Source: Algisphaera agarilytica (GTDB lineage Bacteria > Planctomycetota > Phycisphaerae > Phycisphaerales > Phycisphaeraceae). Taken from it: a stretch of DNA of 64,000 nt. Shown one piece after another: positions 1-64,000 of this stretch; position 1 is the stretch's first letter, and every line of letters begins with the position of its first letter. A program made the position numbers and the translations under genes. Under the pieces are notes generated by a model. That model was not told the origin of the DNA. It saw only the letters and a list, made by a program, of their open reading frames with translations, and ran no database searches. Location: the NCBI RefSeq assembly GCF_014207595.1, contig NZ_JACHGY010000001.1:1612001-1676000 (forward strand). Direction: 5' to 3'.

Positions 1-993
1 GCCCCGCACAACAACGCGCGCGACCGGTTCATCGTGACCCACCTCGCCCCGACCGCGGTGCGCGGCACCGCGCTGCGTCGCGCAGCATTGGTCATCGTCG
101 GCGATGTCGAGGGCCTGGACCGTGTCGCCGAGGCGACCCTGCTGGACTACATCCAGAACGGCGGAGCGTGCTTCGTCTTCGCCGGATCGAAACCCGTGCT
201 CAACGCGTCGCTGCTGCCGTGGCAGCTCGTCAGCCGATTCGGCGGGGCACGCATCGCGGAGGGTGAGTGGCAGACCCCCGAGCTGCGCGGGTTCGACCTC
301 GAAACGCAGGACGCGCTCGCCCGCGCTGCGGTCGGACGCGGCTGGCGCACCATGGCTGTGCGGGACGATGCGCGGGTATTGCTGCGCTACCGCAACGGTC
401 AACCAGCGCTCGCGTCGCGCCCCGTCGGCGAAGGGCGACTCCTCGCCGCGACGTTCTCGCCCGCAAGCGACAGCGGCGACCTGGGCAAATACGCGGTGTT
501 CGTCGTGCTCATGCAGAGCCTGGCCGAGCAGCTCACCGCGGCGACCGACAGCGCGGGGCAAGCGCTGGCCGGCCGGCCGGTCACACTCGTCGCCGATGCC
601 GAGGTTGATCCGCAAGGTCCCGCGCCGCGCATCGAGACGCCCACCGGCGCAACCGACAACAACGCGGTCTTCACCCTCGCCACCGACACGCCGATCGCCA
701 CACTCCCGCTTGCCGACCACGCCGGCTTCTACGCCTGGCGTCAGGGCCCGGCAACCCTCGGCCGGGCCGCGGTCAACCTCGACCCGCGCGAAAGCGATCT
801 GCGGACTATGCCGGGTGACGCGCTGGCTTCGGTGCTCAGCGAACGCGGGGCGGGGAACACGGCGTTGGTTTCGGGCGGTGATTCATCCGCGGCGTTGAAC
901 ACCGGCGGGACCGGGATCTGGGGCTGGATGCTCTTGGCTGCACTTGGGATGCTCTGCCTGGAGATGGGCCTGCTCGGGGGGTGGCGGCGATGA
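1..993 (+). CDS. BatA-type membrane protein, C-terminal part (5' end outside window)
   Basis: The reading frame is open from the first base, so the N-terminus lies upstream. What is visible is a Rossmann-like region at the start (VIVGDVEGLDRV, then ACFVFAG) resembling the glutamine-amidotransferase-like domain that follows the BatA helices in this family, a beta-rich middle, and a C-terminal membrane helix (WMLLAALGMLCLEMGLL) ending in basic residues. It is followed by VWA, DUF4175 and DUF4159 genes, an order that in planctomycetes normally sits after MoxR and DUF58. The family is thought to belong to MoxR-linked envelope or chaperone assemblies; its exact role is unknown. Its stop overlaps the next start in an ATGA arrangement, which indicates translational coupling. 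Confidence 0.75.
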   Translation, partial: APHNNARDRFIVTHLAPTAVRGTALRRAALVIVGDVEGLDRVAEATLLDYIQNGGACFVFAGSKPVLNASLLPWQLVSRFGGARIAEGEWQTPELRGFDLETQDALARAAVGRGWRTMAVRDDARVLLRYRNGQPALASRPVGEGRLLAATFSPASDSGDLGKYAVFVVLMQSLAEQLTAATDSAGQALAGRPVTLVADAEVDPQGPAPRIETPTGATDNNAVFTLATDTPIATLPLADHAGFYAWRQGPATLGRAAVNLDPRESDLRTMPGDALASVLSERGAGNTALVSGGDSSAALNTGGTGIWGWMLLAALGMLCLEMGLLGGWRR

Positions 994-3254
994 ACGGATG
1001 CGCGAGCGTGCTGGCGATGATGTTCAGGCCGTACTTCCCCGTCGTGGTGATCGCGCTAGCGGTCGCGGGGGCGATGGGGTTGGCTGTGTGGGCGTGGCGG
1101 CGGAGCGAAACCGACAACACGCGCACCGCGGCGGTGGGTATGGTCATGCGTCTCGTCGGCATCGCAATCCTCGGCGTCCTGCTACTCGGGCCGAGCAACC
1201 TGCCCGAAAGCCAGCAAGACGAAACACGCTCACCCGTGAACCTGCTCATCGACGCGTCGGGCTCGATGCAAACGCAAGACCTGCACCTCGAACCCGGGCA
1301 GGACGCGGTGTCGCGCTACCGCTTCGCGCTCGAGCGCTGGCTCGACCCACAATTCCTCGCCACGCTCGAAGCAAAGCACGACGTCCGCGTCTACAGCTTC
1401 GGCGACCGCGTCCGCGCAACGCTGCCCGATGCCCAGGACGCAACGCATCGCAAGTCGAACCTGGTTGAGAGCACTTACGACTTGCTCTCGACCATGAACG
1501 CGATGGGCTCGGGCACCGCCGACTCGACCGGCGGCGCGGTGGTTGTGCTCAGCGATGGACGTGACAACCGTGGTGCCGATACCACCGCCACGGCCCAGCT
1601 CGCCCAGGCCCGGCGGGTGAAGCTGCACACGGTCACGCTCGGCGGGCCAACGCTTAGCCGCGACGTGTCGCTGACCGCGATGCCGCGCCAGCCCTACCTC
1701 ATGGTCAACGAGCCGGGCCTGATCGATGTCCGGCTCGACCACATCAACGCTTCGGGCGCCAGCGCGACCCTGCGTATCCGCCAAGGCGAAGAGGAAACGA
1801 CCCGCCCGGTCACGCTCCCCGAGCAATCCGAGCTGCGGGTTGAGTTGCCCGTCGAGTACACCGAGCCCGGGTTGCACATGATCGAGCTGTCGGTCGACCA
1901 ACTGCCCGGCGAGCCCGAGCCAAGCAACAACACGCAGGTGGTGTTCGTCGAAGTCACCGGCGAACGGATGCGTGTGCTGCTGCTGGAGGGCCAGCCGTTC
2001 TGGGACACGAAGTTCCTCGCGCAGTCGCTGCGTAAGGACGACCGCATCGAGCTGACGCAGATCACCCAGATCAACCGCGACCGGCAGGAGCGCATCGTCA
2101 CGCGGGTCGACCGCCCCGCCGTTCCCCCGACGGACCTCGACGGTTTTTCCGAGTACGACGTGGTGATCCTCGGGCGCGGGATGGAGAACGTGCTGAGCGT
2201 GGAGGCGGCCGAGGCGCTGCCGCGCTACGTCAGCGAGCGCGGGGGGCGTGTAGTGTTGGCCCGGGGCCGGGCGTACGACCCGTCGACTCGTGTGGGTCGG
2301 GAGATCGGCCGGGCGCTCGCGCCGCTGGAGCCGGTGGGTTGGGGGGAGGGAAGGCGCAGCGACGTCGCGCTCACGCCGACGGAGTCGGGCCGGTCGCACC
2401 CGATGTTTGCCGGGCTGATGCGGGCGACGAAAGGCTCGCCGAGTGCGCGTGAGCTGCCGACGCTGAGCTCGGCGGCCAACATCCGGTTACTCAAGCCCGC
2501 GACGCGGGTGTTGGCCGAGTCGTCGAACGGTTCGGGTGACGCCGGGGCTCTGCTGGTAAGCATGCCGTATGGCCGGGGCATGGTGTTGGGGGTGCTGGGC
2601 GAGGGGCTGTGGCGGTGGAGCCTGGCGGCGTCGGAGTACGAGGCGTTGGCCGGCGTGTTCGACGGGTTCTGGTCCAACGGGGTGCGGTGGCTGGTGCTCG
2701 GGGCTGACGCCGGACCCGGGCGTGATTTTTCCCTGCGGTTAAGCGGACGCAGCATCGCGCTCGACGGCGAACTCACCGCCACGGTTGTGCAGCGCGGCAA
2801 CGCCATGGGGCTGGAGGTCCAGGCCACGATCACCGACCCCAAGGGCGAGACGACCACGCTGTCACTGCAGGACCAGACCGGCGCGGACCTGCGTCGCGTC
2901 GGTGGCTTCCGCCCGCAGACCCCGGGTGTGCACACGCTCACCGTCACGCCGATCGGCGGCGACGATTCGCTCCAGCCGTTGGAAACAAAATTCATCGCCT
3001 ACGACAGCAACACCGAGCTGCTCCGCACCGCGGCCAACCCCGCGCTGATGCGCAGCCTGGCGGCCGATTCGGGCGGGCTGGCGTTGGCCCCCGACGAACC
3101 GGGCGCGTTGCTGCAAGTGTTGGAAGCGGAGCGTGCGGCGCGGGTCGTTCCGCCGGTGCCCGCGTATGTGTGGGACCGGGGGTGGGTGATGGCCACGATC
3201 CTGATCTGGGTGGGGTTGGAGTGGCTGTTGCGCAAGAAAGGCGGGCTGCTGTAG
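990..3254 (+). CDS. VWA-domain membrane protein of the BatA/DUF4175 cluster
   Basis: The N-terminus has two hydrophobic segments (about residues 10-30 and 45-65), followed by a von Willebrand A domain with the metal-ion site LIDASGSM (Asp at about residue 88) and VVLSDGRDNRG further on. The middle is beta-rich and contains a glutamine-amidotransferase-like segment. A last helix (MATILIWVGLEWLL) anchors the C-terminus. I chose ATG 990 because it overlaps the upstream stop by ATGA; GTG 981 or ATG 1017 are possible. DUF4175 begins directly after its stop, so the four genes form one operon. A role in MoxR-dependent metal-mediated protein contacts is inferred from family and neighbourhood only. 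Confidence 0.8.
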   Translation: MNGCASVLAMMFRPYFPVVVIALAVAGAMGLAVWAWRRSETDNTRTAAVGMVMRLVGIAILGVLLLGPSNLPESQQDETRSPVNLLIDASGSMQTQDLHLEPGQDAVSRYRFALERWLDPQFLATLEAKHDVRVYSFGDRVRATLPDAQDATHRKSNLVESTYDLLSTMNAMGSGTADSTGGAVVVLSDGRDNRGADTTATAQLAQARRVKLHTVTLGGPTLSRDVSLTAMPRQPYLMVNEPGLIDVRLDHINASGASATLRIRQGEEETTRPVTLPEQSELRVELPVEYTEPGLHMIELSVDQLPGEPEPSNNTQVVFVEVTGERMRVLLLEGQPFWDTKFLAQSLRKDDRIELTQITQINRDRQERIVTRVDRPAVPPTDLDGFSEYDVVILGRGMENVLSVEAAEALPRYVSERGGRVVLARGRAYDPSTRVGREIGRALAPLEPVGWGEGRRSDVALTPTESGRSHPMFAGLMRATKGSPSARELPTLSSAANIRLLKPATRVLAESSNGSGDAGALLVSMPYGRGMVLGVLGEGLWRWSLAASEYEALAGVFDGFWSNGVRWLVLGADAGPGRDFSLRLSGRSIALDGELTATVVQRGNAMGLEVQATITDPKGETTTLSLQDQTGADLRRVGGFRPQTPGVHTLTVTPIGGDDSLQPLETKFIAYDSNTELLRTAANPALMRSLAADSGGLALAPDEPGALLQVLEAERAARVVPPVPAYVWDRGWVMATILIWVGLEWLLRKKGGLL

Positions 3255-6200
3255 ATGAGCCAGGCCTCACCCAAACCGACGTTGACCGACGCCCTTTCGA
3301 CCGACGTGGAGCCGGATCGCGTCGCGGCGCCGACGCTCACGGCGCTGCTGCGCCGAGCCGCCGGGCGGTGGCGCGGGGCGCAACGGCGAAGGCTTGTGCT
3401 TTGGGCGGTGGCGTTGATGATCACGGCCGGGCTTGCGGCATTGTTGTTCGACGCGTCGCTGGGTCTGCCCGCCTGGGGATTGATCGCGCTCGACCTCGGC
3501 TTGATTGGCTTGGCGGTGGCGTTGCTGTTCACAGGGCTGCGCAGCGCCCGCGCGAGTCAGATGAATCTCCGCCGGACGGCCGTGGCGATGGAGCGGCGCG
3601 GCGGAGTCGGTTCGAGCCAATTGATCAACGCGTTGGATTTGATGGATGCCGAAGCCCTCGACCCCGCGACGAGCGAGCCGCTGCGTGAGCTCGCGGTCAC
3701 GCAAGGCGACAGCGCAGCACAGTCGTTGACGCCCGGGGCGCTCGTGGATCGGCAAGCGCTCGGCCGGGCGTGGGGGGTGGCGGCGATCGCTGTGGTCGTC
3801 GGCGTTGTGGCGTGGCTGACGATGCCGCGGGTGTTCGACGCGGTGGTCCCCCGGCTGCTCTCGCCCACTGCGGGCCTGCCGGCGTACACCACGCTCCAGT
3901 TCGAGGTCGCGGTGGTCTCCGGCGGCGACGACGGCGTGATCCACGTCGGCAAGCCGGGCGTAATCGAGGTCACCCTGTCCCGCGCATGGGGCGGTCGCGC
4001 CTTGCCCGAGGAAGCGGACGTGGTCATCGTCGATCACGACGGGCAGAGCCAGGCGTTGCCGATGCACCGCTCGTACCGCGACGGCGAGTCGCCGGTGTCC
4101 GCAATCGCGAGCGAAGCCGCGAACGCTTCCGTCCCCCCCGCCCCGCCGACGCGTTTCAGTCTGCGTTTCGAGCGGATCGACGAGCCGTTCGAGTTCTACA
4201 TCGACACGCCCGACGGCCGGAGCCAGACGTACACCCTCCCGCTCGACACCACCCCGCTGTTCGAGTCGCTGCACGTCACCGTGACCCCGCCGGATTACAC
4301 GGGCTGGGGCGCAACGACGCTGCGGCTGCACGTCGACGAGGCCGGCTCGGATGAAAACCACGTGAAGGCCCTGCCCGGCTCGGCGGTGATGCTTGCGGTG
4401 TCGAGCAACGTGCCGCTGGCCGAGGCCCATCTCGAACTCGGCTCGTCGGCTCGGCCGCAGGTGTTCCCTGTGCGCGATCCGGCGACCAGCGCGGAAACGC
4501 TTTTCATCGTCGACCACACCACCACCGCGCAGCTCCAACTCGTCGGCGTCGACGGCAAGGCCTCGGCCTACCTGCCCGTCGGCATCGAAGCCCTCGAAGA
4601 CGCTCCGCCCACGGTCAGCATCCACAGCCCCGAACCCATCGCCTTTGCGGTCGAGGGCTACCCCGTGCCGGTGCGTGTCATGGCGAAAGACGATGTGGGC
4701 GTGGCATCCTTGAAGCTGCATCTCAGCGTTGAGGATGGTTCGGTTGATGCCGTCGAGCTGTCCGGAAAAGCGGAAACGCGCAGCGCCACGCCGCCCTACG
4801 AAAAACGTATCGGGACCACGCACGAGTTGGACCTCGCCGCGCTCGGGGCCAAGCCTGGTGACACGGTGCGCTACTTCGCCTCGGCCCGCGACGCGCTGCC
4901 GTTTGCGTTGGGCGGGCCGCCGAACGATCTCGGACAACGGACCGAGACGCTGGTGCAGGAGATCCAGGTCATCAGCCAGGAAGAGTGGCAGGAGATGGCC
5001 CGCCTGCAATACGGCCTCGACCAACTCCGCGCCGAGGCCCAGGCGTTCATGGATCAGATGGATCAACTCGAACAAGCCCGGGCCGAGATCGTCGAGCAGT
5101 TGGCGGAGTTGAAAGACAAACTCGAATCCGGCGCGCCGATGTCCGAGACCGAGCAGCAGCAGATGCAGGAGCTGCAACAACAACTCGAAGACTACGCCGA
5201 GGACGCCCGGGCTCTGGCTCAGGAGATGCGGGAGCGGGCGGAGCAGCCGTCGGTGTACGAATTTGAAGAGCCGTTCAAAGAGCAGCTCAAGGAACTGGCC
5301 GAGCAGTTGGAGCAGCAAGCCGAGATGGCCGACGCGATGCAGGAGGCCGTCGAACCGTTGGCCGAAGCGGGTGAATCGAGAGGCGAGAACGGCTCGCCCT
5401 CGCCTTTGGGTGGCGTGACGCCCACGCAAGTTGAAGAGTTCCTCGAGCAGGCCCAGCAGATGATGCAGGAAGAGGGGCCGTTCGACGAAGAGACGCAAGC
5501 GCAGATCGAAGAGCTGGAGGAAGACCTGCTGCGTCTGGAGTTGGCCGAGGAGATGCTGTTCCACGCCGAGCGGATCCGCGAGGTTATCGTGCAGCAGCGC
5601 GAGCTCGAGAAGAAGCTCGGGGAGCTGCGACACTTTGAACGTGATGCGCTGACGCCAGAGCAGGTTGAACGCCTGATGGCGTATGGCGAGCTGGAGTTCG
5701 AGCTGCGCGAGGAGTTGGAGGACGCGGCGTTGATGCTGCGGGAGAGCGCCGAGTTGGCCGGGCCGATGTTGCCGAACATGTCGGGGACGTCGGTCTTGCT
5801 GGTTGAAAAGCTGGATGAGCTGGAGGTGTACCCGGACATGGAGCGGGCGGGCGAGCGGGCCGAGGCGAGCGACGCCCCGATGGCGCACGCCGCGGCGCAG
5901 ATCGCGGCGGACAAGCTGGAGTCGCTGCTCTCGGATGCGGGGAGCATGCCCGGCCAAGCGCAGCAGGACTTCGGCTACGACCCGCCGATGAGTCTGCCCA
6001 AGGCCAACCGCAACCGAGGGCTGGAGCAGATGTCGAGTGCTCAGTCCCGTGCCGCTCAGATGCGTATGCAGCAGGGCCGTGGGGTCGGGGGTTCCTCGGG
6101 CGGGATGGCCCAAGGCGCCAACGCCTCGATCATCGGCCCCCGTCCGCCCATGGACGGCAGCCCCGCCAACGCCCGCAGCGGACGCGACGCCACCGGCGAG

Positions 6201-6395
6201 ATGGACCCCACCCGCGCCAGCGGCGGCTACCTCCCCGAAGCCGGCGAGGCCGAGACACTCAACCCCGAATCCACCTCGTCCCGCGGCCGCGCCGCGATCG
6301 CCCTGCCGGGTGTGCCCGCCCGCTACCAGGACGACGCCGCCGCCTACTTCCAACGCCTCGCCGACGAGGCCGCCCGCCAAGAGGAGAGCCCGTGA
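3255..6395 (+). CDS. DUF4175-type large membrane protein with long coiled coil
   Basis: About 1046 residues. The N-terminal part has hydrophobic segments near residues 50-95 and 165-190. A beta-rich extracytoplasmic region follows, and then a long Glu/Gln-rich coiled coil from about residue 570 to 880 (LAEQLEQQAEMADAM and similar). The C-terminal tail is low complexity, rich in Gly, Ala, Pro and Ser. This matches DUF4175 proteins, which accompany BatA/VWA genes in planctomycetes and some proteobacteria. The ATG directly follows the TAG stop of the VWA gene. The function is not known; the coiled coil suggests a scaffold for an envelope complex. The high Gln/Glu content makes the opposite strand look open, but that is a shadow. 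Confidence 0.75.
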   Translation: MSQASPKPTLTDALSTDVEPDRVAAPTLTALLRRAAGRWRGAQRRRLVLWAVALMITAGLAALLFDASLGLPAWGLIALDLGLIGLAVALLFTGLRSARASQMNLRRTAVAMERRGGVGSSQLINALDLMDAEALDPATSEPLRELAVTQGDSAAQSLTPGALVDRQALGRAWGVAAIAVVVGVVAWLTMPRVFDAVVPRLLSPTAGLPAYTTLQFEVAVVSGGDDGVIHVGKPGVIEVTLSRAWGGRALPEEADVVIVDHDGQSQALPMHRSYRDGESPVSAIASEAANASVPPAPPTRFSLRFERIDEPFEFYIDTPDGRSQTYTLPLDTTPLFESLHVTVTPPDYTGWGATTLRLHVDEAGSDENHVKALPGSAVMLAVSSNVPLAEAHLELGSSARPQVFPVRDPATSAETLFIVDHTTTAQLQLVGVDGKASAYLPVGIEALEDAPPTVSIHSPEPIAFAVEGYPVPVRVMAKDDVGVASLKLHLSVEDGSVDAVELSGKAETRSATPPYEKRIGTTHELDLAALGAKPGDTVRYFASARDALPFALGGPPNDLGQRTETLVQEIQVISQEEWQEMARLQYGLDQLRAEAQAFMDQMDQLEQARAEIVEQLAELKDKLESGAPMSETEQQQMQELQQQLEDYAEDARALAQEMRERAEQPSVYEFEEPFKEQLKELAEQLEQQAEMADAMQEAVEPLAEAGESRGENGSPSPLGGVTPTQVEEFLEQAQQMMQEEGPFDEETQAQIEELEEDLLRLELAEEMLFHAERIREVIVQQRELEKKLGELRHFERDALTPEQVERLMAYGELEFELREELEDAALMLRESAELAGPMLPNMSGTSVLLVEKLDELEVYPDMERAGERAEASDAPMAHAAAQIAADKLESLLSDAGSMPGQAQQDFGYDPPMSLPKANRNRGLEQMSSAQSRAAQMRMQQGRGVGGSSGGMAQGANASIIGPRPPMDGSPANARSGRDATGEMDPTRASGGYLPEAGEAETLNPESTSSRGRAAIALPGVPARYQDDAAAYFQRLADEAARQEESP

Positions 6396-6432
6396 TGTTC
6401 GGAAATCTCTCGTCGATATCCAGACCCGCACC

Positions 6433-6438
6433 TATACT
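6433..6438 (+). promoter_or_regulatory. -10 box TATACT of the DUF4159 gene
   Basis: TATACT lies 7 nt before ATG 6446, so a transcript from it would begin at or next to the start codon. It gives the DUF4159 gene its own promoter inside the cluster. No convincing -35 box is visible. Confidence 0.5.
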
Positions 6439-6445
6439 GAAAGTC

Positions 6446-7132
6446 ATGCCCATGACCTCGGCTCCAACCCGCTTGCTCACGCTCTTCACGCTCCTCACGG
6501 CGATGGTGTGCCTGCCCGCAGCGATCCACGCCCAGGACGACCCGGGCATGGTCCGCGCCGCCAAGCTCATCTACGCCAACAACAAGTCCTCCGTCTGCTT
6601 CGCCGACCAGTTCCTGACGGTCCTGGCCGATGAAACCCACGTCCAAACCCACCCCGAGCTCATCCCGGTCAAGTCCGACTCCGGCGAGTTGTTCGACTAC
6701 CCCTTCGCGGTGATGACCGGCGAGGGCGCGTTCAACCTCACCGAGCCCCAGCTGGACAACCTCCGCACCTACCTGACCTACGGCGGGTTCGTCATCGCTT
6801 CGGCGGGCTGCTCCTCGTCCGACTGGAACCACTCCTTCGGCCAAGCCGTCGAACAGCTCTTCCCCGACGCCGAGCTCACCACGCTGGATGCCGAGCACCC
6901 GATCTTCCACACCGTCTACGACATCACCACCAGCAAGTACAAGTCCGGCGGCGCGAAGCTTCCCGAGCTCCGCGTGCTGGAAATCGACGGCCGGGTCGTC
7001 ATGGTCTGGTCCCCCGACGGCCTGAACGACACCGCGAACGCCGGGCCCAACTGCTGCTGCTGCGGCGGCAACGAGATCAAGTCCGCCAAGCAGCTCAACG
7101 TCAACATCCTGGCCTACGCGCTGACGCACTGA
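6446..7132 (+). CDS. DUF4159 domain secreted protein
   Basis: A signal peptide (LLTLFTLLTAMVCLPAAIHA, cut after AHA-Q or nearby) is followed by a DUF4159 domain: a glutamine-amidotransferase-like fold with NLRTYLTYGGFVIASAGC. The mature protein is about 200 residues. Unusual Cys clusters stand out: SAGCSSSDW and four consecutive Cys at GPNCCCCGG near the C-terminus, perhaps a metal site. ATG 6446 is preferred because it starts the signal peptide and sits just behind a -10 box; the frame is open from 6392, but that would add 18 residues before the signal. It closes the BatA/VWA/DUF4175/DUF4159 cluster. The molecular function is unknown. Confidence 0.75.
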   Translation: MPMTSAPTRLLTLFTLLTAMVCLPAAIHAQDDPGMVRAAKLIYANNKSSVCFADQFLTVLADETHVQTHPELIPVKSDSGELFDYPFAVMTGEGAFNLTEPQLDNLRTYLTYGGFVIASAGCSSSDWNHSFGQAVEQLFPDAELTTLDAEHPIFHTVYDITTSKYKSGGAKLPELRVLEIDGRVVMVWSPDGLNDTANAGPNCCCCGGNEIKSAKQLNVNILAYALTH

Positions 7133-7135
7133 GCG

Positions 7136-7867
7136 TTACTCAAGCTCGATCTCTTCTTTGCGGTTCCCCAGCCGCCAGGCGATCCAACACCCCGCGCCCA
7201 GCCAGAGGCACGCCGCCAACCCCGCCCCCCAACCACGCCCACGCTCAACACCCGCCCGGCCCCCCGCCTGGTCGTAATACCACGACAACACCTCACGCTG
7301 CTCGCCCGGCGAGAGCGCCTCGGCTTCGGCGATCACCAACTGCTCGATGTCGAACGCGGTCACGACCTCGTCCCCCAGATCGCCGACCGCTTCGTCGCCC
7401 AACCGCCCCACGCCGCGGAGCTCGGGCAGCTCGTTGTTCTCCTGCATCCACAGGTGGACCGCCGCCTGCAGCACCGCCGGGTTCTGCTGGATGATCCGTT
7501 CGGACGGGAAGTGCCGGCTCATCGTGAACCCCGCTACCGCCGAGACCAGGTACAGCCCCGCGGTCAATCCCACCGCCCAGCCGGCCGAGCCCTGCCCCAC
7601 CCGGCTCCACGCGTACCCAAAGAACACACCCACAAGAACAATCGGCCAACTCCAACGCACCTCGAAGTGCTCCGCCGCCACGCCCCACAACACACCCAGC
7701 AGCAGCGCCGAGAGAAACAGCAGGCCCCGCTTACGGCTCATCGATTCCGCCCGGCCGTGCATCGCGTCCAGGTCCACCGTCTCTTCGCGGTTGGTGACCT
7801 CCGGCAGCGGCGGTAGACCCGGCGCTGGCGTCTCTTTTCCTGGGCTCGGCGGTCGGAGCAGACTCAC
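7136..7867 (-). CDS. Hypothetical membrane protein
   Basis: I do not recognise the family. About 243 residues. Hydrophobic segments include LLFLSALLLGVLWGVAAEHF, WPIVLVGVFFGYAW, VGLTAGLYLVSAVAGFTM and a final LAACLWLGAGCWIAW, so roughly four membrane helices, with a soluble acidic loop between the third and fourth. GTG 7867 is chosen because it overlaps the TGA of the upstream pseudopilin-like gene by four bases (GTGA); ATG 7903 would give a 40-base overlap. The two genes are probably one transcription unit. Convergent with the DUF4159 gene, only 3 bases apart. Confidence 0.6.
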   Translation of the reverse strand: MSLLRPPSPGKETPAPGLPPLPEVTNREETVDLDAMHGRAESMSRKRGLLFLSALLLGVLWGVAAEHFEVRWSWPIVLVGVFFGYAWSRVGQGSAGWAVGLTAGLYLVSAVAGFTMSRHFPSERIIQQNPAVLQAAVHLWMQENNELPELRGVGRLGDEAVGDLGDEVVTAFDIEQLVIAEAEALSPGEQREVLSWYYDQAGGRAGVERGRGWGAGLAACLWLGAGCWIAWRLGNRKEEIELE

Positions 7868-8700
7868 CGGGCAACCATCGGGTGCACCTTGTTGGTCACC
7901 CACTCAAAATCGTTGAACGGAAGGGTCAGCGGCTCGGCCTCGTCCACCGCCCCGGGCAGCGAGATCACGTAGGGCCGGGCCAGGCTTGCGACGTGCCCAT
8001 CCAGGAACAGCCAGTTGGGCGATTCGTTTTCGTGCGTGCTCGCCCCAACATACGACCGAAACGCCTGCTGCAGCCCCTGCTCTTTGGGGTCGTCGTCGTG
8101 GATCGCCGCGGCGACCAACTGCGGGGTGTCGATGTAGTCGGCGATGGCGTAACGCGGCGACTTCTGCGGCAACTCCCCCAGACCGACGAAGGTGCTGGGC
8201 TTGGCGATCTCGTACATGTTGGTTTGGAAGGCGTGCTGCGGCTCGTTCACCACCCCGCCGTTGAGCGACGCGTACGGGTTCACGCCGTAGCTCACAAGAC
8301 GGAACATGCCCTCAAAGCCCGGCGTGGGCTGGGTCCAGAACGGGCTCTCGTCCGACGGGCATTTCGCAAGCTCTTGAACCGGGGCCGTGAAGTACGGCTG
8401 GGTGGTCTTGATCCAGCTCCCTAAGAAACCCGCGGCCGCCAACTCGGCGTCGTAGCTGCCGCAGTTGATCTGCCGGGCCGGGTACAGGTGCCCGAGGCTG
8501 TCTTCGGTGAAGCCCGAGAAGCCGATGCCCAGCTGCCGCATGTTGTTGGCACACGCGACCGCCCTCGCATTGCTCTTGGCCTTCGATAAGGCCGGCAGCA
8601 GGAAGCCGACCATGATCGCGATGATCGACATCACCACCAACAGCTCGACCAGCGAAAAGCCGCCTCGGAGGCAAGACCGGTCTGACACGTGGCGCCCCAT
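7864..8700 (-). CDS. Prepilin-type N-terminal cleavage/methylation protein
   Basis: The N-terminus carries a type IV prepilin signal: a short basic leader, then G-FSLVELLVVMSIIAIM, with the methylated Phe after Gly and Glu at +5, followed by a hydrophobic helix. Typical planctomycete pseudopilin features come next (CANNMRQLGIG, then LFLDGHVA near the C-terminus). About 278 residues. Such proteins are processed by prepilin peptidase and may build type II secretion or pilus-like fibres; planctomycetes encode very many. ATG 8700 has a GAGGA site upstream; the frame continues to a TTG at 8727. It is transcribed away from the ion channel gene. Confidence 0.8.
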   Translation of the reverse strand: MGRHVSDRSCLRGGFSLVELLVVMSIIAIMVGFLLPALSKAKSNARAVACANNMRQLGIGFSGFTEDSLGHLYPARQINCGSYDAELAAAGFLGSWIKTTQPYFTAPVQELAKCPSDESPFWTQPTPGFEGMFRLVSYGVNPYASLNGGVVNEPQHAFQTNMYEIAKPSTFVGLGELPQKSPRYAIADYIDTPQLVAAAIHDDDPKEQGLQQAFRSYVGASTHENESPNWLFLDGHVASLARPYVISLPGAVDEAEPLTLPFNDFEWVTNKVHPMVAR

Positions 8701-8907
8701 GCGGAAAGTCCTCGGATACAAAAACAATTAGATCTGACAACCAACTCGAAGCCTCACCCTAGGCCAAGCCATTTCTCGTCGCAAGCAAAATCTACCGCCC
8801 GGCCACCCCGCGACACCTTTCGCGATCCGGGCGGTTGGAAGCGGCTTTGCCTCAATTCTGGGGCGGTGGGTTGACTATCATGTTGCCGTTCCCGTGGGAC
8901 CGAACTT

Positions 8908-9801
8908 ATGGCCGCCAAGCTCAAAACCCTCGTCGAATCCCGCGCCTTCGCCAACGTCATCCTCGGGCTGATCGTGTTCGCCGCGGTGATCGTCGGCATC
9001 GAGACCTACCCCGGCGTGATGGATCGCCACGGCAAGCTGCTCCACACGATCGACAAGATCATCATCTGGCTGTTCGCTCTCGAAGCGGCGCTCAAGATGT
9101 CCGCCGGGGGCAAGAAGTGGTACCGCTACTTCACCGACCCGTGGAACATCTTCGACTTCACGATCGTGGTGGTGTGCTTCCTGCCGGTGAACGCGCAGTA
9201 CGCCCAGGTGCTGCGATTGGCCCGGGTGCTGCGGGCGCTGCGGCTGATCTCGGCGATCCCGAAGCTACAGCTGCTGGTCGGCTCGCTGCTCAAGTCGCTG
9301 CCGTCGATGTGTTACGTCGGGCTGCTGCTCATGGTGATGTTCTACGTCTACGCGGTGCTGGGCGTGTTCCTCTTCCGCGAGAACGACCCGGTGCACTTCC
9401 GCAACCTCGAGCTGTCGATGCTCAGCCTGTTCCGCGTGGTCACCCTCGAAGACTGGACCGACGTGATGTACATCCAGATGTACGGCTCGGCGAACTACCC
9501 GTTCAGCGAGCAGGACCTGGCCCGGTACGAGTTCAACAGCAACGCCCAGCCGTTCATCGGCGCGTTCTACTTCGTGTCGTTTGTGGCGCTGGGCACCATG
9601 ATCATGCTCAACTTGTTCATCGGCGTGATCATCCAGTCCATGGACGAAGCCCAGGCCGAGGCCGAGCAAGCTAAACGCCGAAAACATATCGAAGACACCG
9701 GCCACATCAGCGTCGGTGACGAGATGGCATTGATCCAGAAACAACTCAAAGCGCTGGCGGATGATTTGGAGCGGCTGCAGAAGCGAGCCGACAAAGAATG
9801 A
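8908..9801 (+). CDS. One-domain voltage-gated cation channel (BacNav-type)
   Basis: 297 residues with six membrane segments. S1 is about 13-31, S2 about 46-63, S3 about 80-92. S4 is about 101-113, with Arg103, Arg106, Arg109 and Arg112 at every third position. S5 is about 135-155 and S6 about 216-243 (MIMLNLFIGVIIQSM). The pore loop holds TLEDWTD (179-185), the selectivity filter; classic bacterial sodium channels have TLESWSM-like filters. The C-terminal tail (about 272-293) is a heptad coiled coil, as in tetrameric NaChBac relatives. It should form a homotetramer in the inner membrane. The acidic filter suggests calcium permeability, which is an inference. It is monocistronic. Confidence 0.88.
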   Translation: MAAKLKTLVESRAFANVILGLIVFAAVIVGIETYPGVMDRHGKLLHTIDKIIIWLFALEAALKMSAGGKKWYRYFTDPWNIFDFTIVVVCFLPVNAQYAQVLRLARVLRALRLISAIPKLQLLVGSLLKSLPSMCYVGLLLMVMFYVYAVLGVFLFRENDPVHFRNLELSMLSLFRVVTLEDWTDVMYIQMYGSANYPFSEQDLARYEFNSNAQPFIGAFYFVSFVALGTMIMLNLFIGVIIQSMDEAQAEAEQAKRRKHIEDTGHISVGDEMALIQKQLKALADDLERLQKRADKE

Positions 9802-9810
9802 CCACATTGG

Positions 9811-9906
9811 CCCCGGGTCAATGACCCGGGGTGCCGCGGCTGCCGTGCAAATGTGTTGCGCCCCCAGAAGTCCCAACCCGCGGCACCCCCGGCGACTCAC
9901 CGGGGG
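9811..9906. repeat. Paired inverted hairpin element (REPIN-like)
   Basis: A 29-nt unit at 9811-9839 (hairpin of CCCCGGGTCA facing TGACCCGGGG, then TGCCGCGG) is repeated in inverted orientation at 9878-9906 (CCGCGGCA, then hairpin CCCCCGG facing CCGGGGG). A 38-nt spacer separates them. The arrangement of two short palindromes pointing at each other matches REPIN elements. It also lies between the convergent channel and purE genes and could act as a transcript end. Confidence 0.6.
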
Positions 9907-9923
9907 CTGAGGTTGCAGCCGGA

Positions 9924-10415
9924 TCAATCCAACTCCATCGCCGCGGCCTTCGCCGACTGTTCCTTGCGGAAGTCGTGCAGCTTTGCCCGCAGCGACGCGT
10001 CGCTGTTCGCCAGGATCGACACCGCCAGCAGCGCCGCGTTCTTCGCGCCGCTGTCGCCGATGGCCAGCGTCCCCACCGGCACGCCGCCAGGCATCTGCAC
10101 GATCGACAGCAGGCTGTCCATCCCGCTGAGCGCCTTCGACTTGATCGGCACCCCCAAGACCGGCAGCACCGTCTTGCTCGCGACCATGCCCGGCAGGTGG
10201 GCCGCGCCGCCCGCCCCGGCGATGATGACCTGCAGGCCACGCTCCTCGGCCGAGGCGGCGTAGTCGAACATCAACTCCGGCGTGCGGTGGGCCGAGGTCA
10301 CCTTCGCCTCGTACGCCACGCCAAAACCCTCGAGCATCTCCGCGGCCAACTTCATCGTCGGCCAATCCGAGTTGCTGCCCATCACGATCCCAACCAGCGG
10401 CGATGATTCACTCAT
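9924..10415 (-). CDS. purE: 5-(carboxyamino)imidazole ribonucleotide mutase PurE
   Basis: 163 residues, the normal size of class I PurE. The phosphate-binding motif GSNSDW is at about 14-19, followed by SAHRTP (about 41-46) with the catalytic His, and [11 protein letters not shown]. It converts N5-CAIR to CAIR in purine synthesis in the cytoplasm; a PurK partner is not in the window. It lies next to purine catabolic genes but on the opposite strand, so a shared control is possible but not shown. It is flanked by two inverted-repeat elements. Confidence 0.93.
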
Positions 10416-10420
10416 CTGAA

Positions 10421-10517
10421 CATTTTGCCACAGATCGCGCCGATTCGCGCATAGGAAAGTCGCCCTGTGATTTTCTGTAATGAATCCGTGCCTATGCGCG
10501 GAATCTGTGGCAAAATG
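10421..10517. repeat. Inverted repeat between purE and the aminotransferase gene
   Basis: CATTTTGCCACAGAT plus CGCGCATAGG (10421-10455) is mirrored by CCTATGCGCG plus ATCTGTGGCAAAATG (10491-10517). The arms match over 25 positions with a short insert in the left arm. It lies between two divergent starts and overlaps any purE promoter. The total length of 97 bp is close to that of the element at 9811. Confidence 0.55.
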
Positions 10518-10548
10518 CCCTGTCCAAAATTTTTAAGAAAGTCAAAGC

Positions 10549-11649
10549 ATGCTCAACATCCCCCCCCGCGTTCTCCACGGCCCCGGCCCCTCGCCGGTCG
10601 CGCCGTCCGTCCTCGAAGCCCTCGCCAAGCCGTGCATCGGCCACATGGACCCCGTCTTCATGCAGGTCATGAACGAGGTGCGGGAGATGCTGCAGCAGGT
10701 CTTCCAGACCGAGAACGAGATGACCCTCGCCTGCTCGGGTACGGGCAGTGCCGGGGCGCAGATGCTCATGGACAACCTCGTCGAGCCGGGCGACACCTGC
10801 CTCATCGGGATCAACGGCGTGTTCGGCGGGCGGCTCACCGAGAAAGCCAAACGTGCCGGAGGCGTCGTCACCAACATGACCGCCGAGTGGGGTCAGGTCT
10901 TCGACCAGGGCGCCATCATCGAGAAGGTCAATGAGCTCAAGCCCAAGCTCGTCGCGTTCGTCCACGCCGAGACCTCGACCGGTGCACTGCAACCTTTCGA
11001 TAAGCTCGCCGACGCGGTCCACGCCAATGGCGGCCTGCTCGCGATGGACTGCGTTACCTCGTTCTCCGGCCTGCCGGTGAAGATCGACGAGTGGGGCATC
11101 GACGCGGCCTACACCGGCACGCAGAAGTGCCTGTCCTGCCCGCCCGGCCTCGGCCCGGTGACGCTGTCCGAACGCGCGATGCACAAGGTGCAAAACCGCC
11201 AGTCGCCGGTGAACTCGTGGTACCTCGATCTCAACCTCGTGGGCAACTACTGGTCCGGCAGCCGGGCGTACCACCACACCGCCCCCGTGAACATGAACTA
11301 CGCGCTGCACGAAGCGCTGCGCCTCGTGCTGGAAGAAGGCCTGGAGGCCCGCTTCGCCCGGCACCAAGCGGTGCACGAGAAGCTCAAGGCCGGCCTGCTC
11401 GAGCGCGGCTTTACGTATGCATCCGACCCCGAGAACTCGCTGCCGATGCTCAACCTCGTGAACATCCCCGAGGGCGTGGCCGACGAAGCCGCGATCCGCA
11501 AACGCCTGCTCGACGAGTTCAACCTCGAGATCGGCGGCGGGCTGGGCGCGCTGGCGGGCAAGTGCTGGCGCATCGGCATCATGGGCCACGGGGCCCGCGA
11601 TGAAAACGTCGAGATGATCCTGGATTCGCTCGACAAGGTGCTTGGGTAA
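10549..11649 (+). CDS. Class V aminotransferase, probable (S)-ureidoglycine-glyoxylate aminotransferase
   Basis: 366 residues, PLP fold type I, class V, alanine-glyoxylate aminotransferase family. The PLP lysine is Lys193 in [19 protein letters not shown] at the start and AYHHTAPVN later are family motifs. By sequence alone it could be alanine- or serine-glyoxylate aminotransferase. Its place three bases before guanine deaminase at the head of a purine catabolic island favours the PucG/HpxJ role, transferring the amino group of ureidoglycine to glyoxylate to give oxalurate and glycine. That specificity is an inference. It is the first gene of a two-gene operon on this strand. Confidence 0.78.
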
Positions 11650-11652
11650 CGC

Positions 11653-12894
11653 ATGATCATCGCCGGCCACCTGCTGCTGCCCGACGACGACCGGCCCGGC
11701 CACGTCCGGCTGAGCCCGGGGCACCTCCGCCTCGACGGCGAGCAGATCGCCGAGGTCGTCGAGGGCGAAATGCCCAACACCTGCGACGCCGGCGGGCCCG
11801 ATGCCCTTATCACCCCCGGCTTCATCGACACCCACCTGCACCTCCCGCAGTTCGACACCATCGGCGCCCACGGCCTGCCGCTGCTCGAATGGCTCGACGG
11901 CGTCACCTTCCCCGCCGAACGCAGATGGGAAGACACCGGCTACGCCCGGGCCATGACCCAGCGCGTCGTCGGCCAGCTCCTGGCCCACGGCACGACCGGC
12001 ATCTGCGCCTACGCCACCGTGCACCACGACGCGACCCACGCGGCGCTGCAAGTCGCCAGAGACGCGGGCCTGCGCGGCGTGATCGGGCAGACGCTCATCG
12101 AACGCAACGCCCCGGATTTCCTGTCGCGCCCCGCGTCGCAGCTGCTCGATGAAACCGCCCGGCTGCTCGAGGCGTTCCCCTCCAGCGGACGCGTGGCCGC
12201 AGCGGTGACGCCGCGGTTTGCCGTGACGTGTACCGCCGGATTCATGGCGGAGATGGGCAAGCTTGCCGCCGAGCACCACGCGTTCATCCAGTCGCACCTC
12301 GCCGAGACCGTGCCGGAGTGTGAGCTCATCGCCGAGCTGTTCGACGGCACGTCCTACGTCGACGTCTATGGCAACGCCGGCCTGCTCACACCCCGATCGG
12401 TCTACGGCCACGGCATCTACCTGGACGAAGCCGACCAACGCACGCTCGCCGAAACCGGCACGATCATCGCCCACTGCCCCACCGCCAACTCGTTCCTGCG
12501 CTCGGGAACGATGGACCGCCGGTCTCACCTGGACCACGACGTCCGCACCACGCTCGGCAGCGACATCGGCGGCGGGTACGAACGCTCCATGGTCCGCGTC
12601 GGCCGCGCCATGATCGAAGCCGCAGCATCGTTCCACGAACGAGAGGTGGACACACTGCCCAACGCCAGCCAAGTGTGGTGGCAGATCACCACGGGCAACG
12701 CCGAGGCGCTGGGCTGGCCAGGCGGCGGGCGATTGGCTGCGGGTGCGTCTGCAGATGTGGTGGTCGTGCAGCCCAACATCCCGTGGCACAACTCGGCGGT
12801 CGATCCGCTCGAACGGCTCATGTGGTCGTGGGACGACCGGTGGGTGCAACGCACGATCGCGCGCGGCCAGACCGCTTATCCCTCGACGGGCTGA
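11653..12894 (+). CDS. guaD: Guanine deaminase
   Basis: 413 residues of the amidohydrolase superfamily. The metal-binding motif is in PGFIDTHLHLPQF (His61 and His63), which with the following Pro-Gln is characteristic of guanine deaminase. SHLAE, GHGIYL, HCPTANSFL and LGSDIGGG supply the other zinc and catalytic residues. It hydrolyses guanine to xanthine and ammonia and so feeds xanthine dehydrogenase encoded next door. It starts three bases after the aminotransferase stop. Its 3' end overlaps xdhC by 19 bases, tail to tail. Confidence 0.92.
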   Translation: MIIAGHLLLPDDDRPGHVRLSPGHLRLDGEQIAEVVEGEMPNTCDAGGPDALITPGFIDTHLHLPQFDTIGAHGLPLLEWLDGVTFPAERRWEDTGYARAMTQRVVGQLLAHGTTGICAYATVHHDATHAALQVARDAGLRGVIGQTLIERNAPDFLSRPASQLLDETARLLEAFPSSGRVAAAVTPRFAVTCTAGFMAEMGKLAAEHHAFIQSHLAETVPECELIAELFDGTSYVDVYGNAGLLTPRSVYGHGIYLDEADQRTLAETGTIIAHCPTANSFLRSGTMDRRSHLDHDVRTTLGSDIGGGYERSMVRVGRAMIEAAASFHEREVDTLPNASQVWWQITTGNAEALGWPGGGRLAAGASADVVVVQPNIPWHNSAVDPLERLMWSWDDRWVQRTIARGQTAYPSTG

Positions 12895-13661
12895 CGCGAA
12901 GCGTCACGCTCTTTCAACAACTGTGCCGCAATGCTCACCGCGATCTCCGCGGGGTGGTTGCTGCCGATCGGCAGGCCCACCGGGCAATGGAACTGCAAGC
13001 GATCCGCGTCGATGCCCACGTCCTGCAACTCCCGACGGAGCACCGCCGCTTTCGCGTTGCTGCCGATCACGCCGAGGAACGGGAACGCCCAGCCCTGCTC
13101 GAAGATCGCCTGCAACACCGGGAAGTCGCTGCGGTGGCCCTTGGTCATGCACAACACGTACGCGCCGTCCGGCAGACCCGCGACCTCCTCGGCCGGCGCT
13201 TCGGTACACACCGTCACCACCGACTCGGGCAAGCGAGACAGCCAATCCGCCCGCGGGTCGATGCACGTCAACGCACACGGCAACTCCGAAAGTAACTTCG
13301 CCAAGGCCTGGGTTACATGCCCCGCGCCAAAGACCACGATCGGCCAGACGTTCACGTTGACCGACTCGAAGTACAGCCGAACCCGCCCGCCGCAGGTCAT
13401 GCCGACGTCGGCTTTGAGGCTCCAATCGACAAACTTGGTCCGGCCTGCATCACGCATCAGTTGAAGCGCCTCGTCGATCGCTTTGGCTTCGACACGACCG
13501 CCGCCGACCGTGCCGTGATCAAGGCCACTGGGCGTGACGATCATCTTGCTGCCCGCGTCCTGCGGGGTCGAGCCGTGCGCATCGACCAGCGTCACCGCGA
13601 CGAACGGCTGCTTGGCGAGGGCGAGCTCGGTGTAGCGCTGGATGTGGGAGGAAGAAGACAT
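12876..13661 (-). CDS. xdhC: XdhC, molybdenum cofactor insertion factor for xanthine dehydrogenase
   Basis: 261 residues. The N-terminal XdhC/CoxI domain (FVAVTLVDAHGSTPQDAGSK, then GTVGGG) is followed by a Rossmann domain (VVFGAGHVTQAL, then CIDPRADW), the usual two-part XdhC layout. It binds and sulfurates molybdenum cofactor and delivers it to the large subunit. It lies directly upstream-to-downstream in a divergently read block with xdhB and xdhA, and is probably expressed as the first gene of that order on the minus strand being xdhA, xdhB, xdhC. A hairpin-forming cluster of TCGGAT repeats separates it from xdhB. Confidence 0.9.
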   Translation of the reverse strand: MSSSSHIQRYTELALAKQPFVAVTLVDAHGSTPQDAGSKMIVTPSGLDHGTVGGGRVEAKAIDEALQLMRDAGRTKFVDWSLKADVGMTCGGRVRLYFESVNVNVWPIVVFGAGHVTQALAKLLSELPCALTCIDPRADWLSRLPESVVTVCTEAPAEEVAGLPDGAYVLCMTKGHRSDFPVLQAIFEQGWAFPFLGVIGSNAKAAVLRRELQDVGIDADRLQFHCPVGLPIGSNHPAEIAVSIAAQLLKERDASRQPVEG

Positions 13662-13668
13662 GTTTCGC

Positions 13669-13733
13669 TCGGATACATCGGATGGTTCGGATCAAACCAT
13701 TGGCCTACATCCGATCCTATCCGATTGATCCGA
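13669..13733. repeat. Three TCGGAT copies facing three ATCCGA copies
   Basis: TCGGAT occurs at 13669, 13678 and 13687, and its complement ATCCGA at 13709, 13719 and 13728, with near-regular 9-10 base spacing. Any of them can pair across the 16-base centre. The cluster covers the xdhB-xdhC junction and includes the last bases of xdhB, so it may shape the messenger between the two cistrons. Confidence 0.5.
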
Positions 13734-16068
13734 GCGATTCCGCCTTGGGTTCGCTGAGCCGGGTCATGCACATCAGGATCTGCTCGTTGGTGGCGGGCAG
13801 TTCGAGCGGGGCGATGGTGCCCGGCGCGACAAACGACATGGCGTGTTTCACCGCCAGCCACGGCGCGACGCCGAGCATGAGCGGGGGTTCGCCCACGGCC
13901 TTGCTCAGCCGGACGTTCCGCTTGTGCTTGGGGTTCGGGATCGTCTCGACGTTGAACACCGCGGGGGTGTCGGTGATGTTGGGGATCTTGTACGTCGTCG
14001 GGCTGGCCGAGAGCAGTTCTCCCTGATCGGAGTATTTGAGTTCTTCGGTGGTGCACCAGCCCATGCCCTGGATGAACCCGCCGTAGAGCTGGCCGCGGTC
14101 GATGCCGGGGTTGATCATTTGGCCGACGTCCATGAGCAGGTCGACACGGTCCACGACCAGGTCGCCGGTGAATCGATCGATCGTGACCTCGGCCGCGGCG
14201 GCCCCGGTGGTGAAGTAGAAGAACGGCGTGCCCTTCCCGGTCTCGCGGTCGAAGTCCACGCCGGGCGTGGCGTAAAACCCACGTGCTCCGAGGTCGACAC
14301 GTTCCCGGCGGGCCGCATCGCAGAACTGGCCGAACGGCAGCTTGTGCTCGGGGTGGCGATCGTCGAACACCGCGCTATTCTCAAAACGGATGTGCTCCGG
14401 CGAGGGCGTTGTGCCTTGCTTCTCGCTGGTCAACAGCTCGGCGCCAAACTCGGCCATGCGCGTTCTGATATCGCGGCAGGCGTTCACCGCGGCGGTGCCG
14501 TTGAGGTCGGTGCCCGCGCTCGCGGCAGTGGGCGAGGTGTTGTGGTTCTTCTCGGTCGAGGTGGTCATCAGCATCACGTCGTCGGGTGTGATGCCGAACT
14601 CATCGGCGACGAGTTGACGGATCTTGGTGTTGAGTCCCTGGCCCATCTCGGTGCCGCCGGTGGAGACCTGCACGGTCCCGTCGGTAAAGACGTGGACGAG
14701 CGCGTTGCCCTGGTTGAGGAACTTGGTGGTGAAGGAGATGCCGAACTTGATCGCGCTCACCGCCAGGCCTTTGACGTGCGTCTTGGACTTGGCATTGAAC
14801 GCCTCGACCTCGGCCATGCGCTGGCGGTAGTCGCTGGTCTGTTCGAGCTGGTCGAAGGTTTCGTGGATGACGTGGTCGCTGACGAGTTGGCCGTAGGGCG
14901 TGTGCGACTTGTCGGGATTGCCGTCGACGTAGGCATTGCGTCGGCGGACGTCGAGCGCGTCGAGGCCGAGGGTTTGGGCGATTTCTTGCAGGATGTTCTC
15001 GATGACCAGCACGCCCTGCGGCCCGCCGAAGCCGCGGAAGGCGGTGTTGGGCGGGAGGTTGGTCTTGCAGATCCGGCCGGTGATCTTGACCACGGGCAGG
15101 TGGTAGGCGTTGTCGGCGTGGAGCATGGTGCGCTCCATGATCGACGTGGACAGGTCCGCAAACGCCCCGCCGTTGCTGAAGAACTCGAACTCAGCGGCGC
15201 GGAGGCGGCCGTCGTCGTCGAAGGCGACCCGGTAGCGCGATTCGTAGGGGTGGCGCTTGCCGGTGAGTTTCATGTCCTGTGTCTTGCCGTAGACGATGCG
15301 CGCGGGTCGGCCGGTGAGCTGGGCCGCGAGCGCCGCGGCGAACGCGGGGATGGCCGACTGCGTTTCCTTGCCGCCGAAGCCGCCGCCCATGCGTTTGCAT
15401 TCGCACACGACCTGGTGCATCGACAAGCCCAAACCCTCGGCCACGACCGCCTGGGTCTCGGTGGGGTTCTGCGTCGAGCAGATCAGCTTGACCTGGCCCT
15501 GTTCGCCGGGGATGGCCTGGCAGGCCTGGGACTCGAGGTAGAACTGCTCCTGACCGTTGTTGTGGAACACGCCTTCGAGGGTGTGCGGCGCTTCGGCGAA
15601 GGCGGCGTCGAGGTCGCCGCGCTGAATGTGACGGATCGGCCCGAGGTACGAATCCGCGGCGATGGCGTCGGGGATCGTCAGGATCGGCGAGGCTTCTTCG
15701 ACATTGACCGCAACCAGCGCCGCAGCGCGGCGCGCGGCCTCACGGCTGTCCGCCGCGATGACCGCCACGGGCTGGCCGACGTAGCTCACCTCTTCGTAAG
15801 CGAGGAACGGTTCGTCATGAAAGATCGGCCCGAACTGCCGCGCCGCGCCCCGCGGCATGTCTTCGTGCGTGTACACCCCCACCACGCCGGGCAACTCCAA
15901 GGCCTGCTCGGCATCGACCGACATCAACCGCCCCGCCGCGACCGGGCTGCCGACGACCTCAACCCACAGCTCGCCCTGGAGCGGGGTGATGTCTTCGACG
16001 TAGGGCGCTTCGCCGGTGACGTGCCCGGGTGCCGAGTCGTGCGGGATGGAGGTTCCGATGGAGGGCAT
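13717..16068 (-). CDS. xdhB: Xanthine dehydrogenase, molybdopterin-binding large subunit
   Basis: 783 residues, the usual size for a separate XdhB. Family motifs are visible: AYVEDI at the start, CKRMGGGFGGKET, TAFRGFGGPQG, GTEMGQGLNTKI and VGEPPLMLG near the C-terminus, the last with the catalytic Glu of xanthine oxidoreductases. It oxidises hypoxanthine to xanthine and xanthine to urate, passing electrons to the XdhA subunit. It lies 50 bases after xdhA on the same strand and is followed by xdhC. Confidence 0.93.
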   Translation of the reverse strand: MPSIGTSIPHDSAPGHVTGEAPYVEDITPLQGELWVEVVGSPVAAGRLMSVDAEQALELPGVVGVYTHEDMPRGAARQFGPIFHDEPFLAYEEVSYVGQPVAVIAADSREAARRAAALVAVNVEEASPILTIPDAIAADSYLGPIRHIQRGDLDAAFAEAPHTLEGVFHNNGQEQFYLESQACQAIPGEQGQVKLICSTQNPTETQAVVAEGLGLSMHQVVCECKRMGGGFGGKETQSAIPAFAAALAAQLTGRPARIVYGKTQDMKLTGKRHPYESRYRVAFDDDGRLRAAEFEFFSNGGAFADLSTSIMERTMLHADNAYHLPVVKITGRICKTNLPPNTAFRGFGGPQGVLVIENILQEIAQTLGLDALDVRRRNAYVDGNPDKSHTPYGQLVSDHVIHETFDQLEQTSDYRQRMAEVEAFNAKSKTHVKGLAVSAIKFGISFTTKFLNQGNALVHVFTDGTVQVSTGGTEMGQGLNTKIRQLVADEFGITPDDVMLMTTSTEKNHNTSPTAASAGTDLNGTAAVNACRDIRTRMAEFGAELLTSEKQGTTPSPEHIRFENSAVFDDRHPEHKLPFGQFCDAARRERVDLGARGFYATPGVDFDRETGKGTPFFYFTTGAAAAEVTIDRFTGDLVVDRVDLLMDVGQMINPGIDRGQLYGGFIQGMGWCTTEELKYSDQGELLSASPTTYKIPNITDTPAVFNVETIPNPKHKRNVRLSKAVGEPPLMLGVAPWLAVKHAMSFVAPGTIAPLELPATNEQILMCMTRLSEPKAESLGSIG

Positions 16069-16118
16069 GGGGGAGGGTTAAAAAACAGGAAAACGGGAAC
16101 GCAGAAAACCAATGGGCA

Positions 16119-17636
16119 TCAAGCCGGCTGCGGTGTTGGGGGCGAGAGCTCGTGGTAACACTTCACGAGGATGTTCTCGGCCAGTTGCAGGCGGAAGTCG
16201 GCGCTGCCGCGCACATCCGACAACGGTGTGATTTCGGTGCGGGCGAGTTGGCCGGCCTGACGCATGGTGTCTTCCGTGAACGGCTGCCCGGCGAGATACG
16301 CCTCGGTCTCGGGCAGGCGTAACACGGTCGGCCCGACACCGCCGTAGGCCAGGCGTGCAGCGACGAGCGTGTCGCCGGTCTCATCGAACGTCAGCAGCAC
16401 CGCGGCGGTGAACGTGCTGATATCCATGTCGCGGCGCTTGGACACTTTGAACAGCTTCAACCGCTGCCCGGGCGTCGGGAGCGGGGTGCGGACCGCGGCG
16501 ATCAGTTCATCATCCGCGAGGTCGAGCTGTTTGTATCCCAGGTAGAAGTCGTTGAGCTTCACGCTGCGTTTGCCTCGCGAGGAAACCAGGTCCAGCTCCG
16601 CGTCCATCACCATGTGGAACGGGATCGAGTCCGCGATCGGCGAGGCGTTGGCGAGGTTGCCCGCGATGGTGCCGGCGTTGCGCACCTGCGGGCTGCCGAA
16701 GAGCGTGAGGATGCGGTGGTACTCGGGCACCGCGTCCTGCACCGCGTGTTCGATCGCTCCCCACGTCGCGCTGGCGCCGCAGGTAAGCACCCCGTGGTCG
16801 AGGGTGACCGCGTCCAGACCATCGATTTGCGTCATACTCAAGATCGCCGCGGGGTACTGGCCCGGCCCCGGCGAGGCGTGGTTGTGCTGCACCCCGAGGT
16901 CGGTCGTGCCCGACGCGACTTTGCAGCCGGGGTTCGCCGCTCGGAACGTGGCGGCTTCTTCGAGCGTGCGCGGCAGGAAGACCCGCCGTGTCTCGCCGTA
17001 CTGCCGGGCTTCGATCAAGACAGACTCGTCGCCGAGGCGGGCAAAGTCTTCGATCATCGGCGAAGAGTCGTAGCGCCGATTCATCGTGTCGACCCCCGCC
17101 GGGTCGATGGCCTTGCCCGCGTCCAGGATCTGCTGGTAGCCGGTGCATCGACACAGGTTGCCCGACAGACCCAGGCGGAGCTGCTCTTCGCTCAAAGCCG
17201 AGCACCCCTCGTGGCCATTGGAACCCTCGCAGGGTTTGGGCGCGGGTTCGTCTTCGAACAACCCCTGCATCGTGACGACGAAGCCGGGCGTGCAGAAACC
17301 ACATTGGCTGCCGTGGCCCTGCACCATCACGTCCTGCACCGGCGAGAGCGTGCCGTCCTGGTTCTTCAAGCCCTCGATGGTTACGAGGTGGGCGCGGTCG
17401 AACTGGTACATGAACCCGATGCAGGCGTCGATGGTCCGGTAGACCAATTGTGATCCATCGCACGACGGCCGACCGACCAACACCGAGCACGCCCCGCAGT
17501 CGCCCTCGGCACAGACCACTTTGGTGCCGGTGTGTCCGAGGGTTTCGCGCAAGAAATCGGTGAGCGTGGAGAACGCCGCCGCGCCATCGGCGGTGTGTCG
17601 CTTTCCATTGAGATAGAAGGCCAAATGGTCACGCAT
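16119..17636 (-). CDS. xdhA: Xanthine dehydrogenase, FeS/FAD small subunit
   Basis: 505 residues. Two [2Fe-2S] clusters occupy about the first 170 residues: CAEGDCGACSVLVG, and later GSQCGFCTPGFV with LSGNLCRCTGYQQI. The FAD-binding domain of the CO dehydrogenase/XDH type follows (GTTDLGVQHN, GNLANASPIADS). It moves electrons from the molybdenum site in XdhB to NAD or another acceptor. ATG 17636 opens directly into the ferredoxin domain (DHLAFYLNGKRH); the frame is open further upstream to 17765, but that part has no homologous look. First gene of the xdhA-xdhB-xdhC operon. Confidence 0.92.
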   Translation of the reverse strand: MRDHLAFYLNGKRHTADGAAAFSTLTDFLRETLGHTGTKVVCAEGDCGACSVLVGRPSCDGSQLVYRTIDACIGFMYQFDRAHLVTIEGLKNQDGTLSPVQDVMVQGHGSQCGFCTPGFVVTMQGLFEDEPAPKPCEGSNGHEGCSALSEEQLRLGLSGNLCRCTGYQQILDAGKAIDPAGVDTMNRRYDSSPMIEDFARLGDESVLIEARQYGETRRVFLPRTLEEAATFRAANPGCKVASGTTDLGVQHNHASPGPGQYPAAILSMTQIDGLDAVTLDHGVLTCGASATWGAIEHAVQDAVPEYHRILTLFGSPQVRNAGTIAGNLANASPIADSIPFHMVMDAELDLVSSRGKRSVKLNDFYLGYKQLDLADDELIAAVRTPLPTPGQRLKLFKVSKRRDMDISTFTAAVLLTFDETGDTLVAARLAYGGVGPTVLRLPETEAYLAGQPFTEDTMRQAGQLARTEITPLSDVRGSADFRLQLAENILVKCYHELSPPTPQPA

Positions 17637-17856
17637 CGGGTTCTGCCGCGGAGGTGGGCGGGTGTTGTTGGACGGCCGATGAAGCGCAGCAGGGCATGGT
17701 TCAGACCGATCGAAAACGGTTGCGATAAGACGCGAGCAGCGATACACTCGCGTGGTTGTGGCCAACCCTGAACCTTACGCTTGGGGGCGTGGAGTGTCAA
17801 CGGTTTTTCGTCCTAAGGTTGGTCTGCGACTGGGGCAGCGCACCGGAGTGCGTGAT

Positions 17857-17866
17857 TCAACGTTGA
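17857..17866. promoter_or_regulatory. Possible operator TCAACGTTGA
   Basis: A perfect 10-bp palindrome with a central CG lies between the divergent xdhA and allantoate amidohydrolase genes. The shape fits LacI/PurR-family operators. A single short palindrome can occur by chance, so this is weak. Confidence 0.3.
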
Positions 17867-17897
17867 TTGTTTTTGTCAGGCCAACTCGGCCGTTTGG

Positions 17898-19259
17898 ATG
17901 GATTTTCTCATGGCCAACCCGGCGACATCGATCCGTGTGGATGCGCTGGCCAAGCGTGTGATGCAGCGCTGCGACCACCTCTCGAACCATACCCAGGAAC
18001 CCGGGCGGATCACCCGCTTGTTTTTGTCACCGGCGATCCGGGCGATCCACGTCGACCTTTCCGCCTGGATGCGTGAAATCGGCATGGACGTCCGCACCGA
18101 CGCCGCCGGCAACCTCGTCGGTCGGCTCGCCGCTTCGTCGCAGCCTCACGTCGAGCCGACGCTCTACGACAAGAGCTCAGACGAGACGCAGGTGCTCGAC
18201 GCCATCCAGCCCGATGCGCCGCGCCCGGTCTTGCTGCTGGGTTCGCACATCGACACCGTGCCGAATGCCGGCAAGTACGACGGGCTGCTGGGCGTGATCG
18301 TCGCGCTGGCGGTGGCCGAAAGGCTTCAGGAATTGCAGCAGCAGTTGCCCTTCGATTTGGACGTCGTGGCGTTCAGCGAGGAAGAGGGCGTGCGTTTCTC
18401 TAAGCCGTACCTCGGCAGCGCCGCGATCGCCGGCCGGTTCGACCCGGCGTGGCTGGATCGTCGAGACGACCGCGGCCAAACCATGCACAGCGTGATCACC
18501 GAGTTCGGCCTCGACCCGGCTCAGATCTGCAACGCCGCGTACAACCCGCAGCAGGTCCTGGGCTTCATCGAGATGCACGTCGAGCAGGGCCCGGTGCTCG
18601 AACGCCTGAACAAACCCGTGGGCGTGGTCAACGCCATCGCCGGGCAGAGCCGACTCATCCTCCGCTTCAGCGGGCAGGCAGGGCACGCCGGCACGACACC
18701 GATGTACCCCCGGCAAGACGCGCTGGTCAGCGCCGCACACCTCATCGCCGAGGTGCAGGACTACGGCCGATCGATCGACGGCCTCCGCGCGACCGTCGGC
18801 TACGTGAACTGCCACCCCAACGTCCGCAACGTCATCCCCGGCGATGTCGAGGTCTCACTCGATGTCCGCCACGCCATGGACGACGTCCGCGAGATCGCGG
18901 TCGAAGCGCTGCTCGAGACCGCGACACGTATCGCCAACGACGACGGCGTCGCGGTTGAGGTGCTGGAGAACCAGCCCCAACCCGCCACCGAGATGGACGC
19001 GGTGCTCAACGGCGTGCTCGCCCAAGCGATGGAAGACGCGGGGCACGAGCCGTTCGACCTGCTCAGCGGTGCGGGCCACGACGCGGTGGCGATGGCCGAC
19101 GCGTTTCCCGTGGCGATGCTGTTCGTGCGCCACCCCGACGGCGTCAGCCACAACCCAAGCGAGCGCGTGAACGAGGCCGACGTCGCGGTGTCGATCGAGG
19201 TTCTGACGCGTGCGGTGCAGCGGCTGGCCTCGCAGGTACGGGAGTCGGCCCTCACATGA
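17898..19259 (+). CDS. Allantoate amidohydrolase (M20 family)
   Basis: About 450 residues, M20 peptidase/carbamoylase fold with a binuclear metal site. LLGSHIDTVPNAGKYDG supplies His and Asp ligands, SEEEGVRF the catalytic and bridging Glu, EMHVEQGPVLE and VSHNPSE further ligands. The lid domain contains GQAGHAGTTPM. It releases ammonia and CO2 from allantoate to form ureidoglycine, the substrate of the next enzyme, whose start overlaps its stop by ATGA. N-carbamoyl amino acid hydrolases are close relatives, but the neighbourhood settles the call. ATG 17910, four codons in, is an equally possible start. Confidence 0.85.
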   Translation: MDFLMANPATSIRVDALAKRVMQRCDHLSNHTQEPGRITRLFLSPAIRAIHVDLSAWMREIGMDVRTDAAGNLVGRLAASSQPHVEPTLYDKSSDETQVLDAIQPDAPRPVLLLGSHIDTVPNAGKYDGLLGVIVALAVAERLQELQQQLPFDLDVVAFSEEEGVRFSKPYLGSAAIAGRFDPAWLDRRDDRGQTMHSVITEFGLDPAQICNAAYNPQQVLGFIEMHVEQGPVLERLNKPVGVVNAIAGQSRLILRFSGQAGHAGTTPMYPRQDALVSAAHLIAEVQDYGRSIDGLRATVGYVNCHPNVRNVIPGDVEVSLDVRHAMDDVREIAVEALLETATRIANDDGVAVEVLENQPQPATEMDAVLNGVLAQAMEDAGHEPFDLLSGAGHDAVAMADAFPVAMLFVRHPDGVSHNPSERVNEADVAVSIEVLTRAVQRLASQVRESALT

Positions 19260-20059
19260 GTGACACGCTTCCCCGGCCCGAAGACGTTGCTGCAGCGAAG
19301 CAGCACCCCGCCGCGCAGACGCGCACCCTCGTAAGCACCGACTACGCGGTGATCGCGCCCGACGGCCACGTCGTCGCCCCCCTCGTGGGCTGGAACCACA
19401 CCTCTGGCGTCGTGCTCATCAGCCCGAGCATGGGCAGCGCACCACGCCAGCCGCGGTTCACCCAAACCCTCGTGCAGCTGACCGACAAGTCGACAACAAC
19501 CAGCGCTGCGCCGGGCGTGCAACGCTTTGTCTACGTCTTGTCGGGCAAGGTGCGTATCAACGGCCAGGATCTCACAACCGACGGCTACGCCTGGCTCCCG
19601 CCGGATGTGCCTCACGACCTGCAAGGCGTTGAACCCGGAAGCCTGCTCGTCTTCGAACAGCCCTACTCCCCCCTGCCCGGCACGCCCGCGCCCGATGCGG
19701 TATTCGGCCAAGCGCTCGCGCAACCCGCCGAGCCGTTCATGGGTGACCAGCACGCCCGCCTGGCGCACCTCCTGCCCGATGAGACGGACGCGCGTTTCGA
19801 CTTCGCTGTGAACCGCTTCACGTTCGACCCCGGCACGCCGTTGCCCTTCGTGGAGACCCACCACAACGAGCACGGCCTCTACCTCCAGCACGGACAGGGC
19901 GTCTACCGCCTCGGCTCCGGCCCCACCGAAACCTGGTCGCCCATTACCGCGGGCGACAGCATCTGGATGGCCGCGTACTGCCCGCAGTGGTTCGTCGCCA
20001 CCGGCGACACGCCCGCCACCTACCTCTACTCCAAGAACGTCAACCGCGATCCGCGATAG
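19256..20059 (+). CDS. (S)-ureidoglycine aminohydrolase
   Basis: 267 residues, bicupin. The first cupin has FVYVLSGKVRINGQ and a Pro-rich WLPPDVPHDL; the second holds the manganese site in ETHHNEHGLYLQHGQGVY, matching the Glu-His-His-Gln pattern of UGlyAH (AllE/YlbA). It removes the amino group of ureidoglycine to give ureidoglycolate and ammonia. It is translationally coupled to the allantoate amidohydrolase before it and followed 17 bases later by ureidoglycolate amidohydrolase, so three consecutive enzymes are encoded in reaction order. Confidence 0.9.
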   Translation: MSDTLPRPEDVAAAKQHPAAQTRTLVSTDYAVIAPDGHVVAPLVGWNHTSGVVLISPSMGSAPRQPRFTQTLVQLTDKSTTTSAAPGVQRFVYVLSGKVRINGQDLTTDGYAWLPPDVPHDLQGVEPGSLLVFEQPYSPLPGTPAPDAVFGQALAQPAEPFMGDQHARLAHLLPDETDARFDFAVNRFTFDPGTPLPFVETHHNEHGLYLQHGQGVYRLGSGPTETWSPITAGDSIWMAAYCPQWFVATGDTPATYLYSKNVNRDPR

Positions 20060-20076
20060 CCGTGCGGTCATTCATT

Positions 20077-21336
20077 ATGTCTCTTGAACCCACCATCGAA
20101 ACCGATCGCCTGCTCGACGAGCTGCAACAGCTCGCCGCCATCAGCGACTGCCCCGAGCCACCGCCCGCGGTGACGCGCGTCGTCTTCACCGAGACCGACC
20201 TCAAGGCCCGTGCCTACCTGCAAGGCCTCTACGAAGACGCCGGGCTGACCGTCCGCGTCGATCCCATCGGAAACACGTTCGCCCGCTGGTGCCCGCCCTC
20301 GGCCGACGCCGACGCCCCCGCGGTGGGCACGGGGTCGCACTGCGACGCGATCCCCCACGCCGGGATGTACGACGGCACCGTCGGCGTGCTCGGCGGACTC
20401 GAAGCCATCCGCGCCCTGCAACGCGAAGGCTTCGAGCCCAAACGCCCCATCGAAGTCGTCATGTTCACCAGCGAAGAGCCCACCCGCTTCGGCATCGGGT
20501 GCAGCGGCAGCCGGGCGATAGCAGGCGTGCTCTCGCCCGAGGACCTGGTCAAGCTCACCGACGACGACGGCGACGACTTCGACACCGTCCGCCAACGCGC
20601 GGGCTTCACCGGCGATCTCGCGGATGTGAAACTCGCCGAGGACCACTACCACGCCTGGACCGAGCTGCATATCGAACAAGGCCCCAAGCTCGAAAAGCAG
20701 AACATGCCCATCGGCATCGTCATGGGCATCGCCGCACCCGCGACCTTCGTCTTCCACGTCACCGGCGAGGGCGGACACGCCGGGGGCGTGCTCATGCCCG
20801 AGCGTAAAGATGCGCTGTGCGCCGCCGCCGAGGCGATCCACAGCATCGAGCAGTTCGCCCGCTCCAGCCCGAGCCCCGACCTGGTCGCGACCGTGGGTGA
20901 GCTCGACGTGTTTCCCGGCGCGGTCAACTCGATCCCGTCAAAGGTCCGTTTCACGCTCGACCTCCGCGATACCGACGCCGACAACCGCGACCAGATCGCC
21001 CAGGCGATCCACGAAGACTGCAACGAGATGGGCCTGCGGCGGGGCGTGACGATCACCAGCGAAACCCTGAACGCCGACCCCCCCGCCGCGTGCGACAAGG
21101 CGGTCATCGACGCAATCGAAAAAGCCTGCAACGACGCCGACCTGCGTTGGTGGAAGATGGTCAGCCGGGCGTACCACGACTCCCTGTTCATGGCCCGCCT
21201 CGCCCCCACCGGCATGATCTTCATCCCCTGCCGCGACGGCGTCTCCCACCGCCCGGACGAGTTCTCCTCGCCCAACGAAATCAGCGCGGGCGTCGAGGTG
21301 CTCGCACTCACTTTGGCAGAACTCGCTTCGAGTTGA
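20077..21336 (+). CDS. Ureidoglycolate amidohydrolase, plant-type (M20 family)
   Basis: 419 residues, M20 fold with GSHCDAIPHAGMYDG, TSEEPTRFGIGCSGSR, ELHIEQGPKLE and SRAYHDSLFMAR followed by GMIFIPC. The TSEEPTRFGI and YHDSLFMAR segments are those I know from plant ureidoglycolate amidohydrolases and differ from the paralogue two genes upstream, which has SEEEGVRF. It would hydrolyse ureidoglycolate to glyoxylate, two ammonia and CO2 and so finish purine ring breakdown. The ATG at 20077 lies after the upstream stop; the longer open frame beginning at 19987 overlaps the bicupin gene and is not used. Confidence 0.82.
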   Translation: MSLEPTIETDRLLDELQQLAAISDCPEPPPAVTRVVFTETDLKARAYLQGLYEDAGLTVRVDPIGNTFARWCPPSADADAPAVGTGSHCDAIPHAGMYDGTVGVLGGLEAIRALQREGFEPKRPIEVVMFTSEEPTRFGIGCSGSRAIAGVLSPEDLVKLTDDDGDDFDTVRQRAGFTGDLADVKLAEDHYHAWTELHIEQGPKLEKQNMPIGIVMGIAAPATFVFHVTGEGGHAGGVLMPERKDALCAAAEAIHSIEQFARSSPSPDLVATVGELDVFPGAVNSIPSKVRFTLDLRDTDADNRDQIAQAIHEDCNEMGLRRGVTITSETLNADPPAACDKAVIDAIEKACNDADLRWWKMVSRAYHDSLFMARLAPTGMIFIPCRDGVSHRPDEFSSPNEISAGVEVLALTLAELASS

Positions 21337-21340
21337 TTCT

Positions 21341-21479
21341 TTGAACGCCAAGTTGCCAAGAAGCCAAGAGAGACAGAGAGAACCTGTCAATTTGCTTTCT
21401 TAACCCACCACTACATTCAGGTGTAGATGGTGATTGATCATTGTTGCCTTGCTTGGCAACTTGGCCCCTTGGCGTTCAA
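21341..21479. repeat. Inverted GCCAAG repeat arms
   Basis: A 28-base arm at 21341-21368 (starting TTGAACGCCAAG, with GCCAAG three times at 8-base spacing) is repeated in inverse at 21452-21479, with 24 of 28 positions identical. The arms lie exactly between the convergent stops of ureidoglycolate amidohydrolase and urate oxidase and enclose 83 AT-richer bases. It may serve as a transcript end or be a small mobile repeat. Confidence 0.6.
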
Positions 21480-22325
21480 TCACTGTCGAGTCACGGTCCC
21501 GGTGATGTACCCATACGGCTCATCCGTCACGTGGAACACCTCGTTGTCGTTGGTCCGCCCCAACGGCTCAAGATTGAATCTCAGATGGTGCTTGTTGGGC
21601 ATGGTCAGCGTAATGCTTGTCGCATCGGCACACGTATCGAGCCCGGCATTGGCCATGAGGTAGAGCGTTTCCTGAACCGACTTGCTGTAGTGGTCGGTGA
21701 ACTTAGCGAGCATCGCGTCGCGGATCGCAGCGCGGGCGGCGGCGAAGTCGGTGTCGGCCGAGGCGTAGTCCCAGCTCGCGGTGAGCACGGTGGCGAAGAT
21801 GCGGTCGTCGGTGTCGGGCAGGGTGCGGTATTCGTCGCGGTGGAAGTTCTCGAAACCGGTCTGCGTGGTCTTGGCGATCATCAAGTCGTCCAGCCCGGCC
21901 GAGACGGTCGTGGCTTGGCCCCGCTCGGCCACCACGGTCGCGGTGGGTGTTTCGCCGTCGCTTCCGGTAAAGCAGTGCCCGTGTCCGTCGAGGCGGTGCC
22001 AGCGGTGCTCGCGCAGCTCGACGGTGGCTTTGGTCAGGTGGTCGTACTGCGAAAGGAAATGTTCAGCCAGCGTGACGCCGAAGGATTCGATCGTGTCGAA
22101 CGGGTCGTCTTTCGCCTTGGCGTACACGGTGTTGCGGCAGGTGTCGGTGGCGACGACGTTGGTGTTGTCGCCAAGGGTGTACGACTCGGCGAGGTCACCT
22201 TCGAGTGTGACCGCGACGGTCGCTTCGATGAACTCGTGGTGCTGCGGATCGTTAGCGCTGCGTTTGATCTTGCTGACGCGCACGCGGTGCTTGCCGTAGG
22301 CGTTGTGCGATAGAGGATGAGGCAT
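21480..22325 (-). CDS. Urate oxidase (uricase)
   Basis: 281 residues, cofactor-free uricase of the tandem T-fold family. NTNVVATDTCRNTVY, with the catalytic Thr-Asp-Thr, KTTQTGFENFHRDEYRTLP and MPNKHHLRFNL are family signatures. It oxidises urate to 5-hydroxyisourate, which the HIU hydrolase encoded 2 kb away opens. ATG 22325 starts the recognised N-terminus (HNAYGKHRVRVSKIKR); the frame is open to 22481 but that part overlaps the divergent allantoinase gene. A GAGAG-like site lies upstream. Confidence 0.93.
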   Translation of the reverse strand: MPHPLSHNAYGKHRVRVSKIKRSANDPQHHEFIEATVAVTLEGDLAESYTLGDNTNVVATDTCRNTVYAKAKDDPFDTIESFGVTLAEHFLSQYDHLTKATVELREHRWHRLDGHGHCFTGSDGETPTATVVAERGQATTVSAGLDDLMIAKTTQTGFENFHRDEYRTLPDTDDRIFATVLTASWDYASADTDFAAARAAIRDAMLAKFTDHYSKSVQETLYLMANAGLDTCADATSITLTMPNKHHLRFNLEPLGRTNDNEVFHVTDEPYGYITGTVTRQ

Positions 22326-22372
22326 GGGTAGAAACTCTCTTGGTTGGGATACGCAAAGAACAGGCGACCCCG

Positions 22373-22378
22373 TAGCAT
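22373..22378 (+). promoter_or_regulatory. -10 box TAGCAT of allantoinase
   Basis: TAGCAT ends 8 nt before ATG 22387, so the allantoinase operon messenger would have little or no leader. It sits in the short gap between divergent urate oxidase and allantoinase. Confidence 0.45.
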
Positions 22379-22386
22379 AGTGGAAC

Positions 22387-23685
22387 ATGACCACGCCACA
22401 AGACCTTTCAATTCGCAGTAAAAGAGTGCTGTTGCCCGACGGTGAATCGCCCGCCACGGTGCGCATCCGGGACGGGCGCATCGCTTCGATCGAGGCTTAT
22501 GAATCCGAGGCCCCCAACGTTGAAGACCTCGGCGACGCGGTGCTGATGCCCGGCCTGGTCGACACGCATGTTCACCTCAACGAGCCCGGACGTACGGAAT
22601 GGGAAGGCTTCGCCACCGGCACCGCCGCGGCAAGGGCCGGCGGGTTCACGACACTGATCGACATGCCTTTGAACTCTTCGCCGGTGACGACGAGCGCCGA
22701 AGCGCTAAGCAGCAAGCGGCTTGCGAGTGAAGGACAACTCTCGGTGGACGTCGGCTTCTACGGCGGACTTGTTCCCGGCAACGCCGACCGCATGGGCGAG
22801 TTAATCGACGCGGGTGTCCGTGGCATCAAGGCGTTCCTCTGCCACAGCGGGATCGGTGAGTTTCCTAATGCGACCGAAAACGACCTGCGCCAGGCGATGC
22901 CCGTGCTCGCCGAGCGCGGGGTGCCGTTGCTGGCCCACGCCGAACTCGCCTCGGAGGACGTGCCCGCGATGGCCGACCCGAGGAAGTACGCCGACTACCT
23001 CGCCACGCGTCCGCCGTCGTTCGAGCGTGACGCGATTGCGTTGTTGATCCGGCTATGTCGCGAGACCGGCTGCCGCACGCACATCGTGCACCTCGCGGAT
23101 GCCGGCTGTCTGCCGATGTTGGCCGAGGCGAAGAACCAAGGCCTGCCGATCACCGTCGAGACCTGCCCGCACTACCTCGCGTTCGCCGCGGAGAACATCC
23201 CCGACGGTTTCACGCTGGCCAAGTGTGCCCCGCCGGTGCGTGACGAGGGCAACCGCCGGGCGCTGTGGGACGCGTTGCAGTCGGGGCTGATCGACATGGT
23301 TGTGTCCGACCACTCGCCCTGCCCGCCCGACATGAAGTCGCTGGAAGAAGGCAGCTTCGAGAAAGCCTGGGGCGGGATCAGTTCGTTGCAACTCGGGCTG
23401 TCGATCATCTGGAAGATGGCCCAGGAAGCGGGGCTTGGTCTGCGTGACGTCGCGGCGTGGATGGGCGCATGCCCCGCGCAGCTCGTCGGTGTCCCCTTCG
23501 GCATCGAACCCGGCCACCCGGCCCACCTGTTCGCGTTCGACCCTGATGCGGTGTGGGCGCCGTTCCCCGATGACCTGCTGCACCGCCACAAGCTCACGCC
23601 GTACCTGGGCATGGAGATGCGCGGCCGGGTGCTCCGCACCTACGTGCACGGCAACCCCGAGCTCCTGGCTGGACAACTCGTATGA
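22387..23685 (+). CDS. allB: Allantoinase
   Basis: 432 residues, cyclic amidohydrolase. PGLVDTHVHLNEPGRTEWEGF is the metal-binding allantoinase/dihydroorotase signature, followed by KAFLCHSGIGEF with the carbamylated Lys, and VSDHSPCPP. The IGEFP and SPCPP segments favour allantoinase over dihydroorotase. It opens the hydantoin ring of allantoin to allantoate. Its stop overlaps the OHCU decarboxylase start by ATGA, so allB, the decarboxylase and HIU hydrolase form an operon or adjacent units. Confidence 0.93.
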   Translation: MTTPQDLSIRSKRVLLPDGESPATVRIRDGRIASIEAYESEAPNVEDLGDAVLMPGLVDTHVHLNEPGRTEWEGFATGTAAARAGGFTTLIDMPLNSSPVTTSAEALSSKRLASEGQLSVDVGFYGGLVPGNADRMGELIDAGVRGIKAFLCHSGIGEFPNATENDLRQAMPVLAERGVPLLAHAELASEDVPAMADPRKYADYLATRPPSFERDAIALLIRLCRETGCRTHIVHLADAGCLPMLAEAKNQGLPITVETCPHYLAFAAENIPDGFTLAKCAPPVRDEGNRRALWDALQSGLIDMVVSDHSPCPPDMKSLEEGSFEKAWGGISSLQLGLSIIWKMAQEAGLGLRDVAAWMGACPAQLVGVPFGIEPGHPAHLFAFDPDAVWAPFPDDLLHRHKLTPYLGMEMRGRVLRTYVHGNPELLAGQLV

Positions 23686-24194
23686 ACCTGCAAACCCTCA
23701 ACACCCTGTCCGAACTCGACGCCCAGGAGCGCTTTCTCGGCTGCTGCGGCACCGCGTGGTGGGCCCAGCAGATGGCCGCCTGCCGACCCTTCCAGAACAC
23801 GCCCCAGCTCCACGACACCGCGGACGCGATCTTCGATCAGATGGCCGAGGGGCACTGGCTCGAAGCGTTCGCCGCGCACCCGAAGATCGGCGATGTCGAT
23901 TCGCTGCGGATGAAGTTCGCCGGCAACAAGCAGTGGTCGGCCGGGGAACAAGCGGGCGTGGACAACGCGGACGAAGGCGTCTTGGCCGAGCTCGCCGACG
24001 CGAACGACGCCTACGAGAAGCGCTTCGGCTACATCTTCATCATCTGCGCTTCCGGGCTCACTGCCGACCAGATGCTCGGGTCGCTGAACCAACGCCTGCG
24101 CCACGACCCCATGGCCGAGGCCCCCATCGCGGCGGGCGAGCAACGCAAAATCACCCACCTCCGGCTCGACAAACTCATGGTCGACGAAGACTAA
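23682..24194 (+). CDS. OHCU decarboxylase
   Basis: 170 residues, the normal size of 2-oxo-4-hydroxy-4-carboxy-5-ureidoimidazoline decarboxylase. The signature AAHPKIGD (catalytic His), SAGEQAG and GYIFIICASGL are present. It produces S-allantoin from OHCU, the step before the allantoinase encoded upstream. The start overlaps the allantoinase stop. Confidence 0.93.
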   Translation: MNLQTLNTLSELDAQERFLGCCGTAWWAQQMAACRPFQNTPQLHDTADAIFDQMAEGHWLEAFAAHPKIGDVDSLRMKFAGNKQWSAGEQAGVDNADEGVLAELADANDAYEKRFGYIFIICASGLTADQMLGSLNQRLRHDPMAEAPIAAGEQRKITHLRLDKLMVDED

Positions 24195-24231
24195 GTAAAG
24201 ACCAACAGTCGGGTTTCTCCCCTTCAGCGGG

Positions 24232-24237
24232 TACAAT
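24232..24237 (+). promoter_or_regulatory. -10 box TACAAT of HIU hydrolase
   Basis: TACAAT ends 6 nt before ATG 24244. It implies a separate leaderless transcript for HIU hydrolase, apart from any read-through from the decarboxylase gene 49 bases upstream. Confidence 0.5.
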
Positions 24238-24243
24238 CACCCC

Positions 24244-24588
24244 ATGAGCGATTCACCCCTGACCACGCACGTTCTCGACACCGCCCTGGGCAAACCCGCC
24301 GCGGGGATGCGCATCGTTCTCGAACGCGCCGGCGACGAGGGCTACGAGCAGATCGCCGCGGGGACCACCAACCAAGACGGCCGCATCACCGACCTGATCC
24401 CCGCCGACGAATTCACGCCGGGGCAATACCTCATCCACTTCGACACGTCCGACTACTTCGCCACCTCGAAACGTGAAACGTTCTACCCCGAAGTTGCGGT
24501 GCTGTTCACCGTGAAGGATGCCGGGCAGCACCACCACGTGCCGCTGCTGGTGTCGCCGTTTGGCTATTCGACCTATCGCGGCAGTTAA
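24244..24588 (+). CDS. 5-hydroxyisourate hydrolase (transthyretin-like)
   Basis: 114 residues. LTTHVLDTALGKPAAGM at the N-terminus and the C-terminal tetrapeptide YRGS are the two diagnostic motifs; the middle has HFDTSDYF and FYPEV. It hydrolyses 5-hydroxyisourate to OHCU. There is no signal peptide, so it acts in the cytoplasm with the other steps. Confidence 0.95.
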   Translation: MSDSPLTTHVLDTALGKPAAGMRIVLERAGDEGYEQIAAGTTNQDGRITDLIPADEFTPGQYLIHFDTSDYFATSKRETFYPEVAVLFTVKDAGQHHHVPLLVSPFGYSTYRGS

Positions 24589-24595
24589 ACACTCT

Positions 24596-24640
24596 ACGTT
24601 TAGCACGCGGAATGGCGATCTTCGACCGCCCGCTAAACGT
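24596..24640. repeat. Inverted repeat between HIU hydrolase and adenine deaminase genes
   Basis: ACGTTTAGC (24596-24604) is mirrored by GCTAAACGT (24632-24640). Inside lies a second stem, GGCGATC facing GACCGCC around TTC. It sits between convergent genes and could stop transcription both ways. Its core resembles the hairpin of the element at 63700 (both contain TCTTCGACC). Confidence 0.5.
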
Positions 24641-24653
24641 CGTGACCTCACCG

Positions 24654-26297
24654 TCAAACCCAGAGATCGGCAAAGCCGAACGATTCGCCGTCGAACAGCC
24701 CGCGGTCGCTGAGCTTGAGGCTCGGGATGACCAGCAGGGCCATGAAACTCAGTGTCATGTACGGAGCACGCAAATCAGACCCCATCGCCTTGGCGAGGTG
24801 GTCGAGTGATTCGTAAGCGTTGGCCACCACGTCACACGGATCAAGCGAAATCAACCCCGCCACGGGCAGCGGCAGTGTTTCGACGCGATCTCCATCCACT
24901 GCCGAGAGACCGCCGCGCATCTCGACCACCGCGTTCACCGCCGTGGCGAGTTCCGCATCACTCGCGCCGACGGCGACGATGTTGTGCGAGTCGTGCCCCA
25001 CCGACCCGGCGATCGCGCCACGCTGCAAGCCAAAGCCCGTCACAAATCCCACCGCCGGCGGAGCATCCGCATACCGGTTCACCACCGCGATCTTCAACAG
25101 GTCGCGCGGCGGGTCGGCCAAGGCGGCGCCATCCTCCACCGCGGGCTCAAGCTCCAACGCATGCGTCACCAGCTGCCCATCGATCGCCTCGATCACCCGC
25201 AACGACTTACCGGGCTCGGCGGGGACCGCGAAGTCTTCCGTGGACTTGGGCGAGCAATCGAAACGGTTGATCGCCTCGGCGGGCTTGACCTCGAGCTTCG
25301 ACTCGCGTCCCTGGGCCACGCAGACCCCGTCGATAAACGTGCGCAGCACGTGGAAACCGGTGAGCGAATCGACCTCGATGAAGTCGGCCGGATCGCCGAC
25401 GCGGAGCTGCCCCACGGGCAGGCCGTAGTGCTCAACGGGCGTGATGCACGCGGCCTGCAACACGTTGAACACGTCCGCGCCATCGGCCACAGCACGACGG
25501 ACCAGGGCGTCGAGGTGCCCGTGGACCAGCTCGTCGGGGTGCTTGTCGTCGCTGCAGAGCATGACCCGGCCGGGGAACTCATCGATGAGCGGGAAAAGTG
25601 CTTCGAAGTTGCGGGCCGCCGAGCCTTCGCGGATCTGGATCGTTGCCCCGGCGGCGAGTTTGTCGAGCGCCTCGGCCTTGGTGAAGCACTCGTGGTCGGT
25701 GCTGATGCCCGCGGCGTGGTAGCGCTTGGCGTCGTCGCCACGCAGGCCCGGGGCGTGGCCGTCGACGGGCTTACCCCGCCGCTGCGCCGCGGCGATCATC
25801 GCCAACAGGTCCGCGTCGCCCGCCAACACGCCGGGGAAATTCATGACCTCGCTGAGGTAGAAGATGCGCGGATCGTCGAGCAACGCGGTCACGTCTTCCA
25901 CGCCCAAGGCCGCGCCTGCGGTTTCGAACGTGGTGGCGGGGACGCACGACGGGGCCCCGAACGCAAACTTGAACGGCACGGTCGCGGCGTTGTCGAGCAT
26001 GTACCGCACGCCGGGCACGCCGAGCACGTTGGCGATCTCGTGCGGGTCGCTCACCGTGGCGACCGTGCCGTGCACCACCGCCGCCGCCGCGAAGTGGGCC
26101 GGGGTGAGCATCGAGCTTTCGATGTGGACGTGGGCGTCGACGAAGCCCGGCAGGACAAAGCCCTTGGGTTCGAGGCCGACGGATGCGGGCGCGATGGAAG
26201 CGATGCGGCCGTTTTCAACGGTGATCGTCGCCGGTCGCACCGCGCGGGCGGGGATATCAACCAGATGGGTATCGAGCGTAAATGAATGATCGGGCAC
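24654..26297 (-). CDS. Adenine deaminase
   Basis: About 547 residues, amidohydrolase superfamily, Ade type. VLPGFVDAHVHIESSMLTP is the diagnostic adenine deaminase metal motif; VSDPHEIANV, VDGHAPGL, CSDDKHPD and SVGHDSHNIV are further conserved segments. It deaminates adenine to hypoxanthine, which xanthine dehydrogenase oxidises. I place the start at GTG 26297, because a TATTCT box ends five bases before it and it avoids overlap; the frame is open to an ATG at 26372, which would overlap pyruvate kinase by 38 bases. Confidence 0.9.
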   Translation of the reverse strand: MPDHSFTLDTHLVDIPARAVRPATITVENGRIASIAPASVGLEPKGFVLPGFVDAHVHIESSMLTPAHFAAAAVVHGTVATVSDPHEIANVLGVPGVRYMLDNAATVPFKFAFGAPSCVPATTFETAGAALGVEDVTALLDDPRIFYLSEVMNFPGVLAGDADLLAMIAAAQRRGKPVDGHAPGLRGDDAKRYHAAGISTDHECFTKAEALDKLAAGATIQIREGSAARNFEALFPLIDEFPGRVMLCSDDKHPDELVHGHLDALVRRAVADGADVFNVLQAACITPVEHYGLPVGQLRVGDPADFIEVDSLTGFHVLRTFIDGVCVAQGRESKLEVKPAEAINRFDCSPKSTEDFAVPAEPGKSLRVIEAIDGQLVTHALELEPAVEDGAALADPPRDLLKIAVVNRYADAPPAVGFVTGFGLQRGAIAGSVGHDSHNIVAVGASDAELATAVNAVVEMRGGLSAVDGDRVETLPLPVAGLISLDPCDVVANAYESLDHLAKAMGSDLRAPYMTLSFMALLVIPSLKLSDRGLFDGESFGFADLWV

Positions 26298-26302
26298 AAC
26301 GC

Positions 26303-26308
26303 AGAATA
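26303..26308 (-). promoter_or_regulatory. -10 box TATTCT of adenine deaminase
   Basis: Read on the minus strand, TATTCT ends 5 nt before GTG 26297. It supports that start and a leaderless messenger, independent of pyruvate kinase upstream. Confidence 0.45.
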
Positions 26309-26334
26309 GCACGGCCCGGGCGGCAAGTCTCGGA

Positions 26335-27900
26335 TCAGTCGTCTTTGGTGTGCCAGGTGATCCGGCAGACATCGCCGACGTAGTGGATGCGGATCATGTT
26401 GGTCACACCGGGCGTGCCCAGCGGTTCGCCCTTGACGATGACCACCGCGTCGCCGGGGTTGGCCCAGTGGTTTTCGGTGAGCAGTGTGTCCACACTCTCC
26501 AAAAACTCCGCGGTGTCGGCCGGCCGTTTCATGTGGACCGGGTGCACGCCGAAGAGCAGCGCCATCTGACGCAGCGACGATTCGTTGGAGCTGATCGTGA
26601 TGACCGGCTTGCGGAGGCGGTTCTGCGAGAGGTAGCGCGCCCCGCCGCCGAGTTCGGACCACATCACCACGAAGGCGGGCTCGAGGTCGTTGACGATCGT
26701 AGACACGCCGTGGGCCAGCGCCGCGGTGCGGTACTTGGATTCACGCAACTTGGCCGGGGGCTTGGTGGTGCCGGCCCGGCGGTGGGCGTCGTACTCTTCG
26801 GTGATCTGCGCGGTGCGGGCCATGGTGTGGATGGCCTGAACCGGGTGGGCACCCACTGCGGTCTCGCCCGAAAGCATGATCGCGTCGGTGCCGTCGAGGA
26901 TCGCGTTGGCGACGTCGGAGACCTCGGCCCGGGTGGGCGTGAAACTCTGGATCATGCTCTCGAGCATCTGCGTCGCGACGATCACGGGTTTTCCGTGGGC
27001 GTGGGCCTGGTCGATGATCTGTTTCTGGATCACCGGCACCTGCGCGAGGTCCATCTCGACCCCCAGGTCGCCGCGGGCGACCATCACCGCATCCGTCTCG
27101 TCAAGGATGGCGTCGAGCTCATCAATCGCCTGCGGCTTTTCGATCTTGGACACGATCGGCAGGCGCGAGTGGCTGCGCAGGCCGCGGTTGTCGCGTCCGA
27201 GTTTGAGCAGCAGGTCGTTGAGCTGGATGACGTCCTCGGCCTTACGCACAAAGGACAACGCCAGGAAGTCGATGTCGTTTTCGACCGCCCACGCGGCGCA
27301 TTCCTCGTCCCAGTCGGTCAGCGCGGGGGCGCTGACGTGGGTGTCGGGGAGGTTGACGCCCTTCTTGTTCGAGAGCGTGCCGCCCTCGGTGACGCGGCAG
27401 ATCAGGCGGGGGTCGTCCGGCCGACGGTTGGCCAGGGGCGGATCGTCGGCGGTGACTTTGTCGGTCACGAGCATGCGGATGGCCCCGTCGTTGACCAAGA
27501 GGCGTTGGCCGGGGTCGACATCGTCGACCATCTCGGGGTAGGTCGTGCCGACGGTGACGACGCCGGTGTCGGGGTGGCGGGTGGCCATGACGTCGCGCTG
27601 GGTGAACTCGACGTGGTCGCCGACCGCGAGTTCGAGCTTGCCGTTTTCAACGGTGGTCACGCGGATCTTGGGCCCCGACAGGTCGCCGAGGATGCCGACC
27701 GGGACGCCGGATTCGGCGGAGGCCTGACGGATCAACTGGACCGATTTTTCGAAGTCGGGAAAGTCGCCGTGGGAGAAGTTGACGCGGAACGCCCGGGCCC
27801 CCTCCTGGATCATGCGGACGAGCGTCCCCACGTCTTGGCTGGCGGGGCCGACGGTGGCCAGGATCTTGGTGAGCAACAGCGGGGAGTGAGCATCTGCCAT
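26335..27900 (-). CDS. pyk: Pyruvate kinase
   Basis: 521 residues. TKILATVGPAS opens the barrel domain, VNFSHGDF and GDLSGPKIRV bind phosphoenolpyruvate and metal, PIVSKIEKPQAI holds the catalytic Lys, and VMVARGDLGVE and ATQMLESMI follow. The C-terminal domain ends with VIVKGEPLG. It makes ATP and pyruvate from phosphoenolpyruvate and ADP. A TANNNT box lies before the ATG, and a strong terminator upstream separates it from the two-component genes. The link to the purine genes is probably only physical. Confidence 0.95.
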   Translation of the reverse strand: MADAHSPLLLTKILATVGPASQDVGTLVRMIQEGARAFRVNFSHGDFPDFEKSVQLIRQASAESGVPVGILGDLSGPKIRVTTVENGKLELAVGDHVEFTQRDVMATRHPDTGVVTVGTTYPEMVDDVDPGQRLLVNDGAIRMLVTDKVTADDPPLANRRPDDPRLICRVTEGGTLSNKKGVNLPDTHVSAPALTDWDEECAAWAVENDIDFLALSFVRKAEDVIQLNDLLLKLGRDNRGLRSHSRLPIVSKIEKPQAIDELDAILDETDAVMVARGDLGVEMDLAQVPVIQKQIIDQAHAHGKPVIVATQMLESMIQSFTPTRAEVSDVANAILDGTDAIMLSGETAVGAHPVQAIHTMARTAQITEEYDAHRRAGTTKPPAKLRESKYRTAALAHGVSTIVNDLEPAFVVMWSELGGGARYLSQNRLRKPVITISSNESSLRQMALLFGVHPVHMKRPADTAEFLESVDTLLTENHWANPGDAVVIVKGEPLGTPGVTNMIRIHYVGDVCRITWHTKDD

Positions 27901-27908
27901 CGGCCCCC

Positions 27909-27914
27909 ACTGTA
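27909..27914 (-). promoter_or_regulatory. -10 box TACAGT of pyruvate kinase
   Basis: TACAGT on the minus strand ends 8 nt before ATG 27900. It lies downstream of the terminator at 27963, so pyruvate kinase would be transcribed separately from what precedes it. Confidence 0.4.
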
Positions 27915-27962
27915 TCGCGGCGGCCGCCCGAGTGCGCCGCGCTCACAAGAAACTGGTCAATA

Positions 27963-27999
27963 AAAAACAAAGCCCGCGCTCGAACAAAACGCGGGCTTT
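27963..27999 (-). terminator. Intrinsic terminator
   Basis: AAAGCCCGCG (27990-27999 complement) and CGCGGGCTTT form a perfect 10-bp stem with an 11-base loop. On the minus strand a T-rich tail (TTTGTTTTTTATT) follows. It ends transcription coming from the two-component genes or from a structured RNA in the gap. Confidence 0.8.
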
Positions 28000-28170
28000 G
28001 CAGGGGGGTATCGATCGGAGTGAAGAGTGTTGGTTTCGCCGCCGCCTCACCAATGCGTGGGGGGGTCAGCCACATCAAGCGAGGCGTCACGCCAAACTGC
28101 CGTGAAAAAACGTCGAAACCAACACTGCCCACTCGGAACGAAAGCCTTGGGGCCAAGGCTTGAGGCCGGA
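27963..28170 (-). ncRNA. Candidate structured RNA in the gap before pyruvate kinase
   Basis: The 340-base gap between the response regulator and pyruvate kinase holds no credible gene but much secondary structure. AGTGTTGGTTTCG (28026-28038) pairs perfectly with CGAAACCAACACT (28114-28126), enclosing 75 bases with an inner CGCCTC/GAGGCG pairing. AAGCCTTGG and CCAAGGCTT (28142-28161) form another hairpin. A strong terminator closes the region. On the minus strand a GATACT box at about 28180 could start an RNA of about 200 nt. It could equally be the 3' trailer of the two-component messenger. I do not recognise an RNA family; it lacks the end-to-end pairing of 6S RNA. Confidence 0.4.
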
Positions 28171-28240
28171 ACAGTAGTATCGGTATCCACCGCCCCCCTC
28201 GCCATGGGGTAGGCACCCCGGTTTTCGATGGCAGATCGGT

Positions 28241-28912
28241 TTACGCCTCGACCAGGCCCTCGCGGATCGCGTAACGCGTCAGCTCCACCCGGTCGTGGAT
28301 ATCGAGTTTGTTCATCAGCTTTTCGACATGTTTATCAACCGTGCCGTAGCTACGGTGGATCGTCGCGGCGATCTCTTTCTTAGAGAGGCCCCGAGCGAGG
28401 TAACGCAGCATCTCCAGCTCCCGGCGGGTGAGCATGTCGGCCTTGGTCGCGGGCACGCCGTCGTCCTCGAGCCGGAGCTGGTTGTCCGGGCCGATGACCA
28501 GCCGATCCCGCACGCTGGGCGAGAAGTACGAAAGCCCCTGGGCCGCCTGCCGCACCGCATCCACGACCACCTGCGGCGATTCGTCTTTCGTCAGGTACGA
28601 CACCGCGTGTGCCGCGAGCGCATCGCGGATGTAGCGGTCGCTGAAAAACGCGCTGAGGAACACCAGCCGCACGTCCGGCGACACCGCGACGATGTCACAC
28701 GCCGCATCGAACGACAGCCGACCGGGCATGTCCACATCCATGATCACCACGTCCGGCGACAGCTCGCCCACCATCGCCACCGCCTCGTCCGCCGACGCCA
28801 CGCTGCCCACCACCTCGAGGTCCATCTCGCGGTCCAGGCGTTCGCGCAGCGTCTCACGCATCAGCGTGTGATCGTCCGCGATCAGGATTTTTTTGGGGGC
28901 CGGTGCCTGCAT
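28241..28912 (-). CDS. NarL/FixJ-type response regulator
   Basis: 223 residues. The receiver domain (about 8-125) has the acidic pair in IADDHT, phospho-acceptor Asp in VIMDVDMPG, Ser in FLSAFF and Lys in YLTKDES. A LuxR-type DNA-binding domain follows (LTRRELEMLRYLARGLSKKEIAATIHRSYGTVDKHVEKLMNKL). It is the output of the hybrid kinase whose gene ends 48 bases upstream, and it probably controls transcription. Its targets are unknown. Confidence 0.92.
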   Translation of the reverse strand: MQAPAPKKILIADDHTLMRETLRERLDREMDLEVVGSVASADEAVAMVGELSPDVVIMDVDMPGRLSFDAACDIVAVSPDVRLVFLSAFFSDRYIRDALAAHAVSYLTKDESPQVVVDAVRQAAQGLSYFSPSVRDRLVIGPDNQLRLEDDGVPATKADMLTRRELEMLRYLARGLSKKEIAATIHRSYGTVDKHVEKLMNKLDIHDRVELTRYAIREGLVEA

Positions 28913-28960
28913 GACTGTTCCCCGTGCAACACTGCTCGATCACCCGGGACCAACTGTATT

Positions 28961-31945
28961 TTACGCCGGACCCGCCCCACCGTCGATTTGTTTCTGCACC
29001 ACGTTGCAGAAATCTGCAATGCCGAACGGCTTATTCACCAACACCGTGTTGCCATCGATCTGCGGATCGAGCCGTAGATCCACGCTGCCGGTGATCACCA
29101 CCGCCGGAGTCTCGCAGCCTTCGCTTCGGAGCTCACGCAGCACCTCAAGCCCCGAGCGCCCGGGCATGTCGACATCCGACACCAGCGCGGCGAGCTCTTC
29201 GCCATCACGGGTGTAGGCGTCGTAGGCCTGCCGAAGCGCGTGGCCGTCGCCCGCCTGGATCACGCGGTGGCCACGAGACGTGAGGGCCGTGGCGATCACC
29301 GCACGGATCTGCGGGTCGTCTTCGCCCAGCAGGATCGGCTTGTCCAGTGTCGGCGGTGGCTTGGGGCCTGCCGCCGCGGGGCGTGCATACCTCGGGGTTT
29401 TATTCGACTTCGGCTTGGGCTGCCCGGCGCAGGGCAACTCCAGCGTAAACGTGGTGCCCTTCTGGTGACGGCTGAACACCGCGATCGACCCGCCGTGCTC
29501 CTCGATGATGCCCCGCACCACCGACAGCCCCAGACCCGTGCCCGCGTCGGCGCCCTTGGTCGAGAAAAACGGCTCGAAGATGCGCTGCCGCACCGCTTCG
29601 GTCATCCCCAGCCCGTCGTCCTGCACGATGATCCGCACCCACTTGCCCTCCGACTCGCCGTCGGTGGTGCGCCGCTCGAAGTCCTCGGCCGCGATCCGGA
29701 TCGTGCCCCCGCCCGCGGACATCGCGTCGCGTGCATTGATCGCCAGGTTCAGCAGCACCTGCTGCAACTGAACGCTGTCGCCCATCACCGGGCTCAGCCC
29801 TTCGGAGGGCAGCTCGATCGCCAGCTCCACCGTGCTGGGCAGCGTGCGATCGATCAGGCGCTGGGTCTGCACGATCACCTGCCGGATATCGGTCGGGCGT
29901 TTTTCCGTCGGCAGGTTCTTGCTGAACGCCAGGAGCGAGCGCGACACCCCCGCGGCGTGGTCGATCGCCTCGCGAACCACCGCCAGGGATTGAGCCACGC
30001 CTTCCACCCCGCTGACCTTGTCTTGCACCAGCTCCGCGTGCGCCGAGATCACCGCCAACAGGTTGTTGAAGTCGTGCGCCACCCCGCCGGCCAGTTGGCC
30101 CACCGCTTCCATCTTTTGCGACTCACGCAACTGCTCGTTCAGGCGGTGCAGTTCGGTGATGTTGGTCAGCGTGCCCCAGATGCGCAGAAGCTTTCCGTCT
30201 TCCACCACCCCGGCAAAACTAACCAGGAACCAGCCGGTCTCTCCGTCCGGCCCATGACCGGGGCGGCGCGACTCGGTCATCATCGACTGGCATCCGCTGG
30301 CGTGGAACCGCCGCAGGTATTCGAGGTTGAACTCGTCTTCGAGCCGGAAGTTGTCGATGAGGCGCGTGCCCGCGGCGCTCTGCGCCTCGTCGTAGCCGTA
30401 CATCTGCGCAAACGCCTCGTTGCACTCAGCGATCCTTCCGCCGGCAATCCCCTGCTTCAAGAATTCCTCAAAAGGCAGGTCGATCGGGATCGGCTCGTCG
30501 AACTCGCCCCGCCAGACCCCTTCCTGGCTGATGCGCATGAAATCCTGGTAGCGGTCGTTGCTCTCACGCAGGTCCTGCACCAGCATCTGGTGTTGCACCG
30601 CGGCCTGCCGGCGGTGGGTGATGTCTTCGACACTGCCCACCAGCTGCTGGATCTTGCCGTCGGCGTCACGGACCGCCGAGGACAACTCGCGGACCCAGCG
30701 CACCACACCATCGGGCCGGACGATGCGGTACTCGGTGTCGTCCCACCCGCGCTCGCGCATCACCTTGAGCGATGCTTCGGTGATCTCGCGATCTTCGGGG
30801 TGAACGATCTCGCTCCACACGCCGGGGCGATGGAGCATCGACTCCACCGAACGCTCGGCAAGCGTCTCGATGGAAGCATTGATGTAGGTGATCTCGTTCG
30901 ACTCGGCTTCCATCACCCAGAGCGTGGGCTTCAGGGTCCGCATCATGGTGTCGAAGCGGGCCGCCTGGAGGCGTTGCCGAGCCATCGCGGCGCGGTCCCG
31001 AACCGAGAGCGACACCAGCATCAGCACCGCCAAACATGTCACCAAGAGATAAACCTGCACCGCCAGAGTCGAGATGTGATACGCCGCGAGTCGGTCACCG
31101 TTGCCGTTGGGCGCAAACGGGCCGACGCCCTGCTTCATCTGGAGCACAAAGAGCACGGCCAACAGAATCAGCATGGTCGTGGTCAACCGGACCCCGAAAC
31201 GCAGCGCCCCCCAGATCAACAGCGGGTACACCAGGTAAGGCAGCTCCAACACCGATTGGGCTTGATTCGGCAGCGACACCAGCACCAGGCACATCAGCAC
31301 GAGCAGCCCGAGCAACACCCCGCCTTCGATCCATTGCCGAGGGCTCGGCCAATCGAGCTTCCGCCCCGCCCCGAAGAAGGCCAACATCCAGGGCACCGCC
31401 AACACGCAACCCAGCGAGTCAGAGAACCACCACAGCTGGACCTCGTGCCAGTAGTCCAGGTCGGGCTGAACCGCGCGCCAGATCGACACCGACGCAAACG
31501 CGCCCACCGCGGTGACACCCAAAACCACCGTGAAAAGCCAACCAAAATCGCCCGGCGTTTCCAGCCGCACCGCCCGGCCACGCCCCAGCCAGAATACCTC
31601 CGCGCCCAACCACATCACCAGGTCGCCCACCAACGCGAAAACGATGTACTGCCAAAGCGGAACGTCCAACTTATCGGTCGAGCCGGCGTAAGCCACAAAA
31701 ACCACCGCCGAGCCCAGCAGCAACGCGGGCCACCAGACCCGGCGCGTCAGCAACAGCGCCCCAAACGTCACGCCTGTCGACAGCCAAACCACCGTCAACT
31801 CAGATTCACCCAAGCGGACCGCGTACCCCAGCCAGATCCCCAGCCACAACGCCAGCAGATACAGCACCCCCCAAACCACGACCCGCCCGATCGGGGCACG
31901 CGGTGATTCGGTCGGTTTCGACGGGTTGGCTTCGGGCTCCGGCAT
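28961..31945 (-). CDS. MASE1 hybrid sensor histidine kinase
   Basis: 994 residues. Residues about 20-320 are a multi-helix membrane sensor of the MASE1 type (VVWLSTGVTFGALLL, WWPALLLGSAVVF). Two PAS/PAC units follow. The kinase core has the phospho-accepting His in GGVAHDFNNLLAVI, then N (LLNLAINARDAM), DDGLGM and GTGLGLSVV. A C-terminal receiver domain has ILLGEDDPQ and phospho-acceptor SDVDMPG. It senses an unknown membrane or redox signal, phosphorylates its own receiver, and likely passes phosphate to the adjacent NarL-type regulator. The opposite strand is open over most of its length, which is a GC artefact. Confidence 0.9.
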   Translation of the reverse strand: MPEPEANPSKPTESPRAPIGRVVVWGVLYLLALWLGIWLGYAVRLGESELTVVWLSTGVTFGALLLTRRVWWPALLLGSAVVFVAYAGSTDKLDVPLWQYIVFALVGDLVMWLGAEVFWLGRGRAVRLETPGDFGWLFTVVLGVTAVGAFASVSIWRAVQPDLDYWHEVQLWWFSDSLGCVLAVPWMLAFFGAGRKLDWPSPRQWIEGGVLLGLLVLMCLVLVSLPNQAQSVLELPYLVYPLLIWGALRFGVRLTTTMLILLAVLFVLQMKQGVGPFAPNGNGDRLAAYHISTLAVQVYLLVTCLAVLMLVSLSVRDRAAMARQRLQAARFDTMMRTLKPTLWVMEAESNEITYINASIETLAERSVESMLHRPGVWSEIVHPEDREITEASLKVMRERGWDDTEYRIVRPDGVVRWVRELSSAVRDADGKIQQLVGSVEDITHRRQAAVQHQMLVQDLRESNDRYQDFMRISQEGVWRGEFDEPIPIDLPFEEFLKQGIAGGRIAECNEAFAQMYGYDEAQSAAGTRLIDNFRLEDEFNLEYLRRFHASGCQSMMTESRRPGHGPDGETGWFLVSFAGVVEDGKLLRIWGTLTNITELHRLNEQLRESQKMEAVGQLAGGVAHDFNNLLAVISAHAELVQDKVSGVEGVAQSLAVVREAIDHAAGVSRSLLAFSKNLPTEKRPTDIRQVIVQTQRLIDRTLPSTVELAIELPSEGLSPVMGDSVQLQQVLLNLAINARDAMSAGGGTIRIAAEDFERRTTDGESEGKWVRIIVQDDGLGMTEAVRQRIFEPFFSTKGADAGTGLGLSVVRGIIEEHGGSIAVFSRHQKGTTFTLELPCAGQPKPKSNKTPRYARPAAAGPKPPPTLDKPILLGEDDPQIRAVIATALTSRGHRVIQAGDGHALRQAYDAYTRDGEELAALVSDVDMPGRSGLEVLRELRSEGCETPAVVITGSVDLRLDPQIDGNTVLVNKPFGIADFCNVVQKQIDGGAGPA

Positions 31946-32016
31946 CTGTCCCCACGCGGTTCAAAAAAGACTCGCGGCAAACGCCTCTCCGATTCTATCG
32001 GAGGGTCCACACAACA

Positions 32017-32022
32017 TACACT
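32017..32022 (+). promoter_or_regulatory. -10 box TACACT of the UbiB-family gene
   Basis: TACACT ends 7 nt before ATG 32030, predicting a nearly leaderless transcript. It lies in the 84-base gap between this gene and the divergent histidine kinase. Confidence 0.5.
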
Positions 32023-32029
32023 AGGGATT

Positions 32030-33715
32030 ATGTCGATCCCAAACCTTCCCGGCTCGGCCTCGATCCACGCCGCCAAACGCGGCGGTGAGCTCGCCGCCCA
32101 ACTCTTCAAGTTCGGCTTCGGCGAAATCGTCTCGCAGACCGGGCTGGCCAAACTCCTCCCCGCCGGACTCTCCCCCGACCCGGCCCACCACAACCGCCCC
32201 GCCCCCGAGCGGTTGCGCCTCCTCATCGAGGAGCTCGGCCCCACGTTCATCAAGGCCGGCCAGGTCCTCTCCACCCGCCCCGACCTCATCCCCGCCGAGT
32301 TCGCCAACGAGTTCAAAAAACTCCAGGCCAACGTCCCCCCCGCCCCGTGGGAAGGCGACAACCCCGACAAACACGTCCACGCCGCGCTCCGCCAGGAGCT
32401 GGGCGACCGCTTCGACACCGCGTTTCAGAAGATCGACCCCGAGCCCCTCGCCGCCGCGTCGATGGCCCAGGTCCACCGCGCCACCCTGGCCGACGGGACC
32501 CACATCGTGCTCAAAGTCTTGCGGCCCGGCATCGACGAGGTGATCGCCGCCGACCTCCAGCTCATGGGCTGGCTCGCGGGGTTGGCCGACGGCTACCTGC
32601 AGAACCTGGGCTTCGATGCGCCCGATGTCGTCGAAGAGTTCACCAAGCAGCTCGAGCGCGAAACCGATCTCCGCATCGAAGCCGACTCGACCCAGCGCAT
32701 GAGCGACGACTTCGCCGACGAGCCCGGCGTGAATTTCCCCAAGGTCTACCGCGAGGTCTCGACGCGCGGCGTGCTCGCACTCGAGCATGTCCAGGGCACA
32801 CTCCTGAGCAGCCTCGACACCGAGTCGATCTCCAAAGAGCAACGGCTTGCTTTGGTCGGCCGCGCTGCGGACGCGGTGTTCCGCCAGTGTCTATCCGTTG
32901 GTTTTTTCCACGCGGACCCGCACCCGGGCAACATCTTTGTGGATGTCGACACCGCGTCGATCACGTTCATCGACTGCGGCATGGTCGGCAGCATCGACCC
33001 GCGCTCGGCCGAGCAGCTCGCGCAGATCACCCACGGCACGATCGAGGGCGAGCTCGACCGCGTGGTCCGCACCGCGATCCGAATCGCCGACGCCGACCCC
33101 ACCGTTGCCGACGACCGTAGGTTCCGCGCCGACGTTTGGCGGTTCATCGACAACTTCAAGGGCGGCAGCCTCGAGTCCCTGCGCATGGGCCAGCTGCTCG
33201 ACGAGTTCTTCGAGGTGATGCGCAAGCACCAGCTGCGCTGCCCCGCGGACATCGTGTACCTCATCAAATCCCTCACCACGATCGAGGGCGTCGCGCAGGA
33301 GCTCGCGCCCGAGTTTGATCTGGTTGGCCACGTCCGCCCGTACGTCACCAAGCTCGTGAAGCAGCGCTTCGGTTTCCGGGCCCTGAAGCGTCGGGTGCGC
33401 AACAACGCGGTCGCATACGCCGACCTGCTCGATCATCTACCCTACCGCCTCGACGACCTGATGCGGATGGTCCGGCAAAACCGCACGACGATCCGCCTCG
33501 AACACCAGAACCTCGACAAGCTCACCAACGAAGTCGAACGCGCCAGCAAACACATCGCCTGGGCGGTGATCCTGGGGGCGGTGATTCTGGGCGCATCGAT
33601 CCTGGTGCTGGCCGACCAGCGCGGCGGACGAACTTACCTCAGTGTGGTCGCGCTGGTCGCGTTCGTGGGCGCCTCCAGCATCGGGCTGTTCCGGTTGTTA
33701 CGCCCGCGGATTTAG
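32030..33715 (+). CDS. ABC1/UbiB-family atypical kinase
   Basis: 561 residues. The family-specific KxGQ motif is in [17 protein letters not shown] (about residue 75-90), the Ala-rich loop is in [11 protein letters not shown], the nucleotide-binding Lys in VLKVLRPG, the catalytic loop in [12 protein letters not shown] and the DFG-like metal site in IDCGMVG. Two membrane helices close the C-terminus. UbiB proteins assist quinone synthesis or lipid handling through an ATPase activity. No ubiquinone or menaquinone genes are nearby, so its role in this organism stays open. Confidence 0.9.
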
Positions 33716-33756
33716 ACGTGTCACGTCTGGCAGACATTGAACTGAACCCACGCCGA

Positions 33757-33790
33757 AGAAAAAACGTGTGGCACTTTATGCCGCACGTTT
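33757..33790 (-). terminator. Intrinsic terminator
   Basis: AAACGTGCGGC and GCCACACGTTT pair over 11 positions (one G-T pair) with a 7-base loop, and the minus strand continues with TTTTTTCTTC. It stops minus-strand transcripts before the UbiB-family gene, which points the other way. Confidence 0.75.
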
Positions 33791-33977
33791 GATGATTTGA
33801 TGGGTTGAAACGAATCAACCGCGTGGTCTGCGCAAAAAGCGGCCCGCGGCGTTCTTGGCTCACTCGCGCTCCATGTTGGGCGAGGATCACGTCGCGGGTC
33901 GTTTGGCTCGGACCGCGTTTCTTTTCCCGGTTTGGGTGCGCCTCGTTTAGGTTGGCGCCGCGGGTCATCCGAGTGCT
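33757..33977 (-). ncRNA. Candidate small RNA between ubiB-like and GH57 genes
   Basis: The 384-base gap holds no credible gene. On the minus strand a promoter is visible: TTGGAT (34006-34011), 16 bases, TATATT (33984-33989). About 190 bases later an intrinsic terminator follows. The stretch between has stable pairings: CCCGCGGCG near the start with CGCCGCGGG further on, CGCGGTC with GACCCGCG, and CTCGC with GCGAG. Promoter, structure and terminator together suggest a small RNA of about 220 nt. No RNA family is recognised. It could be only the trailer of the GH57 messenger. Confidence 0.45.
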
Positions 33978-34099
33978 GATTTAAATATAACGCGCGGCGT
34001 CGAAAATCCAATGCGTATTTTTCCTGCGAGCAAAATGCGAACAAGTTTTTCGGGTTGGTCACCGGGGCAAACGCTCGCCCCCCCGGCCGGGGCTCGGTT

Positions 34100-36835
34100 T
34101 CAATCCCGTCGACGCCCCAGCAACAGACCGCCCGCCGCGAGCAGCATCGTCAGGGACGCGGGCTCGGGGATCGGGAACGCGCCCGAGCTCAGGGCCGACG
34201 TGTTGCCGAAGTTGTCGGCCCAGATCGTGTAGTCCGCCGCGTTAACCACGCCGTCGCCGTTGCCATCGGCCGCGAGATCGGTGGTCGAGTTGAAGCTGTC
34301 GGCCCAGACGGTGTAGTCCGCCGCGTCCACGACGCCGTTGCCGTTGTAATCGCCCAGCACGCTGGCCAAGAGGCTGAGGCGGATGTATTCGATGCGGTCC
34401 AGGTTGCCGTCGCCGTTGCCCGGACCCGACACGAGGCTGTCGGCGAGGAGTTCGCCGCCGTCGGCCGTATCGAAGAGCGCCACGGCGACCCAAATCTCTT
34501 CGGGGATCTCGTCGAGGCCCAACTCGGCGGCGAGGTCGAGGACGCCTTCGAGATAGCCGCCGCCGTTGCCGGTAGCCGATTCGCCCTGGTCGCCTTCAGT
34601 GTCGAACCATCCCGACCACCCGTTGTCGTTTTCGTTGGCCAGGAAGGCGTCCCAGCCCGCGACCTGTCCGGACTTGGCCCACTGCGCCGGGCCGAGCTCG
34701 CCGGGCCCGTCGGCGAGGAAGATAAAGACATCCGCCCCTTCGCCCCCGTCTTCGGTGGCGAGATAGAGCTGGTCGCCCTCGACCGCGTAGTAGAGGTTTT
34801 GGCCGCCGTGGCTGGCGGCGAGTTCGGCCTCGCTGTCGAGCTGGCCGTCCATCGCAAAGCCCGGCCCGTCGGGTCCGGTGCCGCCGATGGTGGACTGACC
34901 GACGTAGACCGATTGGATCTCGCTGCGTTCGATGTTGCCGTTGTTGTCCACCGCTTCGACGTAGTAGTCCAGCAGGACTTCCGAGTAGCCGGTGATCATC
35001 GCGCTGAAACGCTCGGCCCGGACGAGTGGGTCCAGGATGCCGTCGGGCGGCTCGATGTCGCTGGACGACATCGACAGGCTCATCCAGTCGCCCACCTCGT
35101 CGCCCCCGGCGTACGTCTCGTTGTCCGTCGAGTCGAGCGGGTTGAACCCATCGTTGTCCAAGCGGTACTTCAGCGTCACGCTGTCCAGACCCGACACGTC
35201 GTAGGCAAACGTCCAGACTTCGAAGTCGCTGGGCTCGGGAGTGTCGCTCCACTCAAACCCGCCGGGGTTGTACGACTCGCGTTGCGGCAGGAAGACCGAC
35301 GGCGCGGTGGTTTCGTCGTTCAGCGAGGCGAGCACCTGGTTCGCTTGTTCGACCGCCAGGTTGCTCCCGAGGGTGACGTTGCTGTCCCAGCTCTCGGTGC
35401 CGTCCCAGTACCAGTGGTCGGATGCCTCGGCCTGGAGCAGGTAGTGCCAAGCGCGTTCGGTCGCGTTGCCGGTGTTGTCGATGATGTTCTGCAGGTCCTG
35501 CACCGCGACGTTGTCGTCGGCGGTGAAGACGTGGTTCTTCGCGGCCGTGAGCACCGCCCAGGAGTTGCGGTCGGGCGACCAGCCGGTGTTGGGGTCGGGG
35601 TCGCCGAGCCATTTCTTGAACTCGGGGTCGCCGTTGTCGGCCCCGGCCCAGGAACCCGGTGCGATGTGGACCACGTCGTTTTCGTCGACGGGGAAGCGGT
35701 CCAGGTAGTCCTGCACGGTGGTGGCGTTGTAGTCGGGGGTGTTGGAGACCCAGTTGACCATGTTGTTGAAGTTGCCGTGGTAGTAGGCCTCGCTGCCGCC
35801 GCCGAAGTTGTCGCCGTCGTGGTGGAGGACGACAAACATCGGGTGGTCCGGGTCGGTGTTGAGCTGGCGGTACTGGCTGAAAACCTGTTCGTACTGCAGC
35901 GCGCCAAAACCGCCGCGCCCATCTTCGTTGCCCTCGTAACGCGCCGCGGGCACGGCGACGATCTTCTCGATCTCGCCGGTATTGGGGTCGACGTACTGAG
36001 CCATGTGCGGGCGATACGCAAACGGCGCCGCGACACGGCTCGGGGCCCAGAGGTTGTTGAGCTGCACCCACTGCTCGTCGGGGAGCGCGGGGTTGATCTG
36101 GTCGGCCCGGTTGGGGGCGTAGAGGTTGCTGCCGTTGGTGTGCGGGTAGCCCTGGGTGGCGCGTTCGAGGTGGATGCTGTCGAAGAGCGTCCACTCGATG
36201 CCCTCGGCCTTGAGCGCCGGGATCATGCGGGCCGAGAACGCGGTCTCGGCGGGGAAGTAGCCGCGCGACTGGTCTTCAGGTGGGCCGCCGAACTGCTGGT
36301 CGACCATGTGCTTGTGCAGCTTGATCTGCATGCGGAGGTCACGCGTGTCCAGAAGCGGGGAGAGCGCGTGGTGGTAGTTGAAGTTCACCAGGTCCAGGCG
36401 GGCGTTGCCCTCGGCGGTGTTGAAGCCGCGGGCCTGCTGGTAAGCGCCGTCCCAGTTCTGGAAGTTGCCGTTGCCGTTGGCGGCGAGGGTGTTGAGGTTC
36501 TCGACCAGTGAGCCGGAGAACGAGACCTGGGCGCCGAGGTTGGGCTGTCCCGAGCCGGACTGGATCGCGTTGCGGGGCCAAGTGGTGTATGGCCCGGTGC
36601 GCTGGTTGTGCACGTCCTGCACGCTGAACGAGAAGCGGCCCGAAGCGTCGGTCTCGAGGATGTTGCTGCCGGGGGTGTAGATCGGCTGGTGCATGTGCCA
36701 GAGGAAGCCGAACTCGATCGGGGCGGGCGTCTGCGCCGAGGCCGAGGTGACCAAACCAAGCGCGACGACACCCGGGGCGACGAAACCTCGCCAACCGCCC
36801 TCACGGCGGAGCACATCACGGAGACACCTCTTCAA
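34100..36835 (-). CDS. Secreted GH57-like protein with dockerin repeats and PEP-CTERM tail
   Basis: 911 residues. A signal peptide ends near SASAQ (about residue 35). A GH57-type catalytic barrel follows with FLWHMHQPIY, GYFPAETAFSARM and HHDGDNFGG, suggesting an alpha-glucan amylase or branching activity. A beta-rich middle comes next, then two type I dockerin repeats (DYNGNGVVDAADYTVWAD and DGNGDGVVNAADYTIWAD), and a PEP-CTERM sorting tail (PEPASLTMLLAAGGLLLGRRR). The start is TTG 36835, with GAGGAG six bases before it. It would be exported and either anchored or sorted by exosortase. Substrate is unknown. No cohesin gene is in the window. Confidence 0.8.
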   Translation of the reverse strand: MKRCLRDVLRREGGWRGFVAPGVVALGLVTSASAQTPAPIEFGFLWHMHQPIYTPGSNILETDASGRFSFSVQDVHNQRTGPYTTWPRNAIQSGSGQPNLGAQVSFSGSLVENLNTLAANGNGNFQNWDGAYQQARGFNTAEGNARLDLVNFNYHHALSPLLDTRDLRMQIKLHKHMVDQQFGGPPEDQSRGYFPAETAFSARMIPALKAEGIEWTLFDSIHLERATQGYPHTNGSNLYAPNRADQINPALPDEQWVQLNNLWAPSRVAAPFAYRPHMAQYVDPNTGEIEKIVAVPAARYEGNEDGRGGFGALQYEQVFSQYRQLNTDPDHPMFVVLHHDGDNFGGGSEAYYHGNFNNMVNWVSNTPDYNATTVQDYLDRFPVDENDVVHIAPGSWAGADNGDPEFKKWLGDPDPNTGWSPDRNSWAVLTAAKNHVFTADDNVAVQDLQNIIDNTGNATERAWHYLLQAEASDHWYWDGTESWDSNVTLGSNLAVEQANQVLASLNDETTAPSVFLPQRESYNPGGFEWSDTPEPSDFEVWTFAYDVSGLDSVTLKYRLDNDGFNPLDSTDNETYAGGDEVGDWMSLSMSSSDIEPPDGILDPLVRAERFSAMITGYSEVLLDYYVEAVDNNGNIERSEIQSVYVGQSTIGGTGPDGPGFAMDGQLDSEAELAASHGGQNLYYAVEGDQLYLATEDGGEGADVFIFLADGPGELGPAQWAKSGQVAGWDAFLANENDNGWSGWFDTEGDQGESATGNGGGYLEGVLDLAAELGLDEIPEEIWVAVALFDTADGGELLADSLVSGPGNGDGNLDRIEYIRLSLLASVLGDYNGNGVVDAADYTVWADSFNSTTDLAADGNGDGVVNAADYTIWADNFGNTSALSSGAFPIPEPASLTMLLAAGGLLLGRRRD

Positions 36836-36936
36836 GCCAAACTCCTCAATCCCCGGAGTGTCGAGCGCACAGAAAACAGAGAGAAAAGAACTTTACGTGA
36901 CACCCGGGCGAAGATCGCCGGGCAGATCGGCCTAAT

Positions 36937-36948
36937 TTAACCGGTTAA
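36937..36948. promoter_or_regulatory. Possible LacI-type operator TTAACCGGTTAA
   Basis: A perfect 12-bp palindrome with central CG lies 102 bases before the GH57 start. On the minus strand it overlaps a possible promoter (TTGTTT, 16 bases, TTAAAT). LacI-family sugar regulators bind sites of this shape, which fits a carbohydrate-active product. Confidence 0.45.
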
Positions 36949-37003
36949 CCTGCGAAAAACAAGCGTATTTCTTGATTTATCCCCCGCACAGGCCCATTCC
37001 ACG

Positions 37004-37039
37004 AAAAAGCCCCCGCCCGTAGAATCGGGTGGGGGCTTT
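37004..37039 (-). terminator. Intrinsic terminator
   Basis: AAAGCCCCCACCCG and CGGGCGGGGGCTTT (read on the minus strand) form a 14-position stem with one mismatch of the G-T kind and a 6-base loop, followed by TTTTTCGT. It lies 50 bases after the stop of the zinc-ribbon gene at 37089. Confidence 0.85.
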
Positions 37040-37088
37040 CGAGATCGGGGATCGGCCGAGGTTACAGGTTCCCGTAAAGGGTCGCGGA

Positions 37089-38306
37089 TTACTCAGCGGC
37101 CTTGCGCCACGCTTCGAGCGGCTTGAACCAGACCTGCCGGTACTCGCCGTTGTTGTCCGCGCCTTCGATGAAGCCCTGCAGCTCGGGAGAAAGCTCGCCC
37201 ATCTGCACGATGTGGAGCTTGACCTTTCGGCCGTCGGGGTTGAGCTTGCCCTTCAGGGTGTCGAGGTAACCGCCCCACCCGGTCGCGCGACCGGTCACGA
37301 AGATGACCTCTTTGGCTCCGCTGCCGACCGCGGCGTCGAGGCTCGCGCCCAGGCCGCCCTTGCCCACGGGCTCGATCGGCTCGAGGAAACTCGTGAGCGC
37401 GTTGCGGCGAGCCGGCGCCGGAGTAAACGGGTTACGTCCGTAGGGGATGACTTTCCCGTCGCTAACCACAAACAGGCTGACCGTCTGGCCGCTGCCGGGG
37501 TGGGTGAGGCCGGCGACCAAAGCGGCGCGGGCGTTTTCAGACCAGTACCTGGACTTGGCGATCGAGTCGAGGAGTACCGCGGTGTGCCCGGGCTGGAGCT
37601 CGATGTTCATCACATTGGGGGTGGGGTTGAGGAACGGGTTGCTCTTGTCCACGACCGCCGGGGCGACGGGCGCGGGCGGCGGGGTGACCGCGGGCTTGGT
37701 CGGCGTGTTGTTCGTGGGCGTTTGAGGCTTGGGAGTAGGCGTTTGGACCGCGGGCTTATTCGCGGTGGTCGGCGTTTTGGCGGGGGCCGGGTCGGTGGCG
37801 GCGGCGCGCTGGGGCGACTGGGCCTGGGCGACGGTCACATTGCTCGTTGCGCCGCCACGGCCGAGGATGATCACCAGCACCACGATCCACTGCACGACGA
37901 ACGTCGCCCAACCCGCGATCGCCAGGCCGACCAGGCCGGGCCGGGGTTTGCGTTGGGCGATCGAGGCGATGGCGCCGCCGGCGGGCTCGGCCACGCCGAC
38001 GTCAGTGGTGAACCCGACGCGTGTCCCCATCGCGGTGCCCGCGCGGGTTCCCGCCCGGGTGCCCGCGCGGGTGCCGGACTTCGAACCCGCCGAAGACGCT
38101 CCCGGGCCGGACTTGCTCGGCGACGCGGGGCGTGAGGAACCACTGGAACCGGGGCTGGGTTTACGGATCATTTTGGGCTGACCTTTCGCGGGATCGCGTG
38201 GAACCGAGACGACGGCGCCACAACTTGAGCAACGGCAGATGCCGCCGGCGAAGCCGGGATCGACTTCAAGAGAACGGGAACAGCTTGGGCAGACAAGTTT
38301 CAGCAC
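37089..38306 (-). CDS. Zinc-ribbon membrane protein with C-terminal VWA-like domain
   Basis: 405 residues, family not recognised. The N-terminus is a four-Cys zinc ribbon (CPSCSR and CRCSSCG). A basic low-complexity linker follows with TRAG repeated three times in a row and related GTRVG copies. A membrane helix (FVVQWIVVLVIILG) comes next, then a Pro/Thr-rich stretch and a C-terminal domain resembling VWA (HTAVLLDSIAKSRYW, LFVVSDGKVIPYG, KEVIFVTGRATGWGGYL), though the metal-site motif is not canonical. Proteins with a zinc ribbon, a helix and a VWA part are common in planctomycetes and of unknown role. The start is GTG. A terminator lies 50 bases after the stop. Confidence 0.6.
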   Translation of the reverse strand: MLKLVCPSCSRSLEVDPGFAGGICRCSSCGAVVSVPRDPAKGQPKMIRKPSPGSSGSSRPASPSKSGPGASSAGSKSGTRAGTRAGTRAGTAMGTRVGFTTDVGVAEPAGGAIASIAQRKPRPGLVGLAIAGWATFVVQWIVVLVIILGRGGATSNVTVAQAQSPQRAAATDPAPAKTPTTANKPAVQTPTPKPQTPTNNTPTKPAVTPPPAPVAPAVVDKSNPFLNPTPNVMNIELQPGHTAVLLDSIAKSRYWSENARAALVAGLTHPGSGQTVSLFVVSDGKVIPYGRNPFTPAPARRNALTSFLEPIEPVGKGGLGASLDAAVGSGAKEVIFVTGRATGWGGYLDTLKGKLNPDGRKVKLHIVQMGELSPELQGFIEGADNNGEYRQVWFKPLEAWRKAAE

Positions 38307-38564
38307 AACGCAGAGACTCTCGCAAACCTGGCCCTAGCGCCAACACTTCAACCGGGGCAACGGCGTATGTTGATTCATCGGGCCAAACGTGCGTCTGCCC
38401 GGGTTATCGACACGATAGGAAACCCGATCCAGCCCGATGTCGGCCGATTGGCCCACAACGTCCAAACCGGCACGGTAACTCCCGTCTATTTTAACCCAAC
38501 CCCCGATCCGGCAAAGCAACAACCGGCCGAATCTAGGGGTTTGCGCTACTTTCGATCGCCGGGA

Positions 38565-39074
38565 TTACTGCAGCGAGGTGATGTCGCTGAGCACCGTCAG
38601 GCCCTCGGGCAGCTTCGGTGTCACCACCGCACAGTACGGGAAGGTGATGGCCTGGGTGGCGGCATCGCCCGATGCCGGGGCCTCGGCGGTGCCTTGAACG
38701 TAGAGCGTGTCGCCCTTGAGTTGCAGCCCGGTGATGTCCGCGGCGAAGCCGCCTGTGGCTTGCTGGCCGAGGCTGAAGAGCACGACCGACTGAACGCCCA
38801 GGTCCACCGGCACACCCGCGTCGGCAAACGCCGCGTCCAGGCCAAGCCCGGCAACCGCGGCTTGGTCCAGGATGCCGACGCCGTGAGACTCGATGGGCAT
38901 CTGGTCGCCGCTGACCTTGGCGATGATCTGTACCGGCGAGGCGAAGACCTTAGCGGGCGGGGCCGTTTCTTCCGCCGTGCTCGAGGATGCCGACGAGCCT
39001 CCGCCGGCGCATCCGAGCATCAACATGGGGGTGCAGGTCAGGGTGGCGGCCAGGGCAACGGTGAGCAAGCGCAT
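38565..39074 (-). CDS. Lipoprotein with PrcB-like C-terminal domain
   Basis: 169 residues. The N-terminus is a lipoprotein signal with lipobox LMLGC (Cys at about 22), followed by a Ser/Gly-rich linker. The C-terminal half fits the PrcB_C domain (VVLFSLGQQATGGFAADI, then ITFPYCAVVTPKLP). The role of that domain is not settled; in Treponema it belongs to a protease complex. ATG 39074 has GGAGAA upstream and TATTCT 12 bases before it. No protease partner is adjacent. Confidence 0.65.
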   Translation of the reverse strand: MRLLTVALAATLTCTPMLMLGCAGGGSSASSSTAEETAPPAKVFASPVQIIAKVSGDQMPIESHGVGILDQAAVAGLGLDAAFADAGVPVDLGVQSVVLFSLGQQATGGFAADITGLQLKGDTLYVQGTAEAPASGDAATQAITFPYCAVVTPKLPEGLTVLSDITSLQ

Positions 39075-39166
39075 GGGACTTCTCCAAGAATAAGGACGTG
39101 TGGATCAATATAAACAAAACCCAGTCGGTTCGGCGGCGAATGGGGCTGATCGGGGATTAACGGTGT

Positions 39167-39856
39167 TTATCGGCCCGGGTCACGCTTGACCAAAATCATC
39201 GCCTGAAACTCACGGCCTTCGCGGATGTACTTGCGTTCGAAGTTCGTTCCCACCAACTCGCCCTCGCCCGCCGACGCGGGACGCTCGAACGGCCGACGCT
39301 CAAACAGGTCTTCGACCTGAGCCGCGTGTTCCTGCATCCATTGGAAGTAATCGGCGTGGTCCGTCGCCAACCGGATCTCGCCGCCCGGCTGGAGCACGCG
39401 GTGCAACTCCCGCAGGAACGGGGCCTGCACCGAACGGCGTTTGTTGTGGCGGGCCTTGGGCCAGGGATCGGGGAAGTAGATGTGCACGCGGCGCAACGCC
39501 TCATCCGCCACGTAGTTGCGGACAAACACCGTCGCATCCGCCCAGAGCAGGCGGACGTTGCCTAGGCCATGTCGGCGGGCGCGGTCGGCCGCCAGACGCC
39601 AGAACTTCTTGGACCATTCCACCCCCAGGAAGTCGACCTCCGGTTCCAGCCCGGCCTGCTGAACCAGAAAGGTGCCCTTCCCCGAGCCGATCTCCAGATC
39701 AAAGCCCGCCCCGGGGCCCTCGGCCTGGGCGGTCCGTTCGAACTTGAACCAGGTCCGCAGGTCCAGCGGCCCGTGGTCGAGCTCGGGAAGGTCATCCTGG
39801 GAAAAGCCGTAGCCGGTAACGTCCAGGGATTCGGTTTTCGAGGGGGGATTGGCCAT
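39167..39856 (-). CDS. trmB: tRNA (guanine-N7)-methyltransferase
   Basis: 229 residues. The SAM-binding motif is DLEIGSGKGTFLV, and the TrmB signature is IYFPDPWPKARHNKRRSV, with ATDHADYFQWM after it. It methylates G46 in the variable loop of tRNAs. ATG 39856 is preferred: TATGCT ends six bases before it, and the upstream extension of the frame to 40024 would overlap the divergent gene. Confidence 0.93.
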   Translation of the reverse strand: MANPPSKTESLDVTGYGFSQDDLPELDHGPLDLRTWFKFERTAQAEGPGAGFDLEIGSGKGTFLVQQAGLEPEVDFLGVEWSKKFWRLAADRARRHGLGNVRLLWADATVFVRNYVADEALRRVHIYFPDPWPKARHNKRRSVQAPFLRELHRVLQPGGEIRLATDHADYFQWMQEHAAQVEDLFERRPFERPASAGEGELVGTNFERKYIREGREFQAMILVKRDPGR

Positions 39857-39862
39857 CGGCCC

Positions 39863-39868
39863 AGCATA
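39863..39868 (-). promoter_or_regulatory. -10 box TATGCT of trmB
   Basis: Read on the minus strand, TATGCT is followed by six bases and then ATG 39856, which fixes the trmB start and predicts a leaderless messenger. Confidence 0.5.
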
Positions 39869-40002
39869 TCGCGCCAGCAGAAGTTGCTGGAAATCTGCCT
39901 TATCGGCACCTACGCTCATAGAACCGGACGTTTTGGACGATGTTGTATTGTCTATTGCAGCGCAGAACGCTACGCTTCGGGCCCGAAGGACCCCAGAAAC
40001 TC

Positions 40003-40899
40003 GTGAAACAGAGCCTTTCTCCAAAAGAACTGGCCCAAGTGATTGGGGTCAGCGAATCCTCGCTCAAGCGTTGGGCGGATGACGGCCGGGTGCGCGTGAC
40101 CCGTACCGCCGGGGGCCACCGCCGGATCACGCTGCAGGAAGCCGTGCGCTTTGCCCGCGAGGCGCACATGCCGATTGTGCGGCCCGAGCTGCTGGGTATC
40201 CACCAGGCCGGCAAACTCTCCTCCCAGGCTCGCCCCGTGACCGCTGAAAAAGCCGCGGTCATGCTCGAGAAGATGCTGGTCAACGGCCACACCGACGAAG
40301 CGCGGGGCCTGCTGCTGGACCTGTTCCTCAAAGGTAAATCTCTCGCCTGGATCTGTGACGGGCCGATCAATCTGGCGATGGCCCGTATCGGTGAGATCTG
40401 GGCCCACAACTCCAAGGGCATCTACATCGAGCACAACGCGATCGACGTGTGCATCCACGCGCTCACGCAGATGCGTCTGCTGATCACCCCGCCCGCGCTC
40501 AGCGACGCGGTGCCCGAGGACGAGCCCGCCCGGCCGTACGCCTTGGGCGGCGGCCCACCGAACGACCCCTACCTGTTGGGATCACTCATGGCGGCGTGCA
40601 TCTGCGCCGAAGCCGGTTACAACGACATCAACCTCGGCGCCAACCTGCCACTGGAATCGCTGGCGGAAGCGACCGAGGAATACCACCCCAAGCTGGTCTG
40701 GCTGTCGTGCTCCTACACCGAAGCCGCCCCGTCTCCCAAAGCCATCGATCAACTGGCCGAGCAACTCGGCACCCTGGGTGCCAAGCTGGTGGTGGGCGGT
40801 CAGGCCGGGCCGCGCGGCGATGGCGGGTCCGAGAACCTTTGCGTCTGCGACAGCATGGGTGAACTCAGCGCGTTCGCCAAGGGGCTCTTGGCCACCTAA
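40003..40899 (+). CDS. MerR-type HTH regulator with B12-binding-like domain
   Basis: About 298 residues. The N-terminal HTH (LSPKELAQVIGVSESSLKRWADDG) has a MerR-type wing (TAGGHRRIT). A four-helix segment (about 75-155) and a Rossmann-like domain follow, the layout of CarH/LitR-type light or cobalamin sensors. The usual lower-ligand His is not visible: the expected loop reads PPNDPYLLG and the other reads DINLGANLP. It may therefore bind another ligand or none. I choose GTG 40003 because it directly precedes the HTH; ATG 39940 would add 21 residues without resemblance. It probably represses or activates transcription. Confidence 0.75.
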   Translation: MKQSLSPKELAQVIGVSESSLKRWADDGRVRVTRTAGGHRRITLQEAVRFAREAHMPIVRPELLGIHQAGKLSSQARPVTAEKAAVMLEKMLVNGHTDEARGLLLDLFLKGKSLAWICDGPINLAMARIGEIWAHNSKGIYIEHNAIDVCIHALTQMRLLITPPALSDAVPEDEPARPYALGGGPPNDPYLLGSLMAACICAEAGYNDINLGANLPLESLAEATEEYHPKLVWLSCSYTEAAPSPKAIDQLAEQLGTLGAKLVVGGQAGPRGDGGSENLCVCDSMGELSAFAKGLLAT

Positions 40900-41035
40900 G
40901 GGGCAACCCCTCCAGTAAACACATGAATTGCGGGGCCAAAACCGTCGATATCAACAGAGATACGCGGCCACCGGTTTTCCGTTGGCGGTATCAGGGGTTT
41001 CGAATCTATCTCTGTCTGTCAAGGCGTTCTGCGGT

Positions 41036-42574
41036 ATGTCCCAATCGACCGAGTCCATCCAGCTCGATAGCAAGGCCAGCGATACGCTCAAGCGCTTGGG
41101 TCAGAAACTGCCCGTGCGCCCCGGCCCGCTGCTGGACCTGCTTTCGTGTAGCGGCGAGGACGCGGGAGAGGTCACTGACATTGTCGAGCGCGACCCGGCC
41201 ATGTCGGCACGGGTTCTGGGTGTCGTCAACTCTGCGGGCAACCGCCGGCTCAACGAGATCACCAGTATCGAACGGGCGGTGCTCCAGCTCGGCCCCGCGC
41301 AGGTGCGCACGCTCGGGTTGGCGATGGGCCTGCAGGTCCTCGCCGAGCAGATGAAGCTCAGCCCCGAGATGATCCAGAGCTTCTGGAACGCCTCGCTGCG
41401 CAAAGCCGAAGCCGCCCACCTCGCCGCCCAGGTCATCGACCCCGAACGCAAGACCTCTGCCTACGCCGCGGGCCTGATCGCCGACATCGGGCTGCCGCTG
41501 CTGATGGGCCTTGACCCCGACTTCTACGAAAACCGCATGCCGCTGCGCCCCGCCAACCAGAGCTGGAGCGACGCCGAGCGGCAACACTTCGGCATCGACC
41601 ACGCGGTCGCGGGGGCCCACGTCCTGAACGACTGGCACGTCTCGGCCGAGAGCTGCCGACGTGTGCGCAACCACCATCAACTCCCCAGCGACGACGACGA
41701 CGCGGGCCTGGTGCTGGCCCTGTTCATCGCCGGGCTGCTGCCCCACGACCAGGGCGAGATCGACCCGGTCGACCTGGACCGCCTCATGGCCGTCCACGCC
41801 AAGGTCCTCAGCCACGTCTACACCACGCCCGACGCCTTCCTTGGCCACGTGTACACCGAGTCGCAGCGCCGACTCAACCGCGATGTGGATCAGGACTCCG
41901 GCGAAGCCCTCAAGCTCCAGCCGTTCCTCGACGCCATCTCGGCCAACACGATCCACCTCGTCACGCAGCTGGCGACCGTGAAGCACTCGCAGTCCAAGCA
42001 GAAGGAAGACCTCAGCAACCTGCGCTTCGAGGCCTTCACCGATCCGCTGACCAAAGTCTTCAACCGCCGGGGCTTCTTCAACCTCGCCGAGCAACGCTTC
42101 TCCAAAGCGGCCAACGGCCTGAGCGCCTGCTGCATGATGCTCGACCTCAACGGGCTCAAACCCATCAACGACGTTCACGGCCACGACGCGGGCGACCTCA
42201 TGCTCCGCGGCATCGCCAAGCTCCTGCGTCGTTCGGTCAGCCGCAGCGACATCATCGGCCGGCTCGGGGGCGACGAGTTTGCCGTGCTCATCACCGACAT
42301 CGACGAACACGGCGCACGCGTCGCCGCCACCCGCCTGCGCGACACCTGCCTCTACAAAAAAGTACGCGTCACCCCCGACCTGACCTGCGACATCAGCTTC
42401 AGCCTCGGCGCGGTGTTCCACGAGTGCGTCGGCCCCGTGGTCCAACTCGACCAGCTCCTGGCGGGCGCTGACGAACTCATGTATCAACGCAAACGCTCCG
42501 GGCAGGCCGGCCTCATCTTCGCCCATTACGGCCAGGGCAACGGCGACTCCACCATGGCCCCCGCCCCCCACTAA
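41036..42574 (+). CDS. HDOD-GGDEF protein, probable diguanylate cyclase
   Basis: 512 residues. An HDOD domain comes first (RPGPLLDLLSC, DPAMSARVLGVVNSAG), then a helical region, and a C-terminal GGDEF domain with the intact active motif RLGGDEFAVL (about residue 410) and DLNGLKPINDVHGHDAGD upstream. It should make cyclic di-GMP in response to a signal sensed by HDOD. No inhibitory RxxD is obvious. ATG 41036 is preferred over the open frame from 40928, whose first 36 residues look non-coding. It follows the MerR-type regulator on the same strand. Confidence 0.85.
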   Translation: MSQSTESIQLDSKASDTLKRLGQKLPVRPGPLLDLLSCSGEDAGEVTDIVERDPAMSARVLGVVNSAGNRRLNEITSIERAVLQLGPAQVRTLGLAMGLQVLAEQMKLSPEMIQSFWNASLRKAEAAHLAAQVIDPERKTSAYAAGLIADIGLPLLMGLDPDFYENRMPLRPANQSWSDAERQHFGIDHAVAGAHVLNDWHVSAESCRRVRNHHQLPSDDDDAGLVLALFIAGLLPHDQGEIDPVDLDRLMAVHAKVLSHVYTTPDAFLGHVYTESQRRLNRDVDQDSGEALKLQPFLDAISANTIHLVTQLATVKHSQSKQKEDLSNLRFEAFTDPLTKVFNRRGFFNLAEQRFSKAANGLSACCMMLDLNGLKPINDVHGHDAGDLMLRGIAKLLRRSVSRSDIIGRLGGDEFAVLITDIDEHGARVAATRLRDTCLYKKVRVTPDLTCDISFSLGAVFHECVGPVVQLDQLLAGADELMYQRKRSGQAGLIFAHYGQGNGDSTMAPAPH

Positions 42575-42583
42575 GCCCCTGCC

Positions 42584-42589
42584 TATCAT
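42584..42589 (+). promoter_or_regulatory. -10 box TATCAT of the gene at 42595
   Basis: TATCAT ends 5 nt before ATG 42595, so a leaderless messenger is expected. Confidence 0.45.
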
Positions 42590-42594
42590 CCAAT

Positions 42595-43152
42595 ATGCAA
42601 TGGGTGATCTCGACAAGCCTGACGACCACACTCATCGCCGCGGTGCTGTGTCTGTCGGCCACCTTCCTCATGCCCGCCCGGCACGCCCGGGCTCAGGACG
42701 CTGAACCCGACGTCGCGCCGCCCGCCCAAGCCCCCGCTCCGGAACTCCTGCCGCTCGAAGTCATCCTCGCGCAGCTCACCGGGCTCCAAAACGCCGGCGA
42801 CCCCGAAGCCCCGGAAGAAACCGGCATGCGTGTCGTCTGGAACTTCGCCGCCCCCGCCAACCGAGAAGTCACCGGGCCCTTCGAGCGCTTCGACGCCATG
42901 GTCCGCGCCCATCCCTTCGCCCCGCTCGTCGGCCACCACAGCCACGAGGTCGCGCACCTCACCCAAGACCCCGAACTGGGCGTCGCCCAGGCTCTGATCG
43001 CGGTGACCCATGGCCCGGACCGCGAAACCGCGTGGTTCGTTTGGCGTCTGTCGCGGCCCGTCGAAGGCGAGTCCGCCAACTGCTGGGTCACCGACGCGGT
43101 CTACCCCGTCGAACTCGATGACGAGCCCAGCGATCCTGGCCAGATCGCCTGA
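42595..43152 (+). CDS. Secreted hypothetical protein, DUF4864-like
   Basis: 185 residues. The signal peptide runs to about residue 33 (FLMPARHARA-Q), followed by a Pro/Ala linker. The rest resembles NTF2-like DUF4864 proteins: FAPLVGHHSHEV, ALIAVTHGPDRETAWFVWRLSRP, then NCWVTDAVYPVEL. That relation rests on pattern memory and is not firm. No function can be given. It lies 20 bases after the GGDEF gene but has its own promoter-like box. Confidence 0.55.
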   Translation: MQWVISTSLTTTLIAAVLCLSATFLMPARHARAQDAEPDVAPPAQAPAPELLPLEVILAQLTGLQNAGDPEAPEETGMRVVWNFAAPANREVTGPFERFDAMVRAHPFAPLVGHHSHEVAHLTQDPELGVAQALIAVTHGPDRETAWFVWRLSRPVEGESANCWVTDAVYPVELDDEPSDPGQIA

Positions 43153-43166
43153 CCCACCCCCAACCC

Positions 43167-44090
43167 TCACACCCGCACCCGGGCCTCCTCCGCCAACACC
43201 GCAGCCGCGGCCCGGTGGACCGTGCTGTGTCGTCGGGCGAGTACCTCGTGGTCGGCGTGGTACCCGCCGCCGATCACGCACGCCACCGGGATGCCGTGGC
43301 CGCGACAGCTTTCCAAGACGTAGCGGTCCCGCGCAAGCAACCCTGCATCGGAAAGCTCAAGTTTGCCGAGCTTGTCGTCTACGTGCACATCCACCCCCGC
43401 GTCGTACATCACCAGGTCCGGCTCGACACGCTCCAACACCTCCGGCAGCGTGGCCGACAAGACCTCGAGATACGCCCCATCCCCCACGCCCACCGCTAAC
43501 GGCGTGTCCAAATCCGACGGCACCTTCCGCGCGGGAAAGTTTTTCTCGCAGTGCACCGACCACGTGAACACCCTGGCGTCATTCGCGAACACCGCCGCGG
43601 TCCCGTCGCCCTGATGCACATCCAGATCAATGATGAGCACCTGCTGCACCAAACCGCGTCGCAGCATCTCGCGCGCCGCGACCGCCAGGTCGTTTAAGAT
43701 GCAGAACCCCGAACCGAAGTCGTGGTGGGCGTGGTGCGTCCCCCCCGCCGTGTTGCAGGCCAGGCCGTGTTCGAGCGCCAACTCGGCTGTGCGGATCGTC
43801 CCGCCCACCGCCGTGATCGTGCGGTTCACTAGCCCTTCCGACCATGGCAACCCGATCCGCCGCACCGCATCACGGTCCAACGAACCCGACACAAACGCAT
43901 CCACATACTCGGACGCATGCACCAGCTCCAACTGCTCACGCGTCGCCTTCACCGGCTCGTGAAACTGCTCGGCCGTCGCCACCCCATCGTCAATCAACAG
44001 ATCGCGCAGAATCCCGAACTTCGGCATCGGAAACCGATGCCCCTCGGGCAACGGCGTCACGTAATCGGGGTGGTAAACGAAGGGAATCAC
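43167..44090 (-). CDS. Histone-deacetylase-superfamily hydrolase
   Basis: 307 residues. The arginase/deacetylase fold is shown by AGGTHHAHHDFGSGFCILND, with the catalytic His pair and the substrate Phe, and by zinc ligands in IDLDVHQGDGTA and later YDAGVDVH. It ends with CVIGGGYH. Bacterial members deacetylate polyamines, acetoin-related compounds or proteins; the substrate here is unknown. The start is GTG 44090, supported by TATGCT six bases before it. A SET-domain gene lies 2.1 kb away, but no histone gene is seen. Confidence 0.9.
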   Translation of the reverse strand: MIPFVYHPDYVTPLPEGHRFPMPKFGILRDLLIDDGVATAEQFHEPVKATREQLELVHASEYVDAFVSGSLDRDAVRRIGLPWSEGLVNRTITAVGGTIRTAELALEHGLACNTAGGTHHAHHDFGSGFCILNDLAVAAREMLRRGLVQQVLIIDLDVHQGDGTAAVFANDARVFTWSVHCEKNFPARKVPSDLDTPLAVGVGDGAYLEVLSATLPEVLERVEPDLVMYDAGVDVHVDDKLGKLELSDAGLLARDRYVLESCRGHGIPVACVIGGGYHADHEVLARRHSTVHRAAAAVLAEEARVRV

Positions 44091-44096
44091 GATTAG

Positions 44097-44102
44097 AGCA
44101 TA
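44097..44102 (-). promoter_or_regulatory. -10 box TATGCT of the deacetylase-like gene
   Basis: On the minus strand TATGCT, six bases, then GTG 44090. It supports the GTG start. Confidence 0.5.
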
Positions 44103-44129
44103 GCGCTCCAGCGCCGAAAGGGCTGTAAA

Positions 44130-45062
44130 TCAAGTCCTTCCGCTCCAATCACCGTCGGGGTCGATGTCGCGCGCCTTGGCGAAGGCGGCTTTGAGCTTGT
44201 TGACGACTTCTTCGCGCAGCGGATTCTTGTTGACTGCTTCGACGTTGTGCTCGGCGTTGACGGTGCTGGTCGTGCCGGGGATGGCGGTGTGGACGCCTTC
44301 GTGGGCGAGGGTGAACTTCAGCGCGATCTCGGGCCACTCGACTTCGGGGTGGCCGTGGTAGCCCAGGTCGTTGGGCGTGACCGACATGAGGTTGAACCGG
44401 CGGTGGTATTCCGAGGCGTAGTTCTGGTACATGCCCGGCTGGCTGTCGAGGCTCTTCCACGCAGCGTTGGCGATCGGCCGCTTGGCGATCACGCCCACGT
44501 CACGCTTCCGGCAGGCGGGGAGGACCGTGTCGAGGTTCACCTGGTCGCAGATGTTGATCGAGGTCTCGATCACCGCGACGTCGGGCAGCCCGGCGGCGTA
44601 GGCCGCGGCGGCGTTGTCCCCGGAGTACCCGGCGAAGCGCACCTTGCCCGCCTCGCGGGCCTCGACCAGCGCGCCCATCGCCTCGCCTTTTTCCAGCACG
44701 TCCTGGCCACAGGAGTGGAGCAGGCAGATGTCCAGGTGGTCGGTCTTCATACGCTCCAACGAGCGATCGATGTTGGCGGTGATGACCTCGGGGGTGAAGT
44801 CTTCGCCCTCGAAGCCCGAGGCGTGGCCGCACTTGCTCAGCAGCACGTAGTCGTCGCGGCGGTGGCCGACGGTCTGGCCGATGGCCTCTTCCGAGCCGCG
44901 GTAGCACGAACCGGTGTCGATGAAATTGACGCCGTGGTCCAGCAGGTAGTTGATGACGCGGCCGACCTGTTCGATCTCGGTGTCGAGCATGCCGATGGGC
45001 GCTGCGCCGAAGCCGAGTTCGCTTACGGAGAGTTCGGTTTGACCCAGTGTGGTCTGTTGCAT
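44130..45062 (-). CDS. Aldo/keto reductase
   Basis: 310 residues. The catalytic tetrad is visible: Asp in FIDTGSCY, the Tyr of the same segment, Lys in VLLSKCGH and His in CLLHSCGQ. SVSELGFGAAPIG at the start and AIPGTTSTVNAEHN at the end are typical of the family. It reduces an unknown aldehyde or sugar with NADPH. It is followed on the same strand by a Gfo/Idh/MocA gene upstream, and the pair may act in sugar metabolism. Confidence 0.9.
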   Translation of the reverse strand: MQQTTLGQTELSVSELGFGAAPIGMLDTEIEQVGRVINYLLDHGVNFIDTGSCYRGSEEAIGQTVGHRRDDYVLLSKCGHASGFEGEDFTPEVITANIDRSLERMKTDHLDICLLHSCGQDVLEKGEAMGALVEAREAGKVRFAGYSGDNAAAAYAAGLPDVAVIETSINICDQVNLDTVLPACRKRDVGVIAKRPIANAAWKSLDSQPGMYQNYASEYHRRFNLMSVTPNDLGYHGHPEVEWPEIALKFTLAHEGVHTAIPGTTSTVNAEHNVEAVNKNPLREEVVNKLKAAFAKARDIDPDGDWSGRT

Positions 45063-45068
45063 GCGGGC

Positions 45069-45074
45069 ATTCTA
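45069..45074 (-). promoter_or_regulatory. -10 box TAGAAT of the aldo/keto reductase gene
   Basis: On the minus strand TAGAAT is followed by six bases and ATG 45062. Confidence 0.5.
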
Positions 45075-45139
45075 CGCGATGCCCTGCGCGGTGTTGGGCG
45101 GGAACGAGGCCCAAGCGTCGCGCTAAAAAACGGTGAGGG

Positions 45140-46165
45140 TCAGGCCGACCGCTGCTGCATCCGCTCGATCAGGTCGTCGTCGGGCACGAAACCGTCCAGA
45201 TCGATCGGACGGCCCGCGAGCGCGCTGGTGTACAGGGCCAACACCACCTTCCACTCGTGCAGCGTCTCGGGCAGGCCAGTGGGAGATTCGCCGCGCAGCA
45301 TGTCGGCGTAGAGGTTCTGCTGCCCGGCACGGTTGATCACCTTGGCGTGTTCGAAACCGCCGAAGTCGCCTTCGGCGCGGCGCGATTCGGTCTGGATGTG
45401 CCAGCGGGCGAACTCCTGGTACTCCGCGTGGCCCCGGCTTCCGCGGATGCCGATGCGCATGTGCTGCCAGACCACGTCGGGGTCGCCGCAGCGCGGCGCG
45501 TCCGGCCCGCTGACCCACGTGGCGGTGATCCCGTTGTCGAACTCCAGCTCGGCTCGGGTGCCCAGCGGCGCGGGGTGGTACCCGTCGGAGGTGTCCCAGC
45601 CCTGCGCGGTGGCCGAGATGCGCTTCACCAGCGGATCGCCGACGAGCGAACGGGCGTAGTGCAGCAGGTGCGTGCCCTGCCCCGCCAGGGTCATCCCGGC
45701 CGAGAAGTCGACCGATTGGAGCTCCCCGAATTCGCCCGCCTGTGCCGCGTCGCGGATCCGGCAGAGCGTGTCGTACCAGCGCAGCTGGTGGCAGGTCGCA
45801 AACACCGTCGAGGTTTTCTCAGACAGCTCGCACAACGCCCGCCAACCCGCGACGCCGATGGCGATCGGTTTTTCGACGACACAGAACGGCACGCCGAGGT
45901 CCGACACCAGCGTCATCAACGCGATACGCGACTCCGGCCCGGTGATGAGGTGGACCACGTCCAGCGACTCGGCCCGGATCATCTCGGCGGGGTCGGCGTA
46001 GGCCTTGAGCCCGTGTTCCGCGGCAAACGGGTCACGCCGTCGGGGCGACGGCGCACAACACGCCACCACCTGGGTCCCCGCCAAACCGCGGTACGACGCG
46101 AGGTGGTCCAACGCCCGAGCGCCGCAACCCACCAACCCCACACGCTTCATCGCCTGATCGCTCAT
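45140..46165 (-). CDS. Gfo/Idh/MocA-family oxidoreductase
   Basis: 341 residues. The NAD(P)-binding Rossmann motif is VGLVGCGARALDHL, the family EKP motif is in VVEKPIAIG, and GQGTHLLHYAR stands where the active-site His usually lies. It probably oxidises or reduces a sugar or inositol derivative. Planctomycetes have many paralogues, so the substrate cannot be stated. Confidence 0.9.
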   Translation of the reverse strand: MSDQAMKRVGLVGCGARALDHLASYRGLAGTQVVACCAPSPRRRDPFAAEHGLKAYADPAEMIRAESLDVVHLITGPESRIALMTLVSDLGVPFCVVEKPIAIGVAGWRALCELSEKTSTVFATCHQLRWYDTLCRIRDAAQAGEFGELQSVDFSAGMTLAGQGTHLLHYARSLVGDPLVKRISATAQGWDTSDGYHPAPLGTRAELEFDNGITATWVSGPDAPRCGDPDVVWQHMRIGIRGSRGHAEYQEFARWHIQTESRRAEGDFGGFEHAKVINRAGQQNLYADMLRGESPTGLPETLHEWKVVLALYTSALAGRPIDLDGFVPDDDLIERMQQRSA

Positions 46166-46171
46166 CCCCGA

Positions 46172-46177
46172 ACGATA
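46172..46177 (-). promoter_or_regulatory. -10 box TATCGT of the Gfo/Idh/MocA gene
   Basis: On the minus strand TATCGT is followed by six bases and ATG 46165. Confidence 0.45.
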
Positions 46178-46224
46178 GCAAAACGGCCGATGGGCCGAGG
46201 CTCAATCTGATCTGTGCGGTGGGT

Positions 46225-46608
46225 TCAGTCGGAAGCCTGCGCAACCTCTTGCAGGGCACCCGAGGTGTCCGCCGTGTCTTCGCAGTCGTGCCAATCGCTG
46301 TCTTCTTCCACCTCTTCGACTTCGTCATCGCCCATGTAGTTGTGGGTGATTTCTTCGCCGGGCTGGATGTCGCACAACGACATGACCGTCAGGTCGTCGA
46401 AGTACGCCGCGTTCGGCTCGTTGTCGTGGTTGATGAACCGCAACTCGTTCTCGACGCGGAAGCCCTGCTCTTCGGTGATCCAGAGCACGTACGCGCCGTC
46501 CTGCGTGGTGTAGGAACCTTCGAGTTGTCCGATGACGGTGTCGGCAGGGATAAAGCGGTCGGCAAACAGGCCTTGGCCATGGATGCCGCTGGGTTGAACT
46601 TTGAACAT
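46225..46608 (-). CDS. SET-domain protein, probable lysine methyltransferase
   Basis: 127 residues, little more than a minimal SET domain. SGIHGQGLFA binds the cofactor side, FINHDNEPNA holds the NH motif (Asn60, His61), and GEEITHNYM holds the catalytic Tyr91. The C-terminal 30 residues are acidic and Glu/Asp-rich. No post-SET cysteines are present. Such small bacterial SET proteins may methylate ribosomal or chromatin-like proteins; the target is unknown. It is monocistronic. Confidence 0.82.
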   Translation of the reverse strand: MFKVQPSGIHGQGLFADRFIPADTVIGQLEGSYTTQDGAYVLWITEEQGFRVENELRFINHDNEPNAAYFDDLTVMSLCDIQPGEEITHNYMGDDEVEEVEEDSDWHDCEDTADTSGALQEVAQASD

Positions 46609-46748
46609 CTTGGATGAGTACTCCGTCCGTGGGCAAGTGCGTACAGACCTTCGAGCGGTAATCTAGCAAGTCGTCATCGGTGACGCGAGGGTGGTGACTT
46701 GAAAACAATAATGCTCACACATCTGACTCAATCAAAGTGAGGAATAGG

Positions 46749-46832
46749 ATGAACATGGATTCTCATATTCAAAGTTTTGGATCCAACATTTATCGCGATA
46801 AGCACGGGTTCTCGATTAAGATCAAAACATGA
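46749..46832 (+). CDS. Small open frame with strong ribosome binding site, overlapping the broken gene
   Basis: 27 codons from ATG 46749 to TGA 46830-46832, overlapping the next ATG (46829) by ATGA. A GTGAGGAATAGG stretch directly before the ATG is a good ribosome binding site. The peptide is polar and not recognised. The surrounding 150 bases are clearly AT-richer than the rest of the window. It might be a leader peptide coupled to the downstream gene, or chance. Confidence 0.35.
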   Translation: MNMDSHIQSFGSNIYRDKHGFSIKIKT

Positions 46833-47740
46833 AAACGATGATTGGAATCGTGCTGATGTGCGCCAGTCTCACGGGGATCGTTAGAGCCCAACCGCTCGAA
46901 CCGCCCCCGGCTGAAGAGATCGCGTACCACTGGAAGCAGGTCAAGGACTACCGGGCGCTCGTCGATAATCCTGAGAACTAAGAAAAAGACCCCACTACGG
47001 GGTATAGCGTTCTCGACGACCCTCCCGATATCCAGCCCAGCCTGGCGTTCCTCGTTGCGGCCGGGGAGATGGAATACGTCAATCTCGTATTGCCCGAAGT
47101 ACCACGGAACTCTGCCACCACTCGGCACTGGCTGAAATGGGGAGCGGGCGGCAAGGACCACGGTGTACGTGAGGGCCTATGGGAGATGACCGGCAAGGCC
47201 TACAACGATGAGTTCTTCGGCGTCAAAGGCGAAACCCCGGTCTGTCTGAACATCTGGTACGACCCCGCGATCACCGATGAGATCAAGCAGTTGGTTCAGG
47301 AGCTACAAAACCTCGAAGCCGGGGCCGAAATCATCGACAACCTCGAGCGGCTGAAAAACCATCCGCCCGAACGTCAGATCGCCGACCTAACGATACCCCC
47401 GCATCCCAAGCGCGAAGCCCTCATCGGCGAATGGGCTTCCGAAGGAGAAACCGTTTACACCATTGAAGAGCAGGATGGAAAGGTTCTCATCAAACCCACC
47501 CAAAGCCCACCCTGGGAATCCATGATCAACAACCTGCGCTGGGAAGAAGATGTGCTTCGTTTCGACGAGTATTACTACCTTGATGACCCGGAGAATCCTG
47601 GTTACGTCCATCCATTCAGCGGGGTCCGCAACGACAGCTCGCTGACTCCACAAACCGATCCTGATCGCCTGATTTATCTTCTAAATAACGAGCATTTAGA
47701 GGAACCGATTGGGGACGAATTCACGAGAGTGGTCAACTAG
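46829..47740 (+). pseudogene. Secreted hypothetical protein gene broken by an in-frame stop
   Basis: One frame runs from ATG 46829 to TAG 47738-47740 (303 codons) but has a TAA at 46979-46981, after codon 50. Before it stand a signal peptide (MIGIVLMCASLTGIVRAQ) and 30 residues; after it the same frame continues with plausible protein for 250 residues (YNDEFFGVKGETPVCLNIWY). The equal frame and the continued coding look speak for one gene hit by a nonsense change. The family is not recognised. The second part alone could start at ATG 47069, but it would then lack a signal peptide. Confidence 0.7.
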
Positions 47741-47896
47741 TCTCACGGCTTCCGTTCACCGCGTTCTTTCAAGACGCTCTGCCAGCGGCATTGCGCCACG
47801 GTCACCGCCTTCGATAGCAAAAACAACACCTGCCAACTCAACAGCGTCTCCGCTCTGATGGACTGAACAGCCAGCCGCTGGCGCGACACGCCTGGG

Positions 47897-48427
47897 TCAG
47901 TTATCACCCAACCGGCGTCGCATCTCATACTCGATCAGGTCGGCGACACGCGGGTGGGGCATCGAGTCGCCGGTGGCCACGAAACCATGTTTCTCGTAGA
48001 GCCTCTGGGCGGGCGGGTTGTTCGAGGTAACGTGGAGCCGCAGCTCCGTGAGGTTCATGCGCTGGGCCCACGCCACCGCGTGATCGAGCAGCCGGCCCGC
48101 GATACCGACGCGGCGTGTTTCCGGGTCGACCCACACCGAAACCAGCCAGCCGCGGTCGGCCTGCTGGTCATCAATCACACACGCGGTAAGACCACAGGTC
48201 GAGCCGCCCCGCCGTACGACCCAGGTCGCGCACCGCTGTGGGTATGTCCAGGCTTGGGCCTTTTCTCGCCAAGCCGATTCATCGAGCGCCGATTCAACTT
48301 CGTAGCTCGAGCCGAAGGCCGTCGGGCTTTCGCGTAACGCGCGCAGACGCACATCGCGGAGCTCCTCGGCGTCTTGGGCCGTGAGTTGAACGATCTCGAT
48401 CGGGTCAGGCTCAGAGGCTGCGCTCAT
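47897..48427 (-). CDS. GNAT acetyltransferase
   Basis: 176 residues. The acetyl-CoA site is VSVWVDPETRRVGIAGRLLD, and LHVTSNNPPAQRLYEKHGF is the typical C-terminal motif. It transfers an acetyl group to an amine of unknown identity. Its start overlaps the end of thrS by 17 bases on the same strand, so it is probably co-transcribed with thrS and under the same attenuation. Confidence 0.88.
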   Translation of the reverse strand: MSAASEPDPIEIVQLTAQDAEELRDVRLRALRESPTAFGSSYEVESALDESAWREKAQAWTYPQRCATWVVRRGGSTCGLTACVIDDQQADRGWLVSVWVDPETRRVGIAGRLLDHAVAWAQRMNLTELRLHVTSNNPPAQRLYEKHGFVATGDSMPHPRVADLIEYEMRRRLGDN

Positions 48428-50504
48428 CGCGTTCTTTCACGATGCTCTGCAAGAACTCTTCCAGCGGCACGGCCCCCTGGTCGCCTTCGCTGCGGTGGCG
48501 AACACTGACGGTGTTGGCCTCTTCGTCCTTGCCGCCGACCACGAGCATGTACGGCACCTTGGCTTCCTGGGCGGACTTCACCTTGCCTTTGACGCGGTTC
48601 TTGGACGTGTCGATGTCGGCACGGAAGCCGGCATCCTTGAGCGCGGCCAGGACCTTCTCGCCGTAATCGTTGAACTTGTCGCTGATCGGCAGCACGCGGA
48701 CCTGCTCGGGGCTGAGCCAGAGGGGGAACGCGCCGTTGAAGTGTTCGATCAGGCAGCCGATGAACCGCTCCATCGAACCGAACGGGGCGCGGTGGATCAT
48801 GATCGGGCGGTGCTCGGCATTGTCCGCACCGATGTATGAGAGCTCGAACCGCTGCGGGAGCTGGTAGTCGACCTGCACGGTGCCGAGCTGCCACTCCCGG
48901 CCGATGACGTCCTTCACAACGAAGTCGATCTTCGGGCCGTAGAACGCCGCTTCGCCGGGCTCTTGGCTGAACGACACGCCGAGGGATTCTGCCGCGTTGA
49001 TGCACGCCGCCTCGGCCGCGTCCCAGTCGCTTTCCTTGCCGACGAACTTCGACGAGTCGGGGTCACGCAGGCCGACACGGACGCGGTAGTCGTCCATGCC
49101 CAGCGTACTGAAGACGATCTTCACGAGTTCGATGCAGCCGAGCACCTCGTCGGCCAACTGGTCGGGCGTGACGAACAGGTGGGCATCGTCCTGGGTGAAG
49201 CCGCGGACGCGGGTCATGCCGCCGAGCTCGCCGGACTGCTCCCAGCGGTAGACGGTGCCGAACTCCGCGAGGCGGATGGGCAGGTCGCGGTAGCTGTGTT
49301 TGTCCGAAGCAAAGATGCGGATGTGGTGCGGGCAGTTCATCGGCTTGAGCATGTAGCCCCCGCCGGAAACTTCCGCAGCGATATCGGCCGCGTTCTCACC
49401 GTCGAAGGTCAGCTTGTCGGCCAACTCGGCGCAACACGAGCAGCCGTCCGCCAATTGACGGATGGTCTCGCGTTCCAGGATCGGCGGGTACTGCGAATCC
49501 GCGTAGTACGGGAAGTGGCCCGAGGTGCGGTACAGGTCGAGCTTGCCGATGTGCGGCGTGAAAACCTGCGAGTAGCCCTGGCGTTCTAGGTGCTCGCTGA
49601 TGAACTTCTGCAGTTGATCGCGGACGACCGCGCCCTTGGGCTTCCAGAGCACCAGGCCTTGGCCGACCATCTCGTCGATCTCGAATAGGCCGAGCTGCCG
49701 GCCGATGACGCGGTGGTCGCGGGCCTTGGCTTGTTCGAGGGCTTCCATACGATCAGCGAGGTCGGCCTCGCCGAAGAAGGCGGTGCCGTAGACGCGCTGG
49801 AAGCGGTCGAGGGTGACGTCGCCCTTCCAGTTACTCGCGGCGACGGACATGACCTTGAACGCGCCGATGCGTGAGGTCGTGTCGACATGGGGCCCCATGC
49901 ACAGGTCTTCCCAGTTGCCCGACTCGCCGGTGATGTACCACGACAGGGTCGCGCTGCCTTTTTCGATAGCCTTCTCAGCGTTGTCGAGCTTGTACTTGTT
50001 GTTTTCTTCGCCAAGCTTGGCCATGCCTTCGTCGGTGGAGAGTTCGTAGCGTGAGAACGCGCGGTTCTCTTCCACGATCTTCTTCATCTCGTCCTCGATC
50101 CGGGCGAAGTCGGCCTCGCGGATCGGGGTGTCGAGTTTCATGTCGTAGTAGAAGCCGGTGTCGAGCGGCGGGCCGTAGGCGAGCTCGACGTCGGGGTAGA
50201 GGCGCTCGATGGCCTCGGCCATGACGTGGGCGGTGGAGTGGCGGAGCAGGTAGAGGGCGTCTTTCTCATGCTGCTCGTCGCGCCACTTGCTGCGGCCCTT
50301 CTTGTCGATGCGGGGGGCGGTGACCAACGCCAGCTCGCAGTCGCCGGGCAGCGGGCGGTGGACGTCATACAGCTCGCCGTTGACGCGGGCGCCGATGGCG
50401 GCCTCGGCGAGCTTTTCGCCGATGGACTTGGCGACGTCGTACGGCGTGCTGCCGTCGTCGTAGGATTTTTGCGTGCCGTCGGGCAGGGTGACTTGGATCG
50501 ACAT
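48411..50504 (-). CDS. thrS: Threonyl-tRNA synthetase
   Basis: 697 residues. A TGS domain starts the protein (IQVTLPDGTQKSYDDGSTPYDV), followed by the editing domain (HSTAHVMAEAIERLYP, with His residues for hydrolysis). The class II core has motif 2 around YRWEQSGELGG with MNCPHH zinc ligands before it, FTQDDAHLF, and motif 3 near the end with IHRAPFGSMERF. The C-terminal anticodon domain follows. It charges tRNA-Thr. ATG 50504 is the start; the open frame upstream to 50801 runs through the regulatory leader in another frame. Expression is predicted to respond to Thr-tRNA supply through the upstream attenuator. Confidence 0.96.
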   Translation of the reverse strand: MSIQVTLPDGTQKSYDDGSTPYDVAKSIGEKLAEAAIGARVNGELYDVHRPLPGDCELALVTAPRIDKKGRSKWRDEQHEKDALYLLRHSTAHVMAEAIERLYPDVELAYGPPLDTGFYYDMKLDTPIREADFARIEDEMKKIVEENRAFSRYELSTDEGMAKLGEENNKYKLDNAEKAIEKGSATLSWYITGESGNWEDLCMGPHVDTTSRIGAFKVMSVAASNWKGDVTLDRFQRVYGTAFFGEADLADRMEALEQAKARDHRVIGRQLGLFEIDEMVGQGLVLWKPKGAVVRDQLQKFISEHLERQGYSQVFTPHIGKLDLYRTSGHFPYYADSQYPPILERETIRQLADGCSCCAELADKLTFDGENAADIAAEVSGGGYMLKPMNCPHHIRIFASDKHSYRDLPIRLAEFGTVYRWEQSGELGGMTRVRGFTQDDAHLFVTPDQLADEVLGCIELVKIVFSTLGMDDYRVRVGLRDPDSSKFVGKESDWDAAEAACINAAESLGVSFSQEPGEAAFYGPKIDFVVKDVIGREWQLGTVQVDYQLPQRFELSYIGADNAEHRPIMIHRAPFGSMERFIGCLIEHFNGAFPLWLSPEQVRVLPISDKFNDYGEKVLAALKDAGFRADIDTSKNRVKGKVKSAQEAKVPYMLVVGGKDEEANTVSVRHRSEGDQGAVPLEEFLQSIVKERDERSL

Positions 50505-50557
50505 GGTGGGTCTCGTTTCGCGGCGGAGCGTGGATGATGCGGGGGAGGCAGGATACG

Positions 50558-50581
50558 AAAAAAGCCGCCAGGGTTGGCGGC
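50558..50581 (-). terminator. Attenuator terminator before thrS
   Basis: On the minus strand GCCGCCA (50575-50581), a four-base loop and TGGCGGC (50564-50570) form a 7-bp GC-rich stem, followed directly by TTTTTT (50558-50563). It lies 54 bases before the thrS start and after a threonine-rich leader peptide, so it would stop transcription before thrS. Confidence 0.88.
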
Positions 50582-50624
50582 CGGTGGAGTCTCGTGGGTA
50601 AACGATGAGCTTCAACCGATCGCC
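50576..50624 (-). promoter_or_regulatory. Antiterminator pairing of the thrS attenuator
   Basis: GGCGATCGGT (50615-50624 on the minus strand), the last codons of the leader peptide, pairs with ACCGGCCGCC (50576-50585) at nine of ten positions. The second segment contains the 5' arm of the terminator stem, so the two structures exclude each other. A ribosome waiting on the threonine codons leaves the first segment free and lets the antiterminator form; one that reaches the stop codon covers it and lets the terminator form. Confidence 0.75.
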
Positions 50625-50680
50625 GGGGGGCGGGTGGTCGTGGTCGTGGTGGTAGTGGTGGTAGTCGTGACCAGCATCAT
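50612..50680 (-). CDS. Threonine-rich leader peptide of the thrS attenuator
   Basis: 22 codons from ATG 50680 to TGA 50612-50614: Met-Met-Leu-Val, then 12 threonines in a row, then Arg-Pro-Pro-Ala-Ile-Gly. The threonine codons mix ACC, ACG and ACT while the first two bases never change, which speaks for selection on the amino acid and against a simple DNA repeat. TATACT stands eight bases before the ATG, so the leader messenger starts almost at its first codon. It resembles thrL of enteric bacteria in principle but controls a synthetase gene. Confidence 0.85.
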   Translation of the reverse strand: MMLVTTTTTTTTTTTTRPPAIG

Positions 50681-50688
50681 GTGTAGGC

Positions 50689-50694
50689 AGTATA
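50689..50694 (-). promoter_or_regulatory. -10 box TATACT of the thrS transcript
   Basis: On the minus strand TATACT ends eight bases before the leader ATG 50680. The transcript would be about 180 bases long before thrS itself begins, or end at the attenuator. No clear -35 box is visible. Confidence 0.6.
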
Positions 50695-50907
50695 TCGGCC
50701 GATCGGGGCGTCGGGGTGACCGGGCGTGGGACTCGGCCCCATAAAACCAACCCCCGCCCTGTGGCGTTCACAGGAATTCCCCGGAACTGCCAAATCCTCA
50801 AAAATAACTTCCGACGCGAAATAGAAGCCTGTTTCGTGCGTCTTACCCCCAGGCGGGCCTGCCCGGGTGGGTGATTTGTGCCCTTGGATTAACGAAAGAG
50901 TGATGAC

Positions 50908-51102
50908 ATGGCCTACAGCATTGAACTCCGCCAGCGTGTGCTTTCCTCAATCGAAAAAGGACTAAGCAAGCAGGAAATCGCCCGCCGGTTCGACCTGTCC
51001 TACGGCACGGTCTGCTTGTGGCACAAGCTCGCCCAACACGGCATCACCTCCCCCGGCATCCCCGGACCCAAAAAATTCCAACCCGTCGCGGCTCACCACT
51101 AA
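50908..51102 (+). CDS. Small helix-turn-helix protein, IS630-type transposase N-terminus
   Basis: 64 residues. YSIELRQRVLSSIEKGLSKQEIARRFDLSYGTVCLW is the DNA-binding part found at the start of IS630-family transposases. The catalytic DDE part is absent and no terminal inverted repeats are seen nearby. It could be a remnant of an insertion element or a domesticated DNA-binding protein. A GAAAGAG site precedes the ATG. It overlaps the end of the convergent sigma-factor fusion by four bases. Confidence 0.55.
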   Translation: MAYSIELRQRVLSSIEKGLSKQEIARRFDLSYGTVCLWHKLAQHGITSPGIPGPKKFQPVAAHH

Positions 51103-52589
51103 CCCAGCGACTCCCGCCGGGGCTCGGCCAGCCACTGCAAGGCATCACTCACCCACGTTAAGCCCGGCGTCCACTCGGGCACGTGGCGATAGCCGTGCAC
51201 CGTATTGAGGTACAGCACCCGGCCACGGCCGCAGTGCCCCCCCACCAGGTACGGCGTCTTGCACGCCATGTCGCCAAACTGCGTCTGTTCACGCTGCGCG
51301 ATCAACGTCGCGTCGGCGACGGGCGTGAACCGCGGACCACACTCGCCGCACCTGAACGTCTTGCCCGCAAACCAACTCGGCGTCGCGGGGTGATCGACCA
51401 GGACGGTGATCTGGCCGTTGTGGTTGTTCTCCTGCCCACCCGGACAGGGTTGGCCGCGGATCTCGACGTAGGGGCAGTAGCTCATCGTCGGCGTCGCGCA
51501 CAGACTCAACGCCATGACATCGGGGTGCCCCGGGCCGAGGTGGTTGGTCCCCAAAAAACCATCATTGAAAAAACCCACACCCGCTTCGACCGCGAGGCGG
51601 ATGTTGTGCAGCACGTCTTCGCGCTGGCTGAAACTAAGGCCCACAACGATGACGTCCAGGGTCTTAAGGCATTCCAGATCGGTCCCGTCGATGAGGCCGT
51701 CGCAGAAGGCGTAGTCGCGGATGACGCGTTCGACCATGCCGACGTTGTCGGTGCCGGGGTCGATGATGGAGATGAGTTCGAAGCGTGGGTCGGCGACGAA
51801 GCGCATGAAGAACGCGGCCTCGTCTTCCTTGGGGACGAACGGGCCGTTGGTGCACTCGGTGATCTGGGCGTGATGGCTGATCAGCGTGCCCACCCGGATC
51901 GGCCGCGACCACCCCGGAAAGGTGAGCGGGGCCGACTCGTCGCCACGGGTCGGAGCCTGGGGCCACTGCGGGGCGTGACGCATCGGGTCGTTCACGATCT
52001 GATCGACCAGGGCCTGGCGGGTGAGGTCCTCGATTTCCTCGATGCCCATGTCCTTGAGCACGTCCGCTGTCTGGTCGAGGCCGCGCTGGAGCTGCCGGTG
52101 GACGGTCGACAGGCTCGTGCGCGACTTGCCCGCCAGGACGCGGAGCGGGGTGTAGCGGTGGTAGCGTTCGAGGAGCAGCTCGCGCAACGGCTCGTCGATG
52201 TTTTGCAGCGCTTCGTCGAGCTTGGACTGCACGCGGTGCCGGCTGGCGGGCGACGGGTCGGGCGGGTCCAGCAGGCCGGGGTGCTTCTGCAGGAGTTCGC
52301 GGTGACGCACCGCCTTGCGGATGTGATCGACGCAGACCGAGCGGGCGGTGGTTTTCAGCCAGGCCCCGAGGTGGCTGCGGATCTTCGGGGCGTGGCGGAG
52401 CAGGCGCAGGAAGGTTTCCTGCGCGGCGTCCTCGGCTTCGTGCGGGTCGGCGTGGTACCGCCGACAGACCGACATCACCGTGGGCCAATACGCCTCGATG
52501 ATGCGATCGATCGCTTGCGGGTCTTTCTCCTGCAGGTAGCGGATCAGACGTTCGTCCAGCGGCGGGGTGGAATGGGGGGTATTGGCCAT
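51099..52589 (-). CDS. ECF sigma factor fused to a glutamine-amidotransferase-like domain
   Basis: 496 residues, far longer than a normal ECF sigma factor (about 190). Sigma region 2 is seen at about 18-90 (AIDRIIEAYWPTVMSV, DAAQETFLRLLRH, WLKTTARSVCVDHIRK), region 4 at about 120-180 (IDEPLRELLLERYH, SRTSLSTVHRQLQRG). From about 230 a different domain begins: RPIRVGTLISHH, LKTLDVIVVGLSFSQRE, NDGFLGTNHLGPGHPD and GRGRVLYLNTVHGYRHVPEW. This looks like a ThuA or class I amidotransferase-like fold. Several Cys and His (FRCGECG) may bind metal. It may be a sigma factor controlled by its own sensory domain. ATG 52589 is preferred to 52610. Confidence 0.8.
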   Translation of the reverse strand: MANTPHSTPPLDERLIRYLQEKDPQAIDRIIEAYWPTVMSVCRRYHADPHEAEDAAQETFLRLLRHAPKIRSHLGAWLKTTARSVCVDHIRKAVRHRELLQKHPGLLDPPDPSPASRHRVQSKLDEALQNIDEPLRELLLERYHRYTPLRVLAGKSRTSLSTVHRQLQRGLDQTADVLKDMGIEEIEDLTRQALVDQIVNDPMRHAPQWPQAPTRGDESAPLTFPGWSRPIRVGTLISHHAQITECTNGPFVPKEDEAAFFMRFVADPRFELISIIDPGTDNVGMVERVIRDYAFCDGLIDGTDLECLKTLDVIVVGLSFSQREDVLHNIRLAVEAGVGFFNDGFLGTNHLGPGHPDVMALSLCATPTMSYCPYVEIRGQPCPGGQENNHNGQITVLVDHPATPSWFAGKTFRCGECGPRFTPVADATLIAQREQTQFGDMACKTPYLVGGHCGRGRVLYLNTVHGYRHVPEWTPGLTWVSDALQWLAEPRRESLG

Positions 52590-52665
52590 GGGTCCGAAAC
52601 CTGCGCACACAGTGTGACAACTTCAAGACGTTCGGCCCAGTGTTTTTTCCGTTTGGATGTGCAGA

Positions 52666-53520
52666 TCAGCCCGCGCTCGGGGGCGGCGCGTGCCACTCGC
52701 CCACCATGACGGTCACGGCCCGGCCGGTGAGTCCGACCCGATCGCCCCGGACGCGGACCCCCAGCACCCCGCCGCGCGGCGAGGCCTGATGAGCCAGCAG
52801 TTCGTCCTTGCCGAGACGCTGCGCCCAATACGGCCCGAGCAGGCAGTGGGCCGAGCCGGTGACGGGGTCTTCGTCGATGCCCGAGGCCGGGGCGAAGAAG
52901 CGGGAGGTGAAGTCGGCGGGTCGGCTGTCGGGCGTGGTGCCGCTGGGCGCGGTCACCAATACGCCGCGCACCGCGATCCGACCCAGCGCCACGAAATCCG
53001 GGCTCACCACCTTGACCGCTTCGGCGTTGTCGAGACGGACCAACACATCGAACCGGCCACGCGCGGTCGCGGTATCGTCGATGTGGTCCGCATCTAACCT
53101 CAGCGCTTCGAGCAAGCCCACGGGCGGCTCGGTGTCCGAAGGCGGGTCGGCGGGGAAATCCATGCGGATCGCGCCGTCGACGGTGCGCTCGCAGGTCAGC
53201 GACTTGCCCTCGTGGGTCTGGAAGATGATCGGCTCGTCGACCAAGGCGTGGCCCTGGTCCCACAGCGCATGGGCGCTGCCGAGGGTGGCGTGGCCGCATA
53301 ACGCGACCTCAACCGCGGGCGTGAAGTATCGGATGCGCCAAGCACCGTCGCCGACCGGACGCAACAGGAACGCGGTCTCGGAGTGTTTCATCTCCGCCGC
53401 CACATTCTGCATCCACGCTTCGCCCGGCCAGCCGGCCCCGTCCAGCACACAAACCCCCGCCGGGTTGCCCGCGAAGGGTTGATCGGTAAACGCATCGACG
53501 ACGTACATCGGTAGGGGCAT
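52666..53520 (-). CDS. PhzF-family isomerase
   Basis: About 284 residues. PMYVVDAFTDQPFAGNPAGV opens the fold, HSETAFL carries the catalytic Glu, CGHATLGSAH and DEDPVTGSAHC are the family glycine-rich motifs. Members catalyse epimerase- or isomerase-type steps; no phenazine genes are nearby, so the substrate is unknown. ATG 53520 is preferred over TTG 53544. It lies on the same strand after the DUF1570 gene. Confidence 0.88.
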   Translation of the reverse strand: MPLPMYVVDAFTDQPFAGNPAGVCVLDGAGWPGEAWMQNVAAEMKHSETAFLLRPVGDGAWRIRYFTPAVEVALCGHATLGSAHALWDQGHALVDEPIIFQTHEGKSLTCERTVDGAIRMDFPADPPSDTEPPVGLLEALRLDADHIDDTATARGRFDVLVRLDNAEAVKVVSPDFVALGRIAVRGVLVTAPSGTTPDSRPADFTSRFFAPASGIDEDPVTGSAHCLLGPYWAQRLGKDELLAHQASPRGGVLGVRVRGDRVGLTGRAVTVMVGEWHAPPPSAG

Positions 53521-53547
53521 CACTTCATCTCGTCGGGTGGCCAAGGG

Positions 53548-54891
53548 TCACCGTGTCGGGTCCGGGAGGCCGTGGTGTTGGCAATAGGTTGAAAGCAAAC
53601 GTGCGGGGTCGCAACGGAAATTGGTTTCGAGCGCTTCTTTCCAGGTAACCCCGTCTTTGATGTCGTGGATCAGGTTTTTATACGCCTTCTTGTCCCCCTC
53701 GATCATCAGATCGGTGAGGCCGTACGAAAGCCCGTAGGCCCACGATCCGCCGGACCAGTTGTCGAAAATCCCGGTGAGCTGGCCGAGGTCGCCCTTGTGG
53801 ATCTCGACGTGTGCTTTGCGTCGGCGGCTCTCCACCACGGTGGACTGGGGAACCAGGCGGTGGGCGATGTACTCGGCCAAGCCTTCGTTGAGCCAGGTGG
53901 GGACGCGGGCCGAGCTGCGGTAGCGGTGGAGGAAGCCGTGCACGTTTTCGTGGACCAGCATCTTGCGGTAGAACCACTCATCGTCAGATCGGCGGGCCAC
54001 GATCTGGACCGCGCCCTGGGCGCGGTAGTGGCAGACCCCCGCCGCCGAGGAGGCGTCGTAGTTGTAAGCCCGTTGCTCGTAGGCCCTGAAGTCTTCACGG
54101 CGATGGATGATGACCACCGTGCACTTCCCGGCGTAGACCTGGTCGTCCGACTCGAGGTTGAACATCCCCAGCAACTCGCCGTACATCTTCTCCAACAACT
54201 GCAACGACGACTTGGCGTCGCTTTTCCCCAGGTTGCGGTCGGCCAGAACCACGAAGTGCTCGGATTCCATCACACGGTAGTCCAGCCCCAAGGCGTCGAG
54301 GTGCTCTCGGGTCCAGCGCACTTCCGACTCGGTTAGGCGTTGGTGCTCTTCTTCGGTGAGCTGTGGCCATTCGTTGTCGCCGTGGTCGGTCTCGACATGA
54401 TGCGGCTCGTGAGGTTCGGCCGTCTCCGGTTCGGCTTGTTCTTTTTCCGTCGCGGGCTGGGCCGGTTCGGCCCGCAGCTCGGCGACCCGTTCGGCCAGAG
54501 AGGGGTCGAGTTCGACCGCGCGGTCGAACGCGTACATGGCCCCCCGAGAACGGTTCCTTCTGTACGGCGGCTCAAGGTTTTGCAGGATGAGGCCCGCGCC
54601 GAGCCAATCTTCGCCGTCACCGTCACGCAGCACGAGGCGGAAGATCTCGTAGGACGCTTTCGGCCCCAGGTCGCTCCACGCCACGGGCTTGAACTTGCGC
54701 CCGCCCATCTGCACAAACTCCAGGTCATAGCCCTCGATGGCCCGCCGTTGAGTCACGCCGTCGGCATCGCGGTAGATGATCCGCTTGGGCGGATCGAAGA
54801 CGACCGAGACCTCCTCGCCGATTGCCGGGAAGGCGATCAGCGCGATCACCAACCCAATCAGGCGGCCGGAATAGGGATTGATTTTGACCAT
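53548..54891 (-). CDS. Secreted DUF1570-type zinc metallopeptidase
   Basis: 447 residues with a signal peptide (LIGLVIALIAFPAIG). The middle has an acidic low-complexity stretch (about 145-190). The C-terminal part holds the zinc motif HENVH (314-318) and NEGLAEY (335-341), whose Glu336 should be the third ligand; this is a gluzincin arrangement. DUF1570 proteins are widespread in planctomycetes and poorly characterised. It probably works outside the cytoplasm. TAAACT stands nine bases before the ATG. Confidence 0.78.
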   Translation of the reverse strand: MVKINPYSGRLIGLVIALIAFPAIGEEVSVVFDPPKRIIYRDADGVTQRRAIEGYDLEFVQMGGRKFKPVAWSDLGPKASYEIFRLVLRDGDGEDWLGAGLILQNLEPPYRRNRSRGAMYAFDRAVELDPSLAERVAELRAEPAQPATEKEQAEPETAEPHEPHHVETDHGDNEWPQLTEEEHQRLTESEVRWTREHLDALGLDYRVMESEHFVVLADRNLGKSDAKSSLQLLEKMYGELLGMFNLESDDQVYAGKCTVVIIHRREDFRAYEQRAYNYDASSAAGVCHYRAQGAVQIVARRSDDEWFYRKMLVHENVHGFLHRYRSSARVPTWLNEGLAEYIAHRLVPQSTVVESRRRKAHVEIHKGDLGQLTGIFDNWSGGSWAYGLSYGLTDLMIEGDKKAYKNLIHDIKDGVTWKEALETNFRCDPARLLSTYCQHHGLPDPTR

Positions 54892-54900
54892 GGAATCTAC

Positions 54901-54906
54901 AGTTTA
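54901..54906 (-). promoter_or_regulatory. -10 box TAAACT of the DUF1570 gene
   Basis: On the minus strand TAAACT ends nine bases before ATG 54891, so the leader would be very short. Confidence 0.35.
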
Positions 54907-55025
54907 ACCGCCCCCTCACATAGGCTTACGGCGGTTGGAATCTCCCGCGATATCGGCACCGAAAATGTGCGATTTCCGCTTATTTTATAGGCATTTAACA
55001 GACCCCGCATCGGGCCTTGGTTCGC

Positions 55026-55031
55026 TATACT
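55026..55031 (+). promoter_or_regulatory. -10 box TATACT upstream of the DUF4914 gene
   Basis: TATACT lies 95 bases before ATG 55127, and an AGGAG site stands close to that ATG. This gene thus seems to have an ordinary leader, in contrast to the many leaderless genes here. Confidence 0.45.
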
Positions 55032-55126
55032 GTCGCTGACCGTGACGAGGTGGAAAGTCTCGGGGCCAACCGGCCCGTTCGTCGCGGAAACGCCTAGATT
55101 GCCTACCCAGGCAGGAGTCATGACGC

Positions 55127-57028
55127 ATGTCCATCGCGCAGATGCCCAACATCACCCTCTCCCACTCGGCCATGTCGGTGCTCGAAGAGGCCAAGTCGGT
55201 CACCTTCTTCAGCAGCGTCGAAGAAATCGTGGAAGCCGCCGTGCCCGAGGATCAGGTCGACCCGGCGGGCTACTTCACCGTCGGCTACGACGTCGACGGC
55301 GAGTTTGTCCCCGAAGTGAAGGTCTGCCGCGTCAAGAACGGCATCGCCGGCAACTACCTCGAGCCATACATGCGTCGCCGCGACGCGCAGTGCATGTGCA
55401 TCGCCGACGACCGCGCCACCGACAAGCCCACCTTCAAGGGCCGCTTCGGCAAAGACTTTGAAGAGACCCGCCAAGACACCTTCGCCTGGCTCAAGACCCA
55501 GGACCTCGCCTGCTTCTTCTTCAACGCCGGCCGCACCGGCAAGGGCCTGCCCGCCCTTGTGATCGCCCCCGCCAATGCCGGCTTCTTCGCCATGGGCCTG
55601 GCCATGCTCCAGGGCATCATCCCCATCGAAGAGATCGAGAAGCAGGGCGACCAGTACAACCACACCGCGATCATCTACATCGCCCCGCCCTTCCGCCACA
55701 CCCACTTCGACGGCAAGCAGGTCGTCGTCCACAACCGCCGCGACGGTCTGCACGAGCTGTACTCCTACAACCTCTACCCCGGGCCTTCGGCCAAGAAGGG
55801 TGTCTACGGCATGCTCCTGACGCTCGGCGAAAAGGCCGACTGGACCACCGCCCACTGCTCGACCGTCCAGGTCGTCACCCCCTACGACAACACCATCACC
55901 ATCATGCACGAGGGTGCATCCGGCGGCGGCAAGTCCGAGATGCTCGAACAGATGCACCGCGAGGCCGACGGCCGACTGCGTCTGGGCACCAACACCGTCA
56001 ACGGCGAAAACCGCTACGTCGCCCTGCCCCGCGGCTGCGAGCTCAACCCCGTCACCGACGACATGGCTCTCTGCCACCCCGACCTGCAGAGCGCCACCTC
56101 CGGCAACGAGAAGAAGCTCACCCTTACCGACGCCGAGGCCGCCTGGTTCCTCCGCGTGAACCACATCACGCACTACGGCACCGACCCGCACCTCGAAAAG
56201 ATCACCATCCACCCCAAGGACCCGCTGCTGTTCCTGAACATCAACGCCACCCCCGGCAGCACCGCGATGATCTGGGACCACATCGAAGACGAGCCCGGCG
56301 TGCCCTGCCCCAACCCCCGCGTGGTCTTCCCCCGCGACAACTACCCCGGCATCGTCAGCGAACCCGTCACCGTGGACATCCGCAGCTTCGGCGTGCGTTG
56401 CCCCCCTTGCACCAGCGATCATCCGACCTACGGCATCATGGGCATCTTCCACTTGCTGCCCCCGTCGCTGGCGTGGCTGTGGCGCCTGGTCGCCCCCCGC
56501 GGCCACGGCAACCCGTCCATCGTCGACGAAGGCGGTATGACCTCCGAAGGCGTCGGCAGCTACTGGCCGTTCGCCACCGGCCGAAAGGTCGACCAGGCCA
56601 ACATCCTGCTCCACCAGGTGCTGAACACGTCCGACACCATGTTCATCCTCTGCCCCAACCAGCACATCGGCTGCTGGGAGACCGGCTTCGCGCCGCAGTG
56701 GATCGCCCGTGAGTACCTCTCGCGTCGCGGAGCCAACCCATTCGCCCCCGAGAAGGTCCTCGACGCCCGCTGCCCCCTGCTCGGCAAGACGCCCCGTACC
56801 ATCCAGGTCGAAGGCCAAACCATCGGCCACTGGTTCCTCCAGGTCGAAACCCAGCCCGAGGTCGGCGAAGAGGGCTACGACAAGGGCGCGGAGATCCTCA
56901 CCGAGTTCTTCCACGAACAGATCAAGCAGTTCCTCAGCGACGACCTCGACGCCAAGGGCCGCGAGATCATCGAGGCCTGCCTCGACGGCGCCACCGTCGC
57001 CGACTACGAGAAGCTCTCGATCGTCTGA
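55127..57028 (+). CDS. DUF4914 protein with PEP-carboxykinase-like P-loop
   Basis: 633 residues. The P-loop GASGGGKSEM (Lys269) is of the phosphoenolpyruvate carboxykinase type. Segments such as CRVKNGIAGNYLEPYMRRRD, AIIYIAPPFRHTHFDGKQ, LYPGPSAKKGVYG and ALPRGCELNPVTDDMALCHP match DUF4914 as I know it, and the usual GTP-PEPCK signature FPSACGKTNLAM is absent. It is therefore unlikely to be a standard PEPCK. A nucleotide-binding kinase role is an inference; the substrate is unknown. It has a single-gene unit with a terminator 29 bases after the stop. Confidence 0.82.
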   Translation: MSIAQMPNITLSHSAMSVLEEAKSVTFFSSVEEIVEAAVPEDQVDPAGYFTVGYDVDGEFVPEVKVCRVKNGIAGNYLEPYMRRRDAQCMCIADDRATDKPTFKGRFGKDFEETRQDTFAWLKTQDLACFFFNAGRTGKGLPALVIAPANAGFFAMGLAMLQGIIPIEEIEKQGDQYNHTAIIYIAPPFRHTHFDGKQVVVHNRRDGLHELYSYNLYPGPSAKKGVYGMLLTLGEKADWTTAHCSTVQVVTPYDNTITIMHEGASGGGKSEMLEQMHREADGRLRLGTNTVNGENRYVALPRGCELNPVTDDMALCHPDLQSATSGNEKKLTLTDAEAAWFLRVNHITHYGTDPHLEKITIHPKDPLLFLNINATPGSTAMIWDHIEDEPGVPCPNPRVVFPRDNYPGIVSEPVTVDIRSFGVRCPPCTSDHPTYGIMGIFHLLPPSLAWLWRLVAPRGHGNPSIVDEGGMTSEGVGSYWPFATGRKVDQANILLHQVLNTSDTMFILCPNQHIGCWETGFAPQWIAREYLSRRGANPFAPEKVLDARCPLLGKTPRTIQVEGQTIGHWFLQVETQPEVGEEGYDKGAEILTEFFHEQIKQFLSDDLDAKGREIIEACLDGATVADYEKLSIV

Positions 57029-57056
57029 GCCGATTCACACCCCAACACCTCCAAGG

Positions 57057-57083
57057 CCCACGGACTTGTTCCGTGGGTTTTTT
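57057..57083 (+). terminator. Intrinsic terminator
   Basis: CCCACGGA and TCCGTGGG form an 8-bp stem with a five-base loop, followed by TTTTTT. It ends the DUF4914 transcript. Confidence 0.88.
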
Positions 57084-57182
57084 CTTGCGCGTGTTTCTCT
57101 CCGCCCCCTCTCACCCCAACCACGCCGACGCTGAGCCGCGAACGCGGCGAAGCGTCTGGTACCCAACTCACAAACAACTCCC

Positions 57183-58853
57183 CTACCCCTGCGACTGCAC
57201 CGGATCCCCCGCACTCACCATCGCCGGCCCCAGGTGAATCCCAAGCGGCGGGTGATCCCCGGGCTCCGCCAACCCCAGCAGGTCCGCACACAACCACGCG
57301 ATACTCAGCCACATCTCCGTGCCCATCAGGCTCGAGATCGCATCGTCCCGCGTCTCAAACGCAAAGCCCTCGCCCGCGCGCCAACGCGCGACCGTGTCTT
57401 CTAACCAATACGCCGCCACCGCCTTCGCCTCGCTCCGCCGGTAGTCCACCTGTCGCAGCGCCAGCCACAGCGGGTGGATGATGTCCAGCACGTAACACGC
57501 CGTCGACTTGCCGGGCGCGAAGAAGCGCTCGTCGTGCGTGTGCGCCAGCACCGTGTCGATCGCGCGCTCGGGGTGCGGCAGCGGCACGCCCCACTGCGCA
57601 TACGTCCCACGCGTCAAGCGGTAGAACCCGTTCACCGGCATCAGCCAGCCGTCCTGCTCCCGGCGGTTGCCCCACATCCCCGAGGCCGCGTCCGCCCGGA
57701 GGTTCAGCCAGCCGAACAGGTCGTAGAGGTCGCGCCCTTTGCCGTGGTCGATCTGGTCGAGCGCGATCAGGCTGGCGAAGTGGTCCACCCACGCCCCGGC
57801 CGACCACGCGTTGAGCTCGCGGTACACATCTTCCAGCGTCTCAACCAACGTCGCGGTGTCCATCCGCTGGGCCACCTGCACCCGGTGCGGCAGATGACTG
57901 CCCAGGCAACGCAGCGCGTAACCCGCCGCCATCGTGAGATACGCCGAGTGCCCACAGCGCAGCCGCTGCAACATCGCGGGAGACTCACCCAACTGGCCCT
58001 CGTTGTACGGGCTATGAATCAGCCCCGTCTCGGCGTCCTGCGCTGCCCGCAGTTTTTCGATGAGCTGCTCATTCGTAAAGCCCGGCACGTCCTGCCCGAA
58101 ACGCGCCGCCAACTCCACCGCGTCGCACCACGGCCGGAACTGCGGCTCCGCTCCGGGATGGTTGCGCGGCTCGCCGTCCACCATGCAGCGCGACAGCACC
58201 GCGGGCAACTCGCTGCGCACCCGCTCCAGCAAACCCTGCCACAACTCGGCCAACGGCGAACCCGCGTGTTCCGCTCCGGGCTGACGCGAACGGATCAGCC
58301 TCGCCGGGTTGCCGCCCACGATCGCCCACTCGGGCACGTCCTTGGTCACCACCGCGCCCGCCGCGACGATAGCGTGGCTGCCGATGTTCACCCCATCGAG
58401 CACGACCGCGTTCGCGCCGATCCACACGTCGTCGCCGATCGTGATCCCCTTGGTGGTGATCCCCTGCTGATGGATGGGTTTGCTGAGGTCGTCGATGCCG
58501 TGGTTGAACGCCACGATCTGTGCGTAGCTGGCGATCCGCACCCCGTCGCCGATGGTCACCTCGCCCCGCACCGTCGCCCCGGCGTTGATCGTGCAATTCG
58601 ACCCCATCTCCACTTTCGGCCCGACCTGCGTCTCGCTGCCGACGTACGTCTGGTCCCCGAACCGAAGCCGTTCGATCGCCAGCGACGCGTCCGGCGAGAT
58701 GTACACCCCCTCGCCAAACGCACAGTCGCCCCGCGACCGCAGCTCGTCCTGCCACGCCGCCTGCGCCGCCCGATCCTCCGCCGTGGCATGTTTCAGATAC
58801 AGCCAAGGCTGCCTGCCAAATCGATCGTTCGGAAACCGGCTGAAGTCTTGCAT
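57183..58853 (-). CDS. Hexapeptide-repeat acyltransferase fused to a helical C-terminal domain
   Basis: 556 residues. Residues about 50-195 are a left-handed beta-helix with repeated hexapeptides ([24 protein letters not shown] is one stretch in part) and the active-site His in AFNHGIDD, ending in [12 protein letters not shown], as in LacA/maltose O-acetyltransferases. From about 230 to the end lies a helical domain ([49 protein letters not shown]) that resembles an alpha/alpha-toroid. The double domain suggests acetylation of a sugar or lipid carrier linked to a second activity, which I cannot name. ATG 58853 begins shortly before the first motif. Confidence 0.75.
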
Positions 58854-58975
58854 GGATACATCTCGGGAAAGGCCCCAACATGGTAATGCATGCACTTAGC
58901 GCATCCGGGCCCCTACTCCACCCCCACTCCGCGCCTCATACCCCCACACCACAAGACATCCGCCCACCCCCGCTC

Positions 58976-58981
58976 TATCAT
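58976..58981 (+). promoter_or_regulatory. -10 box TATCAT of the TrkA-N gene
   Basis: TATCAT ends six bases before ATG 58988 and decides that start over the longer open frame from 58880. Confidence 0.5.
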
Positions 58982-58987
58982 CCACCC

Positions 58988-59428
58988 ATGGCCGCCCCCC
59001 CTTCTCCCGCACCCCGCACCGCGATCGTCGTCGGCTTCGGCCCGGTCGGTCGGCTCGTCGCCGAAGGGCTCGCAGACGCCGGCTTCGAAGTCACCATCCT
59101 CGAGACCAACCCCAAAACCGTCGAACAGCAACGCAGCCTCGGCCGGCGCGTACTCCTCGGCGACGCCCGCCTCGCCGACGACCTGATCGCCGCGGGCATC
59201 GAGACCGCCGACACCATGGTGCTCACCATGCCCAACGAGGAAGACGCGCTCACCGCCTGCCGCGTCGCCCACGGCATCCGCCCCGAGGTCTTTATCAGCG
59301 CCCGCACCAACTTCGTCAGCAAGGGCATGCTCGCCATGCAGAACGGCGCCGACCACGTCGTCGTCGAAGAACTCGTCACCGCCGAGGCGATGCGCAAAGC
59401 CATCGTCGATCACTGGATGCCGGATTGA
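58988..59428 (+). CDS. TrkA-N (RCK) domain protein
   Basis: 146 residues. The NAD-binding Rossmann motif is VVGFGPVGRLVAEGL, with acidic Glu after the second strand (TILETNPKT) and GDARLADDL. It is a single RCK domain without a membrane pore or TrkA-C part. Such proteins gate potassium channels or transporters in response to NAD(H) or ATP; the partner is not in the window. Convergent with the REC-HDOD gene. Confidence 0.85.
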   Translation: MAAPPSPAPRTAIVVGFGPVGRLVAEGLADAGFEVTILETNPKTVEQQRSLGRRVLLGDARLADDLIAAGIETADTMVLTMPNEEDALTACRVAHGIRPEVFISARTNFVSKGMLAMQNGADHVVVEELVTAEAMRKAIVDHWMPD

Positions 59429-59450
59429 TTGACCGATCGGCCCCCCGCGT

Positions 59451-61259
59451 TCACGCGGCCTGGGCGGGATTGGACGCCGGGAGCATGTGGTTCACCGCGT
59501 CGACAAAGTGCTCGATCAGAAACGGCGTGGTCAGGTTGGCGAAGAAACGCTTCTGCATCAGCCGCGGGTCGGGCAGCGTGTCGGCGGTCTTGGCGATCAC
59601 GACCATGGGCAGGTCCGCGACTTCCATCTTCTGCTCGGTCTGCTCGATGAGCTGGCTGATCGCTTCGACCTCTCGGCGGTTCTGGATCGACACGACCATG
59701 AAGTTCGGCTTCACCTCGTCGCTCACCGGCGGCGGGAACAGACGATCGAGGAAGACCCGGATCGGATCGGTCTCGGCTTTGGTCCCCACGAACACCGGCC
59801 GCGGGTTGCCGTGGTTGATCGACTTGGCGATCTCCGAGCGATAGTCGGTCCAGCCGCCGGGGCTGTGAGCGAGCATCGCCAGCTTGAGGTCCGTCGCCTG
59901 GTCGGGGATGACTTCTTCGATGTGCTCGATGAATCCCCCACCCAGCTTCAGCGCGGTGAGGTATTCCTGCACGGGGTAGATCGTGTGGTTGCCGCTGTGG
60001 CCGACGAGTAGCGCGTGCGCCAGGCCGTTGGCCAGCGCGACCACGCAGCAGGGCTCGACGATCTTCGGGGCCATCCGGCGGATGTTGCCCGCGCTGAGGT
60101 GGTGGAACGCGATCGGGCCGACCAACTCTTTGGGGAACTTCCAGGCGTGGAGGATGCGGTCCATCGCCTCGGCGTGGTTCACCAGCAACAGCCGGGACTC
60201 GACCCGCTCCAACGATTCGCCCAGGTGGTCGGCCGCGTCGAGCACCCGCGCCATCTGGTCGGGCAGGATCTGGGTGTAGACCATCCGTCCGGTGTCGTGG
60301 AGCAGGCCCATGGTGAAGGCGTTTTCGATCGCTTCGTCGTCGCGTTGCAGGGCGCGGGTCGCCTCGGCGGCGATCAGGCCGGTGGCGATCGAGTGCTCCC
60401 AGAAGTGCGGGGCGTTGATCCGGTGGTCGACGGTGTCCCCGAAGCTGTCGATCACACTCATGTTGGTCACGGCCTGGCGCACCGCGTTGATGCCCATCCG
60501 CATGACCGCCTTGTTGATCGAGTCCACCGGCGAGCCGCGGTCGTACACGCTGGAGTTCGCCATCTTCAGCAACTTCAGCGCCATGCCCTGGTCTTTCTTG
60601 ATCGCCTTGGACAGCGCTTCGATCGAGCAGTTTTTCCGCCGGGTCATGCTCATCACTTCCGACACCGCGGGCGACATCCCCTTCAACTCCCCGCAACCGT
60701 CCAGGAGTTCGTACACGTCGCTGCGCCGCATGATCGGCTTGAGTTCTTTGAGATTCGCGGCGTTGAGCAGTTCCGCGTCCGCCGCCTGAGGCGTCTGGGC
60801 CCCTGCGGGTTCCGGGGCGCTCGCCGCTGCTTGCGTCGGCGCCTGGGGCGCCTCGGCCGCGCTCGGTGCCTGTTGCGGTTCAACGCCTTCGGCGATCATC
60901 GACTTCATCGTCGAGCAGAGCTGCACCGCACTCACCCGGGACTTGAGCAGGTACTTCTTCACCATCAGCTTGGCGGCCAACACGATCACCTCACGCTCAG
61001 CCGAATCGGTAAGCACCAGAACCGGCAGCTTGGCCGAGGGGTTGAGCGCACGCAGCTTCTTGATGCACCGCATCCCGACCTTGCCGACGCGGCAGAGGTC
61101 GATGACCACCAGATCCACGGGCTTATCGCTCGCTGCCTTGATGGCCTGAGCCTGGTTGTTCGTGGCTGAAACTTCGAAGCCTTGAGACGAAAGGTAGCTC
61201 GACAACAGGTCGCGATACAACCCGCCCTGATCGAGAATGAGTACGTGGTTCCCCGACAT
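59451..61259 (-). CDS. Response regulator with HDOD domain
   Basis: 602 residues. The N-terminal receiver domain has phospho-acceptor Asp54 (VVIDLCRVG) and a Lys in YLLKSR, but only one of the usual two acidic residues at the start (LILDQG). A Pro/Ala-rich linker (about 130-165) is followed by the HDOD domain (SIEALSKAIKKDQGMALKLL, HFWEHSIATGLIAAE, LLHDTGRMVY). The C-terminal 130 residues look like a second, degenerate receiver. It has the clearest ribosome binding site of the window, AAGGAGG six bases before ATG 61259. It probably takes part in stress or motility control; the output is unknown. Confidence 0.85.
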   Translation of the reverse strand: MSGNHVLILDQGGLYRDLLSSYLSSQGFEVSATNNQAQAIKAASDKPVDLVVIDLCRVGKVGMRCIKKLRALNPSAKLPVLVLTDSAEREVIVLAAKLMVKKYLLKSRVSAVQLCSTMKSMIAEGVEPQQAPSAAEAPQAPTQAAASAPEPAGAQTPQAADAELLNAANLKELKPIMRRSDVYELLDGCGELKGMSPAVSEVMSMTRRKNCSIEALSKAIKKDQGMALKLLKMANSSVYDRGSPVDSINKAVMRMGINAVRQAVTNMSVIDSFGDTVDHRINAPHFWEHSIATGLIAAEATRALQRDDEAIENAFTMGLLHDTGRMVYTQILPDQMARVLDAADHLGESLERVESRLLLVNHAEAMDRILHAWKFPKELVGPIAFHHLSAGNIRRMAPKIVEPCCVVALANGLAHALLVGHSGNHTIYPVQEYLTALKLGGGFIEHIEEVIPDQATDLKLAMLAHSPGGWTDYRSEIAKSINHGNPRPVFVGTKAETDPIRVFLDRLFPPPVSDEVKPNFMVVSIQNRREVEAISQLIEQTEQKMEVADLPMVVIAKTADTLPDPRLMQKRFFANLTTPFLIEHFVDAVNHMLPASNPAQAA

Positions 61260-61322
61260 GTAGCCTCCTTGAATCGACTACTAGTTCCATCGGGCCTCAT
61301 GATCGGATTCTTGAAGGCAGAG

Positions 61323-61360
61323 TTCCAAGAAAGGCACAGGGATTGCCCTAGGTCTTGGAA
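61323..61360 (-). promoter_or_regulatory. Double hairpin in the leader of the REC-HDOD gene
   Basis: TTCCAAGA (61323-61330) and TCTTGGAA (61353-61360) form an outer stem, with AGGG and CCCT forming an inner one. It lies 64 bases before the start codon on the gene's own strand. It may regulate that messenger or end a transcript from the hydrolase gene upstream. Confidence 0.35.
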
Positions 61361-61475
61361 AACACGTGTAAACAATCCGGAAGTCGGGCCGCGTGATAGC
61401 TCGCTAAAGTCCGTTACTACAGCCAGACGGATAGCCTGTCCCCCTAAAAGTACGCTGCGTTTCGGCGAAGATTGC

Positions 61476-62288
61476 TTAGTCCGAGAACACTTCCTCGAAG
61501 AACAGCTTCATGTGTTCCCAAGAGCGCTTGTCCGCACTGCGATCGTACTTCGCGCCTTCGAGCTCGCCGGTCGCGCCGGGGTCGGTGAAGGCGTGGACCG
61601 CGCCGCTGTAGGTCAGCGTCTGCACGTCCTGACCGGCGGACTGCAGGGCGTTGGTCACTTCCAGGAGTTGTTCGTTGCTGTAGAACGGGTCGGCCTGGCC
61701 GTGGGCGATGAGGACCTTGGCCTTGACGTTGGCCGCGTCGTCGCTGCCTTCGCGCGGGGGCATCAGGCTGCCGTGGAAGCTGACGATGCCCGCGAGCTCG
61801 GCCCCGTCGTAGGCGAGTTCGAGCACGGTTGTCCCGCCGAAGCAGTAGCCGATCGCGGCGCAACGCGTGGGGTCGACGTTGGGCTGCTGCTTGAGCATTT
61901 CCAGGCCCGCGGCGGCACGGGCACGGAACAGGTCGCGGTCCTGATAGAACGCCCCGGCGAGTTGGCCGGCCTGGTTCGGGTCGTCGGTGTAGACGTCCTT
62001 GCCGTACATGTCGAGCACCACCGCGATGTAGCCGAGCTCGGCGAGCTGGCGTGCGCGGTGACGGGCGTATTCACCCTGGCCCCACCAGGCGTGGGCGATG
62101 AGGACGCCGGGCGTGGGTCCGGTCAGGCCGTCGGGCTGGGCGATGTAGGCCGAGAGCGTGACGCCCTGGTGTTCGTAATCCAGCGAACCCGTGACGATGT
62201 CGGCCCGGGCGGAAAACGCGGTAGCGGTCAGCAGCAACGCCACCATCCAGGAACAAAGTACGTTCGAGCGGTTGAGCAATCGGGTCAT
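61476..62288 (-). CDS. Secreted dienelactone-hydrolase-family protein
   Basis: 270 residues. A signal peptide (MVALLLTATAFSARA-D) is followed by an alpha/beta hydrolase. The catalytic Cys is in IGYCFGGTT, the Asp in GQADPFYS and the His in AVHAFTDPG. It hydrolyses an ester or lactone outside the cytoplasm. ATG 62288 has GGAG upstream and opens the signal peptide; the frame is open to 62333. Confidence 0.88.
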   Translation of the reverse strand: MTRLLNRSNVLCSWMVALLLTATAFSARADIVTGSLDYEHQGVTLSAYIAQPDGLTGPTPGVLIAHAWWGQGEYARHRARQLAELGYIAVVLDMYGKDVYTDDPNQAGQLAGAFYQDRDLFRARAAAGLEMLKQQPNVDPTRCAAIGYCFGGTTVLELAYDGAELAGIVSFHGSLMPPREGSDDAANVKAKVLIAHGQADPFYSNEQLLEVTNALQSAGQDVQTLTYSGAVHAFTDPGATGELEGAKYDRSADKRSWEHMKLFFEEVFSD

Positions 62289-62455
62289 CGGGTATCTCCA
62301 GAGAGTTGAGTCCACCGGCCGGGGGAATCGCATTGATGGGATTCTAGCCGCAAAGTCCTCGCGGAAGACCGCCGGAGGTGGTTAGAATTATGAGGTTGAT
62401 ATTTCTCAAGTGGCCGGGCCGTGCCACACCTTTGCTATTTCCCGGGATTCGATAG

Positions 62456-63667
62456 ATGAACATGACCGGACCACGCGCGTGGGTATTGGGGGCAACGTTG
62501 GGGGCGGCGATGTCCGCGGCGACTCTCCCTGCCGAAGCCGAGACACGATTCAAGGTCGGCGATCCGGTGAGTTTCGCCGTCGAAACCACCGACGGGCGGG
62601 CGATCACGTCCGGGATGCTCGAGGGCTATCTCGTCGTGGTGCACTTCTGGGCGGCGGTCTCCGAGCCGAGCATCCAGAACCTGCCCGACATCCAACGGCT
62701 GCACGAGACCTACCACAAGAAAGGCGTGGGCATCGTCAGCGTCAGCGTGGACCCCGACCCCATGGCCGCGCAGGAGATGGTCGCCGAGCAGGGCCTGGAA
62801 ACCCTCATCGTCCTCAACGCCGAGCAAACGATCCCCGTCAACGCGCGGTTCTTCCGCAAGCAGTACGGCGTGCCGCACACCTTCCTGATCTCTCCCGATG
62901 GCAACCTCATCTGGGACGGGCACGGCTTTCTGCTCGAAGAACAACTCGAACAGGCGCTGATCGACTTCCCCCCGCCCACCGACGCGATCCTCGGCGAAGA
63001 CCCGGCCCTGGACTTCGACCCGTTCGCCTCCAGCGTCGACCCCGAAGAGCTGGCCAAGAGCGCCGCCCAGGCCATCTTCTCCCGGCCGATCGATTTCCGC
63101 CTGCTGTTCGACTCGGTTAAGGAACTGCCGGCCGAGTCCTTCGACGAAGCGAAAGTCAAAGCCTTCGGCCGATCCGTGAAACGGACGCTGGCCAATCTCG
63201 ACCCCGAGCAGCAGGAAAGCTACGACCTGTACCGCTCGGAATACCCGGGCGTCGCGCAAAACATCGACGCGTGGCTGGCCGCTTCCGACCGCAGCATCTC
63301 CTCCGGCGGCGGCGGCTCGGCCGACCCCGAACTGGTCGCCAGCAAGTTCCAGCAGGCCGAGGAAGCCGAGGCCGACGGCGACGAACTCGCCGCCTATGAG
63401 CTGTACCGCTGGATCGTCGACCGCGCGCCCGACAGCGACGAAGCCCTGCTCGCCCAGGACATGGTCCTCATCATGGAAGACGACGAGGCGTTCATGGCCC
63501 GCGTCCAAGGCGCGAAACTCGAAGGCAAAGCCCAGAACCTCATGACGATGGCCAAGAACTACGACAACGCCGGGTTCTACGACAAGGCTGATGAAACCTA
63601 CCAGAAGATCATCGACCTCTACCCCGACACCGACGCCGCCAAGCAGGCGGCGGAAGAGTTGAAGTAA
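62456..63667 (+). CDS. Secreted thioredoxin-fold (TlpA-like) protein without redox cysteines, with C-terminal repeats
   Basis: 403 residues. A signal peptide (about 1-27) is followed by a TlpA/AhpC-type domain (KVGDPVSFAVETTDGR, VVHFWAAVSEPS, PHTFLISPDGNLIW). Where CxxC is expected, the sequence reads Ser-Glu-Pro-Ser (69-72), so disulfide chemistry is excluded. Residues about 330-403 contain TPR-like helices (QAEEAEADGDELAAYELYRW, YDNAGFYDKADETYQKII). It may bind a partner through these. ATG 62462 two codons in is also possible. Confidence 0.75.
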   Translation: MNMTGPRAWVLGATLGAAMSAATLPAEAETRFKVGDPVSFAVETTDGRAITSGMLEGYLVVVHFWAAVSEPSIQNLPDIQRLHETYHKKGVGIVSVSVDPDPMAAQEMVAEQGLETLIVLNAEQTIPVNARFFRKQYGVPHTFLISPDGNLIWDGHGFLLEEQLEQALIDFPPPTDAILGEDPALDFDPFASSVDPEELAKSAAQAIFSRPIDFRLLFDSVKELPAESFDEAKVKAFGRSVKRTLANLDPEQQESYDLYRSEYPGVAQNIDAWLAASDRSISSGGGGSADPELVASKFQQAEEAEADGDELAAYELYRWIVDRAPDSDEALLAQDMVLIMEDDEAFMARVQGAKLEGKAQNLMTMAKNYDNAGFYDKADETYQKIIDLYPDTDAAKQAAEELK

Positions 63668-63699
63668 CGCTTCGGGATTCGCTCGCGCGATAAACGCAC

Positions 63700-63788
63700 C
63701 CGTAGGTCAGGTCTTCGACCTGACGCGGAGGCCATGTGGTTTCAATTATCTCCAGACGATGATGTCAGGTCGAAGACCTGACCTACGG
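63700..63788. repeat. Perfect 25-bp inverted repeat with inner hairpins (REPIN-like)
   Basis: Arms at 63700-63724 and 63764-63788 are perfect reverse complements over 25 bases, with 39 bases between. Each arm contains its own hairpin (CAGGTC, TTC, GACCTG). Two small hairpins in inverse orientation are the layout of REPIN elements moved by Y1-type (RAYT) transposases. It separates the TlpA-like gene from the convergent gltD. Confidence 0.65.
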
Positions 63789-63792
63789 CCGA

Positions 63793-64000
63793 TCACCCCG
63801 CGCTCGAGGTGAGCTGCGTCGTCACGCCCGGGGCGGGCAGTTCAGAGTGGCCCATCAGGTGTTCATCGATCTTGCGTGCGGCACCACGGCCCTCGGCGAT
63901 GGCCCAGACGATCAGCGAAGCACCGCGGCGCATGTCGCCCGCCACGAACACGCCGTCCACGTTGGTGGCAAACTCGCCGTACTCGGCCTTGACCGCACCG
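63793..64000 (-). CDS. gltD: Glutamate synthase small subunit, C-terminal end (partial)
   Basis: The last 69 codons of a minus-strand gene that continues beyond the window. [21 protein letters not shown] is the characteristic final FAD/NADPH-binding segment of the glutamate synthase beta subunit, followed by [11 protein letters not shown]. It supplies electrons to the large subunit, which makes glutamate from glutamine and 2-oxoglutarate. It would use ammonia-derived nitrogen, but it lies far from the purine island. Confidence 0.85.

Follow-up and report, generated by a model that had tools for sequence, protein, structure and literature searches.

The window analysed here is a stretch of 64,000 nucleotides from Algisphaera agarilytica, in which the gene for threonine--tRNA ligase (thrS) is preceded, on the minus strand, by a short threonine-rich open reading frame (ORF) and a terminator hairpin. 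The features of this locus, in order of increasing position, are the following:

47897-48427, minus strand: GNAT-family acetyltransferase gene, whose ATG overlaps the 3' end of thrS.
48411-50504, minus strand: thrS, threonine--tRNA ligase of 697 aa, the putatively regulated gene (NCBIfam TIGR00418 equivalog and Pfam).
50582-50558, minus strand: intrinsic terminator, with a GC hairpin (50582-50563) and six T (50563-50558).
50585-50576, minus strand: segment 3, ACCGGCCGCC, common to the predicted antiterminator and the 5' arm of the terminator.
50624-50615, minus strand: segment 2, GGCGATCGGT, predicted 5' strand of the antiterminator, within the last codons of the leader.
50680-50612, minus strand: leader peptide ORF, MMLVTTTTTTTTTTTTRPPAIG, 22 codons with 12 consecutive Thr codons.
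50694-50689, minus strand: -10-like box TATACT, recognised from the sequence, 8 nt upstream of the first leader ATG.
50908-51102, plus strand: small ORF with an IS630-type transposase helix-turn-helix alone (Pfam).
51099-52610, minus strand: gene for a protein of 503 aa that carries sigma-70 region 2 at its N-terminus and has no Pfam match over its long C-terminal part.

The thrS product scores 630 bits against the TIGR00418 equivalog model (cut-off 384) and carries the Pfam TGS, SAD, class II core and anticodon domains. The GNAT protein shows weak similarity to rimI, below the cut-off, and its gene would come under the same control as thrS if, as we presume, the two are co-transcribed. On the other side, the plus-strand ORF at 50908-51102 is probably a transposase remnant. 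As the nearest upstream gene on the same strand ends at 51099, with this plus-strand ORF in between, the gene layout makes it most likely that the leader is the opening part of the thrS transcript.

The leader ORF reads ATG ATG CTG GTC, 12 ACN codons and CGC CCC CCG GCG ATC GGT TGA, and encodes the peptide MMLVT12RPPAIG, in which threonine is specified by ACC seven times, ACG three times and ACT twice. Its stop codon is separated by 29 nt from the hairpin, GGCCGCCA-ACCC-TGGCGGCT (50582-50563, minus strand), and the last T of the terminator (50558) by 53 nt from the thrS ATG (50504). Both the region and the hairpin are more stable than their shuffles (z -2.90 and -2.98, respectively). An earlier note on this DNA had described a TATACT box, a Thr frame, a pairing segment, a hairpin with six T and thrS, and each of these parts lies where that note had placed it, on the minus strand. 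The pairing it had proposed between the end of the frame and the hairpin arm also holds: segments 2 and 3 pair at nine of their ten positions, with one A-C mismatch, at -12.7 kcal/mol for the ten bases and -16.4 kcal/mol with flanks. Two elements typical of leader-peptide attenuators are present in the window itself, namely a short ORF rich in cognate codons (12 Thr codons before thrS) and an intrinsic terminator between that ORF and the gene.

We then considered how unusual this arrangement is within the genome. In the 4.17 Mb genome (G000, six contigs), runs of eight ACN triplets gave five overlapping matches, all inside the leader ORF, which is the only place with such a run. Runs of six were found at 11 further places, all of which were inspected; at none of them does a short Thr-rich ORF precede a terminator, and the two with a GTG-started Thr-rich ORF lack the terminator. 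Moreover, a scan for short amino-acid-biased ATG ORFs with a terminator, covering 1.6 Mb plus the window (approximately 40% of the genome), placed the leader locus at the top with a score of 2.0, followed by a score of 1.5, and yielded no comparable second leader peptide within that scanned part. These observations speak against a chance encounter of a low-complexity ACN tract with an ordinary terminator, a reading that could otherwise appeal to the GC-rich genome, to the 11 places with shorter runs, and to the presence of ACN x8 somewhere in 30 of the 43 relatives searched, in many of them away from thrS and in some as plain repeats. The uniqueness of the Thr run is a property of the A. agarilytica genome and not a general one. 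In the G193 assembly, contig C13 carries long pure ACG repeats at its end and internally, and thrS is on contig C27.

Conservation of the peptide and of the stems in relatives, on which the earlier note had staked its interpretation, was evaluated in 111 thrS upstream regions of at least 200 nt from genomes taken to belong to the order Phycisphaerales (families f1, 39; f2, 37; f3, 20; f6, 8; f5, 6; f4, 1), comprising all readable genomes of f1, f4, f5 and f6 and a chosen part of those of f2 and f3. Matches to thrS had been obtained in 55 of 61 genomes of one set and 197 of 201 of another, and in six of seven genomes searched again with the N-terminal part; G106 was left out, having no N-terminal thrS match, as was the congener G002, in which only 25 nt of contig precede the thrS match, while the assembly of G001 gave no thrS match and a simple repeat alone. 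By eye, the Thr run with which another G002 contig (L328) opens appeared to be unrelated. Leaders were defined as ATG-started ORFs no longer than 40 codons that lie within 500 nt of thrS and contain a stretch of 10 codons with five or more Thr. Such ORFs were found in 48 of the 111 genomes, across six families (35 of the 111 at seven or more Thr), and admitting GTG and TTG starts brought the number to 51 (f2, 23/37; f1, 17/39; f5, 5/6; f6, 3/8; f3, 2/20; f4, 1/1). On the reverse strand, taken as control, no region qualified at either five or seven Thr, and two of the 111 did at four; dinucleotide shuffles gave 0.2 per 111 at five Thr and 0.0 per 111 at seven, and the same ORF test for the other 19 amino acids reached at best 6 of 111, for Ala.

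The 51 leaders have a median length of 20 residues (10-31) and a median of eight Thr (5-14); 19 of them are displayed in alignment A4. The third positions of their Thr codons are mixed (ACC 212, ACG 164, ACT 42, ACA 17), and the argument made earlier from the window alone, that such mixing speaks against a plain repeat, extends to the whole set. The genome-wide search for ACN runs revealed a further leader in G036, of 14 consecutive Thr, and a wider rescan of 29 loci added one in G007; 28 of these loci were drawn from the 60 leaderless regions, 25 of the 28 being covered over 1500 nt. In both genomes, leader and terminator lie approximately 610 nt upstream of thrS, and the total in the order is 53 leaders. 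In these two genomes (loci L004 and L005), the stretch between attenuator and thrS is unusually long, with no evident gene within. No leader was detected in 58 of the 111 regions within the reach searched; in the remaining 32 leaderless regions the ORF test reached at most 500 nt and more distant leaders may be missed, while G005, G022 and G028, from the same family as A. agarilytica, have none even over 1500 nt. Outside the order, a leader was found in none of 20 genomes of Planctomycetota. In addition, 75 of 80 named loci, mostly from other groups, had readable upstream DNA and were analysed by the same ORF rule from the estimated gene start, by which 73 have no Thr-rich leader; L119 has a GTG-started ORF with six Thr and no terminator, and L071 (RHKP01000022.1, a MAG contig labelled Cyanobacteria) has a Phycisphaerales-like thrS with leader and terminator, its bin label being probably wrong and the contig mis-binned.

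The leader-to-thrS distance is spread over all three frame classes (24/14/13), and the leader-to-thrS frame is therefore not conserved, which indicates that the Thr tract does not extend ThrS at its N-terminus. An extension rich in His and Asp is what the tract would encode in the thrS frame, and this frame is indeed open for 99 codons upstream of the likely start, to 50801, where the ORF caller places its start; likewise, a plus-strand ORF of 56 aa with a Val run could suggest that the tract encodes a Val-rich peptide. However, the full-length ThrS matches listed begin at residues 1-5 of the protein read from the 50504 start, the query lacking the extension, and most leaders have a -10-like box right before the start of the Thr frame and a nearly fixed distance between stop and terminator, so that we give these coding explanations practically no weight. 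As an annotation matter, an automatic gene caller could add a false His-rich N-terminal extension to ThrS at 50505-50801 (minus strand), in which the Thr tract is read in another frame.

A terminator, composed of a GC hairpin and a T-rich tail, follows 49 of the 51 leaders, starting 22-48 nt past the stop (median 30), the leaders of G202 and G194 having none by the detector used. Among the 60 leaderless regions, seven show a hairpin resembling a terminator within the final 300 nt, weak by eye. The stem sequences differ from group to group, and the compensating changes that the earlier note had suggested looking for were found in both groups tested. In f1+f6 (17 rows), 90.7% of the cells are paired and five of the ten pairs changed on both sides, with a covariation score of 0.271 compared to 0.182 in shuffles; in f2 (20 distinct rows), 92.5% of the cells are paired and six of the ten pairs changed on both sides, with a score of 0.283 compared to 0.144. 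Neither score was reached by any of 500 shuffles, and sliding the partner lowered all five measures, in f1+f6 as well as in f2. Some measures were weaker: for f1+f6, 26 of 500 shuffles had at least as many pairs with both sides changed, and 312 of 500 at least as many further pair types; for f2, 29 of 500 equalled or exceeded the further pair types. Alignment A2 holds 17 of 20 rows, G024, G025 and G030 being left out for an unclear terminator register and the misregistered G101 being kept. With a Thr ORF in 51 of 111 regions, a terminator after 49 of these, covarying stems and mixed third positions, conservation at the sequence level already refutes the chance explanation, whose probability we regard as negligible.

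The two alternative structures were then compared by folding in 49 genomes, with G202 and G194, which lack a terminator, left out of the duplex, ribosome-position, arm-exchange and shuffled-segment-2 tests. The plain duplex test (RNAduplex, leader-end segment against the short terminator arm) gave p < 0.05 in 18 of the 49 genomes, with a median p of 0.096, and the position-aware and permutation tests were stronger. In the ribosome-position model, in which 12 nt from the first A-site base are masked, the arm in nascent RNA formed on average 9.7 pairs with upstream RNA for a mid-run stall, 7.5 with the upstream RNA shuffled, and 4.1 once the ribosome had reached the stop codon, this last decrease being partly trivial because less RNA is then free. 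Pairing exceeded the shuffled mean in 44 of the 49 genomes (Wilcoxon p 7e-8), 13 of which reached p < 0.05 singly. For the complete RNA, the mean terminator probability dropped from 0.93 for a ribosome at the stop to 0.50 for a stalled one, 22 of the 49 genomes crossing 0.5, and it was 0.87 for a stalled ribosome when segment 2 was shuffled (p 6.5e-6). Stalled native leaders fell below 0.5 in 24 of 49 cases, against 5.0 expected, including G024 and G025, in which the terminator probability is 0 in both states, probably owing to a wrong register. Moreover, permuting the arms among genomes weakened the pairing, both over all 49 (z -7.4, 0/20000) and within f1+f6 (z -5.5, 0/20000) and f2 (z -3.1, 27/20000), the five genomes of f5 alone giving no significant signal (z -1.5). 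Segment 2 and the 5' arm of the terminator hence coevolve over the 49 genomes.

Altogether, the modelled folds support a competing antiterminator for the 49-genome set, as the earlier note had proposed, whereas for the window taken alone the case is marginal (p 0.52 in the duplex test and p 0.16 in the ribosome-position test). There, nascent RNA that ends at the loop adopts the antiterminator fold (-19.1 kcal/mol) wherever in the Thr run the ribosome stalls, except at the last codon; once the RNA is complete, minimum-energy folding gives the terminator for each stall position tried, with a probability of 0.99 for a mid-run stall. A switch in the window would therefore have to act kinetically, as attenuators in general do. 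The advantage of the terminator over the antiterminator at equilibrium in the window would also suit a hairpin that works as a constitutive terminator or processing site, e.g., as the 3' end of an upstream transcript, with the Thr peptide having a different function, perhaps as a small stable protein or in translational coupling. Nevertheless, terminators track leaders (49 of 51 regions with a leader vs 7 of 60 without), the match between segment 2 and the arm beats shuffles and coevolves, and the distance from the leader stop to the thrS match, 84-613 nt and above 100 nt in 49 of 53 cases, is far for simple coupling. Such a role for the hairpin is accordingly improbable.

Regarding the start of the message, a generic sigma-70 scan of the window returned no promoter pair, i.e., no convincing -35. 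From the TATACT box at 50694-50689, transcription would be expected to start at approximately 50682, leaving a 5' UTR of 0-3 nt. Across the order, 31 of 49 leaders have a TANNNT whose last base lies 4-9 nt upstream of the start codon, against a background of 2.1%, and seven further genomes of the same 49 have one at 10-11 nt; G131 and G186, with too little upstream DNA, were left out of this count. As a Shine-Dalgarno-like tetramer precedes only one of the 49 leaders, the -10-like box near the start codon suggests a message with almost no 5' UTR, and the leader mRNA is probably leaderless, or nearly so, from its predicted start site. One may go further and propose an order-wide class of leaderless attenuators, in which the leader ORF stands at the very 5' end of the transcript and the ribosome enters on nascent RNA, independently of a Shine-Dalgarno sequence, and must match the pace of RNA polymerase within approximately 100 nt; we consider this generalisation plausible, and on balance slightly more doubtful than credible. 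If true, these planctomycetes would have tight transcription-translation coupling, with a switch that may report the capacity for leaderless initiation in addition to the charging of Thr-tRNA.

Overall, the locus is very probably a ribosome-mediated transcription attenuator that would set thrS expression by the supply of Thr-tRNA, and the interpretation given in the earlier note is supported by the conservation of the leader, the covariation of the terminator and the coevolution of segment 2 with the terminator arm. From the ORF, the terminator, their conservation and covariation and the position-dependent folding, all established by sequence analysis, we infer the following course of events. 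Transcription would start at, or within approximately 3 nt of, the leader ATG, and the leader would be translated from a (nearly) leaderless mRNA. An ample supply of charged tRNA-Thr would let the ribosome reach the stop codon and mask segment 2, allowing segment 3 to pair with segment 4 as the terminator, and RNA polymerase would halt near 50558. A shortage of ThrRS activity or of threonine would stall the ribosome within the Thr codons and leave segment 2 free to pair with segment 3 as it emerges, with readthrough into thrS. The outcome would be negative feedback on thrS by the product of its own enzyme.

The cell compartmentation of Planctomycetota has long been debated. An attenuator of this kind works only if ribosomes trail RNA polymerase closely, so that a working one would be direct functional evidence for transcription-translation coupling in this phylum, and we see the main value of the thrS attenuator in offering a test of it. 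In addition, the 53 leaders represent many natural variants of one switch, on which the rules of attenuation and of leaderless initiation may be tested.

Other ways of controlling thrS must also be considered. T-box RNAs read tRNA directly, without translation, and the thrS operator of E. coli type, bound by ThrRS, is translational and requires neither a terminator nor Thr codons. The latter is established for thrS in E. coli. The T-box is established for thrS in Firmicutes, according to a survey that included one planctomycete genome, without a T-box (PMC2494555). The Firmicutes thrS T-box shares with the planctomycete locus the gene, the signal proposed for it (tRNA-Thr charging) and a premature terminator, but none was found in the planctomycete set: the T-box covariance model matched neither the window at the gathering threshold nor, at E <= 10, its part 50480-50760, and at E <= 1 it matched none of 20 leader-bearing relatives. 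With the Thr codons and terminator being dispensable to an E. coli-type operator, either form of control is highly unlikely to explain the locus. In the same search of 50480-50760, an Rfam suhB match at E 0.1 was below the cut-off, seems to fit mainly the terminator, and was rejected.

Among the known systems closest to the attenuation proposed here is that of the enteric thr operon (thrL-thrABC; Rfam RF00506, Thr_leader), as both have a Thr-rich leader ORF and mutually exclusive antiterminator and terminator. However, here thrS and not thrABC would be regulated, the run of the window leader consists purely of Thr codons, whereas the enteric leader mixes Thr and Ile codons, and the planctomycete leaders lack a Shine-Dalgarno sequence and have a -10-like box beside the ATG. 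The RF00506 model gave no match in the window, and its cut-off of 55 bits was not reached in any of the 20 relatives; sub-threshold full-length matches at the leader were obtained in two of them, L162 (519-645; 31.3 bits) and L198 (551-658; 25.7 bits), which possibly reflect convergence.

Attenuation of aminoacyl-tRNA synthetase genes by leader peptides is itself described for pheST of gamma-proteobacteria (PMC1262725) and for trpS, leuS and alaS of Streptomyces (PMC8079986); the principle is the same, and the amino acids, genes and phyla differ. The latter paper also predicts for Streptomyces lividans TK24 a thrL before thrS, with 18 residues, two Thr, no U-rich tail or clear terminator, and a leaderless transcript (PMC8079986). 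Gene and amino acid are thus the same, and the leaderless S. lividans leaders resemble the start proposed here for planctomycetes, which differ in having 5-14 Thr in each leader, a terminator in 49 of 51, and a host of another phylum. Because of this prediction, weak as it is, thrS is not a wholly new target of leader-peptide attenuation. No report of leader-peptide attenuation in Planctomycetota was found in the open-licence literature searched, a scope outside which most subscription papers fall. A 2010 survey of premature terminators gives leader peptides as known in Proteobacteria and Actinobacteria only, ermC excepted, and adds histidine leaders of bacilli (PMC2965389). Planctomycetes figure in a 2016 paper on leader genes with regard to leader-gene distances, threonine and thrS being absent from its main text (PMC4833913). 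Altogether, the comparison indicates that the locus most likely represents classical Thr-tRNA-sensing attenuation of thrS, in which the host group is new and the leader ORF probably leaderless; attenuation would thereby be carried to a phylum with no earlier report in the literature searched, on a synthetase gene for which one weak earlier prediction was found.
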